DNA from: Streptomyces sp. ALI-76-A
GTDB lineage: Bacteria > Actinomycetota > Actinomycetes > Streptomycetales > Streptomycetaceae
DNA length: 64,000 nt
NCBI RefSeq assembly: GCF_030287445.1
Contig: NZ_JASVWB010000002.1
Span: 1-64,000, forward strand
Direction of reading: 5' to 3'
Of the stretch, positions 1 to 64,000 are shown piece after piece. The notes under the pieces are model-generated. The model saw nothing but the letters and a program-made list of their open reading frames with translations. It did no database searches and was not told where the DNA came from. The translations under genes and the position numbers were made by a program. The stretch's first letter is position 1. The number at the start of each line of letters is the position of its first letter.

Positions 1-77
1 ATGGCGGCTTCATGCTCGTTGCTCGCCTGTGGCAGATGGAATTTTTCGTCCGGCCTTGCAGAAAAGGGTAGATCGGA

Positions 78-2588
78 ATGGCTGTGAAGGAACTCCGTCC
101 TCACCAGCGAGAAGCCGTGGAAGCGGTTCTCCGGGCACTCGAATTGCCTGCAAGATCCACTGTGCCGGAGCGGGGGCTGCGGACTCAGGTGATCATGGCG
201 ACCGGAACCGGGAAGACCCTCGTCGCCACCCGCAGCGCGGAGGAGCTCCGTGCGGGCCGGGTGCTGGTCCTCGTTCCTTCGCTGGACCTGCTCGCCCAGA
301 CCGAGGCCGCGTGGCGCGAGGGAGGCCGTACAGGCCCGATGATCGGCGTCTCGTCCCTGCGCGGTCAGGAGGTGTCCTTCCCCAACACCACAGACGCGGA
401 CGAGCTGGTGGAGTGGACTCGCCACCTGGACAAGGTCACCGTGTTCGCCACGTACGCCTCGCTCGGGCTCGGCACGCTGGAACGCGCGCACGCCGCCGGC
501 CTTCCGGGGTGGTCGCTGATCGTCGTGGACGAGGCGCACAGGGTTTCGGGCAGGATCGGCCGGCCGTGGGCGGTCGTCCACGACAACACGCGCATCCCCG
601 CCCTGCGCCGCCTCTACATGACCGCCACTCCCCGGCTGTGGCAGCTGGATGAGGACTCCGAGCAGGGCGCGCCGGGTGAACTGGTGGCGTCGATGGATGA
701 CGACCCCAGCTCACCGTTCGGCAGCAGGGCGTTCACGTTGACGCTCTCGGCGGCCATCGACAGGGGAATCTGTGCTCCCTACCAGGTGGTGTGCCTGGAC
801 ATCACCGACACCCAGCTCCAAGCCGCACAACTCCTGGGCGAGGACGCCCGCTCCGAGCAGGTACGCGGGGCGCGGCTCGCCGCCCTCCAGACCGCCCTGG
901 TGAAAGCCTCTGCGGAAGAGGGCTTCCGGCGCACCCTCGTCTTCCACCACATGGTGAAGGAGGCCGAAGCGTTCGCGGCCGGCCTCCCCCACGTCGCCAA
1001 GCGACTGCACGACGCCGACCCGGAGCTGTACCCGCGGATGGTCTGGGCCAACTGGCTGTGCGGCGACCACAAGCCCCTCCACCGGCGCCGCGTCCTCGAC
1101 GAGTTCTCCAAGGGAATCGCTGCTGACGGCACCGTCGTGGAGAAGACGTTTCTTGGGTCCGTTCGCGTGCTCGGCGAAGGCATCGATACATCCCACTGTG
1201 ACTCGGTGTACTTCGCCGACGTACGCGGCTCCATGCCCGACCTCGTACAAGCCGTCGGCCGGGCGCTGCGGATGCAGCCCGGCGAGGGCAAAACGGCGTC
1301 GCTGGTCGTACCGGTCCTGCTCGGGCCCGGAGAGACAGCCGACAACATGCTCACCAGCCGGGCGTACGGCGGCCTTGCGAAGCTGCTTGAAGCGCTCAGA
1401 GCGCACGACACCCGCATCGTCGAACAACTCGCCGAGCAACAGGCACAAAGCCGCGTCAGAGGCGTTCAAAGCCGCAGCGGAGAGGAAGGCGAGGGAACCG
1501 AGAGCGACCGAAGCGACCGACTGTCAGTGCCGGCCCGGGAGCTGCTGAAGTTCTCCACACCGCGCGACCCCGCACAGCTGGCAGCCTTCATCAACCTCCG
1601 CGTCCTCAACCCCGAACACCAGCACTGGCGACGCGGCATCGAAGCCGCCACCCTCTACCAACGGCTCCACGGCGACCTCAAAGTGCCCTTCACCTACCGC
1701 GTCCCCGGCAGCGGGAGCGAGGAGGCTAAAGCCGAAGGGTGGCCGGCCTCCCTCGCCGCCTTCCCGCTGGGGCAATGGATCGCCGACGCCCGACGCTTCT
1801 ACACCCGCGGCGACATGGACGAAGACCGCATCAAGCAGCTGGAGAAGCTGGGCATGGTCTGGTCGCACTTCGACGTCGCGTGGGAGGAAGGACTCGCCGC
1901 CGCCCGCGGGTGGGCCTCCGAAGCAGGCCACCTCCTGGCGCCGCTGGACGCCACCTACCAGGGATACCGGGTGGGCATCTGGTTGAAGAACGCGCGGGCT
2001 GCCGCCCGAAAGGCTGCCGAGATCGAGCAGCGACGTGCCGAGGGGCTTGTGGTGGAGTCGGCAGCCGGGGCGCTGTCGGAGGAGCGGCGCGAGCAGCTGG
2101 AGGAGATCGACCCGTCGTGGTGCCCGGTCTGGCCCGTGGAGTGGCAGCGTGCCTTCCATTCGGTCCGGCTGCGCCTGGAGGCCGGCGGTGAGCTCCCAAT
2201 GGAGCCGGGCGTGGTCGTGCACCAAGGCGAGGATCTGGGGCGGTGGGTGCGCTCGGTCCGGCTGGGCTGGGACAAGCTGACGACCGTGCAGCAATGGATG
2301 TGCGAGCACATCCTCGGCATCCAGCCCGCGGCCGAGGACGAGAAGCCAAAGCCGCGCCGCACCCAGGCCGACAAATGGGCCATGAACTACCAAGCCGCCA
2401 AGCAGTTCTACGAACGCGAAGGACACCTCCAGGTCCCGAGAAAGCACATCGAACGGATCGTCGGCGAGGACCAGGAGGAACGGGAGCACCGGCTCGGTGC
2501 ATGGATCGGCAACCAGCGCAGCAGGGCCGCCACGCTCACCCCGGAGCGGATGGAACAGCTCTCCACAATCGGCATGCGCTGGGCATGA
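78..2588 (+). CDS. DEAD/DEAH-box helicase with helicase-associated (HA) repeats
   Basis: An 836-residue superfamily 2 helicase. Walker A MATGTGKT is at residues 40-47, DEAH at 151-154, TATP at 182-185 and motif VI QAVGRALR near 390, so the ATPase core looks complete. The C-terminal half (about 510-836) carries repeats of the helicase-associated type, rich in W/Y and with blocks such as LGQWI, LGAWI and LGMVW; the last copy ends the protein. Proteins of this architecture are common near the ends of Streptomyces linear chromosomes and plasmids, but their exact role is not settled. The ATG at 78 follows a purine-rich stretch (AAAAGGG). The gene converges on the recombinase trio, with 34 bp between the stop codons. 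DNA or RNA unwinding is inferred from motifs only. Confidence 0.85.
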   Translation: MAVKELRPHQREAVEAVLRALELPARSTVPERGLRTQVIMATGTGKTLVATRSAEELRAGRVLVLVPSLDLLAQTEAAWREGGRTGPMIGVSSLRGQEVSFPNTTDADELVEWTRHLDKVTVFATYASLGLGTLERAHAAGLPGWSLIVVDEAHRVSGRIGRPWAVVHDNTRIPALRRLYMTATPRLWQLDEDSEQGAPGELVASMDDDPSSPFGSRAFTLTLSAAIDRGICAPYQVVCLDITDTQLQAAQLLGEDARSEQVRGARLAALQTALVKASAEEGFRRTLVFHHMVKEAEAFAAGLPHVAKRLHDADPELYPRMVWANWLCGDHKPLHRRRVLDEFSKGIAADGTVVEKTFLGSVRVLGEGIDTSHCDSVYFADVRGSMPDLVQAVGRALRMQPGEGKTASLVVPVLLGPGETADNMLTSRAYGGLAKLLEALRAHDTRIVEQLAEQQAQSRVRGVQSRSGEEGEGTESDRSDRLSVPARELLKFSTPRDPAQLAAFINLRVLNPEHQHWRRGIEAATLYQRLHGDLKVPFTYRVPGSGSEEAKAEGWPASLAAFPLGQWIADARRFYTRGDMDEDRIKQLEKLGMVWSHFDVAWEEGLAAARGWASEAGHLLAPLDATYQGYRVGIWLKNARAAARKAAEIEQRRAEGLVVESAAGALSEERREQLEEIDPSWCPVWPVEWQRAFHSVRLRLEAGGELPMEPGVVVHQGEDLGRWVRSVRLGWDKLTTVQQWMCEHILGIQPAAEDEKPKPRRTQADKWAMNYQAAKQFYEREGHLQVPRKHIERIVGEDQEEREHRLGAWIGNQRSRAATLTPERMEQLSTIGMRWA

Positions 2589-2622
2589 TTCCGTCCTGGT
2601 TCAGCGGTGGTGCCGTGATCGC

Positions 2623-3186
2623 TCACCGAAGGTTTTCGTCACGGATCATCCTGCGGAGGCTGGTGCGGGCGGCGGTCAGGTCGTCTTCGAGGGCGGTGAT
2701 GCGGGCGCGGCATGTGACGTTCTCTGCGGAGGCCTCCTGGAGCTGGCGGGTGAGGTCCTGATTCCGGGCGGTCAGTTCGTCTGCTCTGGTCGCTGCGTCA
2801 GCGGCGTGGATGGCATCGAGCTGATAGCCGAGTTGGTGACGCAGGGCTGCTTGGAGCCGGTCGCGCTCGTCGCGAAGGCCCTTGATTTCTTGCCGGGCGA
2901 TTTCGAGTTCGGTGCGCAGGCTGAGCGCGGAGGGCGGGCTTGCCGTGGCAGCAGATGGTGGGGTGCTGTGGGCTTGGCGTAGTTGGGCTGCCTCGATGTG
3001 CTCGCGTACGCCGGAGGCGTAGGTGAGCCAGGTGGAGACTCGGGCGGCGCGGGCGACTGCGGCGAAGGTGAGCGGCTTTCCCTGTTTCTCGAGTGTGGCG
3101 AGGACGGTGAGGACACGGGCTCGCTTGTCGAGGCTGTGACGGCGTCTGGCTTCGGCGAGGGGGGCGGGGTTGCCGCGGGGGTTCAT
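2623..3186 (-). CDS. DUF6262 / TnpC-like accessory protein of a Tn554-type recombinase trio
   Basis: A 187-residue basic protein that starts MNPRGNPAPLAEARRRHS. It has a helix-turn-helix-like N-terminal third (LTFAAVARAARVSTWLTY) followed by a long helical, coiled-coil-prone stretch with heptad-like L/A/E/R residues. In Tn554-like systems a small third protein of this kind follows two tyrosine recombinases and assists transposition. Its ATG overlaps the stop of the preceding recombinase frame by four bases (ATGA at 3186-3183), which shows the two were translated together. An open frame extends upstream to 3495, but that part is only a shadow of the recombinase gene, so 3186 is the right start. 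Confidence 0.75.
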   Translation of the reverse strand: MNPRGNPAPLAEARRRHSLDKRARVLTVLATLEKQGKPLTFAAVARAARVSTWLTYASGVREHIEAAQLRQAHSTPPSAATASPPSALSLRTELEIARQEIKGLRDERDRLQAALRHQLGYQLDAIHAADAATRADELTARNQDLTRQLQEASAENVTCRARITALEDDLTAARTSLRRMIRDENLR

Positions 3187-5693
3187 CGCGGGTCTTTCGG
3201 CCGGGCGGTGGTGAGGGGCAGGAGCGTGTGGTTGTCGCCTGCGCGTGCTTTTCGCAGCACAGTGCTGGCTTCTTCGATCTGTGCGCGTTCGGAAGCGGGG
3301 AGGGATCCCAGGTGTTTGTGCATGCGGTCGATGACTCGCTGGTAGGCGGTGATCTGTGCGGTCAGGGCGGTGGTGATGAACTCGGCTGCGCCAATGGTGA
3401 GTGCGGTTTCGCGGTCTGCTCGTAGTTCGTTGATGTGCTGTTCGATGGCGGGCAGGTAGGAGGGGTCGGGGCGGTAGAAGCCGCAGCCGGCGCACTGGAA
3501 GCGGATGGGGCAGGCCTGGCCTCCGGCTTTGACGTTTGACGGCTCGGTGCAGCCGCCGTAGGGAACGGCGACGGAGCGCATCTCGTAGGCAGTGCTCGAG
3601 CTGGGGCTGGGATGGCCGTGTTGGTCGAGGACATGTGCGCTGAGTTTGGCCACGGCTTCGCTTTTCCGCTTGAGGGAGACGGTGTACTAGCGCTGCGTCA
3701 TGGCGATGGATTTGTGGTCCATCAGCTCGCGCAGCACATCGACGGGGGTGCCGGCGTCTGCGTGGCGCTGTGCGTAGGAGTGGCGGAAGGCGTATGGGTA
3801 GATCAGAGACCGGTCGAAGAGCAGGCGTTGTCCTCTTGAGTCGGTGCCCTCGGCGTGAAGCGGGGGCAGGGCGTCTGCCCAGAGCCTGAGGGCGTCGCTG
3901 AGGTAGTTGCTGGAGATGTGGGGGGCGTCGCTCAGGGGGGTGAGGGATGGAAAGAGGTATCGGTCTCCTTTGGCGGGGAGGTGCAGCTGGTCACGGCAGG
4001 CCTGCCAGGTTCGGATGGCGTCGGCAGTGGAGGTTGTGATCGGCAGACGCCGGCGGTGGCGTTTCCTCTTGTGGTTGTCCCAGATCAGGGTGGGCTGGCC
4101 ATTGTGGGTTTCCAGGCAGTCACGGGCCAGGGAGACGATCTCGAGCGGGCGGCGCCCGGTGTCGCGCAGGACGGTGTACATCGTGCGGTACAGCAGCTGC
4201 CGGGCGTCTGGGGCGATGTCGCGGCAGCCGTAGGTGTTTCCGGTGCCCAGGGTGTCGAGGTGGGCGTCCAGTTGCCGGATGACGGACTCGGGGATGGCCT
4301 TGCCGATGAAGTCCTCATTGGGTTCTTCCACGGAGATGACGTGCTCGACGGGCACGCGGGTGAAGGTGCCGGCCAGGTCATCGAGGGTGCCGCAGCGACG
4401 GCCGTAGGCGATGAGCTGGAAGAACATCCCCAGCAGGCTGCGTCGGAAGGAGGAGGAGTAGGGGGTGCCGTCTCGTTTGCGTGCGGCACGGAAAGCGTCG
4501 ACGGCCAAGGTGGCATCGGCGAACGTGAGGGCGGCGGGATCGTCGCCGGCGTCGGCACGCTGGGCGAGAGCCGTGGAGGCGATGGTCGTCGCGTGGAACG
4601 TGCGCTTGAAGTCTTCCGTGGTGGGTCGGGCGGTGGTCACCCAATGACGCAGCGCCTGGCGCAGCCAGGACTGGCGGACGGTGCGGAGATCGACGCGGCC
4701 GGGCAGATGCCGGCGCTTGCCGGAGGCGCTGTGGCGCAGCCCGAGGACACGCAGATCGATAACGTCCTGGTCGATGAGGGTGATCCCGGAGAACTCGCTG
4801 TATCCGGCGCGGGCGGCGGACTGCAGGTTCTCCAATGTGCGGATGGCAGACTGATGCGGCTTGGTGAGCCGGGCCGCGTTGGTGGCGTCCAGAAGGGTGT
4901 CGGCCGTGGTGAGGTGACTGATCACGCCGCGGATCCAGTGAGGCTCCAGGGCACGCACCCACTGGTCCATCTGCTGCACGGCGTACAGCGCTTCCCAGCG
5001 CAGCAGCTGGGGCAATGGGGCGAGGTGGAACTGGTGCGCCAGCAGATACAGCGGCTGCCCGGGCGCCCACTGGGCGACAGACATGGGAGCGGTACTGGAA
5101 CGGCAGTCTGCCCTCCAGGCACGCCAGTGATAGTTGCACAGCCCGCAGGAATTCATGGATGTGCCGGCACAGTCGGTGACCATGCAGACGGGCACGTCAG
5201 TGAAGGGAATAGCGCGCTCACGGAGCCAGCGTTCGAACGTACCCCTTGCCTTGTGGTACTTGCGGGAGCTGCTGTGGGCAGCGCACAGGCCTCCCGACAC
5301 CTGGGGCCGTACACACCGCGCGCCGTCACGGGTGAGCGTGCACGGGCCTACGACCGCCAGAGGCAGGGATTTGGAGCGCGCGGGAGTGAAGGTAGCGGCG
5401 AACTCTTCCCGCGGCAGGCCGCTCTTTCTGCGCTGGTCCGAGCAATAGGTACAGAACGTCTCCTGAGCACGCACGATCACGTCGCAGCGGCGGGTGCGGC
5501 ACCGGGAGGACGAGGTGCGCGGGTTGTCAAGGTCTCCGGTGAACAGCCATCTGACGCTGTCCCACTCCCCCGGCCGCCACGCGGGATCGATGTGGGCACG
5601 CAACCACCTCTCCCACGACTTCTTCGTGGCCCTCGTCGGTGCGGGACGTGCGACGGCAGGCGCACCAGCCGTGCTCACTGGTCCTCCCGTCAT
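3183..5693 (-). pseudogene. Tyrosine recombinase (Tn554 TnpB-like), amber stop at the catalytic tyrosine
   Basis: The second recombinase of the trio. Read through, it would be 836 residues. Codon 669 (3689-3687) is TAG. The residues just before it, MDHKSIAMTQR, align with the family pattern LGHxSIxTTQxY, so the stop sits exactly where the nucleophilic tyrosine belongs; the next codon is TAC (Tyr). The frame then stays open to 3183. The downstream part has a cysteine cluster (CPIRFQCAGCGFY) and a helical tail, as in intact homologues. Other core residues are present: Arg in RDTGRRPLE and the HSYAQRH box. The start overlaps the first recombinase (ATGA at 5693). As it stands the product is a 668-residue protein without nucleophile. 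Read-through is possible but there is no direct sign of it. Confidence 0.8.
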
Positions 5694-6604
5694 GCCTGGG
5701 CCCGGTCGACAGCCGCCCGGGTCTCGGACTCATCGACGTGGCGGTAGCGGTCCATGGACAGCGGCGAGGCGTGACCCAGCAGCTTTTGCACCACGTCCCG
5801 GTCCACTCCCTCACGCAGCCAGTGGGTGGCCGCGGAGTGGCGCAGCATGTGCGGCCGCGCCGGATGCCCGGCGCGGCGGGCCAGACGGTCGAAGACGTTC
5901 TTGGCGTTCGGGTAGGTCATGGCACGGCCCAGCGGCGGGCGGAAGAGGTTCACGAACACCATGCCTGTCTCGGCCGCCGCGGCCACCGGGTTCCGTTCGT
6001 GCTGGTAGTCGGTGTAGAAGGCGACGTTGTCGGGGGTGACGGGAAGGCAGCGGGGGTGTCGGGACTTGGCCAGGGCCCCATTCGGGTTGTCGGTGCGGCG
6101 CCGCACATGAAGATGCGGGCCCTCCACCGGGCAGCCAAGGGAACGTGACGAGGCCAGGAAGTGCAGATCTTCCTGGCGCAGGCCCAGGGCCTCCCCGATC
6201 CGCAGGCCGGTCGCGGCGAGCAGCGCGATGAGGAAACGGTCACGCGCTCTGGGCGTATCCGCGATCATGCGGCGGATCTGCTGCGGGGACAGGTCCTCGT
6301 AGCCGGGTTCGCTGACCTGGAAACGAAAGGCCGATACCTGAACCTGACGCCACTGGCCACGCTCGCCGGCGTCGTAACCGGCCGGCAAGAACCGCAGGAA
6401 CTTCGGCTCCGGCAGCAAGCCGGCCGTCTGCGCGGGGACCCAGCCGTGCAGTGCGCCGAAGCGCAAGAAGTCCGCAACCGCCGTCATCACCGCGTTCGCC
6501 GTGCCCTGCGAACGGTAGCGGGGCGCAGCCCTGGTCGGAGAGCGGCGGCCGCGGGCCGGCAGCGGCGAGGTCACCAGCCACTGCTGCAACCCGGACAGAG
6601 TCAT
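5690..6604 (-). CDS. Tyrosine recombinase (Tn554 TnpA-like), N-terminus cut by an IS
   Basis: 304 residues remain of a site-specific tyrosine recombinase. The catalytic set is visible: Arg in TGLRIGEALGL, HMLRH, and LLGHASPLSMDRYRHV with the nucleophilic Tyr. The ATG at 6604 is probably internal. The frame stays open upstream (…EWSCPGF) to 6641, where the terminal inverted repeat of an IS256-type element begins, and relatives have a longer N-terminal core-binding domain. The gene overlaps the next recombinase by four bases. With its usual promoter and N-terminus gone, and its partner interrupted, the trio is probably no longer mobile. Confidence 0.75.
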   Translation of the reverse strand: MTLSGLQQWLVTSPLPARGRRSPTRAAPRYRSQGTANAVMTAVADFLRFGALHGWVPAQTAGLLPEPKFLRFLPAGYDAGERGQWRQVQVSAFRFQVSEPGYEDLSPQQIRRMIADTPRARDRFLIALLAATGLRIGEALGLRQEDLHFLASSRSLGCPVEGPHLHVRRRTDNPNGALAKSRHPRCLPVTPDNVAFYTDYQHERNPVAAAAETGMVFVNLFRPPLGRAMTYPNAKNVFDRLARRAGHPARPHMLRHSAATHWLREGVDRDVVQKLLGHASPLSMDRYRHVDESETRAAVDRAQA

Positions 6605-6680
6605 GAAACCCGGACACGACCACTCGATACGGCGCTGGGCGGGTCTGTCAAACGAGCGGTGTAACTGGGGTTGTTGAGGG

Positions 6681-7433
6681 TTATTGACGGGCTGCGGAGA
6701 GGCGGCCGTCGAAGGTGATGTCGAAGGCGTTCAGTGCGGTCTTCCAGCGCATGGTCCAGCGAGCCTGGCCCTTTCCGGTGGGATCGAGCGACATGATCGC
6801 CATGTAGACGCACTTCAACGCGGCCTGCTCGTTGGGGAAGTGACCGCGGGCTTTGACCGCCCGACGGATCCTGGCGTTGACGGACTCGATGGCGTTGGTC
6901 GTGCAGACGATCCGGCGGATCTCGGTGTCGAAGCGGAGGAACGGGGTGAACTCTTCCCACGCGTTCTCCCAGAGCCGCACGATCGCCGGATACTTCCGGC
7001 CCCAGGCGCCGGCGAACTCCGCGAACCGCTCCAGGGCGGCCTCCTCGGTCGGCGCTGTGTAGACGGGCTTGAGGAGCTTGGCGATCTTGTCCCAGTCCTG
7101 GCGGGCGGCATAGCGGAAGGAGTTCCGCAGCAGGTGCACCACGCAGGTCTGCACGATCGTCTTTGACCAGACCGTCTCGACCGCCTCGGGCAGGCCCTTG
7201 AGCCCGTCGCAGACCAGCATCAGCACGTCGTTCACGCCGCGGTTCTTGATCTCGGTGAGGATGTGCATCCAGTGCTTGGCGCCCTCACCGCCGTCGCCGG
7301 CCCACAGCCCGAGGATCTCCCGCCGGCCCTCAACGGTGACGGCCAGGGCCACGTAGATGGGACGGTTGGCGACGGCGCCGTCGCGGATCTTCACGTGGAT
7401 CGCGTCGATGAAGACCACCGGATAGACGGGGCG
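6681..7433 (-). pseudogene. IS256-family (Mutator-type) transposase, C-terminal part
   Basis: This segment runs from PVYPVVFIDAIHVKIRDG to the natural C-terminus. It contains the catalytic Asp in VFIDAIHVK, the LVCDGLKGLPEAV block and the TNAIESVNARIRR block with Glu, all typical of IS256-family transposases. It is separated from its N-terminal half (9222-8657) by the IS30 insertion at about 7435-8656, so no full transposase is made. Confidence 0.85.
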
Positions 7434-7434
7434 G

Positions 7435-8656
7435 TTTCCATCAGTAATTGCGAATCAGCTGGTCAGTGGCCCTATGAGCCATCCTCTCATGGCCTCAATG
7501 GGGGTCTTGTCACCGAGCACGAGACGCGGTCGGTTGTTCAGTTGCCGAGCTACTTCGCGGAGGTCGCGGGCGGTGTGAACGGACAGGTCACTGCCCTTGG
7601 GGAAGTACTGCCGCAGCAGTCCGTTGGTGTTCTCGTTCGTCCCGCGTTGCCAGGGCGAGTGCGGGTCGCAGAAGTAGATCCGGAAGCCGGTGAGCGCCTC
7701 GATTTGCTCGTGGAGAGTCAGCTCGCGGCCTTGATCCCAGGTGAGTGTCTTCCGCAGCTCGGGCGGTATGCCGGCGGTCTGGGTGATGAGTGCGTTGCGG
7801 ACTTGGGGAGCCTTCCAGCCGTGGGGTAGGTGGATGAGCTGGACGTAGCGGGTCGTCCGTTCCACGAGGGTGCCGATCGCCGAGCCCTGGCCGCGTCCGA
7901 TGATGAGATCCCCTTCCCAATGGCCAGGAGTCATACGGTTGTTGACTTCAGCGGGCCGTTGATGGATCAGTGTCATGTTCTTGATCTTGTTGGCGGTGGG
8001 GACGCCTCTGCGCTGTGGTTTGCGGCGGACGCGGCCGGTGCGAAGCTTGCCGGGCCTGCTGCCCAACTGGCCGGCGAAGAGGGCGCGGTAGATCGTCTCC
8101 GGGCAGGCCCGCATTGACCGATCCCTCGGGTAGGTGCGGGTGAGGAAGCGTGCGATCTGCTGTGGTGACCACTTCTCGGTCAGCTTCTCGCGGACGACCG
8201 TCCGAAGCGGCTCGCTCGCCTGGATCTTCTCCGTCTTGGGGCGCTGGCGCCGAAGCAGAGCCTGGTTGTGGGCCCACCAGGGCTGGTAGCGGCCATCGGG
8301 CTTGCCGCCTCGCGTGATCTCCCGGTAGACGGTCTGGAAGCTCTTGCCGATCGAGGCCGCGATCTCCTTGACCGGTAGCCGCGCCTGGAGGCCGTCGGCG
8401 ATGGCGATGCGGTCATCCTGCGTCAGGAAGCGCGGGGATATCGGGCCAGGGTCCGGAACGATCACGCTGCCAGCATCGATGAACCACAGCGACCCGCAGC
8501 TGGTGGACACCCCGACCACGCGGGCTGCTGCTGCCCCTTAGCCCTCGCGCAGCAGCTCGAAGTACCGCTTCTTCATCGCACTCGGCAGCTTGTTGGGGGC
8601 AAACCTTGGCATGCGTACGTCCTTCTACTCAGAGCGTTCGCAACCACCAATGGAAC
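7435..8656 (-). mobile_element. IS30-family element nested in the IS256 element
   Basis: The imperfect terminal inverted repeats start with TTCCAT and include TTGCGAA (7436-7456 against 8655-8635, about 20 of 28 matching when the flanks are included). The element encodes one IS30-type transposase on the minus strand. It interrupts the IS256 transposase between WQNR and PVYP. The exact ends and the short target duplication cannot be fixed, because the host gene seems to have a further small indel beside the insertion. Confidence 0.75.
7455..8612 (-). pseudogene. IS30-family transposase, early TAA stop
   Basis: The DDE residues are visible in HWEGDLIIG, TLTWDQGREL and DPHSPWQRGTNENTNG (Asp, Asp, Glu), and an N-terminal HTH is seen at LPVKEIAASIGKSFQTVYRE. 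The natural start is probably the ATG at 8612 (MPRFAPNKLPSAMKKRYFELL). The frame then meets TAA at 8540-8538 after 24 codons. Downstream it is open again to 7455 and could restart at the GTG at 8519, giving 354 residues with the HTH and catalytic domain intact. So the protein may be lost or merely shortened. Confidence 0.75.
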
Positions 8657-9222
8657 TCAAGCGGCGTCGAGCGGCGGTTCTGCCACTCGGCCATGCCGTC
8701 CAGGACCTTGTCGGTGATCGTGGAGATCGTCTGGCGGGATACGTCGGCTCCATAGACTTCCGCCAGGTGAGCCTGGACCTCACCGGTCGTCAGGCCCTTC
8801 GCAGCGAGCGAGATGACCATCTCGTCAACGCCGGTCAGGCGTTTCTGCCGCTTCTTGACGATCCTCGGCTCGAAGCTGCCTTCCCGGTCGCGGGGAACGG
8901 CTATCTCGACCGGGCCGACGTCGGTGAGCACGGTCTTGGCACGGGTGCCGTTGCGTGAGTTGCCGCCGTTCTTCCCGGCCGGATCATGCTTGCCATAGCC
9001 GAGATGGTCGGTGATCTCGCCCTCGAGAGCGGACTCCAGAAGCCGCTTGGTCAGCTGCTGGAGCAGCCCGCCCTCGCCGGTCAGCTGAAGGCCCTCGGCC
9101 TGAGCCCGGCCCACCAGCTCGTCGATCAGCTGGTCGTCCACAGACTTCGCTGGCGCCGCTTCAGACGGCTCGACGGACTCGGCCTCAGGCATGTTGTTGC
9201 TGGTCATCGATGCATCTTCCAT
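8657..9222 (-). pseudogene. IS256-family transposase, N-terminal part
   Basis: It starts MEDASMTSNNMPEAES and carries the usual IS256 N-terminal blocks: LGYGKHDPAGKNGGNSRNG, a zinc-free linker and VSRQTISTITDKVLDGMAEW. After WQNR the reading frame runs into IS30 sequence. The matching C-terminal half is at 7433-6681. The ATG at 9222, or the internal ATG at 9207, would be the start. Confidence 0.8.
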
Positions 9223-9255
9223 GATCGGGAGTTACACCGAACGATTTACAGTCCC

Positions 9256-10076
9256 CGGGCGGCCGGAGTGTCCGCCGACTCGGGTTGCGTCGCCGCGACG
9301 TTCGCGAGCTCGGGCTCGGTTGCCTCGGGGGCAGGAAGAGCGTGGGGCAGGCAGCCGCGGTGAGTGGCGGCGATTTCCTGAACGCGCCGGGACAGGCCCT
9401 GCCACAGATGGAAGCGGTCACTGACCTGGACGGCTTCTGGGGCGCCGTCGGCGATGCCCTGCCGATAGGTGAGCGAGCCGTCGCGGCAGGCGATCTCCAC
9501 ACCGGGATGTCCGCGCAGCCATCGGCTGAGCTGTTCGGCGTCTCTGCCTTCCCAGAGTGTCAGCGGGAGTCTGCTGTCGGCGTCGACCAGGAGGGTGCCG
9601 TAGGTATTGGCGTACAGTGCGAAGTCGTCCACACCGAGCACCCGGGGTGTGACCAGCGGCGGCAGCGGCACCCGCATCAGCTGCGCGAGCACGGTGCACC
9701 GCGACAGGCTGATGTTGAGTATGCGCAGCATCCTCGCCCCACCCCGGCCGGACAGCACCACGCCGACCGCCTCGACCAAGTGCTGCAGCAGCGGGGTGCG
9801 CCGCTGATAGCGCACGGTCAGTCCCGGCACCTGCTCGGCGAAGGTCATCTTCGGACAGGCCGAGTTCTCGCAGTACAGACGGCGCACGCTCAAGTCGATG
9901 CGGACCGGCCTGCCTTCAAGCGCGGCATCGGCGAGGTGCCGTACGTAGCGGCTGTGCATCCACTCGCTCAGCGTGCCGCATCCCGTACACCCTGCCGGAG
10001 CACCGGATCTGGTACGAGCCTGGATCACAACGGCAGGACCAGAAGCATCGACCGAGACCACCAGCACAGCCGCCAA
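9256..10076 (-). pseudogene. ISL3-family transposase, C-terminus missing
   Basis: The N-terminal 270 residues of an ISL3-type transposase: zinc-binding motif CTGCGTLSEWMHSRYVRHL, a second cysteine pair CENSACPKMTFAEQ, then the start of the DDE domain with VLGVDDFALYANTYGT and SDRFHLWQGL. The frame is cut at 9256 by the end of the IS256-type element, and its stop codon comes from IS256 sequence. The missing half (about 200-250 residues) is not found on the far side of the IS256 element, so sequence has been deleted. Confidence 0.8.
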
Positions 10077-10096
10077 CTGCGGTAACAGCTTGGTTA

Positions 10097-11240
10097 CTGA
10101 GGTTTTCGGGTTGTCGTCGGGTGGTGACGGTTCATGATCCCTGCGGTATGCCGGTGGTATGCGTTATCCGGAGGGTGGGGGCCTGACCGCTGAGCGTCGG
10201 GCCTTTCGGGAGAAGATCCGGCTCCGGGCCGGTGAGAGGTTCACGGCGGGCGAGAAGACTGCGGTGATCGCCAGGGATTTGCGGGTGAGTGTGCGGTCGG
10301 TGGAACGCTGGCGCCGTGCCTGGCGCGAGGGTGGCATGGAGGCCCTGCGTTCTGCGGGCCCGGCCAACTCCCCGACCGTCACCGATGCCCAGTTCGCCGT
10401 GCTCGAGGAGGAACTCGGCAAGGGTCCGTCAGCGCACGGCTTCGGCGATGAGCGGTGGACGTTGGCCCGGGTCCAGACGGTGATCCGCCGGCGTCTGAGG
10501 CTGAGCCTGTCGGTGGCGACGGTGTGGCGGCTGTTGAAACGGCACGGCTGGTCATGGCAGGCGCCCGCCCGCAGAGCACTCGAACGCGACGAGCACGCCG
10601 TCGAACTGTGGAAGAAGGAGGTGTGGCCGAGGGTAAAAGCCTCGCGGCGGCCCACGGGGCCTGGATCGTCTTCGAGGACGAGTCCGGATTCTCCATGACG
10701 CCGCCTCGCGCCCGCACCTGGGGCCGGCGCGGACACACCCCCGTCATCCGAGTGAGAGGCCGCTCCCGCCGCAGGACCTCGGTCGCCGCCCTGTGCTGCT
10801 ACAAACCGGGCGTGGAAAGCCGTCTCATCCACCGGCCCCGCAACCACCTCCTCCTCAAAGGCGCACGCAAGAGCTTCTCCTGGCAGGACTACCGCGACCT
10901 GCTCGTCCGTGCACACATCCAGCTCAGCGGCCCGATCGTAGTGGTCTGGGACAATCTCAACACCCACCTGGCGGCCGGGCTGAAACGGTACGAGGCCGAG
11001 CACGACTGGCTCACCACCGTCCGCCTCCCGCCGTATGCACCCGACCTGAACCCCGTCGAGACCCTCTGGTCACTGGTACGCCGGGCCATGGCCAACACCG
11101 CCTTCGACACACCCGACGGCCTCGACCGCACACTCCGCCGGGAGTTACGAAGGATCCAACTCCGGCCACACCTGATCGACGGTTGCCTCACCGCCACCGG
11201 CCTGACCCTCGCACCACCGACCCCACCCTGAAAACCTCAG
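10097..11240 (+). mobile_element. IS630-family element, complete, with TA target duplication
   Basis: The ends are inverted repeats starting CTGAGGTTTTC (10097-) and ending GAAAACCTCAG (-11240). They are flanked on both sides by the dinucleotide TA (10095-10096 and 11241-11242), the signature of IS630/Tc1-mariner insertion. Length is 1144 bp. It carries one transposase in two overlapping frames and has landed against an IS5-family remnant. Confidence 0.88.
10159..11231 (+). CDS. IS630-family transposase, two frames joined by a -1 shift
   Basis: The first frame (10159-10698) holds the N-terminal HTH domains (TAVIARDLRVSVRSVERW and a winged HTH). The DDE domain lies in the -1 frame up to 11231: VFEDESGF (Asp), VVWDNLNTH (Asp) and DLNPVETLWS (Glu). 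The crossing region contains A-AAA-G at 10635-10639, a sequence prone to -1 slippage. Both halves are otherwise intact and the terminal repeats are clean, so a programmed shift is plausible. A simple one-base mutation would look the same. Confidence 0.8.
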
Positions 11241-11470
11241 TATCTGGTCGCGGGCGGGATCTCGTGGCGGGCGATGCCCGCGGACTTCCCCGACTGGGGC
11301 CGGGTCTACGCCTTCTTCCGCCGCCGGCGCGAGCACGGGCTGATCACCGAGTTCCACGACCGGCTGCGCGGGAAGGTCCGGGAGCGCGAGGGCCGTGAGG
11401 CCGAGCCCACTGCGGGGATCATCGACGCGCAGTCGGTACGGGCCGCCGCGACGGCGACGGCCGGGAATCC
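11241..11470 (+). pseudogene. IS5-family transposase fragment
   Basis: A short piece of an IS5-type transposase is recognisable as YLVAGGISWRAMPADFPDWG, then RVYAFFRRRREHGLITEFHD and AGIIDAQSVRA. The N-terminus is missing at the IS630 boundary (11241). The catalytic C-terminus is missing, because the sigma-factor gene ends at 11482. It has no function. Confidence 0.75.
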
Positions 11471-11481
11471 CCGCCCAACGC

Positions 11482-12387
11482 TCACCGCGTCGCGACGTCG
11501 TGAGCGGTGCCGTCCGTGATGGCCTGCAGCTTGTCGGGGTTGGCGACGTTGTGGATGGCGGTGATACGACCGTCGGCGTCGAAGTCGAAGGTGACGGTGG
11601 CGATCACCCGGTCCGGGGCGCTGAACACCATGCCCGGACCGCCGTTGATCTCGACGAGCTCGGCGCGCATGTCGGCGGGCTGGACGCCCTGGTAGGTGAC
11701 CGTGCCGATGGCCGCGAACCACGAGGCCACCGTCTGCGCTCCCACGACCGGCTTGAGCGCCTGACGGACCTTGCCGCCGCCGTCGGTCCACAGGGTGACG
11801 TCCGGGGACAACAGCTCCATCAGGGTGTTGATGTCACCACCGGTCGCTGCGGCGAAGAACCGCTCGGTGATCTCGCGCTGCCGAGAGCGGTCGGCGGCAA
11901 ACCGGGGCCTCCTGGCCCGTACGTGCTCACGCGCACGGTGCGCGGCCTGTCGTACCGCCGCCTCGGACCGTTCCACCGCCTCCGCGATCTCGGCGTGGCT
12001 GAAGCCGAAGACCTCTTTGAGCACGAAGACCGCGCGTTCCAGCGGGCTCAGCGTCTCCAGCACCACCAGCATCGCCATCGACACCGACTCGGCGTCCATG
12101 ACGGCGTCGGCGGTGTCGCTGCTGGTGAGGATGGGCTCGGGCAGCCACGGACCGACGTAGGTCTCGCGCTTGTGCCGGGTGGAACGCAGGCGTTCCAGCG
12201 CCAGGTTGGACACGATCCGCGTCAAATAGGCCTTGGGATCGGCGACGTGGGAACGGTCGGCGGACGACCACTTGATCCAGGCGTCCTGCACCGCGTCCTC
12301 CGCGTCGGCCGCGGAGCCGAGGACGCGGTAGGCCACGGAGAACAGCAGCCTGCGGTACTCGTGAAAGACCTGCTGGTCGGCGCTCAC
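11482..12387 (-). CDS. sigJ: ECF41-group RNA polymerase sigma factor (SigJ type) with SnoaL-like C-terminal domain
   Basis: 301 residues. Sigma region 2 lies at about 8-75 (DAEDAVQDAWIKW), region 4 at about 110-160 (LSPLERAVFVLKEVFGFSH), and a SnoaL-like domain from about 170. The three ECF41 hallmarks are present: the linker WLPEP (81-85), DGGGK (202-206) and NPDKL (283-287). In this group the C-terminal domain modulates sigma activity in place of an anti-sigma factor, and the sigma factor usually drives the neighbouring oxidoreductase gene. The GTG start overlaps the stop of that gene (GTGA at 12387-12384), so the two are translationally coupled. A longer open frame to 12432 exists but would overlap the upstream gene more. 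Confidence 0.88.
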   Translation of the reverse strand: MSADQQVFHEYRRLLFSVAYRVLGSAADAEDAVQDAWIKWSSADRSHVADPKAYLTRIVSNLALERLRSTRHKRETYVGPWLPEPILTSSDTADAVMDAESVSMAMLVVLETLSPLERAVFVLKEVFGFSHAEIAEAVERSEAAVRQAAHRAREHVRARRPRFAADRSRQREITERFFAAATGGDINTLMELLSPDVTLWTDGGGKVRQALKPVVGAQTVASWFAAIGTVTYQGVQPADMRAELVEINGGPGMVFSAPDRVIATVTFDFDADGRITAIHNVANPDKLQAITDGTAHDVATR

Positions 12388-13595
12388 TGGGCACCCCCGG
12401 CGACGCGGGTGAAGCGACCGCCATGCGGCCACAACGCGCCCGAGGCGGGCATCTTCTTCATACGGCCGAAGGTCGGCCAGGGCGCGGCACTCACCGTCTC
12501 CTTATACCGGACCGCCATCCGGCCGGTCAGATGAATACGCCGCGGGCTGTCGTCGGGACGGGTGAACTGCACGACCGCATCGTGCCGGCCCAGGCTCACC
12601 GGCGTGTGGTAGTAGCCGAAGCGGAACGACTTGGGCCGCTTGCCCTTCAGCGTGCGCACGATCGACACCGCAGCGTGGACACCGGTCGGCATCCCTCCCT
12701 GGCAGGTGCCGTGCATGACGCCGTAACCCTGGCGGATCGCTGCGGCGTCACCGATGGCGTACACATCGGGGTGCGACACCGAACGCAGCGCGGTGTCGGT
12801 GACGATACGGCCACGCTCGTCGACGGCCAGTCCGGCGGCGGCTGCCAACGGCGACACCCGCGTACCGCTCGTCCACAGGACGACATCGGCGGCGATGCTC
12901 TCCCCACCCGCCAGTTCGACCGACCCCGGCAGCGCCTTCACCGCCTCGACGCCGCTGCGCACCCGGACCCCGAGGCGGTCGAGCGCCGACTGCAGGTACG
13001 TCCTGGCCTTCGGGTTCATGGCCGCACCGGGTTCGTCCCGACCCAGCAGTACGACATTCAGCTCCGGGTGCCGCTCGGCGATCTCCGCTGCCGACTCGAT
13101 GCCGGTCAGCCCGCTGCCGGCCACCACCACCGTGCCGCTGTCGAGCCGCGCCAGCCGGTCGGCCAGCACCTCGGCTTCCTGAGGGCTGTTGAGGGTGTAC
13201 GCGTGGTCGTCGACGCCCGGAACCGCACTCGTGTCGGCCACGCTGCCCAATCCGTACACCAGCGTGTCGTAGTGCAGCATCCGGTCGTCGTCGATCCGCA
13301 CCGTCCGTGCGTCCGCATCCACCGCCGTCACCCAGCCACGCACGAACTGTGCGCCCGTCCCCTCCAGCAGCTTCGGAATGCTCAGTTCGGCGAGCTGCTG
13401 CCCGGTCGCCGTCATGTGCAGCCGCAGCCGCTCGGTGAACCGCTCCTGCGCGTTCACCAGAGTCACCTGCACATCCTGGCGCCGCTTGACCCGGGTCGCG
13501 AGCTGTATGGCTGCGGACATGCCCGCATAACCCGCGCCCAGGATCACAACGTGGTGGGTGGTGGCGGCCGTGCCGGTTTCGTGCTGTGCGCTCAT
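12384..13595 (-). CDS. NAD(P)/FAD-dependent oxidoreductase (NDH-2-like), partner of sigJ
   Basis: A 403-residue flavoprotein. The FAD-binding Rossmann motif VVILGAGYAGMSA is near residues 16-28. A second nucleotide motif, VVVAGSGLTGIES, lies near 155-167, and the FAD-closing motif VYAIGDAAAI near 300. The layout is that of the type II NADH dehydrogenase / pyridine nucleotide-disulphide oxidoreductase family; there is no redox CxxC, so it is not a disulphide reductase. Genes of this type are the standard neighbours and targets of ECF41 sigma factors. It is first in the operon, with a candidate ECF41 promoter about 40 bp upstream. Its substrate is unknown. Confidence 0.85.
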   Translation of the reverse strand: MSAQHETGTAATTHHVVILGAGYAGMSAAIQLATRVKRRQDVQVTLVNAQERFTERLRLHMTATGQQLAELSIPKLLEGTGAQFVRGWVTAVDADARTVRIDDDRMLHYDTLVYGLGSVADTSAVPGVDDHAYTLNSPQEAEVLADRLARLDSGTVVVAGSGLTGIESAAEIAERHPELNVVLLGRDEPGAAMNPKARTYLQSALDRLGVRVRSGVEAVKALPGSVELAGGESIAADVVLWTSGTRVSPLAAAAGLAVDERGRIVTDTALRSVSHPDVYAIGDAAAIRQGYGVMHGTCQGGMPTGVHAAVSIVRTLKGKRPKSFRFGYYHTPVSLGRHDAVVQFTRPDDSPRRIHLTGRMAVRYKETVSAAPWPTFGRMKKMPASGALWPHGGRFTRVAGGAQ

Positions 13596-13632
13596 CGCTT
13601 TGCCTTCCTCCGCGCGCTGTTGACGACCAGTG

Positions 13633-13660
13633 GATGGAAGCTACGAGCCAGTTCGTGACA
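13633..13660 (-). promoter_or_regulatory. Candidate ECF41-type promoter of the oxidoreductase-sigJ operon
   Basis: Read on the minus strand, TGTCAC (13660-13655) is followed after a G and 17 bases by CATC (13636-13633), about 40 bp before the ATG at 13595. The known ECF41 consensus is TGTCACA with CGTC at a similar spacing, so the -35 fits and the -10 has one mismatch. This would make the unit autoregulated. Confidence 0.55.
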
Positions 13661-13763
13661 TGAGGTTAGTGTGATGCGTGCCACAGTTGGCTTGGTAGGG
13701 GGTGCGCTCCTGGTTGAGCCCGCAACCAACTGGTGCGAAGAGCGAGTGTGGGGAATTCTTCAA

Positions 13764-15463
13764 GGTTCTGGCCGCAGTTCCGTGAATGACCAGGTCAGAG
13801 GCGGCATGCAGGAACGTTCCTCTATGGGACATCCTGTGCATGGGGGTCGAATCGCTCGCTGATGTTCTGTTCTCCGGTTTCGATGTGCGGTTGACGCGCG
13901 TCACCGAGGTCGCCGAGGGGCTGGTCGTCGAGGCGGTCGCGTGCGGGCCGCCACCACGTTGTCCGGGTGTAACTCGCAGGCATCGAGAGTGCATTCGTCG
14001 TACGAGCGGGGCCTGGCCGGGCTGCCGATGAACGGGCGCAGCCTGACCGTGCGGTTACGGATCCGGCGGTTTTTCTGCGACCGCGGCCGGTGTCCGAGGC
14101 GGACGTTCGTCGAGCAGGTCGCCAAGCTCAGCGAGCGGTACCGCCGCTCCAGCCTCGGACTGAAGCAGTGGCAGCATGCGGTTGCGGTCGAGCTGGGTGG
14201 TCGCCCCGGTCAACGGCTCTGTCGGCGGCTGCGGTTGAGGGCGGGCCGGACGCGGCTGCTGGGCCTGCTCACGGAGCCGGCCGTGCCCGAGCAGGCGCCG
14301 CGCGTGCTCGGTGTCGACGATTTCGCCTTCCGCAAGGGGAAGCGGTACGGCACCTTGCTGGTCGACGTGGAATCCGGACGTGTGGTTGATGTCCTGCCCG
14401 ACCGCGAGTCCGACACCTTCGCCGCCTGGCTCACCGCGCATCCCGGCGCCGAGATCATTTGCAGGGACCGTGCCACCGCTTACAGCAAAGCGATCAAGGA
14501 AGCCGCGCCGGACGCCCTGGAGGTCGCAGACCGCTGGCATCTGCTGCAGAACCTCGGCGCGGCCGTGGAGAAGACCTGTCATCAACACCGCTCCTGCCTG
14601 CGGAAACATGCCGAGGAGGAGACTGCGGTGCCCCTGGCAGCGGCCGTCACGATCACCGAGTTGCCGCCCGCCGAGCTGCCCCGAACCCAGATCATCGAGC
14701 GGACCCGGCAGCGTCACGCCGACGTCCACCGGCTCGTGGACGCCGGCTGGACCATCAGTGCCATCGCCCGCCGTCTCCACCTGGACCGCAAGACCGTGCG
14801 CCGCTTCCGCGACACGGGCCTCGACATCCTCCTGGCCTCTGCCCGCGACCGCCGCCCCACCGGCGTCCTCGCCCCGTTCAAGGCATACACCACCGCACGC
14901 TTCACCGACACCGGCGGCAGCGTCACCGCACCCCAGGTCCTCGCCGAGATCCGTACGCAGGGCTATCGCGGCAGCGTCCAGGCCATCCGCAAACACTTCG
15001 CATCCCTCCGCGACGGCACCGCCGAACCCGTACGCGCCGACATCCCCAGCCCCCGGAAGATCACCTCGTGGATCATGTGCCGCCGGGAAGACCTCAGCAC
15101 GAAAGACGACGAACGACTCCTCCAAGTCCGGCTCGCCTGCCCGGACATCACCCGCGCCTGCGACCTCGCCCGCACCTTCCACGACCTGGTCACATACCGC
15201 CGCGGACACCTGCTGATGGACTGGATCCGCCAGGCCGAACAGGATGCTCCCGCACCCGTTCGCGGCTTCGGCGGCTTCCTCCGCCAGGACCTCGCTGCCG
15301 TCACCGCCGGCCTCACCCTGGAATGGAGCTCCGGCGTCGTCGAGGGCAACGTGAACAGAGTAAAAACGATCAAGAGGAGCATGTACAACCGGGCATCCTT
15401 CCGGCTCCTCCGGATCCGCATCCTCACCCGACCATGAGCTTCACGGAACTGCGGCCAGAACCT
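13764..15463 (+). mobile_element. ISL3-family element, complete, with 8-bp target duplication
   Basis: Perfect 23-bp terminal inverted repeats lie at 13764-13786 and 15441-15463; the outer bases are GGTTCTGGCCGCAG. The directly repeated TTCTTCAA flanks the element at 13756-13763 and 15464-15471, the 8-bp duplication expected for this family. Length is 1700 bp. The only gene is a transposase with one frameshift. The perfect repeats and target site imply a recent arrival. Confidence 0.92.
13840..15437 (+). pseudogene. ISL3-family transposase with one frameshift
   Basis: The start is MGVESLADVLFSGFDVRLT at 13840. The zinc motif should read CPGCNSQASRVHSSYER, but one G is missing near 13965-13970 (CCGGGTGT where CCGGGGTGT is expected), so the frame changes inside the motif. 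From there an open frame runs to 15437 with VLGVDDFAFRKGKRYGT, VADRWHLLQNL, an HTH (WTISAIARRLHLDRKTVRR) and the C-terminal LEWSSGVVEGNVNRVKT with Glu. The element could move only with help from an intact relative. Confidence 0.85.
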
Positions 15464-15504
15464 TCTTCAAGGAGTCTCAACAAGGAATCGACCGGACCGG
15501 CGCG

Positions 15505-15615
15505 CTGGAGCGTCGGCGGTGTGCGTATGCGGAGCGAAGCCGACGTCGAGGTCGCCCGCGACGCCTCCGCCCGGTGGCGGCACCCCGCACACAGGCCCCG
15601 CGCCCGCCTCCCCTG
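15505..15615 (+). pseudogene. ATP-dependent DNA ligase C-terminal fragment
   Basis: A short stretch reading RMRSEADVEVARDASARWRH matches the end of the OB-fold domain of LigD/LigC-type ATP-dependent ligases; a longer copy is at 31456-31821. It lies just outside the ISL3 element and is interrupted on both sides. It is a remnant only. Confidence 0.55.
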
Positions 15616-15624
15616 CCGGCACCG

Positions 15625-15785
15625 GGATCTCCCCGGCGTCCTCCGGAGACCGGGCCTCCACCTCGAAGAGCTTCAGCAACAGCGCGAACGCCAACCGGTT
15701 CGCCCCCGACTTGTTCCGCGGCCGCTCCTGGTCCTCCTCCAGCAGCGTCCAGACCTCGATCAGGTCCCGCGGCTCCCACCCCTGC
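15625..15785 (-). pseudogene. Tn3-family transposase N-terminal (DUF4158) fragment
   Basis: The minus strand reads LIEVWTLLEEDQERPRNKSG followed by ANRLAFALLLKLFEVEAR and then AGEIP. This is the conserved core of the DUF4158 domain that begins Tn3-family TnpA proteins. The frame fails at once downstream and the remaining 900 or so residues are absent. It records a former Tn3-type element at this spot. Confidence 0.6.
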
Positions 15786-15949
15786 CGCACCCCGCGCTGC
15801 CTCCAGTCGTCATGACCGGACCATCTAGCCCACAGAGCCTTTATTGACGGTGTTGGCAAGCAGGCTTTGCGCTCTCGGAACTGGTGGTTCATGGTTCGTC
15901 ATGTCCGCAGCGGCACGTCCTGCAAGGCCCGGCGATGTCCGTCTTTGTT

Positions 15950-16372
15950 TCAGGCTGTCGGGTCCCAGAGGCCGCTGGCCTCACCACGAGCGAGGTGCTC
16001 GGCGTAGACGCCGACCTTCCAGGCAATGACGGAACGGCACTCCTCCAGCGCCGTGATCTGCGCGTCGACGCGTTGCCGGTGGGCGTCGAGGAGCTGCAGG
16101 CGTTTCTCCTCGTTGCCCGGACCGTGGCGCACCAGCTCTGCGAACCGCTTGAGGTCGGCCAGCGGCATACCGGATTTCCGGAGCTTGACGCAGATCAACA
16201 GCCAATCGACGTCAAAATTGCAGTAGCGTCGCCGCCCTCCCGTGGTGCGTTGGACCGGTCCGACCAGCAGGCCCTCACGCTCGTAGAAGCGCAGTGCGTG
16301 CACGCTGAGCCCGGTCTGCTCGGCCACTTCACCGATGCTCAGTGGGTCCTCACGCGCCTCGGTCGTCGTCAT
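15950..16372 (-). CDS. MerR-family transcriptional regulator
   Basis: 140 residues starting MTTTEAREDPLSIGEVAEQTG. The winged HTH (LSIGEVAEQTGLSVHALRFYEREGLL) is at about 11-36, followed by the dimerisation helix. There is no cysteine set for metal binding, so it belongs with the MerR proteins that sense organic ligands or act without metal. It is transcribed divergently from an SDR gene and shares a 54-bp intergenic region with a 19-bp-spaced promoter, the arrangement MerR proteins activate by DNA distortion. The ATG at 16372 is the first that gives a complete HTH; longer frames run antisense through the SDR gene. Confidence 0.88.
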   Translation of the reverse strand: MTTTEAREDPLSIGEVAEQTGLSVHALRFYEREGLLVGPVQRTTGGRRRYCNFDVDWLLICVKLRKSGMPLADLKRFAELVRHGPGNEEKRLQLLDAHRQRVDAQITALEECRSVIAWKVGVYAEHLARGEASGLWDPTA

Positions 16373-16389
16373 GCCGCTCAGCCTACGGC

Positions 16390-16420
16390 TTGATCTAGAC
16401 CTCGCTCTAGCTCGTAGCGT
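16390..16420 (+). promoter_or_regulatory. MerR-type promoter with 19-bp spacer and operator dyad
   Basis: TTGATC (16390-16395) and TAGCGT (16415-16420) are separated by 19 bases, longer than the usual 17 and typical of MerR-controlled promoters. Inside the spacer lies the dyad CTAGA-N6-TCTAG (16395-16410). Transcription from this -10 would start at about 16426-16427, the ATG of the SDR gene, so the mRNA would be leaderless. Confidence 0.65.
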
Positions 16421-16426
16421 CAGCGC

Positions 16427-17398
16427 ATGACCACTACTGAGCAGCAGCCGCTCGGCTCGCCCTACTCCGCAGCCAGCACCGCCGAGGACGTCATGACCGG
16501 CCTCGACCTCTCTGGCGCGACCGCCGTCGTGACTGGGGGCTACTCCGGACTCGGTCTGGAAACCACCCGGAGTCTGGCAACCGCCGGGGCTCACGTCATC
16601 GTTCCGGCACGCCGGCCCGACATCGCCCGGACTACGCTCGCGGATGTGGAAGGCTGCGAGGTCATCCCCATGGACCTGGCCGATTCCGGCAGTGTGCACG
16701 CCGCCGCCGAACGGATCAACGACTCCATTGACCGGCTCGACCTCCTGATGGCTATCGCGGGCGTCATGGCCACCCCGGAGCGCCGCGTCGGACCCGGCTG
16801 GGAAGGCCAGCTCGCCGCCAACCACCTCGGACACTTCACCCTCGCCTGCGAGCTCTACCCGCTCCTGGCCGCAGCGGGCGGTGCCCGCGTCGTCGTCAAC
16901 AGCTCCGCCGGACACATCCTGACCAACATCCGCTGGGACGACCCGCACTTCCGCACCGGCTACGACAAGTGGCTGGCCTACGGCCAGGCCAAGACCGCCA
17001 ACGTCCTGTTCGCCGTACAGCTAGATACTCTCGGGCGCAACGACGGTGTCCGGGCATTCGCTCTCCACCCGGGCAAAATCATTACTGGTCTCCAGCGAGA
17101 GATGCCACTCCAGGAGCAGATCGACCGCGGATGGGTGGACGAGCACGGCAATGTGATCGGCACCGACTTCAAGACGCCCTCCCAGGGCGCCGCCACCGGT
17201 CTGTGGGCAGCCACGTCTCCACTCCTCGACGGCCGAGGCGGGCTCTACCTCGAAGACTGCGACGTCGCGCGTGTCTCCGCCCCCGACCAGCCCATGGACG
17301 ACGGCGGCGTCCGCGAATACGCCATCAACGCCGGTGCGGCCGCACGGCTCTGGGACCTGTCCATCGCAGCGACCGGCGCCACCCCCATCACCCGATGA
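16427..17398 (+). CDS. Short-chain dehydrogenase/reductase, MerR-regulated
   Basis: 323 residues. The cofactor motif TGGYSGLG is near 35-42, the NAG-like motif shows as AIAGVMA near 110, and Ser with YGQAK as active site near 155-190. The length and the late insert resemble the WW-domain-oxidoreductase/retinol-dehydrogenase-like branch of SDRs, which often act on lipophilic alcohols, ketones or aldehydes; the substrate cannot be read from sequence. It lies divergent to merR, so it is probably induced by the MerR ligand. No Shine-Dalgarno sequence precedes the ATG, which agrees with a leaderless message. Confidence 0.85.
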   Translation: MTTTEQQPLGSPYSAASTAEDVMTGLDLSGATAVVTGGYSGLGLETTRSLATAGAHVIVPARRPDIARTTLADVEGCEVIPMDLADSGSVHAAAERINDSIDRLDLLMAIAGVMATPERRVGPGWEGQLAANHLGHFTLACELYPLLAAAGGARVVVNSSAGHILTNIRWDDPHFRTGYDKWLAYGQAKTANVLFAVQLDTLGRNDGVRAFALHPGKIITGLQREMPLQEQIDRGWVDEHGNVIGTDFKTPSQGAATGLWAATSPLLDGRGGLYLEDCDVARVSAPDQPMDDGGVREYAINAGAAARLWDLSIAATGATPITR

Positions 17399-17401
17399 CC
17401 C

Positions 17402-17658
17402 CTACCCTGCCTGCGCGGGCTCCCGGCAGAACCAGCGGCACTTGTGCCAGCCCAACTCCAGCCCGCTCTCGCCATACGGAAGGTCGCGGGGACGGGTGAC
17501 CGCGGAGCCCTTTGCTCGGGTGGCGAAGACTCCGCAGGTCGGGCAGGCACTGGCGGTCTCATCGGTGGCGGGCAGGTGAACTCGGCGCCTTCCGTCGGCC
17601 AGCCGCTCAACCCGCGCGACACCCCGTCGAGGTCGAGCAACTTCGTATTGTTGAGCAT
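17402..17658 (-). pseudogene. ISL3-family transposase N-terminal fragment
   Basis: It starts MLNNTKLLDLDGVS, then shifts frame and continues as VARVERLADGRRRVHL, the zinc motif ACPTCGVFATRAKGSAV and PYGESGLELGWHKCRWFCRE, where it ends at 17402, next to the SDR stop. This is an ISL3 subgroup different from the elements at 9.3, 14 and 33.7-36.2 kb. It has both a frameshift and a 3' deletion. Confidence 0.7.
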
Positions 17659-17778
17659 GCCTGTGGTTCCTGCCTGATCGTTCTGCGTAGAGAACGGAGA
17701 TGATCACGCAGGTCCACGGGCATCCGGGGCGTGCCCGAATGCGTCACGAAAATCGGCCGGGTGTGGTTCGCTGCTGGG

Positions 17779-18354
17779 GTGACTCAGGACTTGGAGATCG
17801 TCGCATTCGAATCCGCCGAGACATTCGAGGCATGGCTCGGCGAGAACCACGCCGTCTCGCCCGGCATCTGGCTCAAGCTTCGCAAGAAGGGCCCCGGCAT
17901 CGTCGCGCTGGACTACGCCCAGGCGCTCGACGTGGCACTCTGCTACGGCTGGATCGACGGACAGAAAGCCAAGTTTGACGACCAGTGGTGGCTCCAGCGG
18001 TTTACCCCGCGCAAGCCGAGCAGCAAATGGTCCAAGGTCAACCGGGACAAGGTAGCCGCCCTGATCGAGCAGGGCCGGATGCGTCCGCCGGGGCAGGCCG
18101 AGGTCGACCGCGCCAAGGCAGACGGCCGCTGGGAGGCGGCCTACGACGGCGCGAAGACCGCCACGGTGCCGGACGACCTCGCGGCGGCCCTGACCGCCGA
18201 CCCGGCCGCTGCGGCGTTCTTCGAGACGCTGGACCGGCAGAACCGCTACGCGATCCTGTACCGGATCCAGGACGCCAAGAAGGCCGAGACCCGGGCGCGC
18301 CGGATCGAGAAGTACGTAGCGATGCTGGCGAAGGGCGAGAAGCTGTACCCGTAG
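17779..18354 (+). CDS. YdeI/OmpD-associated family protein
   Basis: 191 residues. The typical blocks are ESAETFEAWLGENHA near the N-terminus, GIWLKLRKKG, ALDVALCYGWIDGQ, the FTPRKPSSKWSKVN stretch and a helical C-terminus (DRQNRYAILYRIQDAKKAETRARRIEKYV). The family is widespread in actinobacteria; its biochemical role is not established, although some relatives were linked to outer-membrane protein levels or bacteriocin tolerance. The GTG at 17779 gives the usual family N-terminus; an upstream GTG at 17731 would add 16 unrelated residues. It appears to be monocistronic. Confidence 0.8.
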   Translation: MTQDLEIVAFESAETFEAWLGENHAVSPGIWLKLRKKGPGIVALDYAQALDVALCYGWIDGQKAKFDDQWWLQRFTPRKPSSKWSKVNRDKVAALIEQGRMRPPGQAEVDRAKADGRWEAAYDGAKTATVPDDLAAALTADPAAAAFFETLDRQNRYAILYRIQDAKKAETRARRIEKYVAMLAKGEKLYP

Positions 18355-18453
18355 TCGCGGAGGGGTCCGTGGCCGTGTGGGCTCCCGGCGCCCCTGCGGC
18401 CACGGCAGCAGCCACCAGGCGTGTTCACCGAGCGTCACGAAACGTCAGAGGCC

Positions 18454-19292
18454 CTAAGCAGGCTCAAGATGGCCCGGCGGCTGGCGGGCGAGATCGGTGC
18501 GGCATTCGGGGCAGTGCCGGCCATCGGCAGGCGGGGCGTGCTCGTAGAGGATGCCCAGGGTTCCGGTGACGGGTAGGCCGCAGCGCTCGCAGGGATCCGC
18601 CGGCTTGGGCACATCCGGCACCGCGGGTACGGGAGGGGTCGGGATGTCTCCCCACTTCGGTTGCTGTTGTTGCTGGTTGCGGAGGTGTTCCTCGCGGTGT
18701 TTGCGGTGTGCGACGTCGCGGTGGTGCCAGGCGCGGGGGTTGGCGAGGGCGTCGGTGAGGGTTTCCCACTGGCCGTGGCCGCAGCGCCACCGCACCGCCG
18801 CATGCGGTCCATGCCGTCGGAGGCGGGGCAGTGTGGTGAACATCAGGGGGATGGTGTCGGTGTAGTTGTGGTAGCCGTCCGGTGTCTCGTCGCTCAGGGT
18901 GTCCATGCGTTCGTACTGGCCGGACCAGATGACGCGAGTCAGCTCCAGCACGCGGTTCATCCGGTTCTTCAAAGCCTGCCCCCCGCGCGCGTGCCGGGAT
19001 TGAACACCACGGCGACGGGCGGGTGCCCCTCACGCTCAGTGGACGGGTAGAGCGTGCGCCACACCGGGACCTCGCGCCCCTGATGGTCTTTGGTGGTCAG
19101 GCGGAAGAAGCGCCGGTAGCGGTCGAACTTCGCCGCCAGGACCTCCGCGCTCTCGGTGCAGTTGTCGACCTCCAGCAACAGCACCGGCACACCCGCCTCC
19201 GGCGCGTGCAGAACCGCGTCCGTCTGCACGGTGGAGCGGCTGCGGCCCCCGGCCGGCAGATGATGCACCACCTCCGTGGACCAGGACGCCAC
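18454..19292 (-). pseudogene. Replication-relaxation family protein, N-truncated and frameshifted
   Basis: The N-terminal piece (19292-18969) reads SWSTEVVHHLP, then LLLEVDNCTESAEVLAAKFD and FNPGTRAGG. The C-terminal piece (18972-18454) continues with KNRMNRVLELTRVIWSGQYE, a Gln/Pro-rich linker and two Cys pairs (CERCGLPV, CPECRTDL). They join if one G is restored to the G run at about 19000-19005, so a single-base deletion separates them. The first 90 or so residues expected for the family are not visible upstream. Such proteins occur on actinobacterial plasmids and integrative elements. Confidence 0.7.
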
Positions 19293-19641
19293 CGACCCGA
19301 TCCCCGCCGGTTCCCCCCTTGGTCGCCCGCTCCTCCGACTGATAGTTGAGTCAGCCTATGTCCGCTGCGGCGATCAACCTTCAGTGGCACGGGACAGCCG
19401 GGGCGACGGCATGCGCTGGGCGTGGCTACGTTCCGTACGCAGCGCGCGCACGAAGCGAGATCACGAGTGTCACGCCCCATCCGAGAATCTCGCCTGGGAA
19501 GGGCCCTTGAACCCGGAAAGGGGACTTACGTGGATGTATTCGAGGTGGCGTGACGCTTTTCCCGGGGAGCGTGACAGGCCATGTCACGCTCATGTTCCGT
19601 CAGCGTGACATGGCCCGAGTTCGGTCTCGGGGCGGCGGCCA
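19293..19641. other. Gene-free stretch between a broken replication-relaxation gene and a coiled-coil gene
   Basis: No convincing coding region. The part near 19293-19360 still reads in frame with the replication-relaxation remnant (GRPRGEPAGIGSVA), so the gene once extended here. The rest holds the repeated AGCGTGACA motif cluster at 19567-19615 described separately. Confidence 0.5.
19567..19615. repeat. Three copies of a 14-bp motif, two forming a 12-bp-stem inverted repeat
   Basis: The motif AGCGTGACATGGCC occurs at 19602-19615. It occurs inverted at 19577-19590, and once more in direct orientation, one base shorter (AGCGTGACAGGCC), at 19568-19580. The last two copies form a perfect stem, CCATGTCACGCT against AGCGTGACATGG, with an 11-base loop (19579-19613). 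It lies 27 bp past the stop of the 321-residue gene, so it could be a terminator; the third copy points instead to a protein-binding site. Confidence 0.6.
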
Positions 19642-20607
19642 CTATCTCCAGCGCCGCAGCTCCCGCGTCAGCTCCTGGTGCCGCGCCGTACGGCGCGGCG
19701 CGCGGTGGCCGTCCGGCGGGGCGCCAAGGGCGACCACAGGATCGGTGACCTGGTAGGCGACCCGGTACGCGAGGACATCGGTCGCGGCGTCCATCCAGTC
19801 GTTGGCATTCCGGGAGGGGGCCATGGGGCCGAACGCGGTGACGAACCAGACCGGCAGCAGCTCCGCGCCGCTGAGCGCGTCGGAGAGACGGCTGCGCAGC
19901 CGAAGCCGCAGCTTCGTGTCCGCCCGCTGGCCTGCCTCGATCACCTTGGCCTTCTTCGCGCGCCGGGCGTCGTCCGCCTCAAGCTTCTGCCGGGCGTCCT
20001 CTGCGCTGATCCTCAGCGGACCGACCCGGCGGTGAGCGGCCTGGGCCTTGGGAGCGGACGACTTGAAGTCGAGTTCGGCCGCGTTCCGCTCGGGGTCGTC
20101 GGCCTGCGTGGTGGCCAGGATCGCGGCGGCGCGAAGAACTGCGGCACGGTGGCCGCCCCGTTCCTCCAAGGCCTGCTTGAGGTGGGCACCGGACAGCTTC
20201 AACCGGGAGCGCTCGTAGTCATCCAGCAAGCAGGCCTGCGCGTCGAGGCCCTTGTTCACGGTGACCGCCAGGGCGTGCACCTCACCGGCACGGTCCTCAT
20301 CGAGGTCGACGACGACAGCGCCCTCGGCTTGGCGCAGATACCGCTCCAGCGCCGCCACCCGGGTCACGAGCCGGTCTACGCTCCCGTCGACCGCCGAGAT
20401 ACGGTCACCGAGGTCGTTGTCGACCCGTTCGGTTTCTTCCTTCGCCTCCCGCAGGTCGTACTCGAGACTGTCGACCCGGCGGGGGATTTCCTCCAGCCGG
20501 CCGACGGCGTCCTCCACGTCCGACACCTGCGAACTCACCCCGGACAGGCTGGTTTCGAGGTCGTGGACCTTGCGGTCCAGGCTCGTGTACGACCCTTCCA
20601 CGCTCAC
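19642..20607 (-). CDS. Coiled-coil protein of unknown function
   Basis: 321 residues. The first 110 or so form a strong coiled coil with heptads (SLDRKVHDLETSLSGVSSQV, VDSLEYDLREAKEETERVDN). A charged helical middle follows, then a C-terminal globular part with a possible amphipathic segment (LLPVWFVTAFGPMAPS). No known catalytic motif is recognised. The GTG start at 20607 overlaps the stop of the upstream membrane protein (GTGA) and has a strong Shine-Dalgarno sequence (GGAAGGAGG), so the pair is one operon. The N-terminal helix may work as a tether or oligomerisation rod for the membrane partner. Confidence 0.7.
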   Translation of the reverse strand: MSVEGSYTSLDRKVHDLETSLSGVSSQVSDVEDAVGRLEEIPRRVDSLEYDLREAKEETERVDNDLGDRISAVDGSVDRLVTRVAALERYLRQAEGAVVVDLDEDRAGEVHALAVTVNKGLDAQACLLDDYERSRLKLSGAHLKQALEERGGHRAAVLRAAAILATTQADDPERNAAELDFKSSAPKAQAAHRRVGPLRISAEDARQKLEADDARRAKKAKVIEAGQRADTKLRLRLRSRLSDALSGAELLPVWFVTAFGPMAPSRNANDWMDAATDVLAYRVAYQVTDPVVALGAPPDGHRAPRRTARHQELTRELRRWR

Positions 20608-21155
20608 GCCGCCTCCTTCCTTTCCCGCGTGTGTGCGGCGTCGGCGTCGGTCACCAGGACGAAGCTGCCGGTCCAGCCGGCGACCGCGGCGATCCAGAAC
20701 CATCCGGACAGCACGTCGAAGACGAGCAGGGGCACCAGCACGGTGACCACCGCCAGGACGCCTGCCGCGACGCGCAGCTCCCGGTGCCCCTGGACCGGGG
20801 CCTCCATCCCGGTGGCCAGGAGACCGAACAGCACTTGGAAGACGCCGAGAGCGACCCAGCCCCAGCCGATCCATCCCATCAGCGGCGTCAGCGCGATCAA
20901 CAGGCCCCCAAGCACGTGGACCAGCGCTGACCAGGTGAGGATGGTCTTGCTGACCTGCCGGTGCGGATCTTCCCGTTTCGCCGGGGCCTGGGCTTCGTAC
21001 TCCAGCAGCGCCGATCCGGCCTTGACCAACTGCGCAAAGAGCGCCTCATAGCGCGGATGGTCTTCAGGCAGGCCCTGCAACTCGTGGAGGACCGAGCTGA
21101 TGTCCTCCTGGAGGTCGGCGACCTTCCCGGTTATCTCGTGATCGATCTCGCCCAC
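20604..21155 (-). CDS. Four-helix membrane protein of unknown function
   Basis: 183 residues. The cytoplasmic N-terminal helix (IDHEITGKVADLQEDISSVL) is followed by four hydrophobic segments: LVHVLGGLLIALTPLMG, GWVALGVFQVLFGLLATG, VAAGVLAVVTVLVPLLVFDV and WFWIAAVAGWTGSFVLV. The C-terminus is short and charged. The GTG at 21155 has AGGGGG six bases upstream; a longer frame to 21218 is less likely. It is co-translated with the coiled-coil protein through a GTGA overlap. No family is recognised. Confidence 0.7.
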   Translation of the reverse strand: MGEIDHEITGKVADLQEDISSVLHELQGLPEDHPRYEALFAQLVKAGSALLEYEAQAPAKREDPHRQVSKTILTWSALVHVLGGLLIALTPLMGWIGWGWVALGVFQVLFGLLATGMEAPVQGHRELRVAAGVLAVVTVLVPLLVFDVLSGWFWIAAVAGWTGSFVLVTDADAAHTRERKEAA

Positions 21156-21734
21156 TCGTACCCCCTGTGACGACGTGCTGCCGGAACGCTTTCCGGCAAC
21201 GGCCCGCACCAGCCGCAAACCGATCGACCGTACCGGCCTGCGTCCGCAGTGAGCTGGGCAATGATCAGAAGTGGCCGAATCCGCGCTGCTCCCCCACCCG
21301 CATCCGGCTTCCCGCGCCAGGGCGGTCCCGTGGTGCCCCGACCGCGACGACGGCCTCGTGCTCCTGGCGCTCGTTCACGCCGGGCTGCCCTCAGCGTCGG
21401 CCTGCTCGGTGGCGCGGGTGCGGCGAGGTCGGCACCGGCCTTGGGGTCGGCGGCGGCGAGTCGGGCCAGCCGCGAACGCCAGCTGGTCGACGCGGGCGGC
21501 TGGGACCAGGTGGGCAAGTTCGGCGAGCAGCGCGGCGCTTCCAACACCCCACGTCAGTAGTCGTTTTTCATGCCGTCGCCTACGCTGACCAGGCGTTTTC
21601 AACCTCGAACGTGGCGATCACGGCTTCGTGCCTGGCGTGACGTCGCCGAGTCCGCCGAGTCTGCTCTCAGGGTCGGGTACGCGGTCCGGTCAGAGTCGGG
21701 TGCGCTGCCACGGCCATCGGCGCCGTTGGGTGCG

Positions 21735-21837
21735 CGCGACCGCGGCCCGTGCCACCGCAAGGTTGCTGCGGCTGTTGAGGGTGTGGGGGTGATCGGGTCC
21801 CAGGACGCGTTCGCGGTCGAGGTTCTTCAGCGGTGCT
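21735..21837 (-). pseudogene. Tetratricopeptide (NB-ARC/TPR-type) fragment
   Basis: The minus strand reads PLKNLDRERVLGPDHPHTLN followed by SRSNLAVARAAV, one TPR unit of the kind found in large Streptomyces NB-ARC/TPR or CHAT proteins. The frame is lost on both sides. Confidence 0.5.
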
Positions 21838-21916
21838 GCTCCGGGGTGAGTACGGCTTCGGCAATTGCGTCATGCGGTTTGGGCTGCAGCGGGGGCGTGA
21901 TCCCCGCGCGCGCTGT

Positions 21917-21960
21917 GCGTGGTGGACCTCAACGGGGTTACGTTCATGGACTCCGACGCC
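21917..21960 (+). pseudogene. STAS-domain remnant
   Basis: VVDLNGVTFMDSDA matches the heart of a STAS anti-sigma antagonist domain (compare VVDLSGVTFMDSAG in the intact gene at 38788). Only this block survives; the flanks do not continue the fold. Confidence 0.4.
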
Positions 21961-22300
21961 GCCCGGCGGGCCCTGTCCCCCCTGTTCTGGACGCACGTGT
22001 ACCCCTACGGCCGGTTCGAGCTGGCCATGAACTGCCGCCTCGACCTCGCCGCAGCGGCCCCGGTTCCCGAGTCCCGCACGGCGCCCGATCCTGGCACTGC
22101 CCTCGCTGGAGCCCGCAATCAGCGGAGAGCGCCAGATCGGCGAAGCCGTCTGCCAGATCGTGTCCATCGTTCACTGATGGCCACTGCGCGCCGAGGCCCA
22201 TTACGCTGGTGTGACGGCAGACCGACATCACGCATTCAAGTTCAGAAGCCTGCGCCAACGGACGAGGGGACAGGCGACGCCGGTGAACGCATGGGAGTGG

Positions 22301-22876
22301 TCAGTCGGCAAGGCTTGAGCTATTGCGTTTGTTGGCGAGGAAGCGTGCCTTCTTCTCGCGGTTTCCACACGTGTTCATGTCGCACCATTTTCGCGTGCCG
22401 CCTCGGCTGGTGTCCACGAAAGCGGCTCGACACGTGGGCGATGCACACAAGGAGATCTTTCCCTCTCGCTCTCCCGCAAGAAGACTGATTGCATCGGCGG
22501 CGATCACGCTGAGCGCATCTTCTACGGAAGAAGAGCTCAGCCGCCATTTCCGGCCACCGTCGGACGTCAAGATCGCCGAGGCCAAACCCTGAGTACTGCA
22601 GTCATTGATGACTTGGACGGCTGAAGAGGGAAGCGGGTTCCGGTTTGCAACGGCGGTGGCAGCTGCATGAATTGATTCCCTTAGCTCTCGAGCCCGGTCG
22701 AGCTGGGACTGGACGCAGGAGTCGACCACGAGTCCATTGACCGCCAACCAGTCTGTGAGCCGAGAGGGCACAGGAATGCGCTCCAGTGTTTCACCATAAC
22801 GCTCTGACAGGGTTCCCGTGAAGCTGGTCGCCAGCACTTTACCCAGGCGAAATTCAGGAAAATAAACAGTAACCAC
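22301..22876 (-). CDS. CGNR zinc-finger / ABATE-type putative transcriptional regulator
   Basis: 191 residues. The N-terminal ABATE-like ligand domain (about 10-130) is followed by the C-terminal CGNR zinc finger: CASPTCRAAFVDTSRGG with Cys pair, then WCDMNTCGNREKKARFLAN. The family is a stress-linked regulator type with the finger thought to bind DNA. The GTG at 22876 follows only two bases after an operator-like repeat. It is divergent from a LysE-type exporter, a common pairing that suggests it controls that gene and itself. GC content here is visibly lower than in neighbouring genes, which suggests horizontal transfer of the pair. Confidence 0.8.
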   Translation of the reverse strand: MVTVYFPEFRLGKVLATSFTGTLSERYGETLERIPVPSRLTDWLAVNGLVVDSCVQSQLDRARELRESIHAAATAVANRNPLPSSAVQVINDCSTQGLASAILTSDGGRKWRLSSSSVEDALSVIAADAISLLAGEREGKISLCASPTCRAAFVDTSRGGTRKWCDMNTCGNREKKARFLANKRNSSSLAD

Positions 22877-22878
22877 GG

Positions 22879-22937
22879 AACCACCTTAGTCGGTTGCCAT
22901 CTGAAGTGCAAACATGTTAGAACCGTCCTAGGTGGTT
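22879..22937. promoter_or_regulatory. Twin 17-bp operators between the CGNR and LysE genes
   Basis: Two near-palindromes of form AACC-N9-GGTT: AACCACCTTAGTCGGTT (22879-22895) and AACCGTCCTAGGTGGTT (22921-22937). In opposite orientation they match at 14 of 17 positions. Their starts are 42 bp apart, four helical turns, so bound proteins would face the same side. The first abuts the CGNR start codon, as expected for autorepression. Confidence 0.6.
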
Positions 22938-23080
22938 CTGCGTCGACTTGACGGTCCCATGGGATCCTCCCAGGTCAGCAGCAGGTGTCCGGCCACCGAC
23001 TGGGGCGACTCGGCGCGGATCGAGCACTACCGACGTCGAGGGCTCCTGGCACGCCATGCCAAAGCCGGAGGTAGTTGACG

Positions 23081-23704
23081 ATGGTGGATTTAGCGGTACT
23101 GCCGAGCTATATTGCGGTGATCCTGCTCTTCCTCGCTCCGCCCGGGCCCGATATGGCCTACATGCTCGCAGTGGGCCTTGAAGGTGGCCGCCTGTCCGCG
23201 CTGAGAGCCATCCTCGGCATAGGAACAGGTATGAGTGTCTATGCCGCCGCCGCCGTCGCCGGGATAGGAGAGATCACCCGATCGCACCCATCGGTGCTTG
23301 ATGCGGTGAGAATGCTGGGTGCAGCGTATCTACTGTGGTTGGCGTACCTGACAATGCGACGTGCACGTCGCGCGATCAACGGACACAGCGATATCGCGAC
23401 AGGTACATGGTATCTGCGAGGAGTGTTAGTCAGCCTGACGAACCCGAAAATAATTCTCTTTTACCTCGCAGTGCTCCCGCAGTTCATTGGGAGTGCAGAG
23501 AATCCCGAATTGCAGATGACCCTTCTCGGCGCAATCAACGTCCTAATGGAGGTAATTCTTTACGGGTGCATTGGGCTGTTGTCGGGATTTTTTCAAGCGC
23601 GAGTCACCGGCTCGACAAAAGCGACGGCTGCGCTGAATTATGCTGCATGCTCCGTTTATATTGTGCTGGCATCGGCGATCACTCTCGAGATTCTCTTGGC
23701 CTAA
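23081..23704 (+). CDS. LysE/RhtB-family amino-acid or metabolite exporter
   Basis: 207 residues with about six membrane segments. The family signature APPGPDMAYMLAVGL is at the N-terminus, followed by AILGIGTGMSVYA and SLTNPKIILFYLAVLPQFI. It probably exports amino acids or related small compounds across the membrane. The ATG at 23081 has GGAGG nine bases before it. It is divergent from the CGNR gene with the twin operators between. Its stop codon touches the left end of an IS1380-type element. Base composition is lower in GC than the window average. Confidence 0.85.
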   Translation: MVDLAVLPSYIAVILLFLAPPGPDMAYMLAVGLEGGRLSALRAILGIGTGMSVYAAAAVAGIGEITRSHPSVLDAVRMLGAAYLLWLAYLTMRRARRAINGHSDIATGTWYLRGVLVSLTNPKIILFYLAVLPQFIGSAENPELQMTLLGAINVLMEVILYGCIGLLSGFFQARVTGSTKATAALNYAACSVYIVLASAITLEILLA

Positions 23705-25359
23705 CCTCGCGCTTTCATGAAGCGTGCTGTCCGGCAGATGATCAGGCAAGCAGAAAGTGCCCCTGAACAGCGAGAATGAGGATTGCTGACGTCCTTGTTC
23801 CCGCCCCTGTCGGAGGCACTTTCCAGGTGAAGAAGCCTATCGGGTCCTATCCCCATGTCCTTGTCCGGGATGACGGCCGGGCCGTGGTCTCGCAGGCCGG
23901 TTCGGTTCTGCTGGTCGAAACGGTCCGCAAGACCGGCCTCGACCAGGCCATATCCGCAGCACTCGCACCCGGGCGAGCCGCGGGCCGTCCATGACCCAGG
24001 CAAGATACTCGTGGATCTTGCGATGGCGGTCGCGCTCGGCGGGGACTGCCTCGCCGACATCGCGATGCTGCGGGCCGAGCCGGCCGTATTCGGGCCGGCG
24101 CCTCCGACCCGACGGTCTCCCGTCTGGTCGACATCCTCGCCACCGCGGGCAAGGAAGCACTGACCGCGATCCGCTCCGCACGATCCGAAGTACGCCAACA
24201 CGGCTGGACGTTGGCCGGAAATCGGGCACCGAACACCGGTGGCCAGGTGATCGTTGATCTGGACGGAGTCCTGGTCGTCTCCCACTCCGACAAGCAGGAT
24301 GCCGCCCCGACCTGGAAGAAGACATACGGTCACCACCCGCTGATGGGGTTCGTCGACCACGGGCCGGGCGGGACCGGCGAACCCGTCGCCGCTCTGCTCA
24401 GGCCCGGGAACGCGGGCTCGAACACTGCCGCCGACCACATCGAGGCCACGCGCCTCGCCCTGACCCAACTGCCGAAGAAGTACCGGCGCGGGCGGCAGAC
24501 CCTGATTCGCTGCGACTCCGCAGGAGGCACCCACGAATTCGTGGCCTGGCTCGCCCGGCGCGGACGCTGGCTGTCCTACTCCGTCGGCATGGTGATCACC
24601 GGGGCCATCCACCAGCACGTCCTGAAAATCCCCGCATCGGCCTGGACCCCGGCCCTCGAGACCGGCGGCGAGGTCCGCGACGGAGCATGGGTCGCCGAAC
24701 TCACCGGCGACATCCTTCAAGGCTGGCCGAAGGGCATGCGGCTGATCGTCCGCAAGGAACGGCCGCATCCCGGTGCCCAGTTGAGAATCACGGATGCGGA
24801 CGGCATGCGGATCACCTGCTTTGCTACCAACACCGCCGGCCGTCCCATCGCCGAACTCGAGCTCCGTCACCGGCTGCGGGCCCGGGCCGAGGACCGCATC
24901 CGAGCTGCCGCGCGACGGGCCTGCGGAACCTGCCCCTGCACGACACCGCACAGAACAAGGTCTGGCTGGAGATCGTCCAGATCGCTCTCGACCTGCTGGC
25001 CTGGATGCCCATGCTCGCCCTGACCGGCCAGACCCGGCTCTGGGAACCCCGCCGCCTCCGCTTCCGCCTGTTCTCCGCAGCCGCCCAGCTCGTCACCACC
25101 GGCCCGCGCCGCATCCTCCGCCTCGCCCGCCACTGGCCCTGGACCCGGGAGATCACAGACGCCCTCGCACGGCTCGCACTCCTGCCGAACCCCGGCTGAC
25201 CAGACCTTCCCGCCTCTACGAGGGAACCAGTCCAGACCGGAGCAGTGGAACCCGGCGTCCACCCGAGACGACACTCGGGCTTTCGGCCTGCCCACCACGA
25301 GCCACAGAAAGCGAAACGGCCCACCGACTCCGTCGGCGGACCGTCACGAAAGATCGAGG
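23705..25359 (+). mobile_element. IS1380-family element, degenerate
   Basis: Imperfect inverted ends CCTCG..CTTTC (23705-) and its complement GAAAG.CGAGG (-25359) bracket a broken transposase gene. Flanks CTAA and CTAG may be a decayed 4-bp target duplication. It has inserted immediately after the LysE stop codon. Confidence 0.6.
23827..25199 (+). pseudogene. IS1380-family transposase with three frameshifts
   Basis: Successive frames read KKPIGSYPHVLVRDDGRAVV, then VHDPGKILVDLAMAVALGGD, then VIVDLDGVLVVSHSDKQDAA through LIRCDSAGGTHEFV, and finally NKVWLEIVQIALDLLAWMPM to the stop at 25199. Frame changes fall near 23975, 24105 and 24911. All parts of an IS1380 transposase, including the acidic catalytic segments, can be recognised, but no full protein can be made. 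Confidence 0.85.
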
Positions 25360-25375
25360 CTAGAGAGCACTGTGG

Positions 25376-26611
25376 TCACGGCTGCTGCTTTGTGCGGCCG
25401 GCTGAGGCTTGTTGGGCGTCCGCGCCGGAGCTGACGTGTCGTTGGGTCTCCTGGGGACCGTGCCAGTCCAGGCACATCACGGTGGCATCGTCTTCGAGCC
25501 GGCCGCCGGCAGCGTCACGGACTGCGGACGTCAGCATCAACGCGGTCTCCCGCGGGTGCAGGCCCCGGGTGCGCTCCAGCAGGGCGCGCAGGTCGACCCT
25601 CTCCCCGTGCCGTTCGACCATGCCGTCGGTGAACAGGAGCAGACGGTCACCGGGGCGCAGATCGAGGTCCTGAACGCGGTAGGGGAGGGTCGCGAACTCG
25701 GACAGCCCGAAGGGATGGTCCACCTCGCAGGTAATCACCTCCACAGCGCCCTCACGCATCCGCAGCGGCCAGGGGTGTCCCGCGTTGACGAGCTGGGCCC
25801 GCCCGGTGCGGAGATTGATGCGCAGCAGCTGCCCCGTGGCGTGCCCTTGGCCGTGCTCGACCAGGGCCTGGTCGGCGCGGTGCGCCTGTTCGGCCAGGCC
25901 GGCTCCGGCTCGGCGGGCGCCGCGCAGGGCACTCACCAATACTGTGGCGGCCAGGGCGGCGTCGATGTCGTGGCCCATGGGATCGGTCACCGACACGTGC
26001 AGCGCGTCCCGGTCCAGGGTGTAGTCGAAGGTGTCGCCGCTGAGGTCTTCGGACGGCTCCAGGCTCCCGCACAGGGTGAACTGCGCGGCCTCGCACGACA
26101 ATGACAGAGGGAGCAGCTGGTACTGGATCTCTGCCGCCAGCGTGGGCGGCCTGGAGCGTTTCCCCCAGGTGTAGAAGTCGGTGAAACGCCCGTTGGCGAT
26201 CACGATGTAGGCCAGGACATGGGCGGCTTCCCCGACCTCATCTAGGACGTCCTCGCCAGGTGCGGCAGGCAGGAGCAGCTCCAGCAGCCCGATCGCATCC
26301 CCCCGGTTGGTGACCGGCACGATCAGCCGCTGCCCCTGACCGGTCGCCTCCTGATACAGCCGCTGCGTACGGATCACCTCCTCGTAGACGCTGCCGAACA
26401 AGGGGATCCGCTCCACTTCCCGCCCGTCCTCCGCTGGGGCGGTCGACAGCCGCGCCACCGCCTTCCCCGTCAGGTCCACGATGAGGAAAGAGACCTTCGT
26501 AGCCTCGAAACGCCGCCGCAGGTCCTCCGCGATCACGTCCACCGCATCCACCGGCGCGGCCGTCTCCGCTGCCGTCAGCAACCGGGGAAGTCCACTCTGC
26601 CCACCACTCAC
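25376..26611 (-). CDS. GAF-SpoIIE (PP2C-type) serine/threonine phosphatase
   Basis: 411 residues. The N-terminal GAF-like sensor is at about 20-170. The SpoIIE/PP2C phosphatase domain spans about 200-390, with metal-binding acidic residues in [28 protein letters not shown] and [13 protein letters not shown]. Such enzymes dephosphorylate STAS anti-sigma antagonists in partner-switching cascades; a STAS gene and a broken anti-sigma ATPase lie 12-13 kb away. The GTG at 26611 gives the usual N-terminus ([12 protein letters not shown]) and has AAGGGA upstream; a longer frame to 26704 cannot be excluded. The C-terminal 20 residues are low complexity. Confidence 0.82.
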
Positions 26612-26839
26612 GACCGCAGTTCCCTTCCACCCGCCCCGCCTACCAGCAAGAGAATCACCACGGCGAGCGTCAACCCATGAAAAGTAACAATAAGGGCCGA
26701 TCATGGCGTTATGTGTTCATAGAAGTGAGTTTGTTTCCCGGCGTCCACTCGCTGACGCGGCCGTCGCGAATGCTCCAGCCGCGAACTCGACGAAGGGGTG
26801 GCCGCCTCTGCCCCGCTGTTGGGCAGCAAAGCCGAGACG

Positions 26840-27025
26840 ATCACAGGTGCCCCAGTCCAGATCAAGGGGTCTATGGCTCATGAGACATGGCAAAGTCTGG
26901 AGAAGGACGGGTTCCGGGCCCTGCTCTCCGTGGACGCGGGCCGGGTGGTGCTGCGCTCCAGGCGCGGCACCGAGATGGGGCAGTCGTTTCCGGAGGTTGT
27001 GGGCGAGGCCGTGCATCTGCCGCGC
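26840..27025 (+). pseudogene. ATP-dependent DNA ligase N-terminal fragment
   Basis: SLEKDGFRALLSVDAGRVVL followed by RSRRGTEMGQSFPEVV matches the adenylation domain just after the nucleotide-binding motif of LigC/LigD-type ligases (ExKxDGxRA); the first residues are altered so the active-site Lys motif reads SLEKDGF. At about 27030-27050 the frame runs into nhaA sequence. The C-terminal part of a ligase lies 4.4 kb downstream on the same strand. Confidence 0.55.
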
Positions 27026-27044
27026 TGGTCGTACGGGACGCCGC

Positions 27045-27787
27045 GGGCCGCCGCGCTCTTCTTCACCTCCGACCTCAACTACTGGGCACTCGCCGGGCCC
27101 TGGCCGGGCTGGTCGTCTTCTACCTGCTGCAGCGGCTGCGGGTGCGCGGCTGGTGGTGGTACCTGCCGCTCGGCGTGACGGTCTGGGCGCTGATGTACAA
27201 CGGCGGCATCCACGCCACCGTCGCCGGCGTCCCCGTGGGCCTGATCCTGCGCACCACCCGCGACGAGGGCGAACAGGCCTCGCCCGGCGAACGCACCGGG
27301 CACCTGCTGCACCCGCTGTCCGCCGGGATCTGTGTGCCGCTGTTCGCGCTGTTCGCCGCCGGGGTCAGCGTCTCCGGCGACGCGCTGGGCAAGGTGCTCA
27401 CCACCCCCGAGCCCCTCGGCGTGGTCATCGGCCTGCTCGCGGGCAAGATCCTCGGCATTTTCGCCGGCACCTACCTGGCCGCCCGCTTCACCCGCGCCCA
27501 GCTCACCCCGAGCTGGCCTGGCCTGATGTCTTCGGTCTCGCCACGCCGGCCAGCATCGGGTTCACCGTCGCGCTGCTCATCGGCGAACTCGCCTTCCCCG
27601 GCACCGCCACCGGCGAGCCGTCAAGGCCGCCGTCCTCATCGCCTCCCTGGCCGCGGCCCTGCTGGCCGCCCTGCTCCTGCGCCGCCGGAACACCGTCTAC
27701 CGGCGCCTGTACGAGGAGGAGAACATCGACGAGGACGCCGACGGCATCCCCGACATCTACCAGCGCACCCCGGGCAGCGGCGCATGA
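27045..27787 (+). pseudogene. nhaA: Na+/H+ antiporter NhaA, N-truncated with three frameshifts
   Basis: Pieces read FFTSDLNYWALAG, GLVVFYLLQRLRVRGWWWYL through GGIHATVAGVPVGLILRTT, SVSGDALGKVLTTPEPLGVV, ELAWPDVFGLATPASIGFTV and finally LRRRNTVYRRLYEEENIDED with the stop at 27787. Frames change near 27100, 27512 and 27612, each time as if one base were missing. The first third of the antiporter is absent, replaced by a DNA ligase fragment. It is a dead gene. Confidence 0.85.
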
Positions 27788-27960
27788 CACCACCACGCGC
27801 GCACCGCCCACTGGCAACCGCAGCGGCATGGCTCCTGATCTGCGTACTGGCCACCGTGGCCCTCATCCTCACCACACCCGCCTGGGGCAAGACGCTTTGG
27901 CTGATCGCTGCCGCCGCCGCCCTGAGCACCGCTGTCCAGTACGCGCGGCGCGCACGGTGA
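27784..27960 (+). CDS. Small two-helix membrane protein downstream of nhaA
   Basis: 58 residues with two hydrophobic segments (TAAAWLLICVLATVALILTT and TLWLIAAAAALSTAVQYA) and a basic C-terminus. Its ATG overlaps the nhaA stop (ATGA), so it belonged to the nhaA operon. The function is unknown. With the upstream gene dead its expression is doubtful. Confidence 0.5.
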   Translation: MTPPRAHRPLATAAAWLLICVLATVALILTTPAWGKTLWLIAAAAALSTAVQYARRAR

Positions 27961-28174
27961 AAACGACACCGCGCTGGTGGCGCACAGCCCTGTCGGTCCT
28001 CGCAGGGTGGGCGGCGTCACCCTCACGCTTTGGCTGCTGAGCAGGGCCCTCGGCCAGCCTTCGCAGCTCGCCCCGTGCGCCGCGTCAGCCGCTCTGCTGG
28101 TCATGATCGGGGAAATCGGCGACTGGCTGCGACGTCGGTGGCGTGCCCGCCGCCACGGCAACCGGTCAGGATGA
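27957..28174 (+). pseudogene. Small membrane protein, frameshifted
   Basis: The GTG at 27957 overlaps the stop of the previous gene. The frame reads KTTPRWWRTALSVLAGWA, then one base is missing near 28010, and the natural continuation GGVTLTLWLLSRALGQPSQL and MIGEIGDWLRRRWRARRHG runs in the next frame to 28174. Third gene of the decayed nhaA operon. Confidence 0.55.
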
Positions 28175-28302
28175 TCAACAGATGCTGTTCAACAGCAATG
28201 TCCGTGAGCTTTTGACGTCTCATAGCCCCGGCCCAGTCTGAGGGCGGCGGCGTAGCGCAGTGTGCTGACCTGCCGTGGTCGCAGTGATGGGGTGGATGAG
28301 CG

Positions 28303-28330
28303 AGGCGGCTGCCGGCTGGGACAGCCGCCT
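28303..28330 (-). terminator. Hairpin after the cold-shock gene
   Basis: AGGCGGCTG (28303-28311) pairs perfectly with CAGCCGCCT (28322-28330) across a 10-base loop. It lies 23 bp beyond the stop of the cold-shock gene. There is no U tract, as is usual for Streptomyces terminators. Confidence 0.55.
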
Positions 28331-28352
28331 GGCTCTGCCTCCCTGCGCCTGG

Positions 28353-28556
28353 TCAGCTGCGGATGATGTTCTGGGCCTGCGGGCCCTTCTGTCCCTGGCC
28401 GATGTCGAAGGTGACGTGCTCGCCCTCGTTCAGTTCGCGGTATCCGCTGCCCTGGATTTCGGAGTAATGCGCGAAGACGTCCGGGCCTCCGCCGTCCTGC
28501 TCGATGAAGCCGAAGCCCTTTTCGGCGTTGAACCACTTCACGGTGCCGCTGGCCAT
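28353..28556 (-). CDS. Cold-shock protein (CspA family)
   Basis: 67 residues, the canonical length. It starts [18 protein letters not shown] with RNP1 (KGFGFI), followed by RNP2-like VFAHYSEI and ending [10 protein letters not shown]. It binds single-stranded nucleic acid as an RNA chaperone. The ATG at 28556 gives the standard N-terminus; longer frames upstream are not part of the fold. The 5' leader is about 100-200 bp and may carry regulatory structure. A hairpin follows the gene. Confidence 0.93.
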
Positions 28557-28771
28557 ACTGGTCGATCCTTCGTTCATGCTTGGGAACAGCCCTTTCATCG
28601 AGGCATGCTCCGGCTCTCTGCAATAGGAGGAGCCGACAGCCGTTCTACCCCGGAACACGGCTCTTACTCGGCTGGCGACACAGGCTCACGCATAGCAAGC
28701 GCGCCGGGCGACGGCGCTTGCACGGCTGGTGGCAGAGGATGCCAGCATCCCCGCCCCTTGGGCCCGAGCGA

Positions 28772-29788
28772 TCAAGCGGCCGTGGGACCGACGAGTTCGG
28801 ACAGGACGTCTTCCATGGTGACGAAGCCGATGACGGTGCCCTTGTCGCCGGTGACGGCGGCGAGGTGGGTGCCGCCTGCCCGCATCGCGGTGAGGGCGTC
28901 GTCGAGCGGGGTGTCGATCTGCACGCGGGTCACGGGATGCAGCGCGGTACGGGGGAATGGCTTGTGCCGCTCAGCGACGCCGATGGCGTCCTTGATGTGC
29001 AGGTAGCCCATGATCGTGCCGCCGGGGCCCACGACGGGCATCCGGGAGTAGCCGGCGCCTGTGGCCGCCTTCTCCAACTGGGCGGGGGTGACGCGGTGGT
29101 CGGCCGTGCTCATCCGGGCCAGCGGCACCAGGACCTCGCCGACCGGGCGGGTGCCGAGCTCCAGGGCGTCGCGCAGCCGTTGGCCGTCGGCAGGCTCGAG
29201 CAGGCCGGCCTGGCTGGAGTCGGCAACGAGGCGGGCGAGTTCGTCGTCGGTGTAGACGGCGGCGACTTCGTCCTTGGGCTCGACTTTGAGCAGGCGCAGC
29301 AGGGTGTTGGCGAAGGCGTTGATGGAGAAGATGACGGGCTTGAGTGCGCGGGTGAGGGCGACCAGTGGCGGGCCGAGGAACAGTGCGGTGGGCACCGGGG
29401 CGGCCAGGGCGATGTTCTTGGGCACCATTTCGCCGAAGAGCATGTGCAGGTACGTCGCGAGCGTCAGGGCGATGACGAAGGCGATCGGGTGGATGAGCCC
29501 TTCGGGCACGCCGATGGCGTGGAACGGCGGTTCCAGCAGGTGGGCGATGGCCGGCTCGGCGACGGCGCCCAGGACGAGGGAGGAGACGGTGATGCCGAGC
29601 TGGGCGGTGGCCATCACCGCCGACAGGTGCTCGATGCCCCACAGAGTGGTCCTGGCCCGCTTGTTCCCGGCCTGGGCCTGGGGCTCGATCTGGCTGCGGC
29701 GGACCGAGATCAGGGCGAATTCGGCGCCGACGAAGAAGGCGTTGGTGAGCAGGGTCAGGGCGCCGATAAGCAACTGGACGGTGGTCAT
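28772..29788 (-). CDS. CNNM/CorC-type membrane protein with CBS domains (DUF21)
   Basis: 338 residues. The N-terminal CNNM transmembrane domain has an AEFALISVRRSQIE start and the LFGEMVPKNIAL block, and two CBS domains follow (about 205-330; ending GTVIGFVTMEDVLSELVG). The family handles Mg2+ and Co2+ efflux or related ion transport and is often mislabelled haemolysin. It lacks the C-terminal CorC/HlyC domain that its upstream partner has. The ATG overlaps the stop of that partner (ATGA at 29788-29785), so both are one operon and may form a heteromer. Confidence 0.87.
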   Translation of the reverse strand: MTTVQLLIGALTLLTNAFFVGAEFALISVRRSQIEPQAQAGNKRARTTLWGIEHLSAVMATAQLGITVSSLVLGAVAEPAIAHLLEPPFHAIGVPEGLIHPIAFVIALTLATYLHMLFGEMVPKNIALAAPVPTALFLGPPLVALTRALKPVIFSINAFANTLLRLLKVEPKDEVAAVYTDDELARLVADSSQAGLLEPADGQRLRDALELGTRPVGEVLVPLARMSTADHRVTPAQLEKAATGAGYSRMPVVGPGGTIMGYLHIKDAIGVAERHKPFPRTALHPVTRVQIDTPLDDALTAMRAGGTHLAAVTGDKGTVIGFVTMEDVLSELVGPTAA

Positions 29789-31116
29789 CGGGCACGCTCC
29801 TGCTCGGCACGGTCCGCCGCAGGGGCGGTGAGGGTGAGACGGTCGGCGCGGTGATGGTCGACGTCCAGGACGGTGATGTCCCACCCGTCGAGGTGCACGG
29901 TGTCTCCCGGCCGGGGGATGCGTTCCAGGAGGGTGGCGGTCAGGCCGGCGAGGGTTTCGTACGGGCCGTCGACGGCGCTCAGGCCGATCTCGGCGAGCTG
30001 GTCGGTGCGGATACTGCCCTCGGCCTGCCAGATGCGGCGCCCGTCTTCGGTTGCGGGGCCGGGCAGCAGGTCGGGCAGCTCGAGGGGGTCGTGTTCGTCG
30101 CGGACCTCGCCGACGACCTCTTCGATGATGTCCTCGACGGTGGCGACGCCGGCGGTGCCGCCGTATTCGTCGATGACCACGGCCATCGTGCGCTCGGTGC
30201 GCATCCGGGCGAGGAGGGTGTCGACGGGCAGGCTGTCGGGCACCAGCAGCGGCGGCGTGATCAGGTCGGTGACCGGTGTGGCGTCACGCTCGTCCTCGTC
30301 GAGGGCGAGGACGTCGCGGATGTGGAGGGTGCCGATGATCTCGTCCAGGCTGTCGCGGTAGACGGGGAAGCGGGACAGGCCGGTGGCATGCGTGAGGTCG
30401 ACGGCGTCCGCGGCGCTGGCGTGGGCTTCGAGAGCCTTGACGTCCACCCGCGGGGTCATGACGTTCTCGGCCGTCAGCTCACCCAGGTGCAGGGTGCGCA
30501 CGAACAGCTCGGCAGAGTCCTTCTCCAAGGCCCCCTGGGCCGCGGAGTGCCGGGCCAGCGCCACCAGTTCCTCCGGGCTGCGGGCATGAGCCAGCTCCTC
30601 GGCCGGCTCCAGGCCCAAGCGGCGCACGAAACGGTTCGCGGTGTTGTTCAGGTGCTCGATGAAGGGTCCGAAGGCGGCGGTGAAACCGCGCTGCGGGGTG
30701 GCGACGACCTTGGCCACGGCCAGCGGCCGGGCAATCGCCCAGTTCTTCGGCACCAGCTCACCGACGACCATCAACACCACCGTGGAGACGGCGACACCCA
30801 GGATGGTGGCGACCGTGGAAGCAGCGCCTGCCAGGCCGATCGCGGTCAGCGGGCCCCGCAGCAGCGCGGCCAGGGACGGCTCGGCAATCATGCCGATCAC
30901 CAGCGAGGTCACCGTGATGCCCAGCTGCGCACCGGACAGCTGGAAAGTCAGACGGCGTACGGCCTTCAGCGCGCTGTCCGCGCCGCGCTCACCCGCCTCA
31001 GCCGCACGCTCGAGGTCAGCGCGCTCGACCGTGGTCAGGGAAAACTCGGCCGCGACGAACACCGCACACGCGAGAGTCAGCGCCAGAGCCAGCAGGAGCA
31101 GCAGCAACTCGGTCAC
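29785..31116 (-). CDS. CNNM/CorC-type membrane protein with CBS and CorC_HlyC domains
   Basis: 443 residues. The N-terminal hydrophobic segment (ELLLLLLALALTLACAVFVA) begins the CNNM domain, with GELVPKNWAIARP. Two CBS domains follow at about 215-340 (MAVVIDEYGGTAGVATVEDI) and a C-terminal transporter-associated CorC_HlyC domain at about 355-435. It probably works as a cation exporter with the shorter partner downstream. The GTG at 31116 has GGGGGGTGG upstream; an ATG at 31131 would add five residues. Confidence 0.87.
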   Translation of the reverse strand: MTELLLLLLALALTLACAVFVAAEFSLTTVERADLERAAEAGERGADSALKAVRRLTFQLSGAQLGITVTSLVIGMIAEPSLAALLRGPLTAIGLAGAASTVATILGVAVSTVVLMVVGELVPKNWAIARPLAVAKVVATPQRGFTAAFGPFIEHLNNTANRFVRRLGLEPAEELAHARSPEELVALARHSAAQGALEKDSAELFVRTLHLGELTAENVMTPRVDVKALEAHASAADAVDLTHATGLSRFPVYRDSLDEIIGTLHIRDVLALDEDERDATPVTDLITPPLLVPDSLPVDTLLARMRTERTMAVVIDEYGGTAGVATVEDIIEEVVGEVRDEHDPLELPDLLPGPATEDGRRIWQAEGSIRTDQLAEIGLSAVDGPYETLAGLTATLLERIPRPGDTVHLDGWDITVLDVDHHRADRLTLTAPAADRAEQERAR

Positions 31117-31455
31117 CGTGCCACCCCCCATGCACTGCTCGCTGTCGGGTGGGGTATGGCACGGCTCGTACTGGGAGGTTCACCCATCGCGGGTCTGCCG
31201 CTCCTTTTCGTCACTCAGCCGCCCCCGGCGGTGGGGGCGGAACGTCATCGTCGGGAAAGGGAAGTCTCCCCCACTCAATAGTAAAGGACCAGTAAAGCCG
31301 CTTCTCGATCCGGACAAGGACCGGGGCGATGGCAGACGGCGTCCAGGCCGTGGCCGGAGTGATCCCAGCGCGCGCTGTGCATCCCGGGGTGTCAGCGTGG
31401 TCAGCAAGAGCATTGTGGCGCCCGGACAGATGGGAGTGGTTGGTCATGGCGCGCG
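31117..31455. other. Intergenic stretch, no clear gene
   Basis: A minus-strand open frame (31447-31211, 78 codons) ends RLYWSFTIEWGRLPFPDDD and could encode a small protein, but codon use is weak and no family is recognised. The operon promoter for the two CNNM genes should lie near 31140-31200. Confidence 0.3.
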
Positions 31456-31821
31456 ATCTGGACCGGCGACGACCAAGGCCGCCTTCAGTACGTCGGCCGC
31501 ACCACCACCCTCGCCCAGGCGGCAGGTGCGGCGGTCGCCGGGATACTCGCTGCGGGGCGGCGCGGTCATCCGTGGACAGGCTGGTCGTTCACCGCCGGGT
31601 GGGGCAGCCAGGAAAAGCTGAACGTCACGCTGGTGGAACCCGAGCTGGTGGTGGAGGTCGGCGTCGACGTCGCCCGCGACGCCTCCGGCCGGTGGCGGCA
31701 TCCCGCACGCTGGCACCGTGCGCGCCCTGACCTCTCCCCCGCCGACGTCCCCCGCCTGACGTCACCGCCGCGCCGACGGCGGCCATGGGCGCGGCGGCCC
31801 CGCCGACGCGCAACCTGCTGA
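31456..31821 (+). pseudogene. ATP-dependent DNA ligase, C-terminal OB-fold fragment
   Basis: IWTGDDQGRLQYVGRTTTLA, then WGSQEKLNVTLVEPELVVEV and GRWRHPARWHRARPDLSPAD match the last about 100 residues of a LigC-type ligase OB domain. The natural C-terminus should fall near 31757; the frame runs on to 31821. The central part of the ligase is missing. An N-terminal scrap on the same strand at 26840-27025 could belong to the same former gene, split by the nhaA-csp-CNNM module. Confidence 0.65.
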
Positions 31822-31979
31822 GCGCGCCCCGATCCCCGGCTGTGTCCGCGCCGCCCATCCCGCCCTCCCTCATCCTCAACTCCAGCCAGACACCTCATGT
31901 TGCTATGCCGTCAAGTCGGCCGGCCTTTGAAGGCCGGGGTCTTCGAACACTCCTAACCAGGCAGGGAGAGAATCGCGGC

Positions 31980-32681
31980 ATGGTGATGACACGGCACTGG
32001 TACTCCTCGTCGCCCGTCGTGGACGGGCACCCGCTCCTGGACGAGCCCGGCTTCTGGCCCGCGCACTTGGCGGACCTGTCCGAGGGCTTGTCACCAGAGG
32101 CCTTCGGCTCAGACGCGGGCGACGCAGGCGCCATGCTCGACAAGCTTCACGCCCCATCGGCTTGGCCAATGTTGACAGTGCCTCTGACCGGCGGCTTTAC
32201 GATCGTCGTGCACTACAACAGTGGCGAGGAGTTCACCACCACCGACTACTTCCTCACGCACCCCGACTGGAACCAGGATCTTGTGCTCGCCAGCGACGAT
32301 CAGGACCGTATCGGACCTGGGCTGTGCTGGCCCGAGCTCGCCGCATTGGTGGAAGCACCGGCAGACGCCGTTGGTGTCACCGACCCTCACGCCCGGCTCC
32401 TGCTCCTCCTTCCGGTCCTGGGCGACACCGCAGTCCCGGCAGAAGCGGTGACAGCCGTGGTCCAGGCTCTGGTCGCGCAGGGTGCGCCCGAAGCGAGCGA
32501 GCCGTTGGCCAGGCGCTTGCTCCAGGGGAATCCCATGTGGGGAGCCCAGGACTGGTGGTTCGACACGGATGAACGGAGCTGGATCTGCGAAGGCGATCAC
32601 AGCCCCCGCAAGATTCCCTTGGGTGACCACTTGCCCGAACAGCAGCGAGCTGCTCTTGAGGCGTGCCTCACTCCCGGGTGA
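31980..32681 (+). CDS. Hypothetical protein
   Basis: 233 residues beginning MVMTRHWYSSSPVVDGHPLL. It is acidic and soluble, with no signal peptide or membrane segment, and Trp-rich near both ends (DWWFDTDERSWICEGDHSPR). No family is recognised. The ATG at 31980 follows a weak AGGGAGAG; an ATG two codons later is also possible. Its 3' end overlaps a convergent IS110 remnant by 14 bp. Confidence 0.6.
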   Translation: MVMTRHWYSSSPVVDGHPLLDEPGFWPAHLADLSEGLSPEAFGSDAGDAGAMLDKLHAPSAWPMLTVPLTGGFTIVVHYNSGEEFTTTDYFLTHPDWNQDLVLASDDQDRIGPGLCWPELAALVEAPADAVGVTDPHARLLLLLPVLGDTAVPAEAVTAVVQALVAQGAPEASEPLARRLLQGNPMWGAQDWWFDTDERSWICEGDHSPRKIPLGDHLPEQQRAALEACLTPG

Positions 32682-32980
32682 CCGACTCAGCCTGCGGCCG
32701 GACAGCCTTGTCGTGAGGGGTCCCGAAGGCGAGCGATTCGTCATAGGTTTTGCCCTGTTGAAGGCAGTGGTAGAGCTGGCCGATCATGCGGTTGAAGAGG
32801 TTGCGCTGGGCGGCGGCGTGCCAGTCGCCGATCTCGCGGCGGCGCCGGTAGTGGGCACCTGCTCCGGGTGAGTGGCGAAGGGCCGCGAAGGCCCAGAGGT
32901 AGCCGGCGTGGTTGAGCCGGTCGTTCTTCACCCAGCGTCTGGTGATGGACGACTTCTTGCCAGAGGCCCTGGTGACGGGC
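32668..32980 (-). pseudogene. IS110-family transposase, C-terminal fragment
   Basis: PVTRASGKKSSITRRWVKND, then GYLWAFAALRHSPGAGAHYR and RNLFNRMIGQLYHCLQQGKT match the C-terminal (Transposase_20) domain of IS110 transposases. The N-terminal RuvC-like DEDD domain is absent. Confidence 0.75.
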
Positions 32981-33083
32981 GGGGGGACCTTGCTCTGACG
33001 TCGATCGCCATGGCCGCCGTCCTGGGCGTGAGCGATCGCCGCTTCGCCCTTGATACCAGGGAAGGCTGCGCGGTGAAGCCGGC

Positions 33084-33530
33084 TCAATAGCGGTGGTTGG
33101 GCCAGTGCGGGTCCTCCCAACGGGCGGGGCCGGTGAGTCCGATGAGTCGTATGCGGTGAAGCAGTTCCTCCGGAGCGTCCTGGGCTTGAAGCCGCGCAGG
33201 GGCGTGACGGACCAACCAGGCCGCGAGCTCGGTGCGCAGGTCATCTGCATTGTCCCACGCGTCCCATGGAAGTTGATCGCCCAGAAGGTCGTACTCCCAG
33301 TGGGCAGCCGCTTCGGTCAGGTGCCGGTCGGCAACGCGGTCTTCGAGTGCCTCCCAGGTGTTGAGCCAAGGGCTGAGCGTGGCAGATGCCTCGGCGCACA
33401 GCGCGAGGACTTCATGCACGGGGACGGCCGGATCCGGTGAGGGTGTGAGCCCACCAGGCACGCAGGAACTCCCACACCGCCGCGCTCCGGTGCGCAGGCC
33501 ATTGCCGCCAGTGGCCGGCAGTTACCCAGT
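33084..33530 (-). pseudogene. Hypothetical protein gene with one frameshift
   Basis: The C-terminal frame (33461-33084) reads VHEVLALCAEASATLSPWLN through WEYDLLGDQLPWDAWDNADD to WEDPHWPNHRY. Upstream the coding frame shifts by one base near 33440, continuing as RSAAVWEFLRAWWAHTLT. Trp-rich and acidic; family unknown. The start is not clear; the gene may also be cut at its 5' end. Confidence 0.45.
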
Positions 33531-33784
33531 TTCCAAGCCGCTTACGATGGCCGGCCCCTGAGGCTGTGCCGACACGATGAATCCCGACGACACTCCCGCA
33601 CGGCTCCGACCCGGCAGAGCCGAAATAGGCTCTGCCGGAGATCTTGTGACAGAGCCCGTCTGCACTGGGCATCAACTGGGTGTGCGGTTCAGGGGATTGG
33701 GGCGGTTGCTGCCGCATTTAGCCGGTGTGGTGGTGGAGTCGGTGGAGCGGGCCGCTGGGGTGGTCACGTTTCGTACGCCGTGCC

Positions 33785-33835
33785 TGGCTCTGTTCATCAG
33801 AACGGACAGCAGAGATTCACCACTTCGGGAGGCAC
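33785..33835 (+). repeat. Left terminal inverted repeat of the cargo cassette
   Basis: 51 bp, starts TGGCTCTGTTCATC and ends CGGGAGGCAC. It pairs with 35841-35891 with three mismatches. Confidence 0.88.
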
Positions 33836-33896
33836 CTGAGCCGTCCTGGAAATCGAACACCCTGCCTTCCTGGACGTATCTGGCGAAGGCGGACTT

Positions 33897-34571
33897 TCAG
33901 ACGTTCTGCTGTCGGGCGAAGGGCCCGCACAGGGCTGCCCATTGCAGGAGCAGGATGGTCTTGCCGTCGGTGATGCGTCCGTCGCGGGTCATGGCGAGGG
34001 CCTCGGCAAAGGGAAGTTCGAGGACTTCGATGTCCTCGCCCTCTTCCTCGAGTCCTCCGCCCATGCCGGTCCGGTCGGCCGGGGTGTAGGGGGCGGCGAA
34101 GAAGTGGAGGCGCTCGGTGACGGAGCCCGGGCTCATGTAGGCATCGAGCACGTGGGTGAGGGGGCCGAGTCTGATGCCGAGTTCTTCGGCGCTCTCGCGG
34201 CGGATCGCGGTGTGCGGGTCTTGCGCGTCGAGCAGTCCGGCCGCCGCCTCGATGAGCATGCCGTCGGGGTGGCTGTTCACGTAGGCCGGGTAGCGGAACT
34301 GGCGGGTCAGCAGGACGCGGCTGCGTTCGGTGTCGTAGGGCAGGACGACGGCGCCGTTGCCGCGGTCGTAGGTCTCGCGCCGCTGGGTCTCCCACCGTCC
34401 GTCGCGGCGCCGATAGTCGAAGGTGGTGCGGCGCAGGACGTGCCAGCCCTGGGAGGTGAGTTCGACGTCGCGTATCCGGACGTCGGGGTTGCGGTTGAGG
34501 TCGCGTCCGGCGAGGTGGAGACCGGTGCGTCCACGGTGATCGGGGGTGTCGACACCCGGGCTGCTCGTCAC
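33897..34571 (-). CDS. NUDIX hydrolase (NudK-like nucleoside diphosphate sugar hydrolase)
   Basis: 224 residues. The N-terminal β-domain (VRIRDVELTSQGWHVLRRTT) is followed by the NUDIX fold with GLLDAQDPHTAIRRESAEEL at about 113-132 and a C-terminal GMGGGLEEEGEDIEVLELPF block characteristic of GDP-mannose/ADP-ribose pyrophosphatases of the NudK type. The RE-x2-EE core of the NUDIX box is present; the upstream acidic position is Gln, so the substrate or metal binding may differ. Its GTG overlaps the stop of the DUF4406 gene (GTGA at 34571-34568), which couples the two. It is the last gene of the two-gene operon in the cassette. Confidence 0.85.
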   Translation of the reverse strand: MTSSPGVDTPDHRGRTGLHLAGRDLNRNPDVRIRDVELTSQGWHVLRRTTFDYRRRDGRWETQRRETYDRGNGAVVLPYDTERSRVLLTRQFRYPAYVNSHPDGMLIEAAAGLLDAQDPHTAIRRESAEELGIRLGPLTHVLDAYMSPGSVTERLHFFAAPYTPADRTGMGGGLEEEGEDIEVLELPFAEALAMTRDGRITDGKTILLLQWAALCGPFARQQNV

Positions 34572-34951
34572 ATGGTCTCCTGCGGGGTGCGGCGCGGAAT
34601 CTCGGCGACGTCGTGGTAGACGGGTAGGCCGCGGCGGCGAGCGGTGGCGACGTCCTGGTCGGCGCCAGCGGATTCGCCCTGCAAGCGCAGCACGGCGTCG
34701 CAATGGGCGAGCAGTCGGTCGGCGGTCGGGTAGAGCACCTGGTCGGCGAGGGGGTCGGTGGGGCCCGCGCCGGCGGAGCGGAGGACGGGCAGGGCGATCC
34801 ACTCGCCGATCACGGGGAGATGTCCGGCCGCGAAGACGGGCCAGGCCGCGGATTCCAGGCGGGCGAGGTTGGCGGCCATGGCCTGCGGGTCGCCGTCGGT
34901 GCCGGAACGGTAGGGACCCGCGATGAGGATGAGCAGGGGCTTGTCGGTCAT
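34568..34951 (-). CDS. DUF4406 / nucleoside 2-deoxyribosyltransferase-like protein
   Basis: 127 residues. It starts MTDKPLLILIAGPYRSGT, the IAGPYR motif of the nucleoside 2-deoxyribosyltransferase superfamily, with GEWIALPVL in the middle and LRLQGESAGADQDVATARRR (SxGAxxD/E-like active-site region) near 90-110. Members cleave or transfer the base of deoxynucleosides, or bind nucleotide ligands; this short DUF4406 branch is uncharacterised. It is translated together with the NUDIX gene and divergent from the DeoR gene, with only 48 bp between start codons. Confidence 0.75.
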   Translation of the reverse strand: MTDKPLLILIAGPYRSGTDGDPQAMAANLARLESAAWPVFAAGHLPVIGEWIALPVLRSAGAGPTDPLADQVLYPTADRLLAHCDAVLRLQGESAGADQDVATARRRGLPVYHDVAEIPRRTPQETM

Positions 34952-34966
34952 GGCGGCTAAGATACA

Positions 34967-34980
34967 TGCAGAATCGTGCA
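34967..34980. promoter_or_regulatory. Candidate DeoR operator in the cassette
   Basis: TGCA-N6-TGCA (34967-34980) is centred in the 48-bp region between the divergent DUF4406 and DeoR start codons. One site could control both directions. Confidence 0.45.
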
Positions 34981-34999
34981 AGAACAGGAAGGAACGTGA

Positions 35000-35755
35000 A
35001 TGCTGGCTGCTGAACGACGCGAGCATCTGCTCGATCTGCTCGCCCGCACGGGAAAGATCGTGGCCAAGGACGTCGCCGCCGAACTGGGCATTTCCGAAGA
35101 CAGCGTGCGGCGTGACCTTCGCGATCTCGCCGCCGAGGGGTTGTGCCAAAGGGTGTACGGTGGCGCGCTGCCCGCGTCTCCCGCAGTGGTGGACTACGAC
35201 GCCCGGCAGGCGGTGGCCCCGGACGGCAAGCGGAAGGTCGCCTCAGTGGCCGCCGCACTGATGCGGCCGGGCGGCTCGGTGATCCTCGACGGCGGCACCA
35301 CCGCCCTCGCCGTGGCGCGGGCGCTCCCGAAGGACCTCGCCTGCACGGTGATCACCCACAGCCCGACGATCGCCACGGCTCTGATCGACCACCCGCTGGC
35401 GGAACTCTTCCTCCTCGGGGGGCGCGTATTCAAGCACTCGGCGGTCACCTGCGGCGCCGCCGCGGTCGAGGCCGCGCAGAACGTCTCCGCCGACCTGTGC
35501 CTGCTCGGCGTCACCGGCGTCCACCCCGAGGCCGGACTGACCACGGGGGACGCCGAAGAGGCGGCGATGAAGCGTGCCCTGTCCGCGCGGGCCGCGGACA
35601 CCTACATCCTCGCCTCTTGCGAGAAGATCGGTACGGCCTCGCCGTACCGCGTCCTGCCATGGGAGAAGATCACCGGGCTGATCACCGACGCCGATCCTCA
35701 CGACACGGTCATCGAGCAACTCAAGACACTCGGCGTGGAGGTCCTCGTAGCCTGA
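35000..35755 (+). CDS. DeoR/GlpR-family transcriptional regulator
   Basis: 251 residues. The DeoR HTH is at 1-57 (MLAAERREHLLDLLARTGKI then LGISEDSVRRDLRDLAAEGL), followed by the sugar-phosphate-sensing DeoRC domain with ILDGGTTALAVARALP, LLGGRVFKHSAVTCG and LTTGDAEEAAMKRALSARA. Regulators of this family respond to phosphorylated sugars. Here it is divergent from the deoxyribosyltransferase-like and NUDIX genes, so a (deoxy)ribose- or sugar-nucleotide-derived phosphate is a reasonable guess for the ligand. The ATG at 35000 has GGAAGGAA six bases upstream. Confidence 0.88.
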   Translation: MLAAERREHLLDLLARTGKIVAKDVAAELGISEDSVRRDLRDLAAEGLCQRVYGGALPASPAVVDYDARQAVAPDGKRKVASVAAALMRPGGSVILDGGTTALAVARALPKDLACTVITHSPTIATALIDHPLAELFLLGGRVFKHSAVTCGAAAVEAAQNVSADLCLLGVTGVHPEAGLTTGDAEEAAMKRALSARAADTYILASCEKIGTASPYRVLPWEKITGLITDADPHDTVIEQLKTLGVEVLVA

Positions 35756-35840
35756 TGAGAGCCGAATGCGGGATCTCGGACCGGCAGGAGCGCCCTCTGA
35801 TGTGCTGAGCCCGTAGCGAATCGGACAATCCCCACGCGCA

Positions 35841-35891
35841 GTGCCTCCCGAAGTGGTGAACATCTGCTGTCCGTTCCGATGAACAGAGCCA
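35841..35891 (-). repeat. Right terminal inverted repeat of the cargo cassette
   Basis: 51 bp, complement of the left repeat with three mismatches; its outer end is GATGAACAGAGCCA at 35891. Confidence 0.88.
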
Positions 35892-36295
35892 CCGTGCCGG
35901 ACGCTGCCGGTGCGGTGTCCGGAGTGCGGCATACCGTCCTGGCGGGTGCACGGCCGGTACACGCGGCGGTCGCGAGATGCTCCGGTCGGGCTGACGCCGG
36001 CGGTGATCGAGTTCGTGGTGCGGCGGTTCACGTGCAGCAACTCCCGCTGGGCCGCGGTGATGTTCGCCGAGCAGGTGGAGGGCCTGACGCAGCCACATGC
36101 CCAATACGCGCCGCTGTTACGCCGGATGCTGTCGTCGATCGCGACGGTGCTGGCGGGGCGTCCATGTGCCCGGCTGGCCGTGCCGCCAGGGATGCCGGTG
36201 GCCAAGGACGTACTCCCGAACGCCTTCGCTGTCACCTTCGGGGGCCGCCTCCCAGCGGCCCTCCCTCAGGTGCAGGAGCCCGCATGGGGGCACGA

Positions 36296-36346
36296 CAGCC
36301 CTGGAGAGTGCCAGGCTCCAGGGCTGCCCGCCAGCCCTGGGCGGGC
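36296..36346. repeat. Two adjacent perfect hairpins
   Basis: CAGCCCTGGAG (36296-36306) pairs with CTCCAGGGCTG (36316-36326) over a 9-base loop. It is followed at once by GCCCGCC (36326-36332) and GGCGGGC (36340-36346) over a 7-base loop. They lie past a minus-strand frame end (LEQVLATFEPGATTTPAAPA), so they may be a strong terminator brought in with that fragment. Confidence 0.55.
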
Positions 36347-36469
36347 GGATAGCCGGCGGGCGCCGGGCTCTCGCCGACGGCCGGCCACTGCGGCCGTCCG
36401 GACGCGTCGGCGCCGGTTATGCGGGTGCTGCCGGTGTGGTGGTGGCCCCGGGCTCGAAGGTGGCCAGCA

Positions 36470-36888
36470 CCTGCTCCAGAGTCTTGCTGGTCAGACCGCC
36501 TCGGGAGCGCCCGAGGCCGGGACAGCGGGCCCCCTTTTCGGGCCCCGGCGGCGTGCTGGTGAGCACGGACGATGGTGGAGTCGACCGACACGAGCCAGTC
36601 GATGTCCCCGGCCGCGTCCGCCCTGGCCAGGGCGGCCCGGAGCATGCCCTCGAACGTGCCGTCCAGAGCCCACCGGCGAAAGCGGGTGTACAGCGTGGCC
36701 CACGGGCCGTACCGCTCCGGCACGTCCCGCCAGGCCGTTCCGGTGCGGAACTTCCACACGATCCCGTTGAGCACCTTGCGGTCGTCCAGCCGCTTCCGGC
36801 CTCGCAGTGACATCGGCAGCAGTGGCCGGACGAACTCCCACTCGGCATCAAACAGTTCATGGCGACGTATCACCCGACCATGATCCAC
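36470..36888 (-). pseudogene. IS5-family (IS427-like) transposase, first-half fragment
   Basis: It starts MDHGRVIRRHELFDAEWEFV. It contains the N-terminal domain (GIVWKFRTGTAWRDVPERYG, WATLYTRFRRWALDGTFEGM) and the first catalytic Asp (WLVSVDSTIVRAHQHAAGAR). Near 36520 the frame shifts to LGRSRGGLTSK, and homology then stops; the remaining catalytic part is gone. Minus-strand DNA beyond this is unrelated. Confidence 0.8.
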
Positions 36889-36900
36889 TACTAAAGATCA

Positions 36901-36975
36901 TTTGAAGACACCGCCTAGAAGGCGCCAGTACTCGGCCTCGAGCTCCAGCCTGCGCTTGCGTCCCCGCCTCGCCAT
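36901..36975 (-). pseudogene. IS30-family transposase N-terminal scrap
   Basis: MARRGRKRRLELEAEYWRLL matches the first residues of a group of actinobacterial IS30 transposases. It is cut at 36901 by the end of the IS5-type sequence. Confidence 0.5.
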
Positions 36976-37235
36976 CAGCACTCCACAATGATCAAGGAAC
37001 GCTGCGACAAGCGTTAGAACTCAAGCGCCGCCCCTGGTCCACTTTTCAGCCGTCGCCGACGCGGCAGGAGAAACTGGACGGCTTGGCCGAGAGTGGTGGC
37101 CCGTTCTGCCCGCGGACACCAACCCTTCTCGGATGGACGCACCGGAGTGCACCGGCGACACCAGCGGCTTAGCTTTGCCGTGCCATGCCACCGGCCGTCC
37201 GGCCGCGGCGCGTCCAGGCGGTGAAGGGAACCTCC

Positions 37236-37541
37236 ATGGCAGTCGTGATGACCTTTTCCTGGCCCGAGATCACACCGGACGTGTACGACGCGGTGCGCAA
37301 GAAGGTGCGCTGGGAAGAAGACGCACCGGACGGGTGCGTGCTGCACGCCGCATGGTTCGTCCACGGCGGCCTCAACGTGATGGACATCTGGGAGTCGGAG
37401 GACCACTTCAACCGGTTCATCGAGGCCAGGGTCGCCCCCGTACTGAAGGGTGAACTGGGCGTGCAAAGCGATCCCGAGCCGAAGTTCTACCCCCTGCACC
37501 GGCGCTTCGTCGCCCCCGGGGTCAGTGGCGCCAGCTCCTGA
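37236..37541 (+). CDS. ABM-like dimeric α/β-barrel protein
   Basis: 101 residues starting MAVVMTFSWPEITPDVYDAV. The pattern of strands and helices and HAAWFVHGGLNVMDIWESED fits the antibiotic-biosynthesis-monooxygenase/dimeric α-β-barrel superfamily. Its role is unknown. The ATG at 37236 follows GAAGGGAA; the longer frame to 37185 is not supported. It converges with a broken anti-sigma gene and overlaps it by 20 bp. Confidence 0.7.
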   Translation: MAVVMTFSWPEITPDVYDAVRKKVRWEEDAPDGCVLHAAWFVHGGLNVMDIWESEDHFNRFIEARVAPVLKGELGVQSDPEPKFYPLHRRFVAPGVSGASS

Positions 37542-38485
37542 GGTACGCCTTCCGCGCGAGGGGCCGCGTCAGCGATGCCTCGTCGGCCTTTGCCCCGCGG
37601 AACCGCACCGACGCCACCGCCACGGTCTTCGCCGACGCCCACGGCGACGACCCGTACGTTGACCTTTCCTGCGTTCTGACGGCTATCGATCCCGTGTTAT
37701 TTCGCCAGATGGCTGGTTCTGCGTCGGTGCCGTCGGACAAGGCGATGGCGGCGGTGACGCGTTTACCGACCGGCTCGCGGTGTGCCTCGAAACTCTGGAC
37801 GACGGCCATGACGATCTCCAGGCCGTGCTGGCCGACCCGGCCGGGTTCCGCAGCCCGCGCCAGGGGCAGGGACGGATCGCTGTCCCCCACGGCCACTTCC
37901 AGCCTTCCGCCGGCAACACGAAGCTCCAGCAGAGCGGGCCCGGGGCGGGGCGTACTTGCGGGCGTTGGTGACCAGTTCACTGACCACCAGCTGCGCCCCG
38001 TCCATGGCACGCTCCGAGACCGGCAGGCCACAATCGGCCCGCACGCGGCTCAGGAAGCCGGCCACAAGATCGCGCGCCCGAGCGATGCAGGAGAAATCCC
38101 CCTCAAGGGCTGCAGCCGCATGCAGAGGGGGGGTGCCTCCGGTCGCATCGATCTCACCCTCAGGCACCTCACCTGGTGCCACAGCCGAGGGACGGTCAGG
38201 GAGTACGTCGGGCAGCCAGCGCCTGGCCCTGCCCGCAGGGGACGTGCCGCTCTTCGCGGGCCGGCGCATGACGGCCGGTGCGTACGGCCCGGCTCGACGC
38301 ACGGCGGTGTACACCGCCGGCCAGGCACTCGCCAGCGCCGCGAGCAGGGCAACAGCACAAACGATCAACAAAAGAACGTGGGCCCAGACCGCCGTGGTGT
38401 GGTTGGCGGCCGTGATGGCCAGGACACAGAACAGCAGCAAGGCTGCTGCCGCCAGCAGGCACTGCTGCGGTCGTTGCTGTCTCAT
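37522..38485 (-). pseudogene. Membrane-anchored ATP-binding anti-sigma (RsbW/SpoIIAB-like) protein, frameshifted
   Basis: It starts MRQQRPQQCLLAAAALLLFC with two membrane segments, then a linker and an HATPase_c_2 domain with the N box QLVVSELVTNARKYAP. One base is missing near 37945-37950; the rest (ALLELRVAGGRLEVAVGDSD, QHGLEIVMAVVQSFEAHREP) lies in another frame that runs to 37522. Such kinases phosphorylate STAS antagonists; a STAS gene follows on the other strand 300 bp away. The true 3' end may be near 37690. Confidence 0.7.
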
Positions 38486-38787
38486 GCGCTGCAACCCGGG
38501 CCGCGATGATCGATGTCAGGGATTGCCATCCTCATCATGATCGACGTCTTCTATACAGTAAGACGCCGGTAGGCGGCTTTTGCAGACCCCTTGTGAATGG
38601 CTGGTGGAGCAGCTGCTGGATGTCTTGCTGGCACCTGGCGGCGGCCTGCCTGCCCGCGCGGCGGCGGCCCCGACGGGGCACCGGCTCAGGTTGCGCAGCG
38701 GTGCCGCCTTCGGCTACCGGCCTGTACCCGGCATCCCTGCCGGCCCATGACAGCACTGGGTTCTCCACTCAGACCCGCGTCGAGACC

Positions 38788-39150
38788 GTGACAGACCCCC
38801 ACAGAGCAGCCCGGCCCGGCCTGTTGGTCGGCCACCGCGCCGTCGACGGCATCTGGGTCCTCACCCTGCACGGCGACATCGACCACGACGTCAAAGGCGA
38901 TCTCACCAAGGCCCTGCTGTCCTTCGACAGCGCGACCCCGCCACGGACCGTGGTCGACCTCAGCGGGGTCACCTTCATGGACTCCGCCGGCATCAACGTC
39001 TTCCTCACCGCCCACCAGGCCATGACCGACGCACAGGGATGGCTGCGTATCGCCGGCGCCCAGCCATCGGTGCTGCGGCTGCTTGAACTCGTCGGCGTGG
39101 ACCGGGTCATCTCCTGCCACCCCACCGTCGAGCAGGCCTTGACCGACTGA
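38788..39150 (+). CDS. STAS-domain anti-sigma factor antagonist
   Basis: 120 residues. The STAS fold has DGIWVLTLHGDIDHDVKGDL, VVDLSGVTFMDSAGINVFLT (with the phosphorylatable Ser in MDSAG) and the C-terminal QPSVLRLLELVGVDRVIS. It would release a sigma factor from an RsbW-like kinase when unphosphorylated. The GTG at 38788 gives a standard length; the frame is open further upstream to 38506 but without STAS features. The nearest kinase gene (38485-37522, divergent) is broken, so it may act on others. Confidence 0.82.
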   Translation: MTDPHRAARPGLLVGHRAVDGIWVLTLHGDIDHDVKGDLTKALLSFDSATPPRTVVDLSGVTFMDSAGINVFLTAHQAMTDAQGWLRIAGAQPSVLRLLELVGVDRVISCHPTVEQALTD

Positions 39151-39374
39151 CCCGCCGCCGTGCCCTGCGTGTTACCCGGCTTCACCATCTGATGTATCCG
39201 GCCGGCGTGAGCGGCACTGCACGGCCGCCTCCAGTTCCCGCAGTGGCGGAAGTCCCCTGTGCACCTGGTGCATGGCCCTGGTGAGGGAGAAGTGGGGCCC
39301 CGGCGTGCGCCACACCAGCACCCGCGCTCAGGCCCTGCCCGGGCGATCATGACGCCCGGCCGAGCCCGATAGCG
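39151..39374. other. Intergenic stretch with a possible coding remnant
   Basis: The minus strand reads LTRAMHQVHRGLPPLRELEA and ends at a stop near 39171; it has the look of a C-terminal fragment but is not recognised. Confidence 0.3.
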
Positions 39375-39797
39375 TCAGGCGGCGGCGATGCCGGCGAGGG
39401 CGCTCTGCAGCCGGCGGACCGCGTCCTCGGCTTCCACGTACTGCTGAAGAGCCGGAACGACGGCACCGAAGGTACGGCCGTCCTCGGCAGGCACAGCGCG
39501 CCAGTGCAGCACCGGCGTCAGGACGGTGGCAACTGCGCCGAGAAACCAGGCCAGGCGCCCATGCACGTGGGCGAGAGCGATAGCCACAGCGGCAAGTGCC
39601 TCCCGCAAACGTTCCAACCGGTCGACCTCGGACAGGGTCCGCTGGAACTCCGGGGGGCCTACGGCGGCGTGCAGGTCGGCGGCGGCCTTCGCCGCGACGG
39701 CACGGTCGGCGGATGTCAGGACCCACACCCCTTCGCGGATCAGACGTTCAGCTTCCCCCACCAGCGCCTCGATGACCGCCCCCATATCCACGCCCAT
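39375..39797 (-). CDS. Hypothetical helical protein
   Basis: 140 residues, almost wholly α-helical with Ala/Leu/Val-rich amphipathic segments (MGVDMGAVIEALVGEAERLI, VDRLERLREALAAVAIALAH, VEAEDAVRRLQSALAGIAAA). It has no membrane signal or known motif. ATG codons at 39797 and 39800 are both possible starts. Confidence 0.55.
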   Translation of the reverse strand: MGVDMGAVIEALVGEAERLIREGVWVLTSADRAVAAKAAADLHAAVGPPEFQRTLSEVDRLERLREALAAVAIALAHVHGRLAWFLGAVATVLTPVLHWRAVPAEDGRTFGAVVPALQQYVEAEDAVRRLQSALAGIAAA

Positions 39798-39982
39798 CAT
39801 CCTATGCCGGTCTCTGCCCATCACCGGCAGAGCCCGGACAGACCGGCCAGCGAACCAGCCACCTCGGGCACCGGACGGCCCGACATGATCACCCGGCCAC
39901 GTCCCAGCCGCCCGTCGGCCCCGTAGCCGGTCGGGTGAAGCCCGGGCAGAATCGGCGAAGCCGCCGGCGCGTAGTGCCGTAC

Positions 39983-40192
39983 ATGGAGCCGAGCAACAAA
40001 ACGCATGTCGCACAGCCGGGGCTGGCTGTGGTGGAGATGGCGGCGTGCGACGACGCTACCGCCTTCGCCGTCCAGGAGCTGCTCGCGGCACAGTGCGCCA
40101 TCGCGCCGGCGGACCGAACGACCCGGGAGCCCGGCGAGCCGGGAGTGCGGCTGCGGTTCTTCCTGGATTTTCAACAGGACGCCGACACGTAG
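39983..40192 (+). CDS. DUF6207 family protein
   Basis: 69 residues starting MEPSNKTHVAQPGLAVVEMA and continuing DDATAFAVQELLAAQCAIAP, ADRTTREPGEPGVRLRFFLD. This matches the small DUF6207 family that is common in Streptomyces, often in several copies and often near mobile or accessory DNA; the function is unknown. The ATG at 39983 is the family start. Confidence 0.75.
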   Translation: MEPSNKTHVAQPGLAVVEMAACDDATAFAVQELLAAQCAIAPADRTTREPGEPGVRLRFFLDFQQDADT

Positions 40193-40777
40193 GCCTGCGG
40201 ACCACCGCAAGCCTGCATGACGCCGGGCCCCGGAGAGTGATCAGTGAGTGTTGCCTGCTTATGCGGGGACAGTTCCGGCGTCCATATCCAGCGGGGAAGC
40301 AGGTTGTAGAGCCAGCGGCGGGCGGAGTGGTGCCGTGCTCGCCGGTCCAGGTCTCGACGGCCACGCCTTCAACGGCGTGGTGGTGCAGGCGCTGGTCCAT
40401 GGACTGGGTGAGGTCGTCCCGAGTGGCGAATGCGGCGACCACGCCCAGCACAGCGGGGCGCTGTAGTCCATCCACAGCGGCAGGCCGCGCAGCTCCGGGG
40501 TGCGCCGGTCGATGCGGTCCCAGTCGTCCTGTGTCAGGCCGTCGACACCATCGCGCGGACGGCGCCGGGCGGCAGAATCCGCAGGGAGCTCACGACCTTA
40601 CGGGGTTGAGATCATGCTGGCAGCAACGCCTCCGGGGCCCGCGCCGGACACGGTCGCCGCACGCCCCTCGCCCGTCAGGCGCAGCGCTTGCCGGGGCCGC
40701 CGGGGCGGAGGAGCCTCGAAGGGAGAGGCCCCTCGCGGCCCGCTCCTCGCGGGCCGCGGCCTTCGAGGGAGGTCACC
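40193..40777. other. 585-bp stretch without an intact gene
   Basis: Minus-strand frames around 40590-40260 look partly coding (DDWDRIDRRTPELRGLPLWM, then after a frame change VVAAFATRDDLTQSMDQRLH and HHHAVEGVAVETWTGEHG). I read it as a frameshifted gene of unknown family. A GC-rich inverted stretch near 40725-40770 precedes the SnoaL-like gene. Confidence 0.35.
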
Positions 40778-41146
40778 ATGGGCAGTGCTGCACGCTCCGG
40801 CTTCGACGCCGAAACCCTGCGCCGGGCCATCGAAGGACACACTGCGGCGGATCTTCTGTCGCTCTACGCGGACGACGCGGAGATACGCGTCGTGGACCGC
40901 AACACCCAGCCCAGCCACCCCAAGGTTCTGCACGGCAGGGACGAGATCGGCGAGATGCTCGAGGACGTGTACAGCCGCGACATCAAGGCGCACAAGGTCG
41001 AGCAGTGCGTGGTCCAGGAGGACCGCGTCGCCTTCACCGAGAGCTGCGAGTACTCCGACGGGGTACGCGTCTTCTCCGAGTCGATGGTGTCCCTGCGGGA
41101 CGGGAAGATCGCCGACCAGACCATGATCCAGGCCTGGGACGAGTAG
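40778..41146 (+). CDS. SnoaL-like / NTF2-fold protein
   Basis: 122 residues. The cone fold shows as LRRAIEGHTAADLLSLYADD, LHGRDEIGEMLEDVYSRDIK and VRVFSESMVSLRDGKIADQT. SnoaL-like proteins are small cyclases, hydrolases or ligand binders; no catalytic assignment is possible. The ATG at 40778 has a very strong Shine-Dalgarno sequence (GAGGGAGG) at good distance. Confidence 0.75.
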   Translation: MGSAARSGFDAETLRRAIEGHTAADLLSLYADDAEIRVVDRNTQPSHPKVLHGRDEIGEMLEDVYSRDIKAHKVEQCVVQEDRVAFTESCEYSDGVRVFSESMVSLRDGKIADQTMIQAWDE

Positions 41147-41770
41147 CTGCGGACAGGAGGCTACGCAGTCGTGGACCGTGACTGGCCCTGAAGTGGAGCA
41201 CCGCCCACTCAGTGCCTGGCTCCCGGACAGGACGGGCGGCTGTCGGCGGGGTTGTCGGCCTGGTCGGGGGCTGTTGTCGCACCGTGACCATGGTCGGGCC
41301 TTCCTGGTCGGCATTCCGGTCGGGGCCGGTTGCTGCGCTCCGCCGGACGCGCGGCGCCTTCGCCTGCCTGGAGCTCTGTCCTCACCGCTGACAGGGGCCG
41401 GTGCGGGTCAGCCGCCGAGGTGGACGCCGAGGCAGCGAGGGGCAGGTTCGTCTTTGCCGATGGTCTCGCGGACGACGGGGGTGGTGTCGCTGCGGCCGAT
41501 GAGGAAGCGGAGTATGTGCACCAGCAGGTTGCCTTCTTCCAGGCAAAGTAGCAGTGCGGCGGGACGTCAGTGGCGTCCCGCAGGGCCGGGAGGATCGCGG
41601 CGATGGCGGCTGAGGTGGGTGCTCACCGCGGAGCGCAGCGTCCGGGCAGTCCTTCAAAGCGGTCGAAGCCGAGCGTCTTCATCGTGCACGGAGGGTGGTG
41701 GCCGGTGTGTACCACCCTCCGCTGACTGGGCAGAGCAGGCCCGGCGGCGCGGGCGGCGGAGCCCCGTCGT
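41147..41770. other. 624-bp stretch without a recognisable gene
   Basis: The minus strand near 41560-41400 can be read as LLLCLEEGNLLVHILRFLIG then TPVVRETIGKDEPAPRCLGV, ending at a stop. It may be the end of a lost gene. I see no RNA gene or clear repeat. Confidence 0.3.
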
Positions 41771-43000
41771 TCATCGCCTCTGCGTCGTGGGGGCTTGGGC
41801 GCGTGTGAGGTGAAAGCGCATGATCTCCCGGTGCGCCGGCCGGCCGTTCTCGGCACGATCCCGCAGCTCGCCGATCCTGCCGTGCCGGGCGAGGAGAGCC
41901 GCCTGGTGCTCGGCCAGCTCGTCGGAGACGTACTGCCACCTTCTGTCGTGTTGCGCGGCGTCGAGCACCACCATGGCCTCATCCATGCGGCCGACGCCCG
42001 CGAGCAGCTCCGCCAGTTGCTGTGGTGCTCCCCCTTCGCGGCCCAGGATGGCGATGGCTTCCTCATGGCGTCCCAGTTCGTCCATGAGCCGGGCCAGCTG
42101 GAAGTCGGAGGTATCGACCGGTGAGCGGCGCGTGTGGCCCCGCTGTCGGAGTACCTGCAATGCCCGGTCCGCTTCGCCCAGTTCGACGAGCAGTTTGATT
42201 GTCCACTCGTAGGCGTACTCCTCGTGAGCGTCGATGCGCTGCATCATGATGGCGATGCTCTCGTCCAGTCGGCCGTGGGCTGCGAGGGTGCGGGCCAGGC
42301 GCAGGGCGAGGCCCGTGTCGCCCGGGCGTATCAGGGTGCGCAGCGCGTCGATGCGTCCCTGCTCGGCCAGGACGGGCGCCAGCCAGGACCGGGTGATGTC
42401 CTCATCGGCCATGGCCAGAGCCTCGACGACTTGCTCCTGACGCAGCAGCAACTGCACCCGTAGATGCCATTCCGCCCAGTCCAGCCGTTGCCGCCAGGCG
42501 GGCGGAGTGCCGGCCGCGGCGCGCAGCACGTCGAGCGCATGGTCGGCCTGGCCCCGTTCGTGCAGCAGGTCGATGACGTGCTGGAAGGCCTCTTCCTCGT
42601 GGGCCAGCATCCGGACCTGCCATATCTTGACCGCTGCTTCGAGCGGCATCTCGCCGGGGTCGACGACGAGGCGGAGCAGCTCCACCAGATGCGGGGTGCG
42701 GCGGTCAGCCCAGAGCGATGCGAGCCTCCTCCACTGGCCCTGCTCGGCGTAGTACTCGGCGAGCTGTGCTGTGGCGTCCGCTGTTCCGCCGGCGGCCATG
42801 GACTGGACCTCCTGCACCTGCCCCTCGCGCAACATGCGGCGGATACGTTCCCGCTGCTCGCGTTTGTACCTTTCGGGGTCGCTGCGCGCCCCCCAGTTGG
42901 CCAGCGCGCGGCCGTCTTCGCCGGGTTGTACGGCGGTAACAGAAACTGGTGCTTGACCGGTACCAGTTGACGCCCTCTTGTTCCTTTTCCCTCTCCCCAT
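41771..43000 (-). CDS. TPR-like α-helical repeat protein
   Basis: 409 residues starting MGRGKRNKRASTGTGQAP, with a basic disordered N-terminus and then helical repeats from about 65 on. Recurrent pairs of the type LAxxLxxxGRxDEA are visible: LARTLAAHGRLDESIAIMMQ, LARLMDELGRHEEAIAILGR, LAELLAGVGRMDEAMVVLDA. The repeats suggest a protein-interaction scaffold. The ATG at 43000 is preferred to the longer frame. No partner is evident from the neighbours. Confidence 0.7.
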   Translation of the reverse strand: MGRGKRNKRASTGTGQAPVSVTAVQPGEDGRALANWGARSDPERYKREQRERIRRMLREGQVQEVQSMAAGGTADATAQLAEYYAEQGQWRRLASLWADRRTPHLVELLRLVVDPGEMPLEAAVKIWQVRMLAHEEEAFQHVIDLLHERGQADHALDVLRAAAGTPPAWRQRLDWAEWHLRVQLLLRQEQVVEALAMADEDITRSWLAPVLAEQGRIDALRTLIRPGDTGLALRLARTLAAHGRLDESIAIMMQRIDAHEEYAYEWTIKLLVELGEADRALQVLRQRGHTRRSPVDTSDFQLARLMDELGRHEEAIAILGREGGAPQQLAELLAGVGRMDEAMVVLDAAQHDRRWQYVSDELAEHQAALLARHGRIGELRDRAENGRPAHREIMRFHLTRAQAPTTQRR

Positions 43001-43103
43001 CGCTCCAGTGTCGAAGACGACACCCGGCCGCACCACCCCCCGGTCACCGACCTGCCCGCGCACGCCTTCGGCGCCTTCCCTCCGTCTCCCCCTGTGCTGC
43101 TGC

Positions 43104-43364
43104 TCAGGTGGAGACGCCGCTTGCGCACACCGGAACGACTACTAAAAGTGCCTGAATTATCACTCTCGGACAGCGGCCTTCAGGGCCGACGATCATCTCT
43201 ATGAGACCGGCCGCAATCAGAGCCCAGGCGGCGAGCCCCAGAAGCCACAGCAATTCGGTGAGGACTCCGGCAGTTCCCAGGGCGGCCACGAGCAGGCAAA
43301 GGGCGTACTGGAGGACAGCTCTGTCCATGCGGACAAATGCGATCAGGCCCTGGAAGCCGCGCAT
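43104..43364 (-). CDS. Small membrane protein, uncertain
   Basis: 86 residues with two or three hydrophobic segments (LQYALCLLVAALGTAGVLTE, LLWLLGLAAWALIAAGLIEM, VIIQALLVVVPVCASGV). The function is unknown. Codon use is less biased than in neighbours, so it could be chance. Confidence 0.4.
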   Translation of the reverse strand: MRGFQGLIAFVRMDRAVLQYALCLLVAALGTAGVLTELLWLLGLAAWALIAAGLIEMIVGPEGRCPRVIIQALLVVVPVCASGVST

Positions 43365-43463
43365 CAGGTCGGCTCCCCTTGTTCTGCACACCGGCCTCAC
43401 CACCTGAACCTGGTCCGTATGGACAGCGTCGCCCTCGACTCGCCCGTCGCGGGCGGCTTCCTG

Positions 43464-44762
43464 CTACTGGGGCAACGGTGCGACGGCCGCGGCCCTGCGC
43501 CGGGCGGTCAGGAAGAGGGCTGCCGCAACGACGGCCGAGGTCAGGCCGAGCAGGCCGACGGCGGCGGCCAGGGTGCCGAGGGCGGACTCGGCCGCGATCA
43601 GCACCAGCGGGCAGATGAACTGGCCGATGAAGAAAGACGCGGTCCACAGGCCGGTGCCACGGCCGCGGTCGGCGAAGTCCAGTTTGGACATGGCGATGGT
43701 GAGCAGGGAAGGCAGCAGAAGACCGGTGCCGAGGCAGTTCAGTACGGCGCCGACGATCAGCAGCGGCGCGCTGTTGGCGAGCCACATCACCGCGCACCCG
43801 GCCGAGCACAGGGCGAAGACGAGTGGCAGCCGGGGCCCCGGGGCCCCGCGCAGCTTGGCGAAGGTGATCGCGCCGGCCACGGTGGCGGCGCTGGCGATCG
43901 CTGTGGCCAGCCCGATCACGCTGGTCGCCGTCACGCCGAGGTCGTCCAGTAGGTAGGACATCTCCACCGGGACGGTGTAGAAGACGAGGGCCCCGAACAC
44001 GGTGAGTCCGCAGATCCCGGCCAGCTGCCGGAAGGGGAAGGAGCGCTTTGGGGCGACCGTGGTGCCCGGGGTGTACGGGGTGTACGGGGTGTCCTTGCTC
44101 TCCTCGTCCTCGGCTGCGGCACCGGTGGCCGCGGTCGGCTTCGGCAGCCCGATGGCCATCAGCGGGGCGATGAGCAGGCTGACGGCGTAGATCCAGAACG
44201 GGGTCCGCCAACCGGCCGACCCCGCGGCACCGCCGATGACGAAGAACGCGGTCGCGGAGGCGGAGGCGCACATGGTCTGGAGGGCGAGGTAGCGGTCCCG
44301 CACCCGACCGCTGTAGTAGTCGCCGATCAGCGTGGTGCAGCAGGTCATGATGGCGGCCTCGGCGACACCTACCAAGGCGCGGCTGGCCACGATGGCGCCC
44401 AGCGACTCCAGCCACAGCGGGGCGGTGCCGAAGATCGCGTACAGCACGGTCGCGGCGATCAGCAGGCGCTTGCGGCCGAGCCGGTCGACCATGACGCCCG
44501 CGAAGGGCGCCAGCAGGCCCAGCGCCAGGGCCGGGACGGTGAGGGCCATCGGGACCAGGGCGCCTGCGCCGGGCACGCCGGCGAAGTGGTCCTGCATCTT
44601 GGGCAGCACGGGGGCGATAAGAACGGCCCCGAGGATCGGCAGACAGCTGCCGGCCATGAGGAGAGCGACGCGCAGCCGGTGCGCGGCACCGGACGTCGGA
44701 AGGATCGCACCGGACGGCGGCACTGGTTCCGCGTAGGCGGGCAAAGGCACGGAAGCGGGCAT
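43464..44762 (-). CDS. MFS transporter
   Basis: 432 residues with 12 hydrophobic segments. The loop 2-3 motif GVMVDRLGRKRLLIAATVLY is present, and a central linker contains a short YTPYTP repeat encoded by a tandem GTGTACGGG. Next to a LysR regulator and a ring-cleavage operon, import of the aromatic substrate is the likely job; efflux is possible. The ATG at 44762 has GGAG upstream. Confidence 0.83.
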   Translation of the reverse strand: MPASVPLPAYAEPVPPSGAILPTSGAAHRLRVALLMAGSCLPILGAVLIAPVLPKMQDHFAGVPGAGALVPMALTVPALALGLLAPFAGVMVDRLGRKRLLIAATVLYAIFGTAPLWLESLGAIVASRALVGVAEAAIMTCCTTLIGDYYSGRVRDRYLALQTMCASASATAFFVIGGAAGSAGWRTPFWIYAVSLLIAPLMAIGLPKPTAATGAAAEDEESKDTPYTPYTPGTTVAPKRSFPFRQLAGICGLTVFGALVFYTVPVEMSYLLDDLGVTATSVIGLATAIASAATVAGAITFAKLRGAPGPRLPLVFALCSAGCAVMWLANSAPLLIVGAVLNCLGTGLLLPSLLTIAMSKLDFADRGRGTGLWTASFFIGQFICPLVLIAAESALGTLAAAVGLLGLTSAVVAAALFLTARRRAAAVAPLPQ

Positions 44763-44877
44763 GCGGGAACTCCACGTGGCGAGGTGAGGGACGGCACGCC
44801 ATCGGGACACAGAGACCCCGAGGAGAGGAGCGTGCGGAGGATCTGGCGTCGACTATGAGTGAGCGGCCAAGCCCTGC

Positions 44878-45822
44878 CTAGCTTCTGTCCGATCGATCTC
44901 CCGGATCGCGATCATCCTTGCCGTGGATGGTCTCGGCGACCCGGGCCGCCGTCTCCCGCAGCCAGATGTGCGCCGCGTCGTGCGTGTGCACCGGGTGCCA
45001 CCACAGGGCTTCCCGGAGCGGCACGGCGTCGTAGGGCGGTTCCATGACCCGTACGGGGACGAGTCCGTCGAACCGGTCGGCGAGACGCCCCTGGATCAGG
45101 GCGACCCGGCGGGTGCCCGCGACCAGGAGGGGCATCAACTGGAAGCTGTCCACGGAGACTTCGACGCGCGGCTCGATACCGAGCATGCCGATCTGACGGG
45201 CGGCGGGTGCGTCGTACGTGCGCTGGTACGTCACCCACGGCAGCCGGGCCAGGTCGTCGAGGGTGAGCTGCTCACCGACCTCGGGGTTGTCGTCGGCGAC
45301 GAGGTAGACCCAGCGGTCCCGGTAGAGGTCCACGGCGGGAAGATCGCTGATGATGCCGTGCGGCAGCAGCAGCCCGTCGGCGGTGCTCAGCAGCGCCCCG
45401 GTGTTCTCGGTGATGTCCGTCGGGGGCTGCTTGAAGCGCAGTCTGATTCCCGGCGCCTCGGTGTGGACGATGCGGGCGAGTTCGGCACCGAAGACGGCCA
45501 CCGCGTAGTCGGAGGCGATCAGGGTGAACTCGTGCTCCTCACGGGCGGGGTCGAACACCGCCTGGCTGGTGAAGACGCGTTCGAGCAGGTCGCAGGCGGT
45601 GGCGGTGCGGTCGAGGAGGGCCAGACCAAGGGCGGTCAGTTCGTAGTGGCCGCCGACCCTGGAGAGCAGGTCGTCGTCGAAGTGGCGGCGCAGCCGGGCC
45701 AGTGCGGCGCTCATGGCGGGCTGGCTGAGCCCGATGCGTCGGCCCGCCCTGGTGACGTTGCGCTCCTCCAGGAGGGCCCGCAGGGCGACGACGAGGTTGA
45801 GGTCCAGGCTGGCCAGGTTCAC
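44878..45822 (-). CDS. LysR-family transcriptional regulator
   Basis: 314 residues. The winged HTH is at 1-65 (LVVALRALLEERNVTRAGRR, LSQPAMSAALARLRRHFDDD) and the NodD-like ligand-binding domain at 90-300. It is divergent from the FAH-led catabolic operon with a dyad between them, so it most probably activates that operon in response to a pathway compound. Confidence 0.88.
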   Translation of the reverse strand: MNLASLDLNLVVALRALLEERNVTRAGRRIGLSQPAMSAALARLRRHFDDDLLSRVGGHYELTALGLALLDRTATACDLLERVFTSQAVFDPAREEHEFTLIASDYAVAVFGAELARIVHTEAPGIRLRFKQPPTDITENTGALLSTADGLLLPHGIISDLPAVDLYRDRWVYLVADDNPEVGEQLTLDDLARLPWVTYQRTYDAPAARQIGMLGIEPRVEVSVDSFQLMPLLVAGTRRVALIQGRLADRFDGLVPVRVMEPPYDAVPLREALWWHPVHTHDAAHIWLRETAARVAETIHGKDDRDPGDRSDRS

Positions 45823-45868
45823 GCGAAATCCCTGTACGGAGTAGGAGACAGTCCAGACTATTCGCTGC

Positions 45869-45887
45869 CTGGATGCCTGGTATCCAG
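45869..45887. promoter_or_regulatory. LysR-type operator dyad
   Basis: CTGGAT-N7-ATCCAG (45869-45887) lies in the 132-bp region between lysR and the FAH gene. It fits the T-N11-A rule of LysR sites. A further TCCAG occurs at 45852-45856. Confidence 0.55.
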
Positions 45888-45954
45888 AGAATCAATTTCC
45901 CTGATCGCAGAGTACGGGCCAGATTAGTGGCACCGCAATCGGGAGGACATCTCC

Positions 45955-46953
45955 GTGAAATCCGCAGCCACGTCGGCGCCCCACTTCACCGGCCCCTTGG
46001 CCATCGGCACTCTTTCCGTTCCGGGCGGGGTCGCGTTCCCCGGCCTCGTGCTGCCGGACGGCCGCGTGCTCGACCTGCGTACGGCACTGGACGAACCCGC
46101 CCTGACCACCCTCGCTCTCCTGGAGCACTGGGACGAGGAACTGCCTCGCCTGCGCGGCCTCGCGGACGAGCCGGCCGGTGACTGGCTGCAGCTGGACGAC
46201 CTGTCCGTGCACGCGCCTGTCGTGCCCCGGCAGATCTTCCAGTCCGGCGCCAACTACCGGCAGCACGTGATCGACCTGGAGGTCGCGCACCGCTCCCCGG
46301 ACGACCCGCGCACCGCCGACGAGGCCCGCGCCGACATCGCGGCGATCATGGACAAGCGGGCCACCGAGGATCTCCCGTACGTCTTCATCGGCCTGCCGAC
46401 CACGATCACCGGCCCCTACGACGACGTCGTACTGCCCGCCTGGGCCAAGAAGCCCGACTGGGAGCTGGAGCTGACCGCGGTGATCTCCCGCCCCACCTAC
46501 CGGGTCACGGTGGAAGAGGCCCTTGACCACGTCGCGGGCTACACCATCGCCAATGACCTCACCGACCGGGCCACCGTCTTCCGCCGGGACATGCCCGCCA
46601 TCGGCACCGACTGGCTGCGCTGCAAGAGCGCTCCCGGCTTCACCCCGCTGGGCCCCTGGATCGTCCCGGCCGGGTCCGTGGCCGACCCGTCCGAGCTGCA
46701 GGTCACCCTGAAACTCAACGGAGACACCATGCAGGACGAGTCCGCCAAGGACATGATCTTCGGCGTGGCGCGTCTGGTCTCGTACATCTCCCAGACCTCC
46801 CAACTCCTTCCCGGTGACCTGGTGTTGACCGGCAGCCCGGCCGGGAACGGCCTGCACTGGGGTCGGCTGCTGCGCGACGGCGACGTGATGGACGGATCCG
46901 TCACGGGGCTCGGTGCCCAGCGCACCCGCTGCGTCGCTGAGGAGGCGCCGTGA
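45955..46953 (+). CDS. Fumarylacetoacetate hydrolase family protein (first copy)
   Basis: 332 residues. It has an FAH-family C-terminal catalytic domain with IFQSGANYRQHV, WELELTAVISRPTYRV (metal-binding acidic residues), GYTIANDLTDRATVF and LVLTGSPAGNGLHWG. Members hydrate, isomerise or hydrolyse ring-cleavage products. It is first in a tightly packed operon; the start is GTG, and the stop overlaps the next GTG (GTGA at 46950). Confidence 0.88.
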   Translation: MKSAATSAPHFTGPLAIGTLSVPGGVAFPGLVLPDGRVLDLRTALDEPALTTLALLEHWDEELPRLRGLADEPAGDWLQLDDLSVHAPVVPRQIFQSGANYRQHVIDLEVAHRSPDDPRTADEARADIAAIMDKRATEDLPYVFIGLPTTITGPYDDVVLPAWAKKPDWELELTAVISRPTYRVTVEEALDHVAGYTIANDLTDRATVFRRDMPAIGTDWLRCKSAPGFTPLGPWIVPAGSVADPSELQVTLKLNGDTMQDESAKDMIFGVARLVSYISQTSQLLPGDLVLTGSPAGNGLHWGRLLRDGDVMDGSVTGLGAQRTRCVAEEAP

Positions 46954-47927
46954 TCGACCGCACCACCGTGCCTGATCCCAAAGACCCCGAGGGCGCGATC
47001 GCCGAGGCCGCCAAGACGTACTCGAACTGGGGCCGTTGGGGCGAGGACGACGTCCTCGGCACACTCAACTTCCTGGACGCCGAAAAGCGCCGCGAGGGCG
47101 CGGCCCTCGTCCGCGACGGGGTCAGCTTCTCGCTCTCCCAGCGTTTCGACATGAACGGCCCGCAGAAGGGCTGGCGGCGACGTACGAATCCGGTGCACAC
47201 CATGCTCGACACCGGCACCGACGCCGCCCTGGGCAACCAGGGTTTCCCGCACGGCATCGGCGGCGCCGACGACGTGATAGCGATGCCGCTGCAGTGCTCC
47301 ACCCAGTGGGACGGCCTCGGTCACATCTTCGACCATGGCAAGGCATGGAACGGGCGGGCCGCCGAGAAGGTCGTCACCTCCCAGGGCGACCTCGTCACGG
47401 GCATCGAGCACATGGCGCCGTACGTGGCCGGGAAGGGCGTCCTCCTCGATGTGGGTCTGGTCGTCGGCGAGAACGGCGAACTGCCCGACGGCTTCGCCAT
47501 CACCGAGGAGCACCTGACCGCCAGCGCTGAGGCGCATGGCGTCACCGTCGGCCGCGGCGACCTCGTCCTCGTCCGCACCGGACAGCTGACCCGCGCCAGG
47601 CGTGACGGCTGGGGCGAGTACGCGGGCGGTCCCTCGCCCGGGCTGAGTTTCACCACCGCCGGCTGGCTGCACGGCAGCGAGATCGCCGGGATCGCCACCG
47701 ACACCTGGGGTTTCGAGGTCCGGCCCAACGAGTTCGACCACGCCTTCCAGCCGCTGCACCAGGTCGCCATCCCCAACATCGGCCTGCTCATCGGCGAGAT
47801 GTGGGACCTCGACGCGCTGGCCGAGCACTGTGCGGCCGACGGACGGTACGAGTTCTGGCTCACCGCCGCTCCGCTGCCCATCACCGGAGCCGTCGGTTCC
47901 CCCGTGAACCCGATCGCCGTCAAGTAA
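46950..47927 (+). CDS. Cyclase family protein (kynurenine formamidase-like hydrolase)
   Basis: 325 residues with the cyclase/KynB-type fold: MPLQCSTQWDGLGHIFDHGK carries the metal-binding D and H residues (a variant of the HxGTHxDxPxH motif), plus LLDVGLVVGENGELPDGFAI and ALHQ-like FQPLHQVAIPNIGLLIGEMW. It probably hydrolyses an ester, lactone or amide formed in the pathway. Confidence 0.82.
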   Translation: MIDRTTVPDPKDPEGAIAEAAKTYSNWGRWGEDDVLGTLNFLDAEKRREGAALVRDGVSFSLSQRFDMNGPQKGWRRRTNPVHTMLDTGTDAALGNQGFPHGIGGADDVIAMPLQCSTQWDGLGHIFDHGKAWNGRAAEKVVTSQGDLVTGIEHMAPYVAGKGVLLDVGLVVGENGELPDGFAITEEHLTASAEAHGVTVGRGDLVLVRTGQLTRARRDGWGEYAGGPSPGLSFTTAGWLHGSEIAGIATDTWGFEVRPNEFDHAFQPLHQVAIPNIGLLIGEMWDLDALAEHCAADGRYEFWLTAAPLPITGAVGSPVNPIAVK

Positions 47928-48031
47928 CGCCCCGGACCGACGGAGTGGGCCGCCCCAACAGCCGCACCCGTCCGGCTCGCACCACCACCCCTGCCGCTCG
48001 AAGTCGCGCGGCCCCACCGCAGGGAGATCCC

Positions 48032-49180
48032 ATGACCGACCCCCGCCCCCGCACCGTCCTCGTCATCGGCGGCGGCGCCTCCGGCAACGCCGTGACCGTG
48101 CTGTTGCGGCGAGCGGGCATCACCGTGGACCTGATCGAGGCCAGGCCCGACTGGAACGTCCTCGGCTCCGGGATCACCCTCCAGGGCAACGCGCTGCGCG
48201 TACTGCGCGAGCTGGGCGTGTGGGACAAGGTCCGAGAGAGCGGCTACACCTTCGACTCCGTGGGCCTGGCCACGCCCGACGGCCATGTGTTCCACGTCCA
48301 GCAGGACATCCGTACCGGCGGCGACGACCTGCCCGCGACCATCGGTATGCGGCGGCCCCGGCTCCAGGAGATCCTTTGCGAGGCGGTCCGGGCGAGCGGT
48401 GCGACGGTCCGCCTCGGCACCACCGCCGACGAGCTGGTCCAGGACGGGGCCGGTGTCACCGCCCGCTTCAGCGACGGCATCGAGGGCCGCTACGACCTCG
48501 TCATCGCCGCCGACGGTCTCACCTCCCTGACCCGCGCGATGATCGGCATCAGTGAGAAACCCGAGCCGACCGGCATGGCCATCTGGCGCGTCGCCGCACC
48601 CCGCCCGGCGGGCGTGGAGCGCACCGACCTGGCCTACGGCGGGCCCTGCTACATCGCGGGCTACTGCCCCACCAGCGAGAACACCATCTACGCCTATCTC
48701 GTCGAGGCCAACCGCGACCGCGCCTCCATCGACCCGGCCTCGTACGCGGACGAGATGCGACGCCTCGCAGCTCCGTACGGCGGCGCCTGGCCCGAGATCG
48801 CCGCCAGCATCACCGACCCTGCGCAGGTCAACTACACCTGGTTCGACCGGCTGCTCGTCGAGGGTTCCTGGCACCGCGGCCGGGTCGTGCTGGTCGGCGA
48901 CGCCGCCCATGCCTGCCCGCCCACCCTCGCGCAGGGCGCGGCCATGTCTCTGGAGGATGCCTCCGTACTGGCCGAGCTGCTGAGCGCGCAGGAGTCGTGG
49001 GATTCCCTCGACACCCTCGACGACCTGCTGACCCACTACCACGAGCGCCGCATCGACCGTGTCCGCACGGTCGTCGAGGCCTCGGTGCTGCTCGGCCAGT
49101 GGCAGCTGGACGGCGTCCGTGACGCCGACGTGCCCGGCCTGATCGGCCGCACGATGTCCGTCCTGAAGGAGACCCCGTGA
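48032..49180 (+). CDS. FAD-dependent aromatic monooxygenase
   Basis: 382 residues. The FAD dinucleotide motif VLVIGGGASGNAVTVLLRRA is near the N-terminus. Then comes a DG-like motif (YDLVIAADGLTSLTR) and the GD motif VVLVGDAAHACPPTLAQGAA. It belongs to the class A flavin hydroxylases (PHBH type) that hydroxylate phenolic rings with NAD(P)H and O2. It would prepare the substrate for the extradiol dioxygenase encoded two genes on. AGGGAGA precedes the ATG at 48032; a 104-bp gap separates it from the cyclase gene. Confidence 0.87.
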   Translation: MTDPRPRTVLVIGGGASGNAVTVLLRRAGITVDLIEARPDWNVLGSGITLQGNALRVLRELGVWDKVRESGYTFDSVGLATPDGHVFHVQQDIRTGGDDLPATIGMRRPRLQEILCEAVRASGATVRLGTTADELVQDGAGVTARFSDGIEGRYDLVIAADGLTSLTRAMIGISEKPEPTGMAIWRVAAPRPAGVERTDLAYGGPCYIAGYCPTSENTIYAYLVEANRDRASIDPASYADEMRRLAAPYGGAWPEIAASITDPAQVNYTWFDRLLVEGSWHRGRVVLVGDAAHACPPTLAQGAAMSLEDASVLAELLSAQESWDSLDTLDDLLTHYHERRIDRVRTVVEASVLLGQWQLDGVRDADVPGLIGRTMSVLKETP

Positions 49181-50211
49181 CGACCCCGGCCACCGCGGAC
49201 GCCCTGGGCACCCCGGTAACCCCCACCATCGACGTCCACGCGCACGTCCTGCTTCCACAGGTCGAGAAAGCCGTCGCCGTACACCCCGGGCTGGCCGCCG
49301 CCCGCAGCCTCGACGCCCGCCGCAACGGCCCCGAGGCGCTCGCCGTCAGCGGCCCGATGGTCCGCGACCGCATCCCTCGACTGACCGACGTCAAGGCCCG
49401 GCTCACCGCGATGGACGCCGCCGGCGTCGACGTCCAACTGGTCTCGCCGTCCCCCTCGCACTACCACTACTGGGCCGACGAGGGCCTGGCCCGCACGGTG
49501 TGGGAGCTGGCCAACTCCGGCACCGCCGCGCACGTCGCGGGGGCCCCCGAACGGCTCCTCGGCCTCGGTCTGGTGCCGCTGCAGCATCCGGCGCTGGCCG
49601 TGGAGGCGCTGGACCACGCCCTCGCGCAGGGGCTGCTGGGTGTGGAGATCTCCTCGCACGCGCCCGGTCTGGAGCTGTCAGACCCGGCGTACGCGCCCTT
49701 CTGGACGCGCGCCGAGGAGGCCGGCGCCGTGCTCTTCCTGCACCCCTTCGGCTGCACGCTCGACGAGCGCCTGGACCGCTGGTACCTGTCCAACACGGTC
49801 GGGCAGCCCACCGAGAACGCCGTCGCGCTCTCCCACCTCATCTTCTCCGGCGTGCTGGACCGCCACCCCGGCCTGAAGGTGATCGCCGCGCACGGCGGCG
49901 GCTACCTGCCCACCCACATCGGCCGCTCCGACCACGCCTGGCGGACCAGACCGGACACGCGGGGCTGCGCATCCGAGCCGAGCAGTTACCTCAAGCGGCT
50001 GTACTTCGACTCGCTCGTCCACGACCCGCACGTCCTGCGCGAGCTGATCCGGGTGGCCGGCCCCGACCGGGTCCTGCTCGGCTCGGACTTCCCCTTCGAC
50101 ATGGGCACCGAGGACCCGGTCGGCGCGCTGCGCGCCGCCACCGACCTGCCCGACCCCCACTTCCACGCCGTACGCGGCGGCAACGCGGCAGCGCTGCTAC
50201 GCCTCGCCTGA
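49177..50211 (+). CDS. Amidohydrolase family protein (ACMSD-like decarboxylase/hydrolase)
   Basis: 344 residues. The metal-binding motif IDVHAHVLLP lies near residue 20, with the second His in AVLFLHPFGC, GLKVIAAHGGGYLPTHIGR and the Asp in VLLGSDFPFDMG, as in the amidohydrolase_2 group (2-amino-3-carboxymuconate semialdehyde and γ-resorcylate decarboxylases). It is likely to decarboxylate a pathway acid. The start overlaps the monooxygenase stop (GTGA at 49177). Confidence 0.85.
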   Translation: MTTPATADALGTPVTPTIDVHAHVLLPQVEKAVAVHPGLAAARSLDARRNGPEALAVSGPMVRDRIPRLTDVKARLTAMDAAGVDVQLVSPSPSHYHYWADEGLARTVWELANSGTAAHVAGAPERLLGLGLVPLQHPALAVEALDHALAQGLLGVEISSHAPGLELSDPAYAPFWTRAEEAGAVLFLHPFGCTLDERLDRWYLSNTVGQPTENAVALSHLIFSGVLDRHPGLKVIAAHGGGYLPTHIGRSDHAWRTRPDTRGCASEPSSYLKRLYFDSLVHDPHVLRELIRVAGPDRVLLGSDFPFDMGTEDPVGALRAATDLPDPHFHAVRGGNAAALLRLA

Positions 50212-50222
50212 GGAGCCCCGAC

Positions 50223-51173
50223 ATGACCGACGATTCGCCCAACCGCCTGCTCACCCACCTGCGGCACGTCGACCTCGCCGTGCCCGACTACGACAAGCAG
50301 CTCGACTTCTACGCCGGAGTCTGGGGCCTGACCAAGGTCGCCGAGGACTCGGGCATCTCCTTCCTGGCCGCCGAAGGCAGCCCCGAGCAGTACGTGGTAC
50401 GGCTCCGCAAGGCCGAGGAGAAGCGGCTCGACCTCGTCTCCTACGGCGCCGCGTCGGCCACCGACGTGGACACGCTCGCCGGGCAACTCCTCGCGGACGG
50501 CGTGCGGTTGATCTCGCAGCCGGGCAAGGTCGACACCCCCGGCGGGGGCTACGGCTTCCGCTTCTTCGACGGCGACGGCCGCACCATCGAGGTCTCGGCG
50601 GAGGTCGAGGCCCGGCAGCACCGGCGTATCGAGGAGAAGGAGGCCATCCCCGTCCGCCTCTCGCACGTCGTCCTCAACTCCCCCGACCTGGACGCCACCC
50701 GCGCCTGGTACGAGCGCCACCTCGGCTTCCGGCTGTCCGACACGCTCAGCTCCCCGCACATGGGCGAGGTCATGCACTTCATGCGGATCAGCAACCAGCA
50801 CCACTCGATGGCCCTCGCCAAGGGGCCGCACACCTCCCTGCACCACGTCTCGTTCGAGATGCGCGGCCTGGACGAGTACATGCGCGGCTCGGGACGCGTG
50901 ATGCGCTCCGGTGCCCGCAAGATCTGGGGCCCGGGCCGGCACCTGGCCGGCGACAACACCTTCACGTACTTCCTCGACCCGCACGGCAACACCGTCGAGT
51001 ACACAACGGAGTTGGAGGAACTCGACGAGGACACCTGGCATCCGCACGTCTACGACTTCTCCCGGCCCGAAGTCACCGACCAGTGGGGCACCGCCAACCC
51101 CATGAACGAACTGGTAGCCAAGGAGTCCTTCAACGACGTCGACCGCGGTGTCTTCGTCGCCCCGCCGGTCTGA
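50223..51173 (+). CDS. VOC-superfamily extradiol ring-cleavage dioxygenase
   Basis: 316 residues with two vicinal-oxygen-chelate modules: RHVDLAVPDYDKQLDFYAGV at the N-terminus and LSHVVLNSPDLDATRAWYER in the second. Fe(II) ligands are plausible in LSHVV, LHHVSFEMRG and HGNTVEYTTE. The size and layout match catechol 2,3-dioxygenase-like enzymes. It is the ring-opening step of the operon. Confidence 0.85.
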   Translation: MTDDSPNRLLTHLRHVDLAVPDYDKQLDFYAGVWGLTKVAEDSGISFLAAEGSPEQYVVRLRKAEEKRLDLVSYGAASATDVDTLAGQLLADGVRLISQPGKVDTPGGGYGFRFFDGDGRTIEVSAEVEARQHRRIEEKEAIPVRLSHVVLNSPDLDATRAWYERHLGFRLSDTLSSPHMGEVMHFMRISNQHHSMALAKGPHTSLHHVSFEMRGLDEYMRGSGRVMRSGARKIWGPGRHLAGDNTFTYFLDPHGNTVEYTTELEELDEDTWHPHVYDFSRPEVTDQWGTANPMNELVAKESFNDVDRGVFVAPPV

Positions 51174-51257
51174 TCCCTCTCGGCTCGGCGCCGGGAGCGC
51201 TGAACGGTCCATGCCCTGACTCGCCCCCGTCCCCGGCCCCCGGACTTCAGGAATGCC

Positions 51258-52214
51258 ATGCGCTTCGCCACGTACGAACACCACGGCCGCCACAGCGTCG
51301 CCACCGTCGGGGACGACGGCACCCTCCACCCCTTCCCCGGCCGTGCCTCGCTGCTCGACCTGCTCCGGGCGGGCCCCGCGGCGCTGCGCGAGGCGGGCAA
51401 CGCCACGCCGGGCGGCCCGCATGTCTCGCAGGTGCGACTGCTGCCGCCCTTCCAGCCGCCGTCCGTACGGGACTTCGTCACCTTCGAGGAACACGTCGAG
51501 GGCGTACGACGCAGCATCGACAACACGTCCGGGGTCCCCGACGCCTGGTACGACGCGCCGACCTTCTACTTCACCAATCCGTACGCCGTCATCGGCGCGC
51601 ACGACGACGTGCCCGTGCCGCCCGGCTCCTCGGTCCTGGACTTCGAACTCGAAGTCGCCGCCGTCATCGGCCGCGAGGGCCGCGACCTGACGCCCGAGCG
51701 GGCCCGCGACCACATCATCGGCTACACGATCTTCAACGACTGGTCCGCCCGTGACCTTCAATCCGCGGAGATGAAGGTGGGGTTGGGCCCCTGCAAGGGC
51801 AAGGACACCGCCGCCACCCTCGGCCCGTACCTGGTCACCGCCGACGAGCTGGAGCCGTACCGGGACACGGACGGTTTCCTGCGACTGGCCCTGACCGCCT
51901 CGGTGAACGGCGAGGCGGTCGGCAAGGACCTGCTGTCCAACATGAGCTGGACCTTCGAGGAGATGGTCGCCTACGCCTCGCGCGGCACATACGTCCGTCC
52001 CGGCGATGTGCTCGGCTCCGGCACTTGCGGCAACGGCGGCTGCCTGGCCGAGCTGTGGGGCGTACGCGGCCGCCAGGATCCGCCACCGCTGAAGCCCGGC
52101 GACACCGTCGCCCTCACCGTCGAGGGCATCGGCACCGTCTCCAACACCGTCGTGCCCGGTGCTGGACCGGTACCGGTCCCCCGAGCCCGCAAGCGCCCGC
52201 GGCTGCGCCCGTGA
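51258..52214 (+). CDS. Fumarylacetoacetate hydrolase family protein (second copy)
   Basis: 318 residues. FAH domain with VRDFVTFEEHVEGVRRSIDN, VLDFELEVAAVIGREGRDLT, GYTIFNDWSARDLQSAEMKV and GSGTCGNGGCLAELWG. The GSGT motif and the C-terminal part resemble fumarylacetoacetases and acylpyruvate hydrolases more than the first copy does. It probably splits the cleaved ring product into two acids. The stop overlaps the SDR start (GTGA at 52211). Confidence 0.87.
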   Translation: MRFATYEHHGRHSVATVGDDGTLHPFPGRASLLDLLRAGPAALREAGNATPGGPHVSQVRLLPPFQPPSVRDFVTFEEHVEGVRRSIDNTSGVPDAWYDAPTFYFTNPYAVIGAHDDVPVPPGSSVLDFELEVAAVIGREGRDLTPERARDHIIGYTIFNDWSARDLQSAEMKVGLGPCKGKDTAATLGPYLVTADELEPYRDTDGFLRLALTASVNGEAVGKDLLSNMSWTFEEMVAYASRGTYVRPGDVLGSGTCGNGGCLAELWGVRGRQDPPPLKPGDTVALTVEGIGTVSNTVVPGAGPVPVPRARKRPRLRP

Positions 52215-52963
52215 ACGGCGGGGCCGTGAACAGGCTGGACGGCAAGGTCGTGATCGTCACCGGAGCCGCGCGCGGGCAGGGCGCAGCCGAGGCCGAGGCG
52301 CTGACCCGCGCGGGGGCGGTGGTCGTCGCCACCGATGTGATTCAGGCGCCGGGCTGTCTGCGCCTGGACGTCACCGACGTGAAGGAGTGGGCTGCGCTCG
52401 CCGAAGACCTGCGCTGCCGGTACGGAGAGGTCCACGGCCTGGTCAACAACGCCGGCATCACCTGGCGCGCGCGACTCCACGAGGTCACGCCCGAGGACTT
52501 CGCCCGCGTCCACACGGTCAACGTCACCGGCCCGCTCCTTGCCATCCAGCACCTGGCACCGTTGATGCCGCCAGGCTCGTCGATCGTCAACGTCGGCTCC
52601 TCCGCCGGGCTCACCGGGCACTACCCGGTCGCGTACACGGCCAGCAAGTGGGCGCTGCGCGGCCTGTCGAAGGCCGCCTGTGTCGAGCTGGGCCCGCGGG
52701 GCATCCGCGTGAACACCGTCCATCCCGGCTTCATCGAGACCGAGATGACCGCCTCCGCCGCGTCCGCCTTCCGCGAGGCGAACATCCGCGAGACGCCGCT
52801 GGCCCGCACCGGCACCGTCGACGAGATCACCCCGCTGGTGGTCTTCCTCCTCTCCGACGACGCCTCCTTCATCACCGGCGCCGAGATCCCCGTCGACGGC
52901 GGTTTCACCGCACACGGCGGCGCCAAGTCCATCTCCGACGCCCTGCGGTCGGCTTCCGAGTGA
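52211..52963 (+). CDS. Short-chain dehydrogenase/reductase of the catabolic operon
   Basis: 250 residues. Classical SDR: VTGAARGQGAAEAEAL, VNNAGITW, SSAGLTGHYPVAYTASKWAL (Ser, Tyr, Lys) and the C-terminal SDDASFITGAEIPVDGGF. It would oxidise or reduce an alcohol or ketone intermediate. The GTG at 52211 overlaps the FAH stop; a second in-frame GTG at 52226 is also possible. Confidence 0.87.
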   Translation: MNGGAVNRLDGKVVIVTGAARGQGAAEAEALTRAGAVVVATDVIQAPGCLRLDVTDVKEWAALAEDLRCRYGEVHGLVNNAGITWRARLHEVTPEDFARVHTVNVTGPLLAIQHLAPLMPPGSSIVNVGSSAGLTGHYPVAYTASKWALRGLSKAACVELGPRGIRVNTVHPGFIETEMTASAASAFREANIRETPLARTGTVDEITPLVVFLLSDDASFITGAEIPVDGGFTAHGGAKSISDALRSASE

Positions 52964-53009
52964 CCTCCGACCGGCTACCGACCGACCTCCGACTGAAAGG
53001 ACCCCCTAC

Positions 53010-53157
53010 GTGAACAAGGTCAGCGCGAGCGCCGCCGCAGCGGTCGCCGACATCCCCAACCGGACCTCGCTGGCAGTCGGCGGCTTCGGCCTGTCCGGCA
53101 TACCGGCCACCCTCATCGACGCCCTGCACGCCCAGGGCGCCACCGGCCTGAAGGGCG
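53010..53157 (+). pseudogene. 3-oxoacid CoA-transferase subunit A, cut after about 49 codons
   Basis: It starts NKVSASAAAAVADIPNRTSL, then VGGFGLSGIPATLIDALHAQ, the N-terminus of a 3-oxoacid (β-ketoadipate/succinyl) CoA-transferase α subunit. At GATGLK the homology ends and IS6-type terminal sequence begins (GGCGCTGTCACG); the frame stops at 53186. It is the eighth gene of the operon, 46 bp after the SDR, so the CoA-activation step, and anything downstream, is lost here. Confidence 0.8.
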
Positions 53158-53562
53158 CTGTCACGTCGGCTGGGCGGGTGGGATAATCGCCCAGCTGATC
53201 ATGGTGGAGGGGAATCGTCCGTGGGGAGCGCGTCGCCGTCATACAAAGGTCACCGGTACCCGGTCGAGGTGATCTCCCACTGCGTGTGGCTGTACTTCCG
53301 CTTCCCGCTCAGCTTCCGTGAGGCCGAGGAGCTGACGCTCGAGCGCGGCGTGAGCGTCTCCTACGAGACCATCCGCCGCTGGTGCATGAATTCGGGCAGC
53401 GGTACTCCAATTCGCTGCGCCGCCGCCAGCCCCGGCCTGGGGACAAGTGGCATCTGGACGAGGTCTTCATCAAGATCAACGGCGAGCAGAAATACCTCTG
53501 GCGGGCGTTCGACCAGGATGGCATGGTGCTGGACATCCTCGTGCAGAACCGCCGGGGCAAGG
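53155..53562 (+). pseudogene. IS6-family element remnant with frameshifted transposase N-terminus
   Basis: The left end GGCGCTGTCACGTCGGC resembles IS6-family ends. The transposase starts at GTG 53221 with GHRYPVEVISHCVWLYFRFP, LSFREAEELTLERGVSVSYE and TIRRWCM. A base is missing near 53390, and it then continues as YSNSLRRRQPRPGDKWHLDE and VFIKINGEQKYLWRAFDQDG (first two catalytic Asp residues). At about 53562 it passes directly into LysR-type sequence; the rest of the element is absent. Confidence 0.8.
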
Positions 53563-54122
53563 CCGACCTGGTCACCGACGGCGTCCAGCTGCGCGTCGCC
53601 CAGGGCCTGCCCGAACCGCTCATCGAGGAGATGCGCGCCGGCCGTCACGATCTCGTCATCGCCACCCGGCGCCCGCGCGGCCGCCCCCTTGAGTCCGTAC
53701 CGCTCGCGGACGAGGAATACCTCCTGGTCGCCACCCCTGCCTGGGCTTAGCGCATGGGCGGACATGGGCAGGCCGACGACCTGTGCACCGCTCTTCGCGA
53801 GGTCCCGATGGTCACCTACGCCGAAGATCTCCCCATCATCCGCCGCTACTGGCGCACGATCTTCGGCAAACAGCACACCGCCCGCGCCGCCGTCCCCAAC
53901 CTCTACGCCGTCCTCTCTGCGGTCAACGCGGGCGCCGGCTACAGCGTCCTGCCCCGCTCCCTGTGCCAAGACCACCTCGGCTCCGGCCGCCTCGCCCTAC
54001 TGCGTGATCCGCAGGAGCCACCCTTGAACACCCTCTTCCTGCTCCAGCGCCCCGGCGCCGAAGCCAACCCCGATGTGCTGCGCGTACGCGAGCGGCTACG
54101 GGAAGCGGCCCGCGCCTGGTAG
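53563..54122 (+). pseudogene. LysR-family regulator, ligand-domain fragment with an in-frame stop
   Basis: VTDGVQLRVAQGLPEPLIEE then HDLVIATRRPRGRPLESVPL and ADEEYLLVATPAWA, TAG (at about 53748), then REVPMVTYAEDLPIIRRYWR, LYAVLSAVNAGAGYSVLPRS and the end at 54122. This is the C-terminal two thirds of a LysR regulator fused in frame to the IS6 remnant. The DNA-binding domain is gone. Confidence 0.75.
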
Positions 54123-54479
54123 CCACCGACGCGACCGCAGCGCACGGTGACGCGACACGGATGCACGAGGAAGCTTGAACGTTCGAGAAGCCGCCCCCGC
54201 GCCGCACATGTTTGTCGCGTGTCAGCCCGGCGCGTCCATCAGGGTGGTGACATGGGCATCCAGCCGCTCCTCCACAACTCGCGTCGCTGTCTTCTCTGTA
54301 GCGCGGCCGCCGAACTGGACCCGGTACTGAAGGGCTTCGACCACGGGTTCGACGGCGCAGAGTAGGCCCCTGGGCGGCGGCTCGAGCCGTCAGCTGCGGG
54401 TGACGGTGAAGCCGGTGTCGACGGCGCGGGTCCACACGTTCCGGTCGAACCACGTGCTGATGCCTGGTCCAGCACAACG
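54123..54479. other. Intergenic stretch with unassigned fragments
   Basis: The minus strand reads ISTWFDRNVWTRAVDTGFTV to a stop near 54389, and separately VEPVVEALQYRVQFGGRATE then VVEERLDAHVTTLMDAPG to a stop near 54232. Both look like C-terminal ends of lost genes; neither is identified. Confidence 0.35.
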
Positions 54480-56012
54480 TCAGGGCCGCGAGAAGTCTGC
54501 GGCGGGGACGGGCGGTTCTGGACACGGCGCGCCTTGTGCGTGGTGCGCGTGGGGGGCGTCCTGGGTTGCCGTGCCGGTTACGGGCGCCGCGGGGGCGGCG
54601 AGAGCCCATGCCTGGACGGTGAAGTCGACGGCCCGGGCCTGCAGCGACCAGGGAGCATCGGAGACCGGGTAGAAGCGCAGGGTCAGGGCCTCTCCGGTGA
54701 TCAGGAAAACTTCGAGGACAGATCGATCGACCACCATGCGCAGTTCGACCGGTGCCCCGGATCGGGCCGCCGGGCAGGGGATGCGGTAGGTGCCGCCGAC
54801 GGCCCGGGGGTCGCGGGAGGCGTGCGAGCGGTCGACGACCACTTCGCCGGTGTCGGGGTCGACGGTGATGTCCAGGTGTTCGCTGCTGTCGGCCGAGGTG
54901 GCCAGCCGGAGGCCGCCGGGCCGGCCTGACACGGGCGTGAGATGGGCGATGAGGTCGAAGGTGCGGCCGACTTCGCCGAGTGCGGTCGGGGCAGTCTGGG
55001 CGCGGCCGGTGGCGTACAGGAGTTGCTCGCCGCGCAGTGCGGCAAGTTCCCGGGCGGGCTGCTGGTGAACGGTGCCGTCGACCGCGAGGGTGATCTCACG
55101 GGGAAGGGTGAGCAGTCCCGCCCAACCCGCCTCGCCTACCCAGGTCGATGCGCGGGCTTCCCATGACCAGGCCCACAGCAGCCAGCGCCCGTCGGGGGCG
55201 TGCAGCAGTGCGGGGGCGTAGAAGTCCGGGCCGTGGTCGAGCCGGACAGGCTCGGTCTGACGGAAGGTGCCGTTGGGGGTCTCGCGGCCGGGGTAGGCGG
55301 CAGTGGCCTGGGGGCCAGCGTCGGGGTCCCAGGTACTGACGATCAGCAGGCCCTGGCGTCCTGCGCCGTCGGGCGTCGGCCAGGAGGCGTACTGGGGGCA
55401 TTCCCAGCCGGCGCCGGTGTCCGTGCCGCCGGGCAGCGGCTTCGGGGCGTCGGCGGCGAACGGGCCGAGGTGCTGCCAGATTTCCAGGTCCGTCGATTCA
55501 TACAACTGGGCGGCGCCCCGGCCGTCGGCGAGGGCCGAGCCGACCAGCATCCGCCAGCGGCCGTCCTGCTGCCAGACGTAGGGGTCGCGGTACATCGTGG
55601 TGTCAGTGGGTGGCTGCTCGATGAGCAGGTCGGGTCGCTTGGTCCAGGTGTGGCCGCCGTCGTGCGATTCGGCGGTGGTGACCGGTTGCCACCAGCGGTC
55701 GTTGCGGTGGGCGGAGTAGAAGGTCAGCAGCCGGCTGTCGACGGAGATGGCGTTGCCGGAGAAGCAGCCGTCGGCGTCGTCGCCGCCGGGGGTGGGGGCG
55801 AGGGCGAGCGGGAGCTGTTCCCAGGTGATCAGGTCGGGGCTGCGGAAGTGGCCCCAGTGCATGTTCGCGTGCTGCGGGCCGTGGGGGTTGTACTGGAAGA
55901 ACACGTGGTAGTGGCCGTCGTGGAAGACCAGCCCGTTGGGGTCGTTGATCCAGTTGCTGGGTGGGCGCAGGTGTACGGCGGGAAGGTGGGGGTCGGCGCG
56001 CGGCGTGGACAC
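54480..56012 (-). CDS. Glycoside hydrolase family 32, probably intracellular fructosidase
   Basis: 510 residues without signal peptide. The nucleophile motif WINDPNG is at 21-27 (Asp24), the transition-state motif YRDPYVW lies further on, and the acid/base Glu is in AGWECPQYAS. A C-terminal β-sandwich follows (VELRMVVDRSVLEVFLITGE). It would hydrolyse imported sucrose-like or fructo-oligosaccharides. It is the last gene of the ABC-transporter operon, 49-79 bp after the permease. The GTG at 56012 has GAAAGG at good spacing; a GTG at 56042 is the alternative. Confidence 0.87.
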   Translation of the reverse strand: MSTPRADPHLPAVHLRPPSNWINDPNGLVFHDGHYHVFFQYNPHGPQHANMHWGHFRSPDLITWEQLPLALAPTPGGDDADGCFSGNAISVDSRLLTFYSAHRNDRWWQPVTTAESHDGGHTWTKRPDLLIEQPPTDTTMYRDPYVWQQDGRWRMLVGSALADGRGAAQLYESTDLEIWQHLGPFAADAPKPLPGGTDTGAGWECPQYASWPTPDGAGRQGLLIVSTWDPDAGPQATAAYPGRETPNGTFRQTEPVRLDHGPDFYAPALLHAPDGRWLLWAWSWEARASTWVGEAGWAGLLTLPREITLAVDGTVHQQPARELAALRGEQLLYATGRAQTAPTALGEVGRTFDLIAHLTPVSGRPGGLRLATSADSSEHLDITVDPDTGEVVVDRSHASRDPRAVGGTYRIPCPAARSGAPVELRMVVDRSVLEVFLITGEALTLRFYPVSDAPWSLQARAVDFTVQAWALAAPAAPVTGTATQDAPHAHHAQGAPCPEPPVPAADFSRP

Positions 56013-56090
56013 ACGGGGCCTTTCGAAGGGTGCGCGAGGCACAGGGGGTGGGGGAAGAAGTGGGGGGGGAGGGTGCGGGTCCGGCGGAGG

Positions 56091-57002
56091 TCAGCCCTTG
56101 AGGCCGCTGGAGGCGATGCTGCTGACGAAGGCCCGCTGGAAGGCCACGAACAGCGCGAGCACCGGCACGGTGATCATCGACGAGTAGGCCATGATCTGGC
56201 CCCAGGATGGGTTGAGCTGGAAAAAGTACTGGATTCCGACCATGACCGGGCGCAAGTCTTCGCTCTGGACGACCATCAGGGGCCAGAGGTAGGAGTTCCA
56301 GGCCGGCAGGAAGGTCAGGATGGCCACCGTGGCGATCGCCGGGCCGGACAGCGGCATGACGATGCGCCGGTAGATGCCGAACCAGCTCGCCCCGTCGATC
56401 ACGGCGGCTTCGTCGAGTTCCTTGGGGATGCTCTGGAAGTACTGGTGGAACAGGAAGATGGAGAAGGCGTTGGCGACGAAGGGCAGGATCTGCACCTGGT
56501 AGGTGTCGAGCCAGCCCTCGGCCATGGTGAAGTGGAAGCCGTTCACCTGGAGCCAGGGCAGTTGGTTGACCCACCAGACCAGCGGCAGGGCGAAGGTCTC
56601 GAACGGCACAATCAGCGTCGCGATCACGGCAGTGAGGACGATCTTCTTGCCGCGCCACCGCATCCGTGACAGGGCGAAGGCGGCGAGGCTGTTGACGAAG
56701 ATCCCCAGCACGACGGTCACGGCGGAGATCCCGATGGAGTTGAGCAGGAACCGGGCGGCGGGCACCCGGTCGAAGACTCCGCTGTAGTTGTCCAAGGACA
56801 GGTGACCGACCGGCAGGAACGCCTTGACGCCGTCCAGGTCGCCGAAGATCTGCTGGTCGGGCTTGAGTGACGACACGAGCATGAACACGATCGGGAAGGC
56901 GAAGAACAGAGCGAGCGCGATGCGCGCCGCCTGCACGGCGAGTGAGCGCAGCAGCGACCTCTGGTGGCCCGGGCGTGCGGGGGTGGGGGATGCGGAGGTC
57001 AT
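56091..57002 (-). CDS. Carbohydrate ABC transporter permease (MalG type)
   Basis: 303 residues with six membrane segments. It carries the EAA loop of binding-protein-dependent permeases (KELDEAAVIDGASWFGIYRR). It starts one base after the stop of the other permease, so the two are coupled. The substrate is inferred from the GH32 neighbours to be fructo-oligosaccharides. The ATPase is not in the operon; a shared MsiK-type ATPase is usual in Streptomyces. Confidence 0.9.
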   Translation of the reverse strand: MTSASPTPARPGHQRSLLRSLAVQAARIALALFFAFPIVFMLVSSLKPDQQIFGDLDGVKAFLPVGHLSLDNYSGVFDRVPAARFLLNSIGISAVTVVLGIFVNSLAAFALSRMRWRGKKIVLTAVIATLIVPFETFALPLVWWVNQLPWLQVNGFHFTMAEGWLDTYQVQILPFVANAFSIFLFHQYFQSIPKELDEAAVIDGASWFGIYRRIVMPLSGPAIATVAILTFLPAWNSYLWPLMVVQSEDLRPVMVGIQYFFQLNPSWGQIMAYSSMITVPVLALFVAFQRAFVSSIASSGLKG

Positions 57003-57003
57003 G

Positions 57004-57957
57004 TCAGTCCTTCTCCCGGGTGAGGAAACGTTGTACGAGGGAGACGGCCAGCACCAGTACGAAGAAGACGAGGGAGATCGCGGACGCGTATCCGGTCTGC
57101 TGCTGCGCGTATCCGGTCTGCACGGCCTGGTAGACGACCGTGGTGGTGGAGTCCAGGGGCCCGCCTTGTGTCATCACACTGACCTGGGCGAACAGGCTGA
57201 ACGCGGCGATCGTGATGGTGATGAGCACGAATGTGCGGGTGGTGCGCAGGCCGGGCCAGGTCACGTATCTGAAGCGCACCCAGCGGGTGGCGCCGTCGAT
57301 GTCGGCTGCCTCGTACAGGTCTTGCGGGATGGTCTGGAGGCCGGCCAGCCAGATGATCATGTGGAAGCCGACGCCTTGCCAGACGGACATGAGGATGATG
57401 GCGGGCATGGATGTGGACGGGTTGTTCAGCCAGTCCGGTCCGTGCACGAGGCCGAGGGTGAGGTGGGAGATAAGCTCGTTGACCAGCCCGGTCTTCTGGT
57501 ACATGAACGTCCACAGGATGGACACCACCACCATAGACGTGACGACCGGGATGAAGTAGACGGTGCGGAAGAAGTTGACGCCTTTGACCTTGGCGTTGAC
57601 GAGTAGGGCGAGCAGCAGCGCCAGGCCGCCCTGCAGCGGGACGACAACCGCGGCAAAGCAGAAGGTGTTGCGCAGCGACTTGTAGAACAGCGGGTCGTCC
57701 AGCAGCGTGCGGAAGTTCTGCAGGCCGGTGAACTGGGCCGGGATCGGGGAGACCAGGCGGGCGTTGGTGAACGCCAGCGCGAAGGCCAGTACCACCGGGA
57801 TGACGAAGAACAGCAACAGCAGGAAGACGGCGGGGCTCACCATGCCGAGTGCGGCGAGGCTTTCCCCGCGCCGTGCACGGCCCTGCGTTGCGCGTCGGCT
57901 GGGTGGGGCGTCAGCGGCGCTCGGCCGGGTGAACATTGACGACATTGTGGTAGCCAT
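57004..57957 (-). CDS. Carbohydrate ABC transporter permease (MalF type)
   Basis: 317 residues with six membrane segments. EAA motif QDLYEAADIDGATRWVRFRY is near the C-terminal third. It forms the membrane channel with the MalG-type permease encoded next. It follows the binding-protein gene after an 81-bp gap. Confidence 0.9.
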   Translation of the reverse strand: MATTMSSMFTRPSAADAPPSRRATQGRARRGESLAALGMVSPAVFLLLLFFVIPVVLAFALAFTNARLVSPIPAQFTGLQNFRTLLDDPLFYKSLRNTFCFAAVVVPLQGGLALLLALLVNAKVKGVNFFRTVYFIPVVTSMVVVSILWTFMYQKTGLVNELISHLTLGLVHGPDWLNNPSTSMPAIILMSVWQGVGFHMIIWLAGLQTIPQDLYEAADIDGATRWVRFRYVTWPGLRTTRTFVLITITIAAFSLFAQVSVMTQGGPLDSTTTVVYQAVQTGYAQQQTGYASAISLVFFVLVLAVSLVQRFLTREKD

Positions 57958-58038
57958 GAGACATCCAGGCAGGTACGTGCCCCGGCGGAGGTGGAGGCGG
58001 AGGGGAGGAACTGCCTCCGCCGGGACGGGCGGAGGCAG

Positions 58039-59346
58039 TCAGCTGCCGGTGGAGTAGTTGCTGGTCGACAGGTTGTTGTCGATCTGGCTGACGGCCTGGT
58101 CCAGGGCGCCTTTCACGTCGGCGCCGGCCAGGATGTCCATGGCTGCTTTGGAGAACACCGTGGAGATGTAGGGGTAGGCCGGGGTGACGGGCCGGACCAC
58201 CGCGAACTTCTGCGCTTCCTTCAGGAAGACGTTGAACTGGCCGCCCGTCTCGTAGCCCTTGACCTGCTGTGCCGCCGCGCTGGTGGCGGCGATGGTGCCG
58301 GTGGCCTTGGCGAAGTCGACGAAGTACTTCGTCTGCCGGGAGAAGTTCAGGTACGCCTGGGCGCCTTCCTTGTTGGAGCAGGTCGAGCTCATGCCCCACT
58401 GCCAGGAGGCTCCGCCGATCTTCGGTCCGCTGCCGAAGTCGACCGGCGGGAGGATCGCCAGGTCGGACCCGAACTTGTCGATGTTGGCCTGGGCCGACCA
58501 GCTGCCGTCCCACTGGATGGCGGTCTTGCCGTTGCGGAAGTCGTCGGCGGGGCTCTTGCTGGACTTCTGCGGTGCGTAGCCCTTTGTGACCAGCGAGCGG
58601 AACCACTTGCCCCACTTGACGGCTTCGTCACCGTTGAGCGCGCCGTCGGCGCTCTTGTAGGCGGAGCGGTCGATGAGGTCGCCTCCGAAGCTCTGCAGCA
58701 TGGGCGAGTAGGCGTACGGCCACCACTCACCGGGGTCGCCGGTGCCGAGATCGAGCGCGTTCTCGAACTTGCCGCCCGCCTTGATCTTAGCGAGCGCGTC
58801 GTCGAACTCGGCCTTGGTCCAGGGCTTGTCCACAGTGGGGACGCGAATGCCGTACTTGTTCAGGACCGACTTGCGCGAGTACAGGGTCAGCGCGACGTCG
58901 TAGAAGCCGGACGCGTAGGTCTTGCCTTGGTACGTGCCGACCGTACTGGGCAGTTGGTCCTTCAACGCGACTTGCCCCGTGGACAGATCCAGCGGCGCCA
59001 GGTACCCGCCCCAGGCCCAGTTCGGGACATTGGGGCCGTCGACGTCGAGGATGCAGGGCAGCTTCTTGGCGGAGGCCGCAGCCACCACCGAGTCGTTGTA
59101 GGACCCCTGGGGGAATGCCTGGATCTTGACCTTGTACTTGCTCTGGCTGGCGTTGAAGTCCTTGACGACCTGCTTGACGACCGCGTACTCAGCAGCGTTG
59201 CCGGCGTTGTGCGTCCACAGCGTCAGGGTGTTGCCGTCGGCGCCCGACGAGCCGGTGCTCCCACTGCCGCCGCAGCCAGCTACAAGCGCCGCCGCGGCGA
59301 GGGCGGCTATGCTCGACACCGCGAGGCGCCTGGTTCTCGATTCCAC
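58039..59346 (-). CDS. Sugar ABC transporter substrate-binding lipoprotein
   Basis: 435 residues. A lipoprotein signal ends LVAGC at about residue 25, followed by a Gly/Ser spacer (GGSGSTGSSG). The mature part is a cluster-B sugar-binding protein (LTLWTHNAGNAAEYAVVKQV; NGKTAIQWDGSWSAQANIDK). It captures the fructan breakdown products at the cell surface. The GTG start has GGAGG six bases upstream. First gene of the importer operon. Confidence 0.9.
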   Translation of the reverse strand: MESRTRRLAVSSIAALAAAALVAGCGGSGSTGSSGADGNTLTLWTHNAGNAAEYAVVKQVVKDFNASQSKYKVKIQAFPQGSYNDSVVAAASAKKLPCILDVDGPNVPNWAWGGYLAPLDLSTGQVALKDQLPSTVGTYQGKTYASGFYDVALTLYSRKSVLNKYGIRVPTVDKPWTKAEFDDALAKIKAGGKFENALDLGTGDPGEWWPYAYSPMLQSFGGDLIDRSAYKSADGALNGDEAVKWGKWFRSLVTKGYAPQKSSKSPADDFRNGKTAIQWDGSWSAQANIDKFGSDLAILPPVDFGSGPKIGGASWQWGMSSTCSNKEGAQAYLNFSRQTKYFVDFAKATGTIAATSAAAQQVKGYETGGQFNVFLKEAQKFAVVRPVTPAYPYISTVFSKAAMDILAGADVKGALDQAVSQIDNNLSTSNYSTGS

Positions 59347-59367
59347 TGGGTTCCTCCAATGTCACTG

Positions 59368-59391
59368 GACACGGTCCTGCAAGACCGTGTC
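59368..59391. promoter_or_regulatory. Dyad upstream of the importer operon
   Basis: GACACGGTC-N6-GACCGTGTC (59368-59391), perfect 9-bp arms, lies 22-45 bp before the binding-protein start. It may be a regulator site or a leader hairpin; its sequence differs from the other two LacI-like sites in the locus. Confidence 0.45.
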
Positions 59392-59443
59392 GGCGGCCGG
59401 TAGAGACGGTCGCCTGTATCAGTGGTGCTTCGCCGTTCCGAGG

Positions 59444-60478
59444 TCAGAGTCGGGGCGGCGAAGCGACCGATGCCCGTGCCACCAGCGGGCAGGGCAGCAT
59501 TTCCTGACCGGCCGGACGGAGTTCCTGGTCCGGGGCGCCTGTGAGCGCGAGCAGCTGTGCGACCGCCCGCGCTCCCATCTCGTAGTGCGGCAGGGCTACG
59601 GTGGTCAGCCCGGGGAACATGCCGTCGCAGATCAGTTCCTGGTTGTCGAACCCTATGACCGACAGGTCGGCGGGGATCGACAACCCCAGTTCAGCGGCGG
59701 CGTGGTAGACGCCCATCGCCATCCGGTCGGCGAAGCAGAACAACGCGGTGGGTCGTTCCGCCTGCTGGAGCAGCGTGCGTGCCGCCCGGTACGCGCCGGC
59801 GGCGGAGGCAGTCTCGGCCACCACCAGCCGGGGATCGAAGGCAACGCCGGCTTCCGCGAGGGCCTGTCGGTATCCCTCGAGGCGCCCGTGGGTGGCCGGG
59901 ATGTCGTCGACGTTGTTGAGGAAGCCGATACGGCGGTGGCCGTGGCGGAGCAGTTCGTGTACGGCGGTGTAGCCGCCCTGGACCTCGTCCGGCACCACCG
60001 AGGGGACGGCGGGGTCGTCCGCGCATGCGTCGAGCAGAACCGTGGGGACCGAGCGCAGCTGCTCCGGCACCTCCACGACCCGGTGGTACATCGACGCGTA
60101 CAGCACGCCGTCGACCTGGCGCTGGAGCAGCAGTTCGATCTCCTTGCGCTCCAGCTCCGGGTCTCCGCCCGTGTTGAGCATGAGCAGCAGCAGGTCGTGC
60201 TTGGCGGCCTCCTCCTGTGCTCCGAGGATGATCCGGCCCGCGTGGGGGGTGGTGGCGATCTGGTCACTGACGAAGCCGATGGTGCTCGACCGCTTCAGCC
60301 GCAGGCCGCGGGCCAGCCCGTTGGGCGCGTACCCCAGTTGCCGGGCCGCCTCCAGAACGCGTTGCCGGGTCTCGGCGTTGATGCGTTTGCCCTCGACCTC
60401 GTTGAGGATGTGGGAAACGGTCGTGACCGAGACTCCGGCGGCTGCCGCCACGTCCTTGATCCCGATCCGCCTGCCCAT
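59444..60478 (-). CDS. LacI-family transcriptional regulator of the fructan locus
   Basis: 344 residues. The LacI HTH and hinge are at 1-60 (IGIKDVAAAAGVSVTTVSHI, LGYAPNGLARGLRL), followed by a sugar-binding domain with SVIGFDNQELICDGMFPGLT. It is a probable repressor of the importer operon (which it precedes on the same strand by 97 bp) and perhaps of the secreted GH32. A LacI-type operator overlaps its own ribosome-binding region. Confidence 0.9.
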   Translation of the reverse strand: MGRRIGIKDVAAAAGVSVTTVSHILNEVEGKRINAETRQRVLEAARQLGYAPNGLARGLRLKRSSTIGFVSDQIATTPHAGRIILGAQEEAAKHDLLLLMLNTGGDPELERKEIELLLQRQVDGVLYASMYHRVVEVPEQLRSVPTVLLDACADDPAVPSVVPDEVQGGYTAVHELLRHGHRRIGFLNNVDDIPATHGRLEGYRQALAEAGVAFDPRLVVAETASAAGAYRAARTLLQQAERPTALFCFADRMAMGVYHAAAELGLSIPADLSVIGFDNQELICDGMFPGLTTVALPHYEMGARAVAQLLALTGAPDQELRPAGQEMLPCPLVARASVASPPRL

Positions 60479-60482
60479 GTGG

Positions 60483-60500
60483 TGCCCAATCGTTTTGGCA
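60483..60500. promoter_or_regulatory. LacI-type operator at the regulator's start
   Basis: TGCCCAATCGTTTTGGCA (60483-60500) is an 18-bp near-palindrome with the central CG typical of LacI sites, 4 bp before the ATG at 60478. Autorepression is implied. Confidence 0.6.
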
Positions 60501-60552
60501 AGTGAGTGCGGGATGAGACTGCGCCCCGGTGGGGGCTCATGTCAACGGCTCG

Positions 60553-60855
60553 TTACGAATTCGTGCCCAGCGGGTTCAGGAACGTCAGCACGGAGGCGTC
60601 CTCTTCGATCAGCGGGACGAGAGCGGCGTTGAACGGGCCGCCGTACGGGGCATTCAGGTGCGTCTGGAAGGCGTCCTCGTCCCGGTACACCTCGAAGATC
60701 CAGAAGGCGCGCGGGTCGGCTGCCTTGGTGTAGACGTCGAAGGCGATGTTGCCTTCTTCCTCGCGCACTTTGAGGGCGTAGTCGCCGATCATGCGGGCGA
60801 CCTCGTCCTCGGTTCCTTCGCGGGCGGTGAACTCGGCGAGCAGGGTTTTCTTCAC
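60553..60855 (-). CDS. Antibiotic-biosynthesis-monooxygenase (ABM) domain protein
   Basis: 100 residues starting KKTLLAEFTAREGTEDEVAR. ABM fold with NIAFDVYTKAADPRAFWIFE and VYRDEDAFQTHLNAPYG, similar to YgiN/LsrG-type quinol or autoinducer monooxygenases. The function here is unknown. It follows the secreted GH32 gene by 29 bp on the same strand and precedes lacI, so it is probably cotranscribed. Confidence 0.8.
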   Translation of the reverse strand: MKKTLLAEFTAREGTEDEVARMIGDYALKVREEEGNIAFDVYTKAADPRAFWIFEVYRDEDAFQTHLNAPYGGPFNAALVPLIEEDASVLTFLNPLGTNS

Positions 60856-60884
60856 GGGTCTGGCTTCCTTTTCAGTTCCGGGTG

Positions 60885-63446
60885 TCACTTGTGGGCGGAG
60901 TCCAAGTGCCAGACGATGGCCTTGTCCAGCTTCACCGAGCCGTTCTCGGCGAAGACCTCCACTCCCTGGCTGGCGGGGTCGGGGAAGATCTGGTCGGTGA
61001 TCGCGGCCTCGCCGCTGCCGCCGAAGACCTCGACGGAGGACCAGTCGACGAGGATACGCAGCTTGACCTTGCCGTTCTTGGCCTTCAGCGGTGCGGTCTG
61101 GATGCCAGGGAAGGTGCTGTTGAAGTCGACGGCGCCGGAGTGGGTGCGGTCGACGTACAGCTCCTGTGTCGTGGTGTCGTAGCCGATGACTGTCTCTTCG
61201 CCGTTCGCACCGGTGCGCACCTTCAGGCCGAAGCGGTCGGCGTCCTTGAGGGAGAAGGTCGCCTGGATGTCGAGGGCCTTGCCCTTGGCCGCGGGGCCGA
61301 TCAGGGCCTTGGAGGTGTCCTTGACGGTGATGCCGGACGCGGACACGGCGTGCGGTTGCCGCAGGGACGTCACGCTGCTCACGGGCTGGCTGGTCAGCCG
61401 GATGCGGCCGTCGATGGTGCGCAGGGCCATCTCCCGGGGGATGCTCTGGGCGCCGCGCCAGGGGGAGGTGGGGACGGAGCCGCTGTAGTCCCAGTTGTTC
61501 ATCCAGCCGATCATGTACCGCTTGCCGCCCGGCGTGTTCTCCCAGGACACGGCCGCGTAGTAGTCCTTGCCGTAGTCGGCCCAGTCGGCGCGCTGGACGA
61601 CGGACTTGGCAGCGGTGTCGGCTTCGGTGAACTGGTCGGCGAGGATGTGGCCCCAGCCGGCGGTGTTCATGTCGACGATCTGGATCTGCGCCTCCTTGCC
61701 GGCGTAGGGGCGCATGTCGAAGGAGGCCCAGTCCAGGGTCTCGCTGTTGGAGCCGGTGGCGCTGCGGACGACCTTGCCGTCGACGATCAGGTTGACGGAC
61801 GTCTCCTGGGAGACGGGCTGAGCCTGGGTGTCGGAGAGCATGATGTGGTCGACGTTGAGGTGGCCCCAGCCGCCGCTGTTGTCATCGACGATCTTGATCT
61901 GGGCCTTCTTGCCAGCTAGGTCCTTGACGTCCCACGAGGACCAGTTGAGGGCCTCGCCGTCCTGTCCGGTGGTGCTGCGGACAACCTGGCCGTCGACGAG
62001 GAGTTCGACGGCGGTGGGGTTGTCGGAGCCGGCGGGGTGGTTGCCGCCGCCGACGAGGAAGTTGACGTAGTCCTTGTCGATGGTGAACTCGGGCGAGGTG
62101 AGGGTGCCGGTGGTGGAGTCGCCGTTCAGGTAGCTGTTGACCAGGCCGCTTCCCAGGAATCCGGAGACCTCCTGCTGGTTGGGGAGGGTGCCGGCGGCCG
62201 GTGCGCTGCCCAAGGCGTCGCCGGTGGTCGTCCAGTCGCCGTAGGTGCCGCCCTCGAAGTCGGCGAGGACCGTGCCCGCGGGCGGATCTCCCTGCTCCAT
62301 GACCGTGCCGTCCACGTGCGGGTGTCGACCGCCACCGACCTTGAAGTTCAGGTACTTGCTGTCGACGGTGAAGGAGGGCGAGGTCAGGGTGCCGGTGGTG
62401 CCGTCACCCAAGTGGAAGCTGTTGGCGAGGCCCTTGCCGTCGAAGCCGTCGACCGTGCCCTGACCCTCGACCGCGCCGGCTGCCGGTGCCTGGCCGAACG
62501 CGGTGCCGGTAGTCATCCACGAACCGAAGTCGGTGGCTTCGAAGTCCTGCACCACCTGGCCGGTGGGCGGGGTGTAGGTGCCCTTGTCCTCGGCGGTGAA
62601 CTTCTTGCCGTCGAAGTCGCCGACGAAGTACTGGGCGGCCGAGCCTCCGGCGATCCCACCGGGGTTGATGTTGACGACCAGGACCCACTTGGTCTTCTTC
62701 GGGTCCCCGTCGACCGCGAGGGGGAACAGGTCCGGGCACTCCCACACGCCGCCCGTTGCGCCGGCCGGTCCGAACTCGCTCTGCAGCTCCCAGTCCTTGA
62801 GGTTTTGGGAAGAGTAGAACTGCACCTTGTGTTCGGTGGACAGCGACACCGTCATCAGCCAGCTCTTGGTCGGCGCGTACCACTGGACCTTGGGGTCGCG
62901 GAACTCCTTGGAGCCGATGTCGAGGACGGGATTGCCCTGGTACTTGGTCCAGGTCCGGCCGCGGTCGGTGCTGTAGGCGAGCGACTGCGCCTGTACGCCG
63001 GTGTCCTTGTTGGAGCTGGTGTAGATCGCGACCATGGGCGGGTTCTTCTTGGTGCCGAACCCGGTGGTGTTGTCCCGGTCGACGACCGCGCTGCCGGAGA
63101 ACACCATCTCCTTGTCGTCGTGCGACAGGGCGAGCGGCAGCTGCTTCCAGTGCACGAGGTCCGTGCTCACCGCGTGCCCCCAGGACATGTCTCCCCAGGA
63201 GTTTCCGTTGGGGTTGTACTGGTAGAAAAGGTGATACTCGCCCTTGTAGTACACGAGACCGTTGGGGTCGTTCATCCAGTTCTTCTCCGGCGTGAAGTGG
63301 AACTGGGGCCGGTAGGTCTCGGCGTACGGCGGGGCGTCTGCAGCGAGGGCCTGAGGGGCGAGCGGGGCGGCGGACAGGGCGCAGACGGTCACCACCGCCG
63401 CCATCATCCGCACGTGGGCATGCCGGGATACACGTCCAGAGCTCAT
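60885..63446 (-). CDS. Secreted GH32 fructanase (levanase/inulinase type) with inserted modules
   Basis: 853 residues. The signal peptide ends near ALA (35). The nucleophile motif WMNDPNG is at 57-63, FRDPKVQW near 162 and the acid/base in WECPDLF near 215. Between about 280 and 560 two long and one partial β-rich modules interrupt the propeller (DFEATDFGSWMTTGTAFGQA; DFEGGTYGDWTTTGDALGSA; NLIVDGKVVRSATGSNSETL). The GH32 fold then resumes with YYAAVSWENTPGGKRYMIGW and the C-terminal β-sandwich (LRILVDWSSVEVFGGSGEAA). The ATG at 63446 follows AGGAGAG. It degrades extracellular levan or inulin. Confidence 0.88.
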   Translation of the reverse strand: MSSGRVSRHAHVRMMAAVVTVCALSAAPLAPQALAADAPPYAETYRPQFHFTPEKNWMNDPNGLVYYKGEYHLFYQYNPNGNSWGDMSWGHAVSTDLVHWKQLPLALSHDDKEMVFSGSAVVDRDNTTGFGTKKNPPMVAIYTSSNKDTGVQAQSLAYSTDRGRTWTKYQGNPVLDIGSKEFRDPKVQWYAPTKSWLMTVSLSTEHKVQFYSSQNLKDWELQSEFGPAGATGGVWECPDLFPLAVDGDPKKTKWVLVVNINPGGIAGGSAAQYFVGDFDGKKFTAEDKGTYTPPTGQVVQDFEATDFGSWMTTGTAFGQAPAAGAVEGQGTVDGFDGKGLANSFHLGDGTTGTLTSPSFTVDSKYLNFKVGGGRHPHVDGTVMEQGDPPAGTVLADFEGGTYGDWTTTGDALGSAPAAGTLPNQQEVSGFLGSGLVNSYLNGDSTTGTLTSPEFTIDKDYVNFLVGGGNHPAGSDNPTAVELLVDGQVVRSTTGQDGEALNWSSWDVKDLAGKKAQIKIVDDNSGGWGHLNVDHIMLSDTQAQPVSQETSVNLIVDGKVVRSATGSNSETLDWASFDMRPYAGKEAQIQIVDMNTAGWGHILADQFTEADTAAKSVVQRADWADYGKDYYAAVSWENTPGGKRYMIGWMNNWDYSGSVPTSPWRGAQSIPREMALRTIDGRIRLTSQPVSSVTSLRQPHAVSASGITVKDTSKALIGPAAKGKALDIQATFSLKDADRFGLKVRTGANGEETVIGYDTTTQELYVDRTHSGAVDFNSTFPGIQTAPLKAKNGKVKLRILVDWSSVEVFGGSGEAAITDQIFPDPASQGVEVFAENGSVKLDKAIVWHLDSAHK

Positions 63447-63555
63447 GGTCTCTCCTGTGCTGGGGCCGTCCACTGGGCCGGAGCCTGAGGCTCGGCGTGG
63501 ACCGACCGAAAGTGACGCCCTGGTCGGCGGCGTCGTCCACGTCGCCGACCAGAGG

Positions 63556-63584
63556 TGTCATCGTTGACTGTGTCATCGATGACA
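63556..63584. promoter_or_regulatory. Tandem LacI-like operators between the GH32 and kinase genes
   Basis: The perfect palindrome TGTCATCGATGACA (63571-63584) is preceded 15 bp upstream by TGTCATCGTTGACT (63556-63569), 12 of 14 identical. The central CG is typical of LacI-family sites. They lie 110-140 bp before the secreted GH32 start. Confidence 0.6.
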
Positions 63585-63665
63585 TCGAGTGGCCCGATGA
63601 TGAGCGGCATCCCGCCGATGCGTCAACGGTTCCCGCGCAATTGGCCGGCGCGGCTCGCCCGCCCG

Positions 63666-64000
63666 TCAAGCACCACCGACGGTCGTCAACTGCGCCAACT
63701 GGTTCTGCCACGGCGGGTTGGGACCGGCAACCGAGCAGGTCAGGGCGGCGACCCGAGTGCCGAACCGGCAGGCTTCCGCGACATCGTCGAGACGGAGATC
63801 AGCCAGCCGGCCACCGAGGAGGCCGTGGGCGCCGAGGTGGTGCAGCAGCCCGGCGGTGAAGGAGTCCCCCGCGCCGACCGTGTCGACGACCTGCGTGGCC
63901 ACCGCGGGCACTTGCAGCCGTTCGCCGTCGAGTGAGACCAGGGCGCCACCGGCTCCGAGCGTGATCACGACGAGCCTCGCCCCGGCGGCGTGCCAGGTGT
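63666..64000 (-). CDS. PfkB-family carbohydrate kinase (fructokinase-like), 5' end outside the window
   Basis: The C-terminal 111 residues of a ribokinase-type kinase. The signature VVDTVGAGDSFTAGLLHHLG carries the catalytic Asp and the anion hole, preceded by VVITLGAGGALVSL. Next to fructan genes, phosphorylation of released fructose is the likely role. The start lies beyond position 64000. Confidence 0.85.
   Translation of the reverse strand, partial: TWHAAGARLVVITLGAGGALVSLDGERLQVPAVATQVVDTVGAGDSFTAGLLHHLGAHGLLGGRLADLRLDDVAEACRFGTRVAALTCSVAGPNPPWQNQLAQLTTVGGA

Follow-up and report, generated by a model that had tools for sequence, protein, structure and literature searches.

A 2.1 kb segment carrying three metabolic genes between paired inverted ends is found at positions 33785..35891 of a window of 64,000 nt from Streptomyces sp. 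ALI-76-A (GCF_030287445.1, NZ_JASVWB010000002.1, positions 1-64,000; "the window" denotes this whole stretch). The segment is read as an IS21-family mobile insertion cassette in which istA and istB are replaced by the three-gene cargo (estimated probability about 0.86). Shared ends, target duplications, the existence of autonomous IS21 elements and a matrix ranking that is exact to the base lead together to this assignment. The observations that bear on it directly are the ends and duplication of this copy, homologues of the empty site, about two dozen sister cassettes with duplications of their own, and autonomous IS21 elements that share end architecture and duplication size. The original prediction had described the logic of a mobile insertion cassette with a cargo moved in trans. 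This is supported, and, judged from sequence, the cassette would almost certainly have moved in that way.

The inverted ends had been described as matching at 48 of 51 positions; the count is correct, and the likeness ends directly past base 51. CCGTGCC is present outside both ends, as had been reported (Table 1). The pair of ends and the target duplication enclose genes that do not serve transposition, and ORF, Pfam and NCBIfam scans agree with the earlier statement that the element holds no mobility gene, its cargo being a NUDIX gene, a DUF4406-named open reading frame and a DeoR gene. At least two internal repeats per end, as in IS21, are indicated by alignment by eye and by the third-repeat offsets given below. 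Since istA and istB are absent, the element is an IS21-type derivative and not an IS21 element proper. It also carries genes and therefore falls outside the definition of a MITE, which is short and without coding capacity.

Table 1. Features of the cassette and its target (window positions)
Feature	Position	Strand	Basis
Target, ISL3 transposase remnant, left part	33577..33784	+	Junction and homologue comparison
Target duplication, left copy, CCGTGCC	33778..33784	.	Sequence comparison
Left terminal inverted repeat, IS21-type end; TGTTCAC...CGG-AG repeat present twice (by-eye alignment)	33785..33835	+	Second-best window position, IS21 left-end matrix
NUDIX hydrolase, NudK/AdpP-like, 224 aa	33897..34571	-	PF00293 1.1e-9
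DUF4406-named protein, 127 aa	34568..34951	-	Name from annotation of the NZ_CP109451.1 locus
Divergent intergenic region, 48 bp	34952..34999	.	Gene layout
DeoR/GlpR-family regulator, 251 aa	35000..35755	+	PF00455 1.4e-42, PF08220 1.8e-12
Right terminal inverted repeat, IS21-type end	35841..35891	-	Best window position, IS21 left-end matrix
Target duplication, right copy, CCGTGCC	35892..35898	.	Sequence comparison
Target, ISL3 remnant, right part with zinc ribbon	35899..36352	+	PF14690 3.9e-12

The NUDIX protein scores 140.6 bits against TIGR00052 (cut-off 79.55) and 188 bits against the NudK model, below its cut-off of 234; comparison with NudK in the PDB gave 9.5e-51. The DUF4406 gene of the original prediction stands as an open reading frame, which shares 4 bases with the start of the NUDIX gene. 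Its name stands by the annotation of a plasmid locus with 96% identity and not by domain content, as Pfam, NCBIfam and PDB scans gave no match. The DeoR gene is divergent from the DUF4406-NUDIX pair, and gene layout suggests that the short region between them is likely regulated by DeoR. The cargo is perhaps concerned with nucleotide-sugar or nucleoside housekeeping. A defence-system cargo was considered and rejected: PADLOC gave weak HTH-type matches for DeoR and nothing else.

A relative of the cargo is on a linear plasmid of Streptomyces sp. NBC_01471 (NZ_CP109451.1), a copy with 96% identity over 95% coverage. An ISL3-type end breaks into its right end, so that a residue of one end is left; a left end was looked for at this locus and not found. 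Strain NBC_00376 carries NUDIX and DeoR genes without DUF4406, flanked by two decayed ends, and SAT1 has a NUDIX-DeoR pair without cassette-type ends. The pair therefore exists also outside recognisable cassettes, and DUF4406 was gained or lost. A search of phages with the whole cassette gave no match.

Joining the flanks with one copy of the repeat was said to restore an ISL3 transposase frame. The joined sequence does read through as ...VTFRTPC-RTLPVRCPECG..., and its right part matches Pfam Zn_ribbon_ISL3 (Table 1), the host gene being an N-terminal remnant only. The proposed check for empty sites yielded uninterrupted ISL3 homologues of 72-83% identity, which are homologues and not sister-strain copies of the same locus. 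The junction, at base 145 of the 286-base query, is crossed without interruption in other genomes, among them G193 (query 1-282, 78%), and in an ISL3 paralogue of the same genome as the window (query 1-168, 83%). The choice of an ISL3 gene as target is incidental. An IS5-family transposase gene (DUF4096; NF033580 121.5 bits, cut-off 110) adjoins the remnant at 36232-36888. Elsewhere in the window, at 13764-15462, the ends (GGTTCTGGCCGCAGTTCCGTGAA) point to an ISL3-like element, whose 8-bp duplication is TTCTTCAA.

The relation of the cassette ends to IS21 was examined with a 52-column matrix built from 20 autonomous IS21 left ends only and slid along both strands of the window (about 128,000 positions). 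These left ends, like those of the larger matrix described next, had been placed by their distance from istA and a loose pattern that constrained bases 1-12; the remaining 40 columns were free. The two highest-scoring positions are 35891 on the minus strand (30.0) and 33785 on the plus strand (27.9), which are exactly the outermost bases of the cassette; no other position scores above -15.3. When matrices were built from 27 IS21 left ends and 27 right ends, all of 38 cassette ends exceeded every one of 7,600 shuffles. These 38 ends represent 19 pairs with duplication taken from 29 rows that show a duplication, ten loci (weak, nested or duplicate) having been left out. A third repeat is at offset 71 in IS21 left ends and at offset 74 in right ends, and of 22 third repeats detected in cassette ends, 20 are at offset 71, 75 or 64.

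Autonomous insertion sequences with ends of the same kind, which had been suggested as something to look for, were found as IS21-family elements with both istA and istB. A scan of IS21 loci showed one (L167) where a truncated IstA frame begins at base 146 within a cassette-like end. Relatives of this IstA on Streptomyces plasmids and genomes include full istA-istB elements of 3.2-5.6 kb, and the pETH1 copy scores 227 bits for IstA (cut-off 160) and 259 bits for IstB (cut-off 200). The typical left end is TGGCTTTATTCACGAGTAGTGCCGTCAGTTGTTCACGGGTTTGGGAGGCACC, with a third repeat further inward. Duplications of 6-7 bp are present at 20 IS21 loci, for example GTCGGT in S. mutabilis, GGCAGG in Actinacidiphila and TTCGAG at the pETH1 copy. 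In all, 49 IS21 loci were examined, of which 12 lacked a left end by the rule used and 31 had an accepted right end; acceptance was by duplication or inner repeat, so that 20 of 31 should not be read as an unbiased rate. One locus at a contig edge (L262) was kept out of the 20. In most delimited copies a further gene lies between istB and the right end. Pfam places nine of ten such passengers scanned in a family: YdjC-like, methyltransferase (two), HAD, acetyltransferase, YunG, L-PSP, MFS and phosphotransferase. Cargo common to autonomous copies and cassettes comes to two weak matches at the family level, with nothing beyond.

Ends are shared with autonomous elements in repeat spacing and duplication size, and in sequence up to 36/52 identity between the window ends and the closest autonomous end. 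As this is the best single match, the true cognate IstA may belong to another (sister) subfamily. The best relative of the partner IstA in the genome of strain ALI-76-A is 52% identical, and the end-finding script found no ends around it; the script requires a duplication and would overlook a decayed copy. From these two results, the window copy may now be stranded. Among genomes, IstA was present in 28/78 that bear cassettes vs 17/78 others, a weak co-occurrence (Fisher p 0.077). More distant IS21 loci had termini found by the script at 7 of 20, with end sequences other than the cassette-like ones. Several were rejected as partner: L329, L330 and L331 (IstA 53-54% identical) have other ends and 6-8-bp duplications, and L326 (71%), L336 and L337 have TGGCTTT-type ends.

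It could be argued that the cassettes belong to some other transposase with IS21-like ends, or to a fossil family whose helper is extinct, the likeness to IS21 reflecting distant ancestry only. The roughly 30% divergence of the window ends from the closest autonomous copy seen and the failure to see a cognate helper in the same genome are in keeping with this. The similar three-repeat spacing, the same duplication size and the way in which a matrix of IS21 ends only sets the cassette ends apart from the rest of the window make it improbable.

Movement by an ISL3-family transposase is a still poorer explanation. It would fit the many loci where ISL3-type copies or ends adjoin cassette ends, and the target of the window cassette is itself an ISL3 gene. 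ISL3 ends (GGTTCTGGC...), however, differ from cassette ends and sit inside them, about 20 bp from the tip, and the same insertions are present in IS21 left ends (L285, L305 and L307). The ISL3 family makes 8-bp duplications, in agreement with those of the copies at L069, L074 and L077 (such as CGAGAACG), whereas cassettes have 6-7 bp; the window cassette shows neither ISL3 ends nor an 8-bp duplication. ISL3 is accordingly disfavoured as partner and appears as an invader of cassette ends. ISL3-type elements with ends GGYTCTGGC... recur within IS21-type ends at a single site, about 20 bp inward, and cassette ends with such an insertion are seen at L069, L071, L074, L077, L098, L101 and L170. 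The pattern looks like that of an insertion sequence homing to another element's ends.

Least probable of all is a Tn7/Tn402-like (TniA/TnsB) transposase: although multi-site ends would suit such an enzyme, Mu-transpos_C proteins occur in 12/16 cassette-bearing genomes and a TnsB/TniA-like gene lies about 0.8 kb from the cassette at L206, these proteins are as frequent in cassette-free genomes (11/16), and the one TniA element delimited (L215) has unrelated TGTCCTGTCGCA ends and a 5-bp duplication. In these comparisons no TniA-type gene with ends matching those of the cassettes and a 5-bp duplication was found in association with them. That element, at 6228-11861, is a 5.6-kb TniA-bearing stretch duplicating CACGC; ends were also looked for at the remaining TniA-type loci and none were found. 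TnsB/TniA-like genes are at L206, L207, L209 and L212, some of them close to Streptomyces contig or chromosome ends.

The IS21-type cassette of the window is not unique. Its left end matches 72/392 Streptomyces genomes (two candidates scored per genome). A 28-base core pattern is found in 66/392 and a 26-base outer pattern in 78/392, with 0/392 for the reversed-pattern control of both. In a class-wide sample the outer pattern occurs in 7/40 Streptomyces and in 2/354 other genomes, both of the latter at the three-mismatch limit. One of these two, from a class member of a different family (L116, 1181-1526), pairs into 346 bp that have weak cassette-like ends and a repeat of 7 bp; the duplication helped select this pair, and the stretch may be due to chance. 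Among 72,556 named plasmid records 52 carry the end (51 Streptomyces, 1 Kitasatospora), and a search of 50,697 phage records gave no match.

Paired ends delimit elements mostly of 0.6-4.5 kb, with few copies per genome. When pairs were picked by end score alone, 20 of 38 had an exact 6-8-bp target duplication (nine of 6 bp, ten of 7 bp, one of 8 bp); shuffled flanks of the 38 pairs gave a mean of 0.55 and a maximum of 4 in 2000 shuffles. The 18 pairs without an exact duplication are what would be expected from decay or recombination. Weaker pairs were retained only with a duplication, so the unbiased set consists of the 38 score-selected pairs only. Four rows had been removed from it: L114 (a duplicate of L082), one L134 row (a duplicate of L061) and two L134 pairings without duplication. 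The original prediction had proposed looking for the same ends around the same three genes at other loci with different duplications. Such ends with other duplications were found around another cargo: homologues of a protein of about 390 aa are flanked by AGCGCG, CCCAAG and GCAGGCG. Relatives of the three-gene cargo itself in this check were those of NBC_00376, with decayed ends and DUF4406 absent, and NBC_01471, with the residue of one end.

Cargo differs from copy to copy by Pfam. It includes a TetR-like regulator with a short-chain dehydrogenase, a metallo-beta-lactamase-fold protein or an MFS transporter; an aldo/keto reductase with an MFS transporter; a sigma factor with a carboxymuconolactone decarboxylase; and SMI1/KNR4 proteins, an acetyltransferase and a methyltransferase. 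A scan of 53 cargo ORFs gave 17 families at E<=1e-13, none of them a transposase family; at 1e-4 there are 41, of which 25 are among the matches listed. The scan covered ORFs of firm pairs, some of which may be antisense: 50 of 58 ORFs outside the window and the three window ORFs (two re-cut). Those around or including nested ISL3 transposases (L040, L069), the L134 duplicate and a doubtful L038 ORF were left out, as were doubtful pairs. The commonest cargo is a Cys-rich protein of about 390 aa (FVFVCAGCGAELT...), found at L064, L065, L068, L081 and other loci; Pfam gave no match for the two copies that were scanned by themselves. The genome of ALI-76-A has a second cassette end (L004, 7361-9368; C3:27360 onward), followed, by eye, by a gene for this protein. 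An IS that has 34-bp inverted ends and carries a transposase interrupts this gene; a right cassette end was looked for at the locus and not found. As an autonomous partner this copy was rejected, since visual reading shows one more cassette with the same cargo, interrupted by an IS.

In the transposition step envisaged, IstA and IstB supplied by another IS21-family element in the cell, one with ends of the same kind, would bind both ends, bring them into synapsis and insert the packet with a 6-7-bp stagger, in this case doubling CCGTGCC in an old ISL3 remnant. IstA requires two complete repeats per end for integration, according to PMC10122671; by eye, the window cassette appears to retain two transposase-binding repeats within its 51 bp. 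PMC10122671 and PMC11208146 report that IstA assembles as a tetramer on the paired ends and that IstB prepares the target. Cargo would also be exchanged.

The sister packets, which number dozens and carry other genes, point to a common gene-moving system, and a vehicle can be named for small operons encoding regulators, efflux-type pumps, reductases, hydrolases and SMI1/KNR4 proteins in Streptomyces, a genus noted for gene exchange and linear replicons. Without a transposase, cassettes of this kind are not annotated as mobile. The choice of ends by IS21 enzymes, the gain of cargo by cassettes and the repeated landing of an IS inside ends become testable. More tentatively, and with somewhat less than an even chance, there may be a genus-wide economy of cargo between IS21-type ends, made up of istAB elements and of istAB-less cassettes that travel in trans among linear plasmids and chromosomes, with ISL3 preying upon the ends. 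If so, autonomous elements would mostly carry one exchangeable passenger and cassettes whole regulator-enzyme units, and ISL3 predators would insert at one fixed position in IS21-type ends. The system would be a DDE-transposase counterpart of integron cassettes.

The IS231-type cassettes of Bacillus are known mobile insertion cassettes. The terms mobile insertion cassette (MIC) and transporter IS are established (PMC3129680), and the former is also named in PMC3913671. As with the MICs of PMC3129680, the Streptomyces elements have IS ends and a target duplication around passenger genes, no transposase and presumed movement in trans. They differ from known MICs in their IS21-type ends, in cargo that varies across the genus and in the three-gene metabolic cargo. 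Multi-repeat ends with terminal TG/CA are shared with IS21 as presented in PMC10122671 and PMC11208146, and istAB elements with such ends were found; unlike IS21, the window element is without istA and istB. Duplications here are of 6-7 bp, whereas IS5376, the model IS21 element in the same two papers, makes 5 bp. The autonomous Streptomyces IS21 copies, most with a variable passenger after istB, resemble transporter ISs, an IS with passenger genes in PMC3129680; the window element, unlike these, is cargo only. The concept is therefore known, but in the open-licence literature searched, including PMC9330008, no report was found of IS21-based cassettes or of such a cargo-diverse, genus-wide Streptomyces family.

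The cassettes are like MITEs in being non-autonomous and having paired ends, and unlike them in holding intact genes and in their size and low copy number. A cassette-like element at L181 (977-3041) has only about 0.3 kb of its own DNA, with a nested ISL3 element inside, and is possibly a miniature form.
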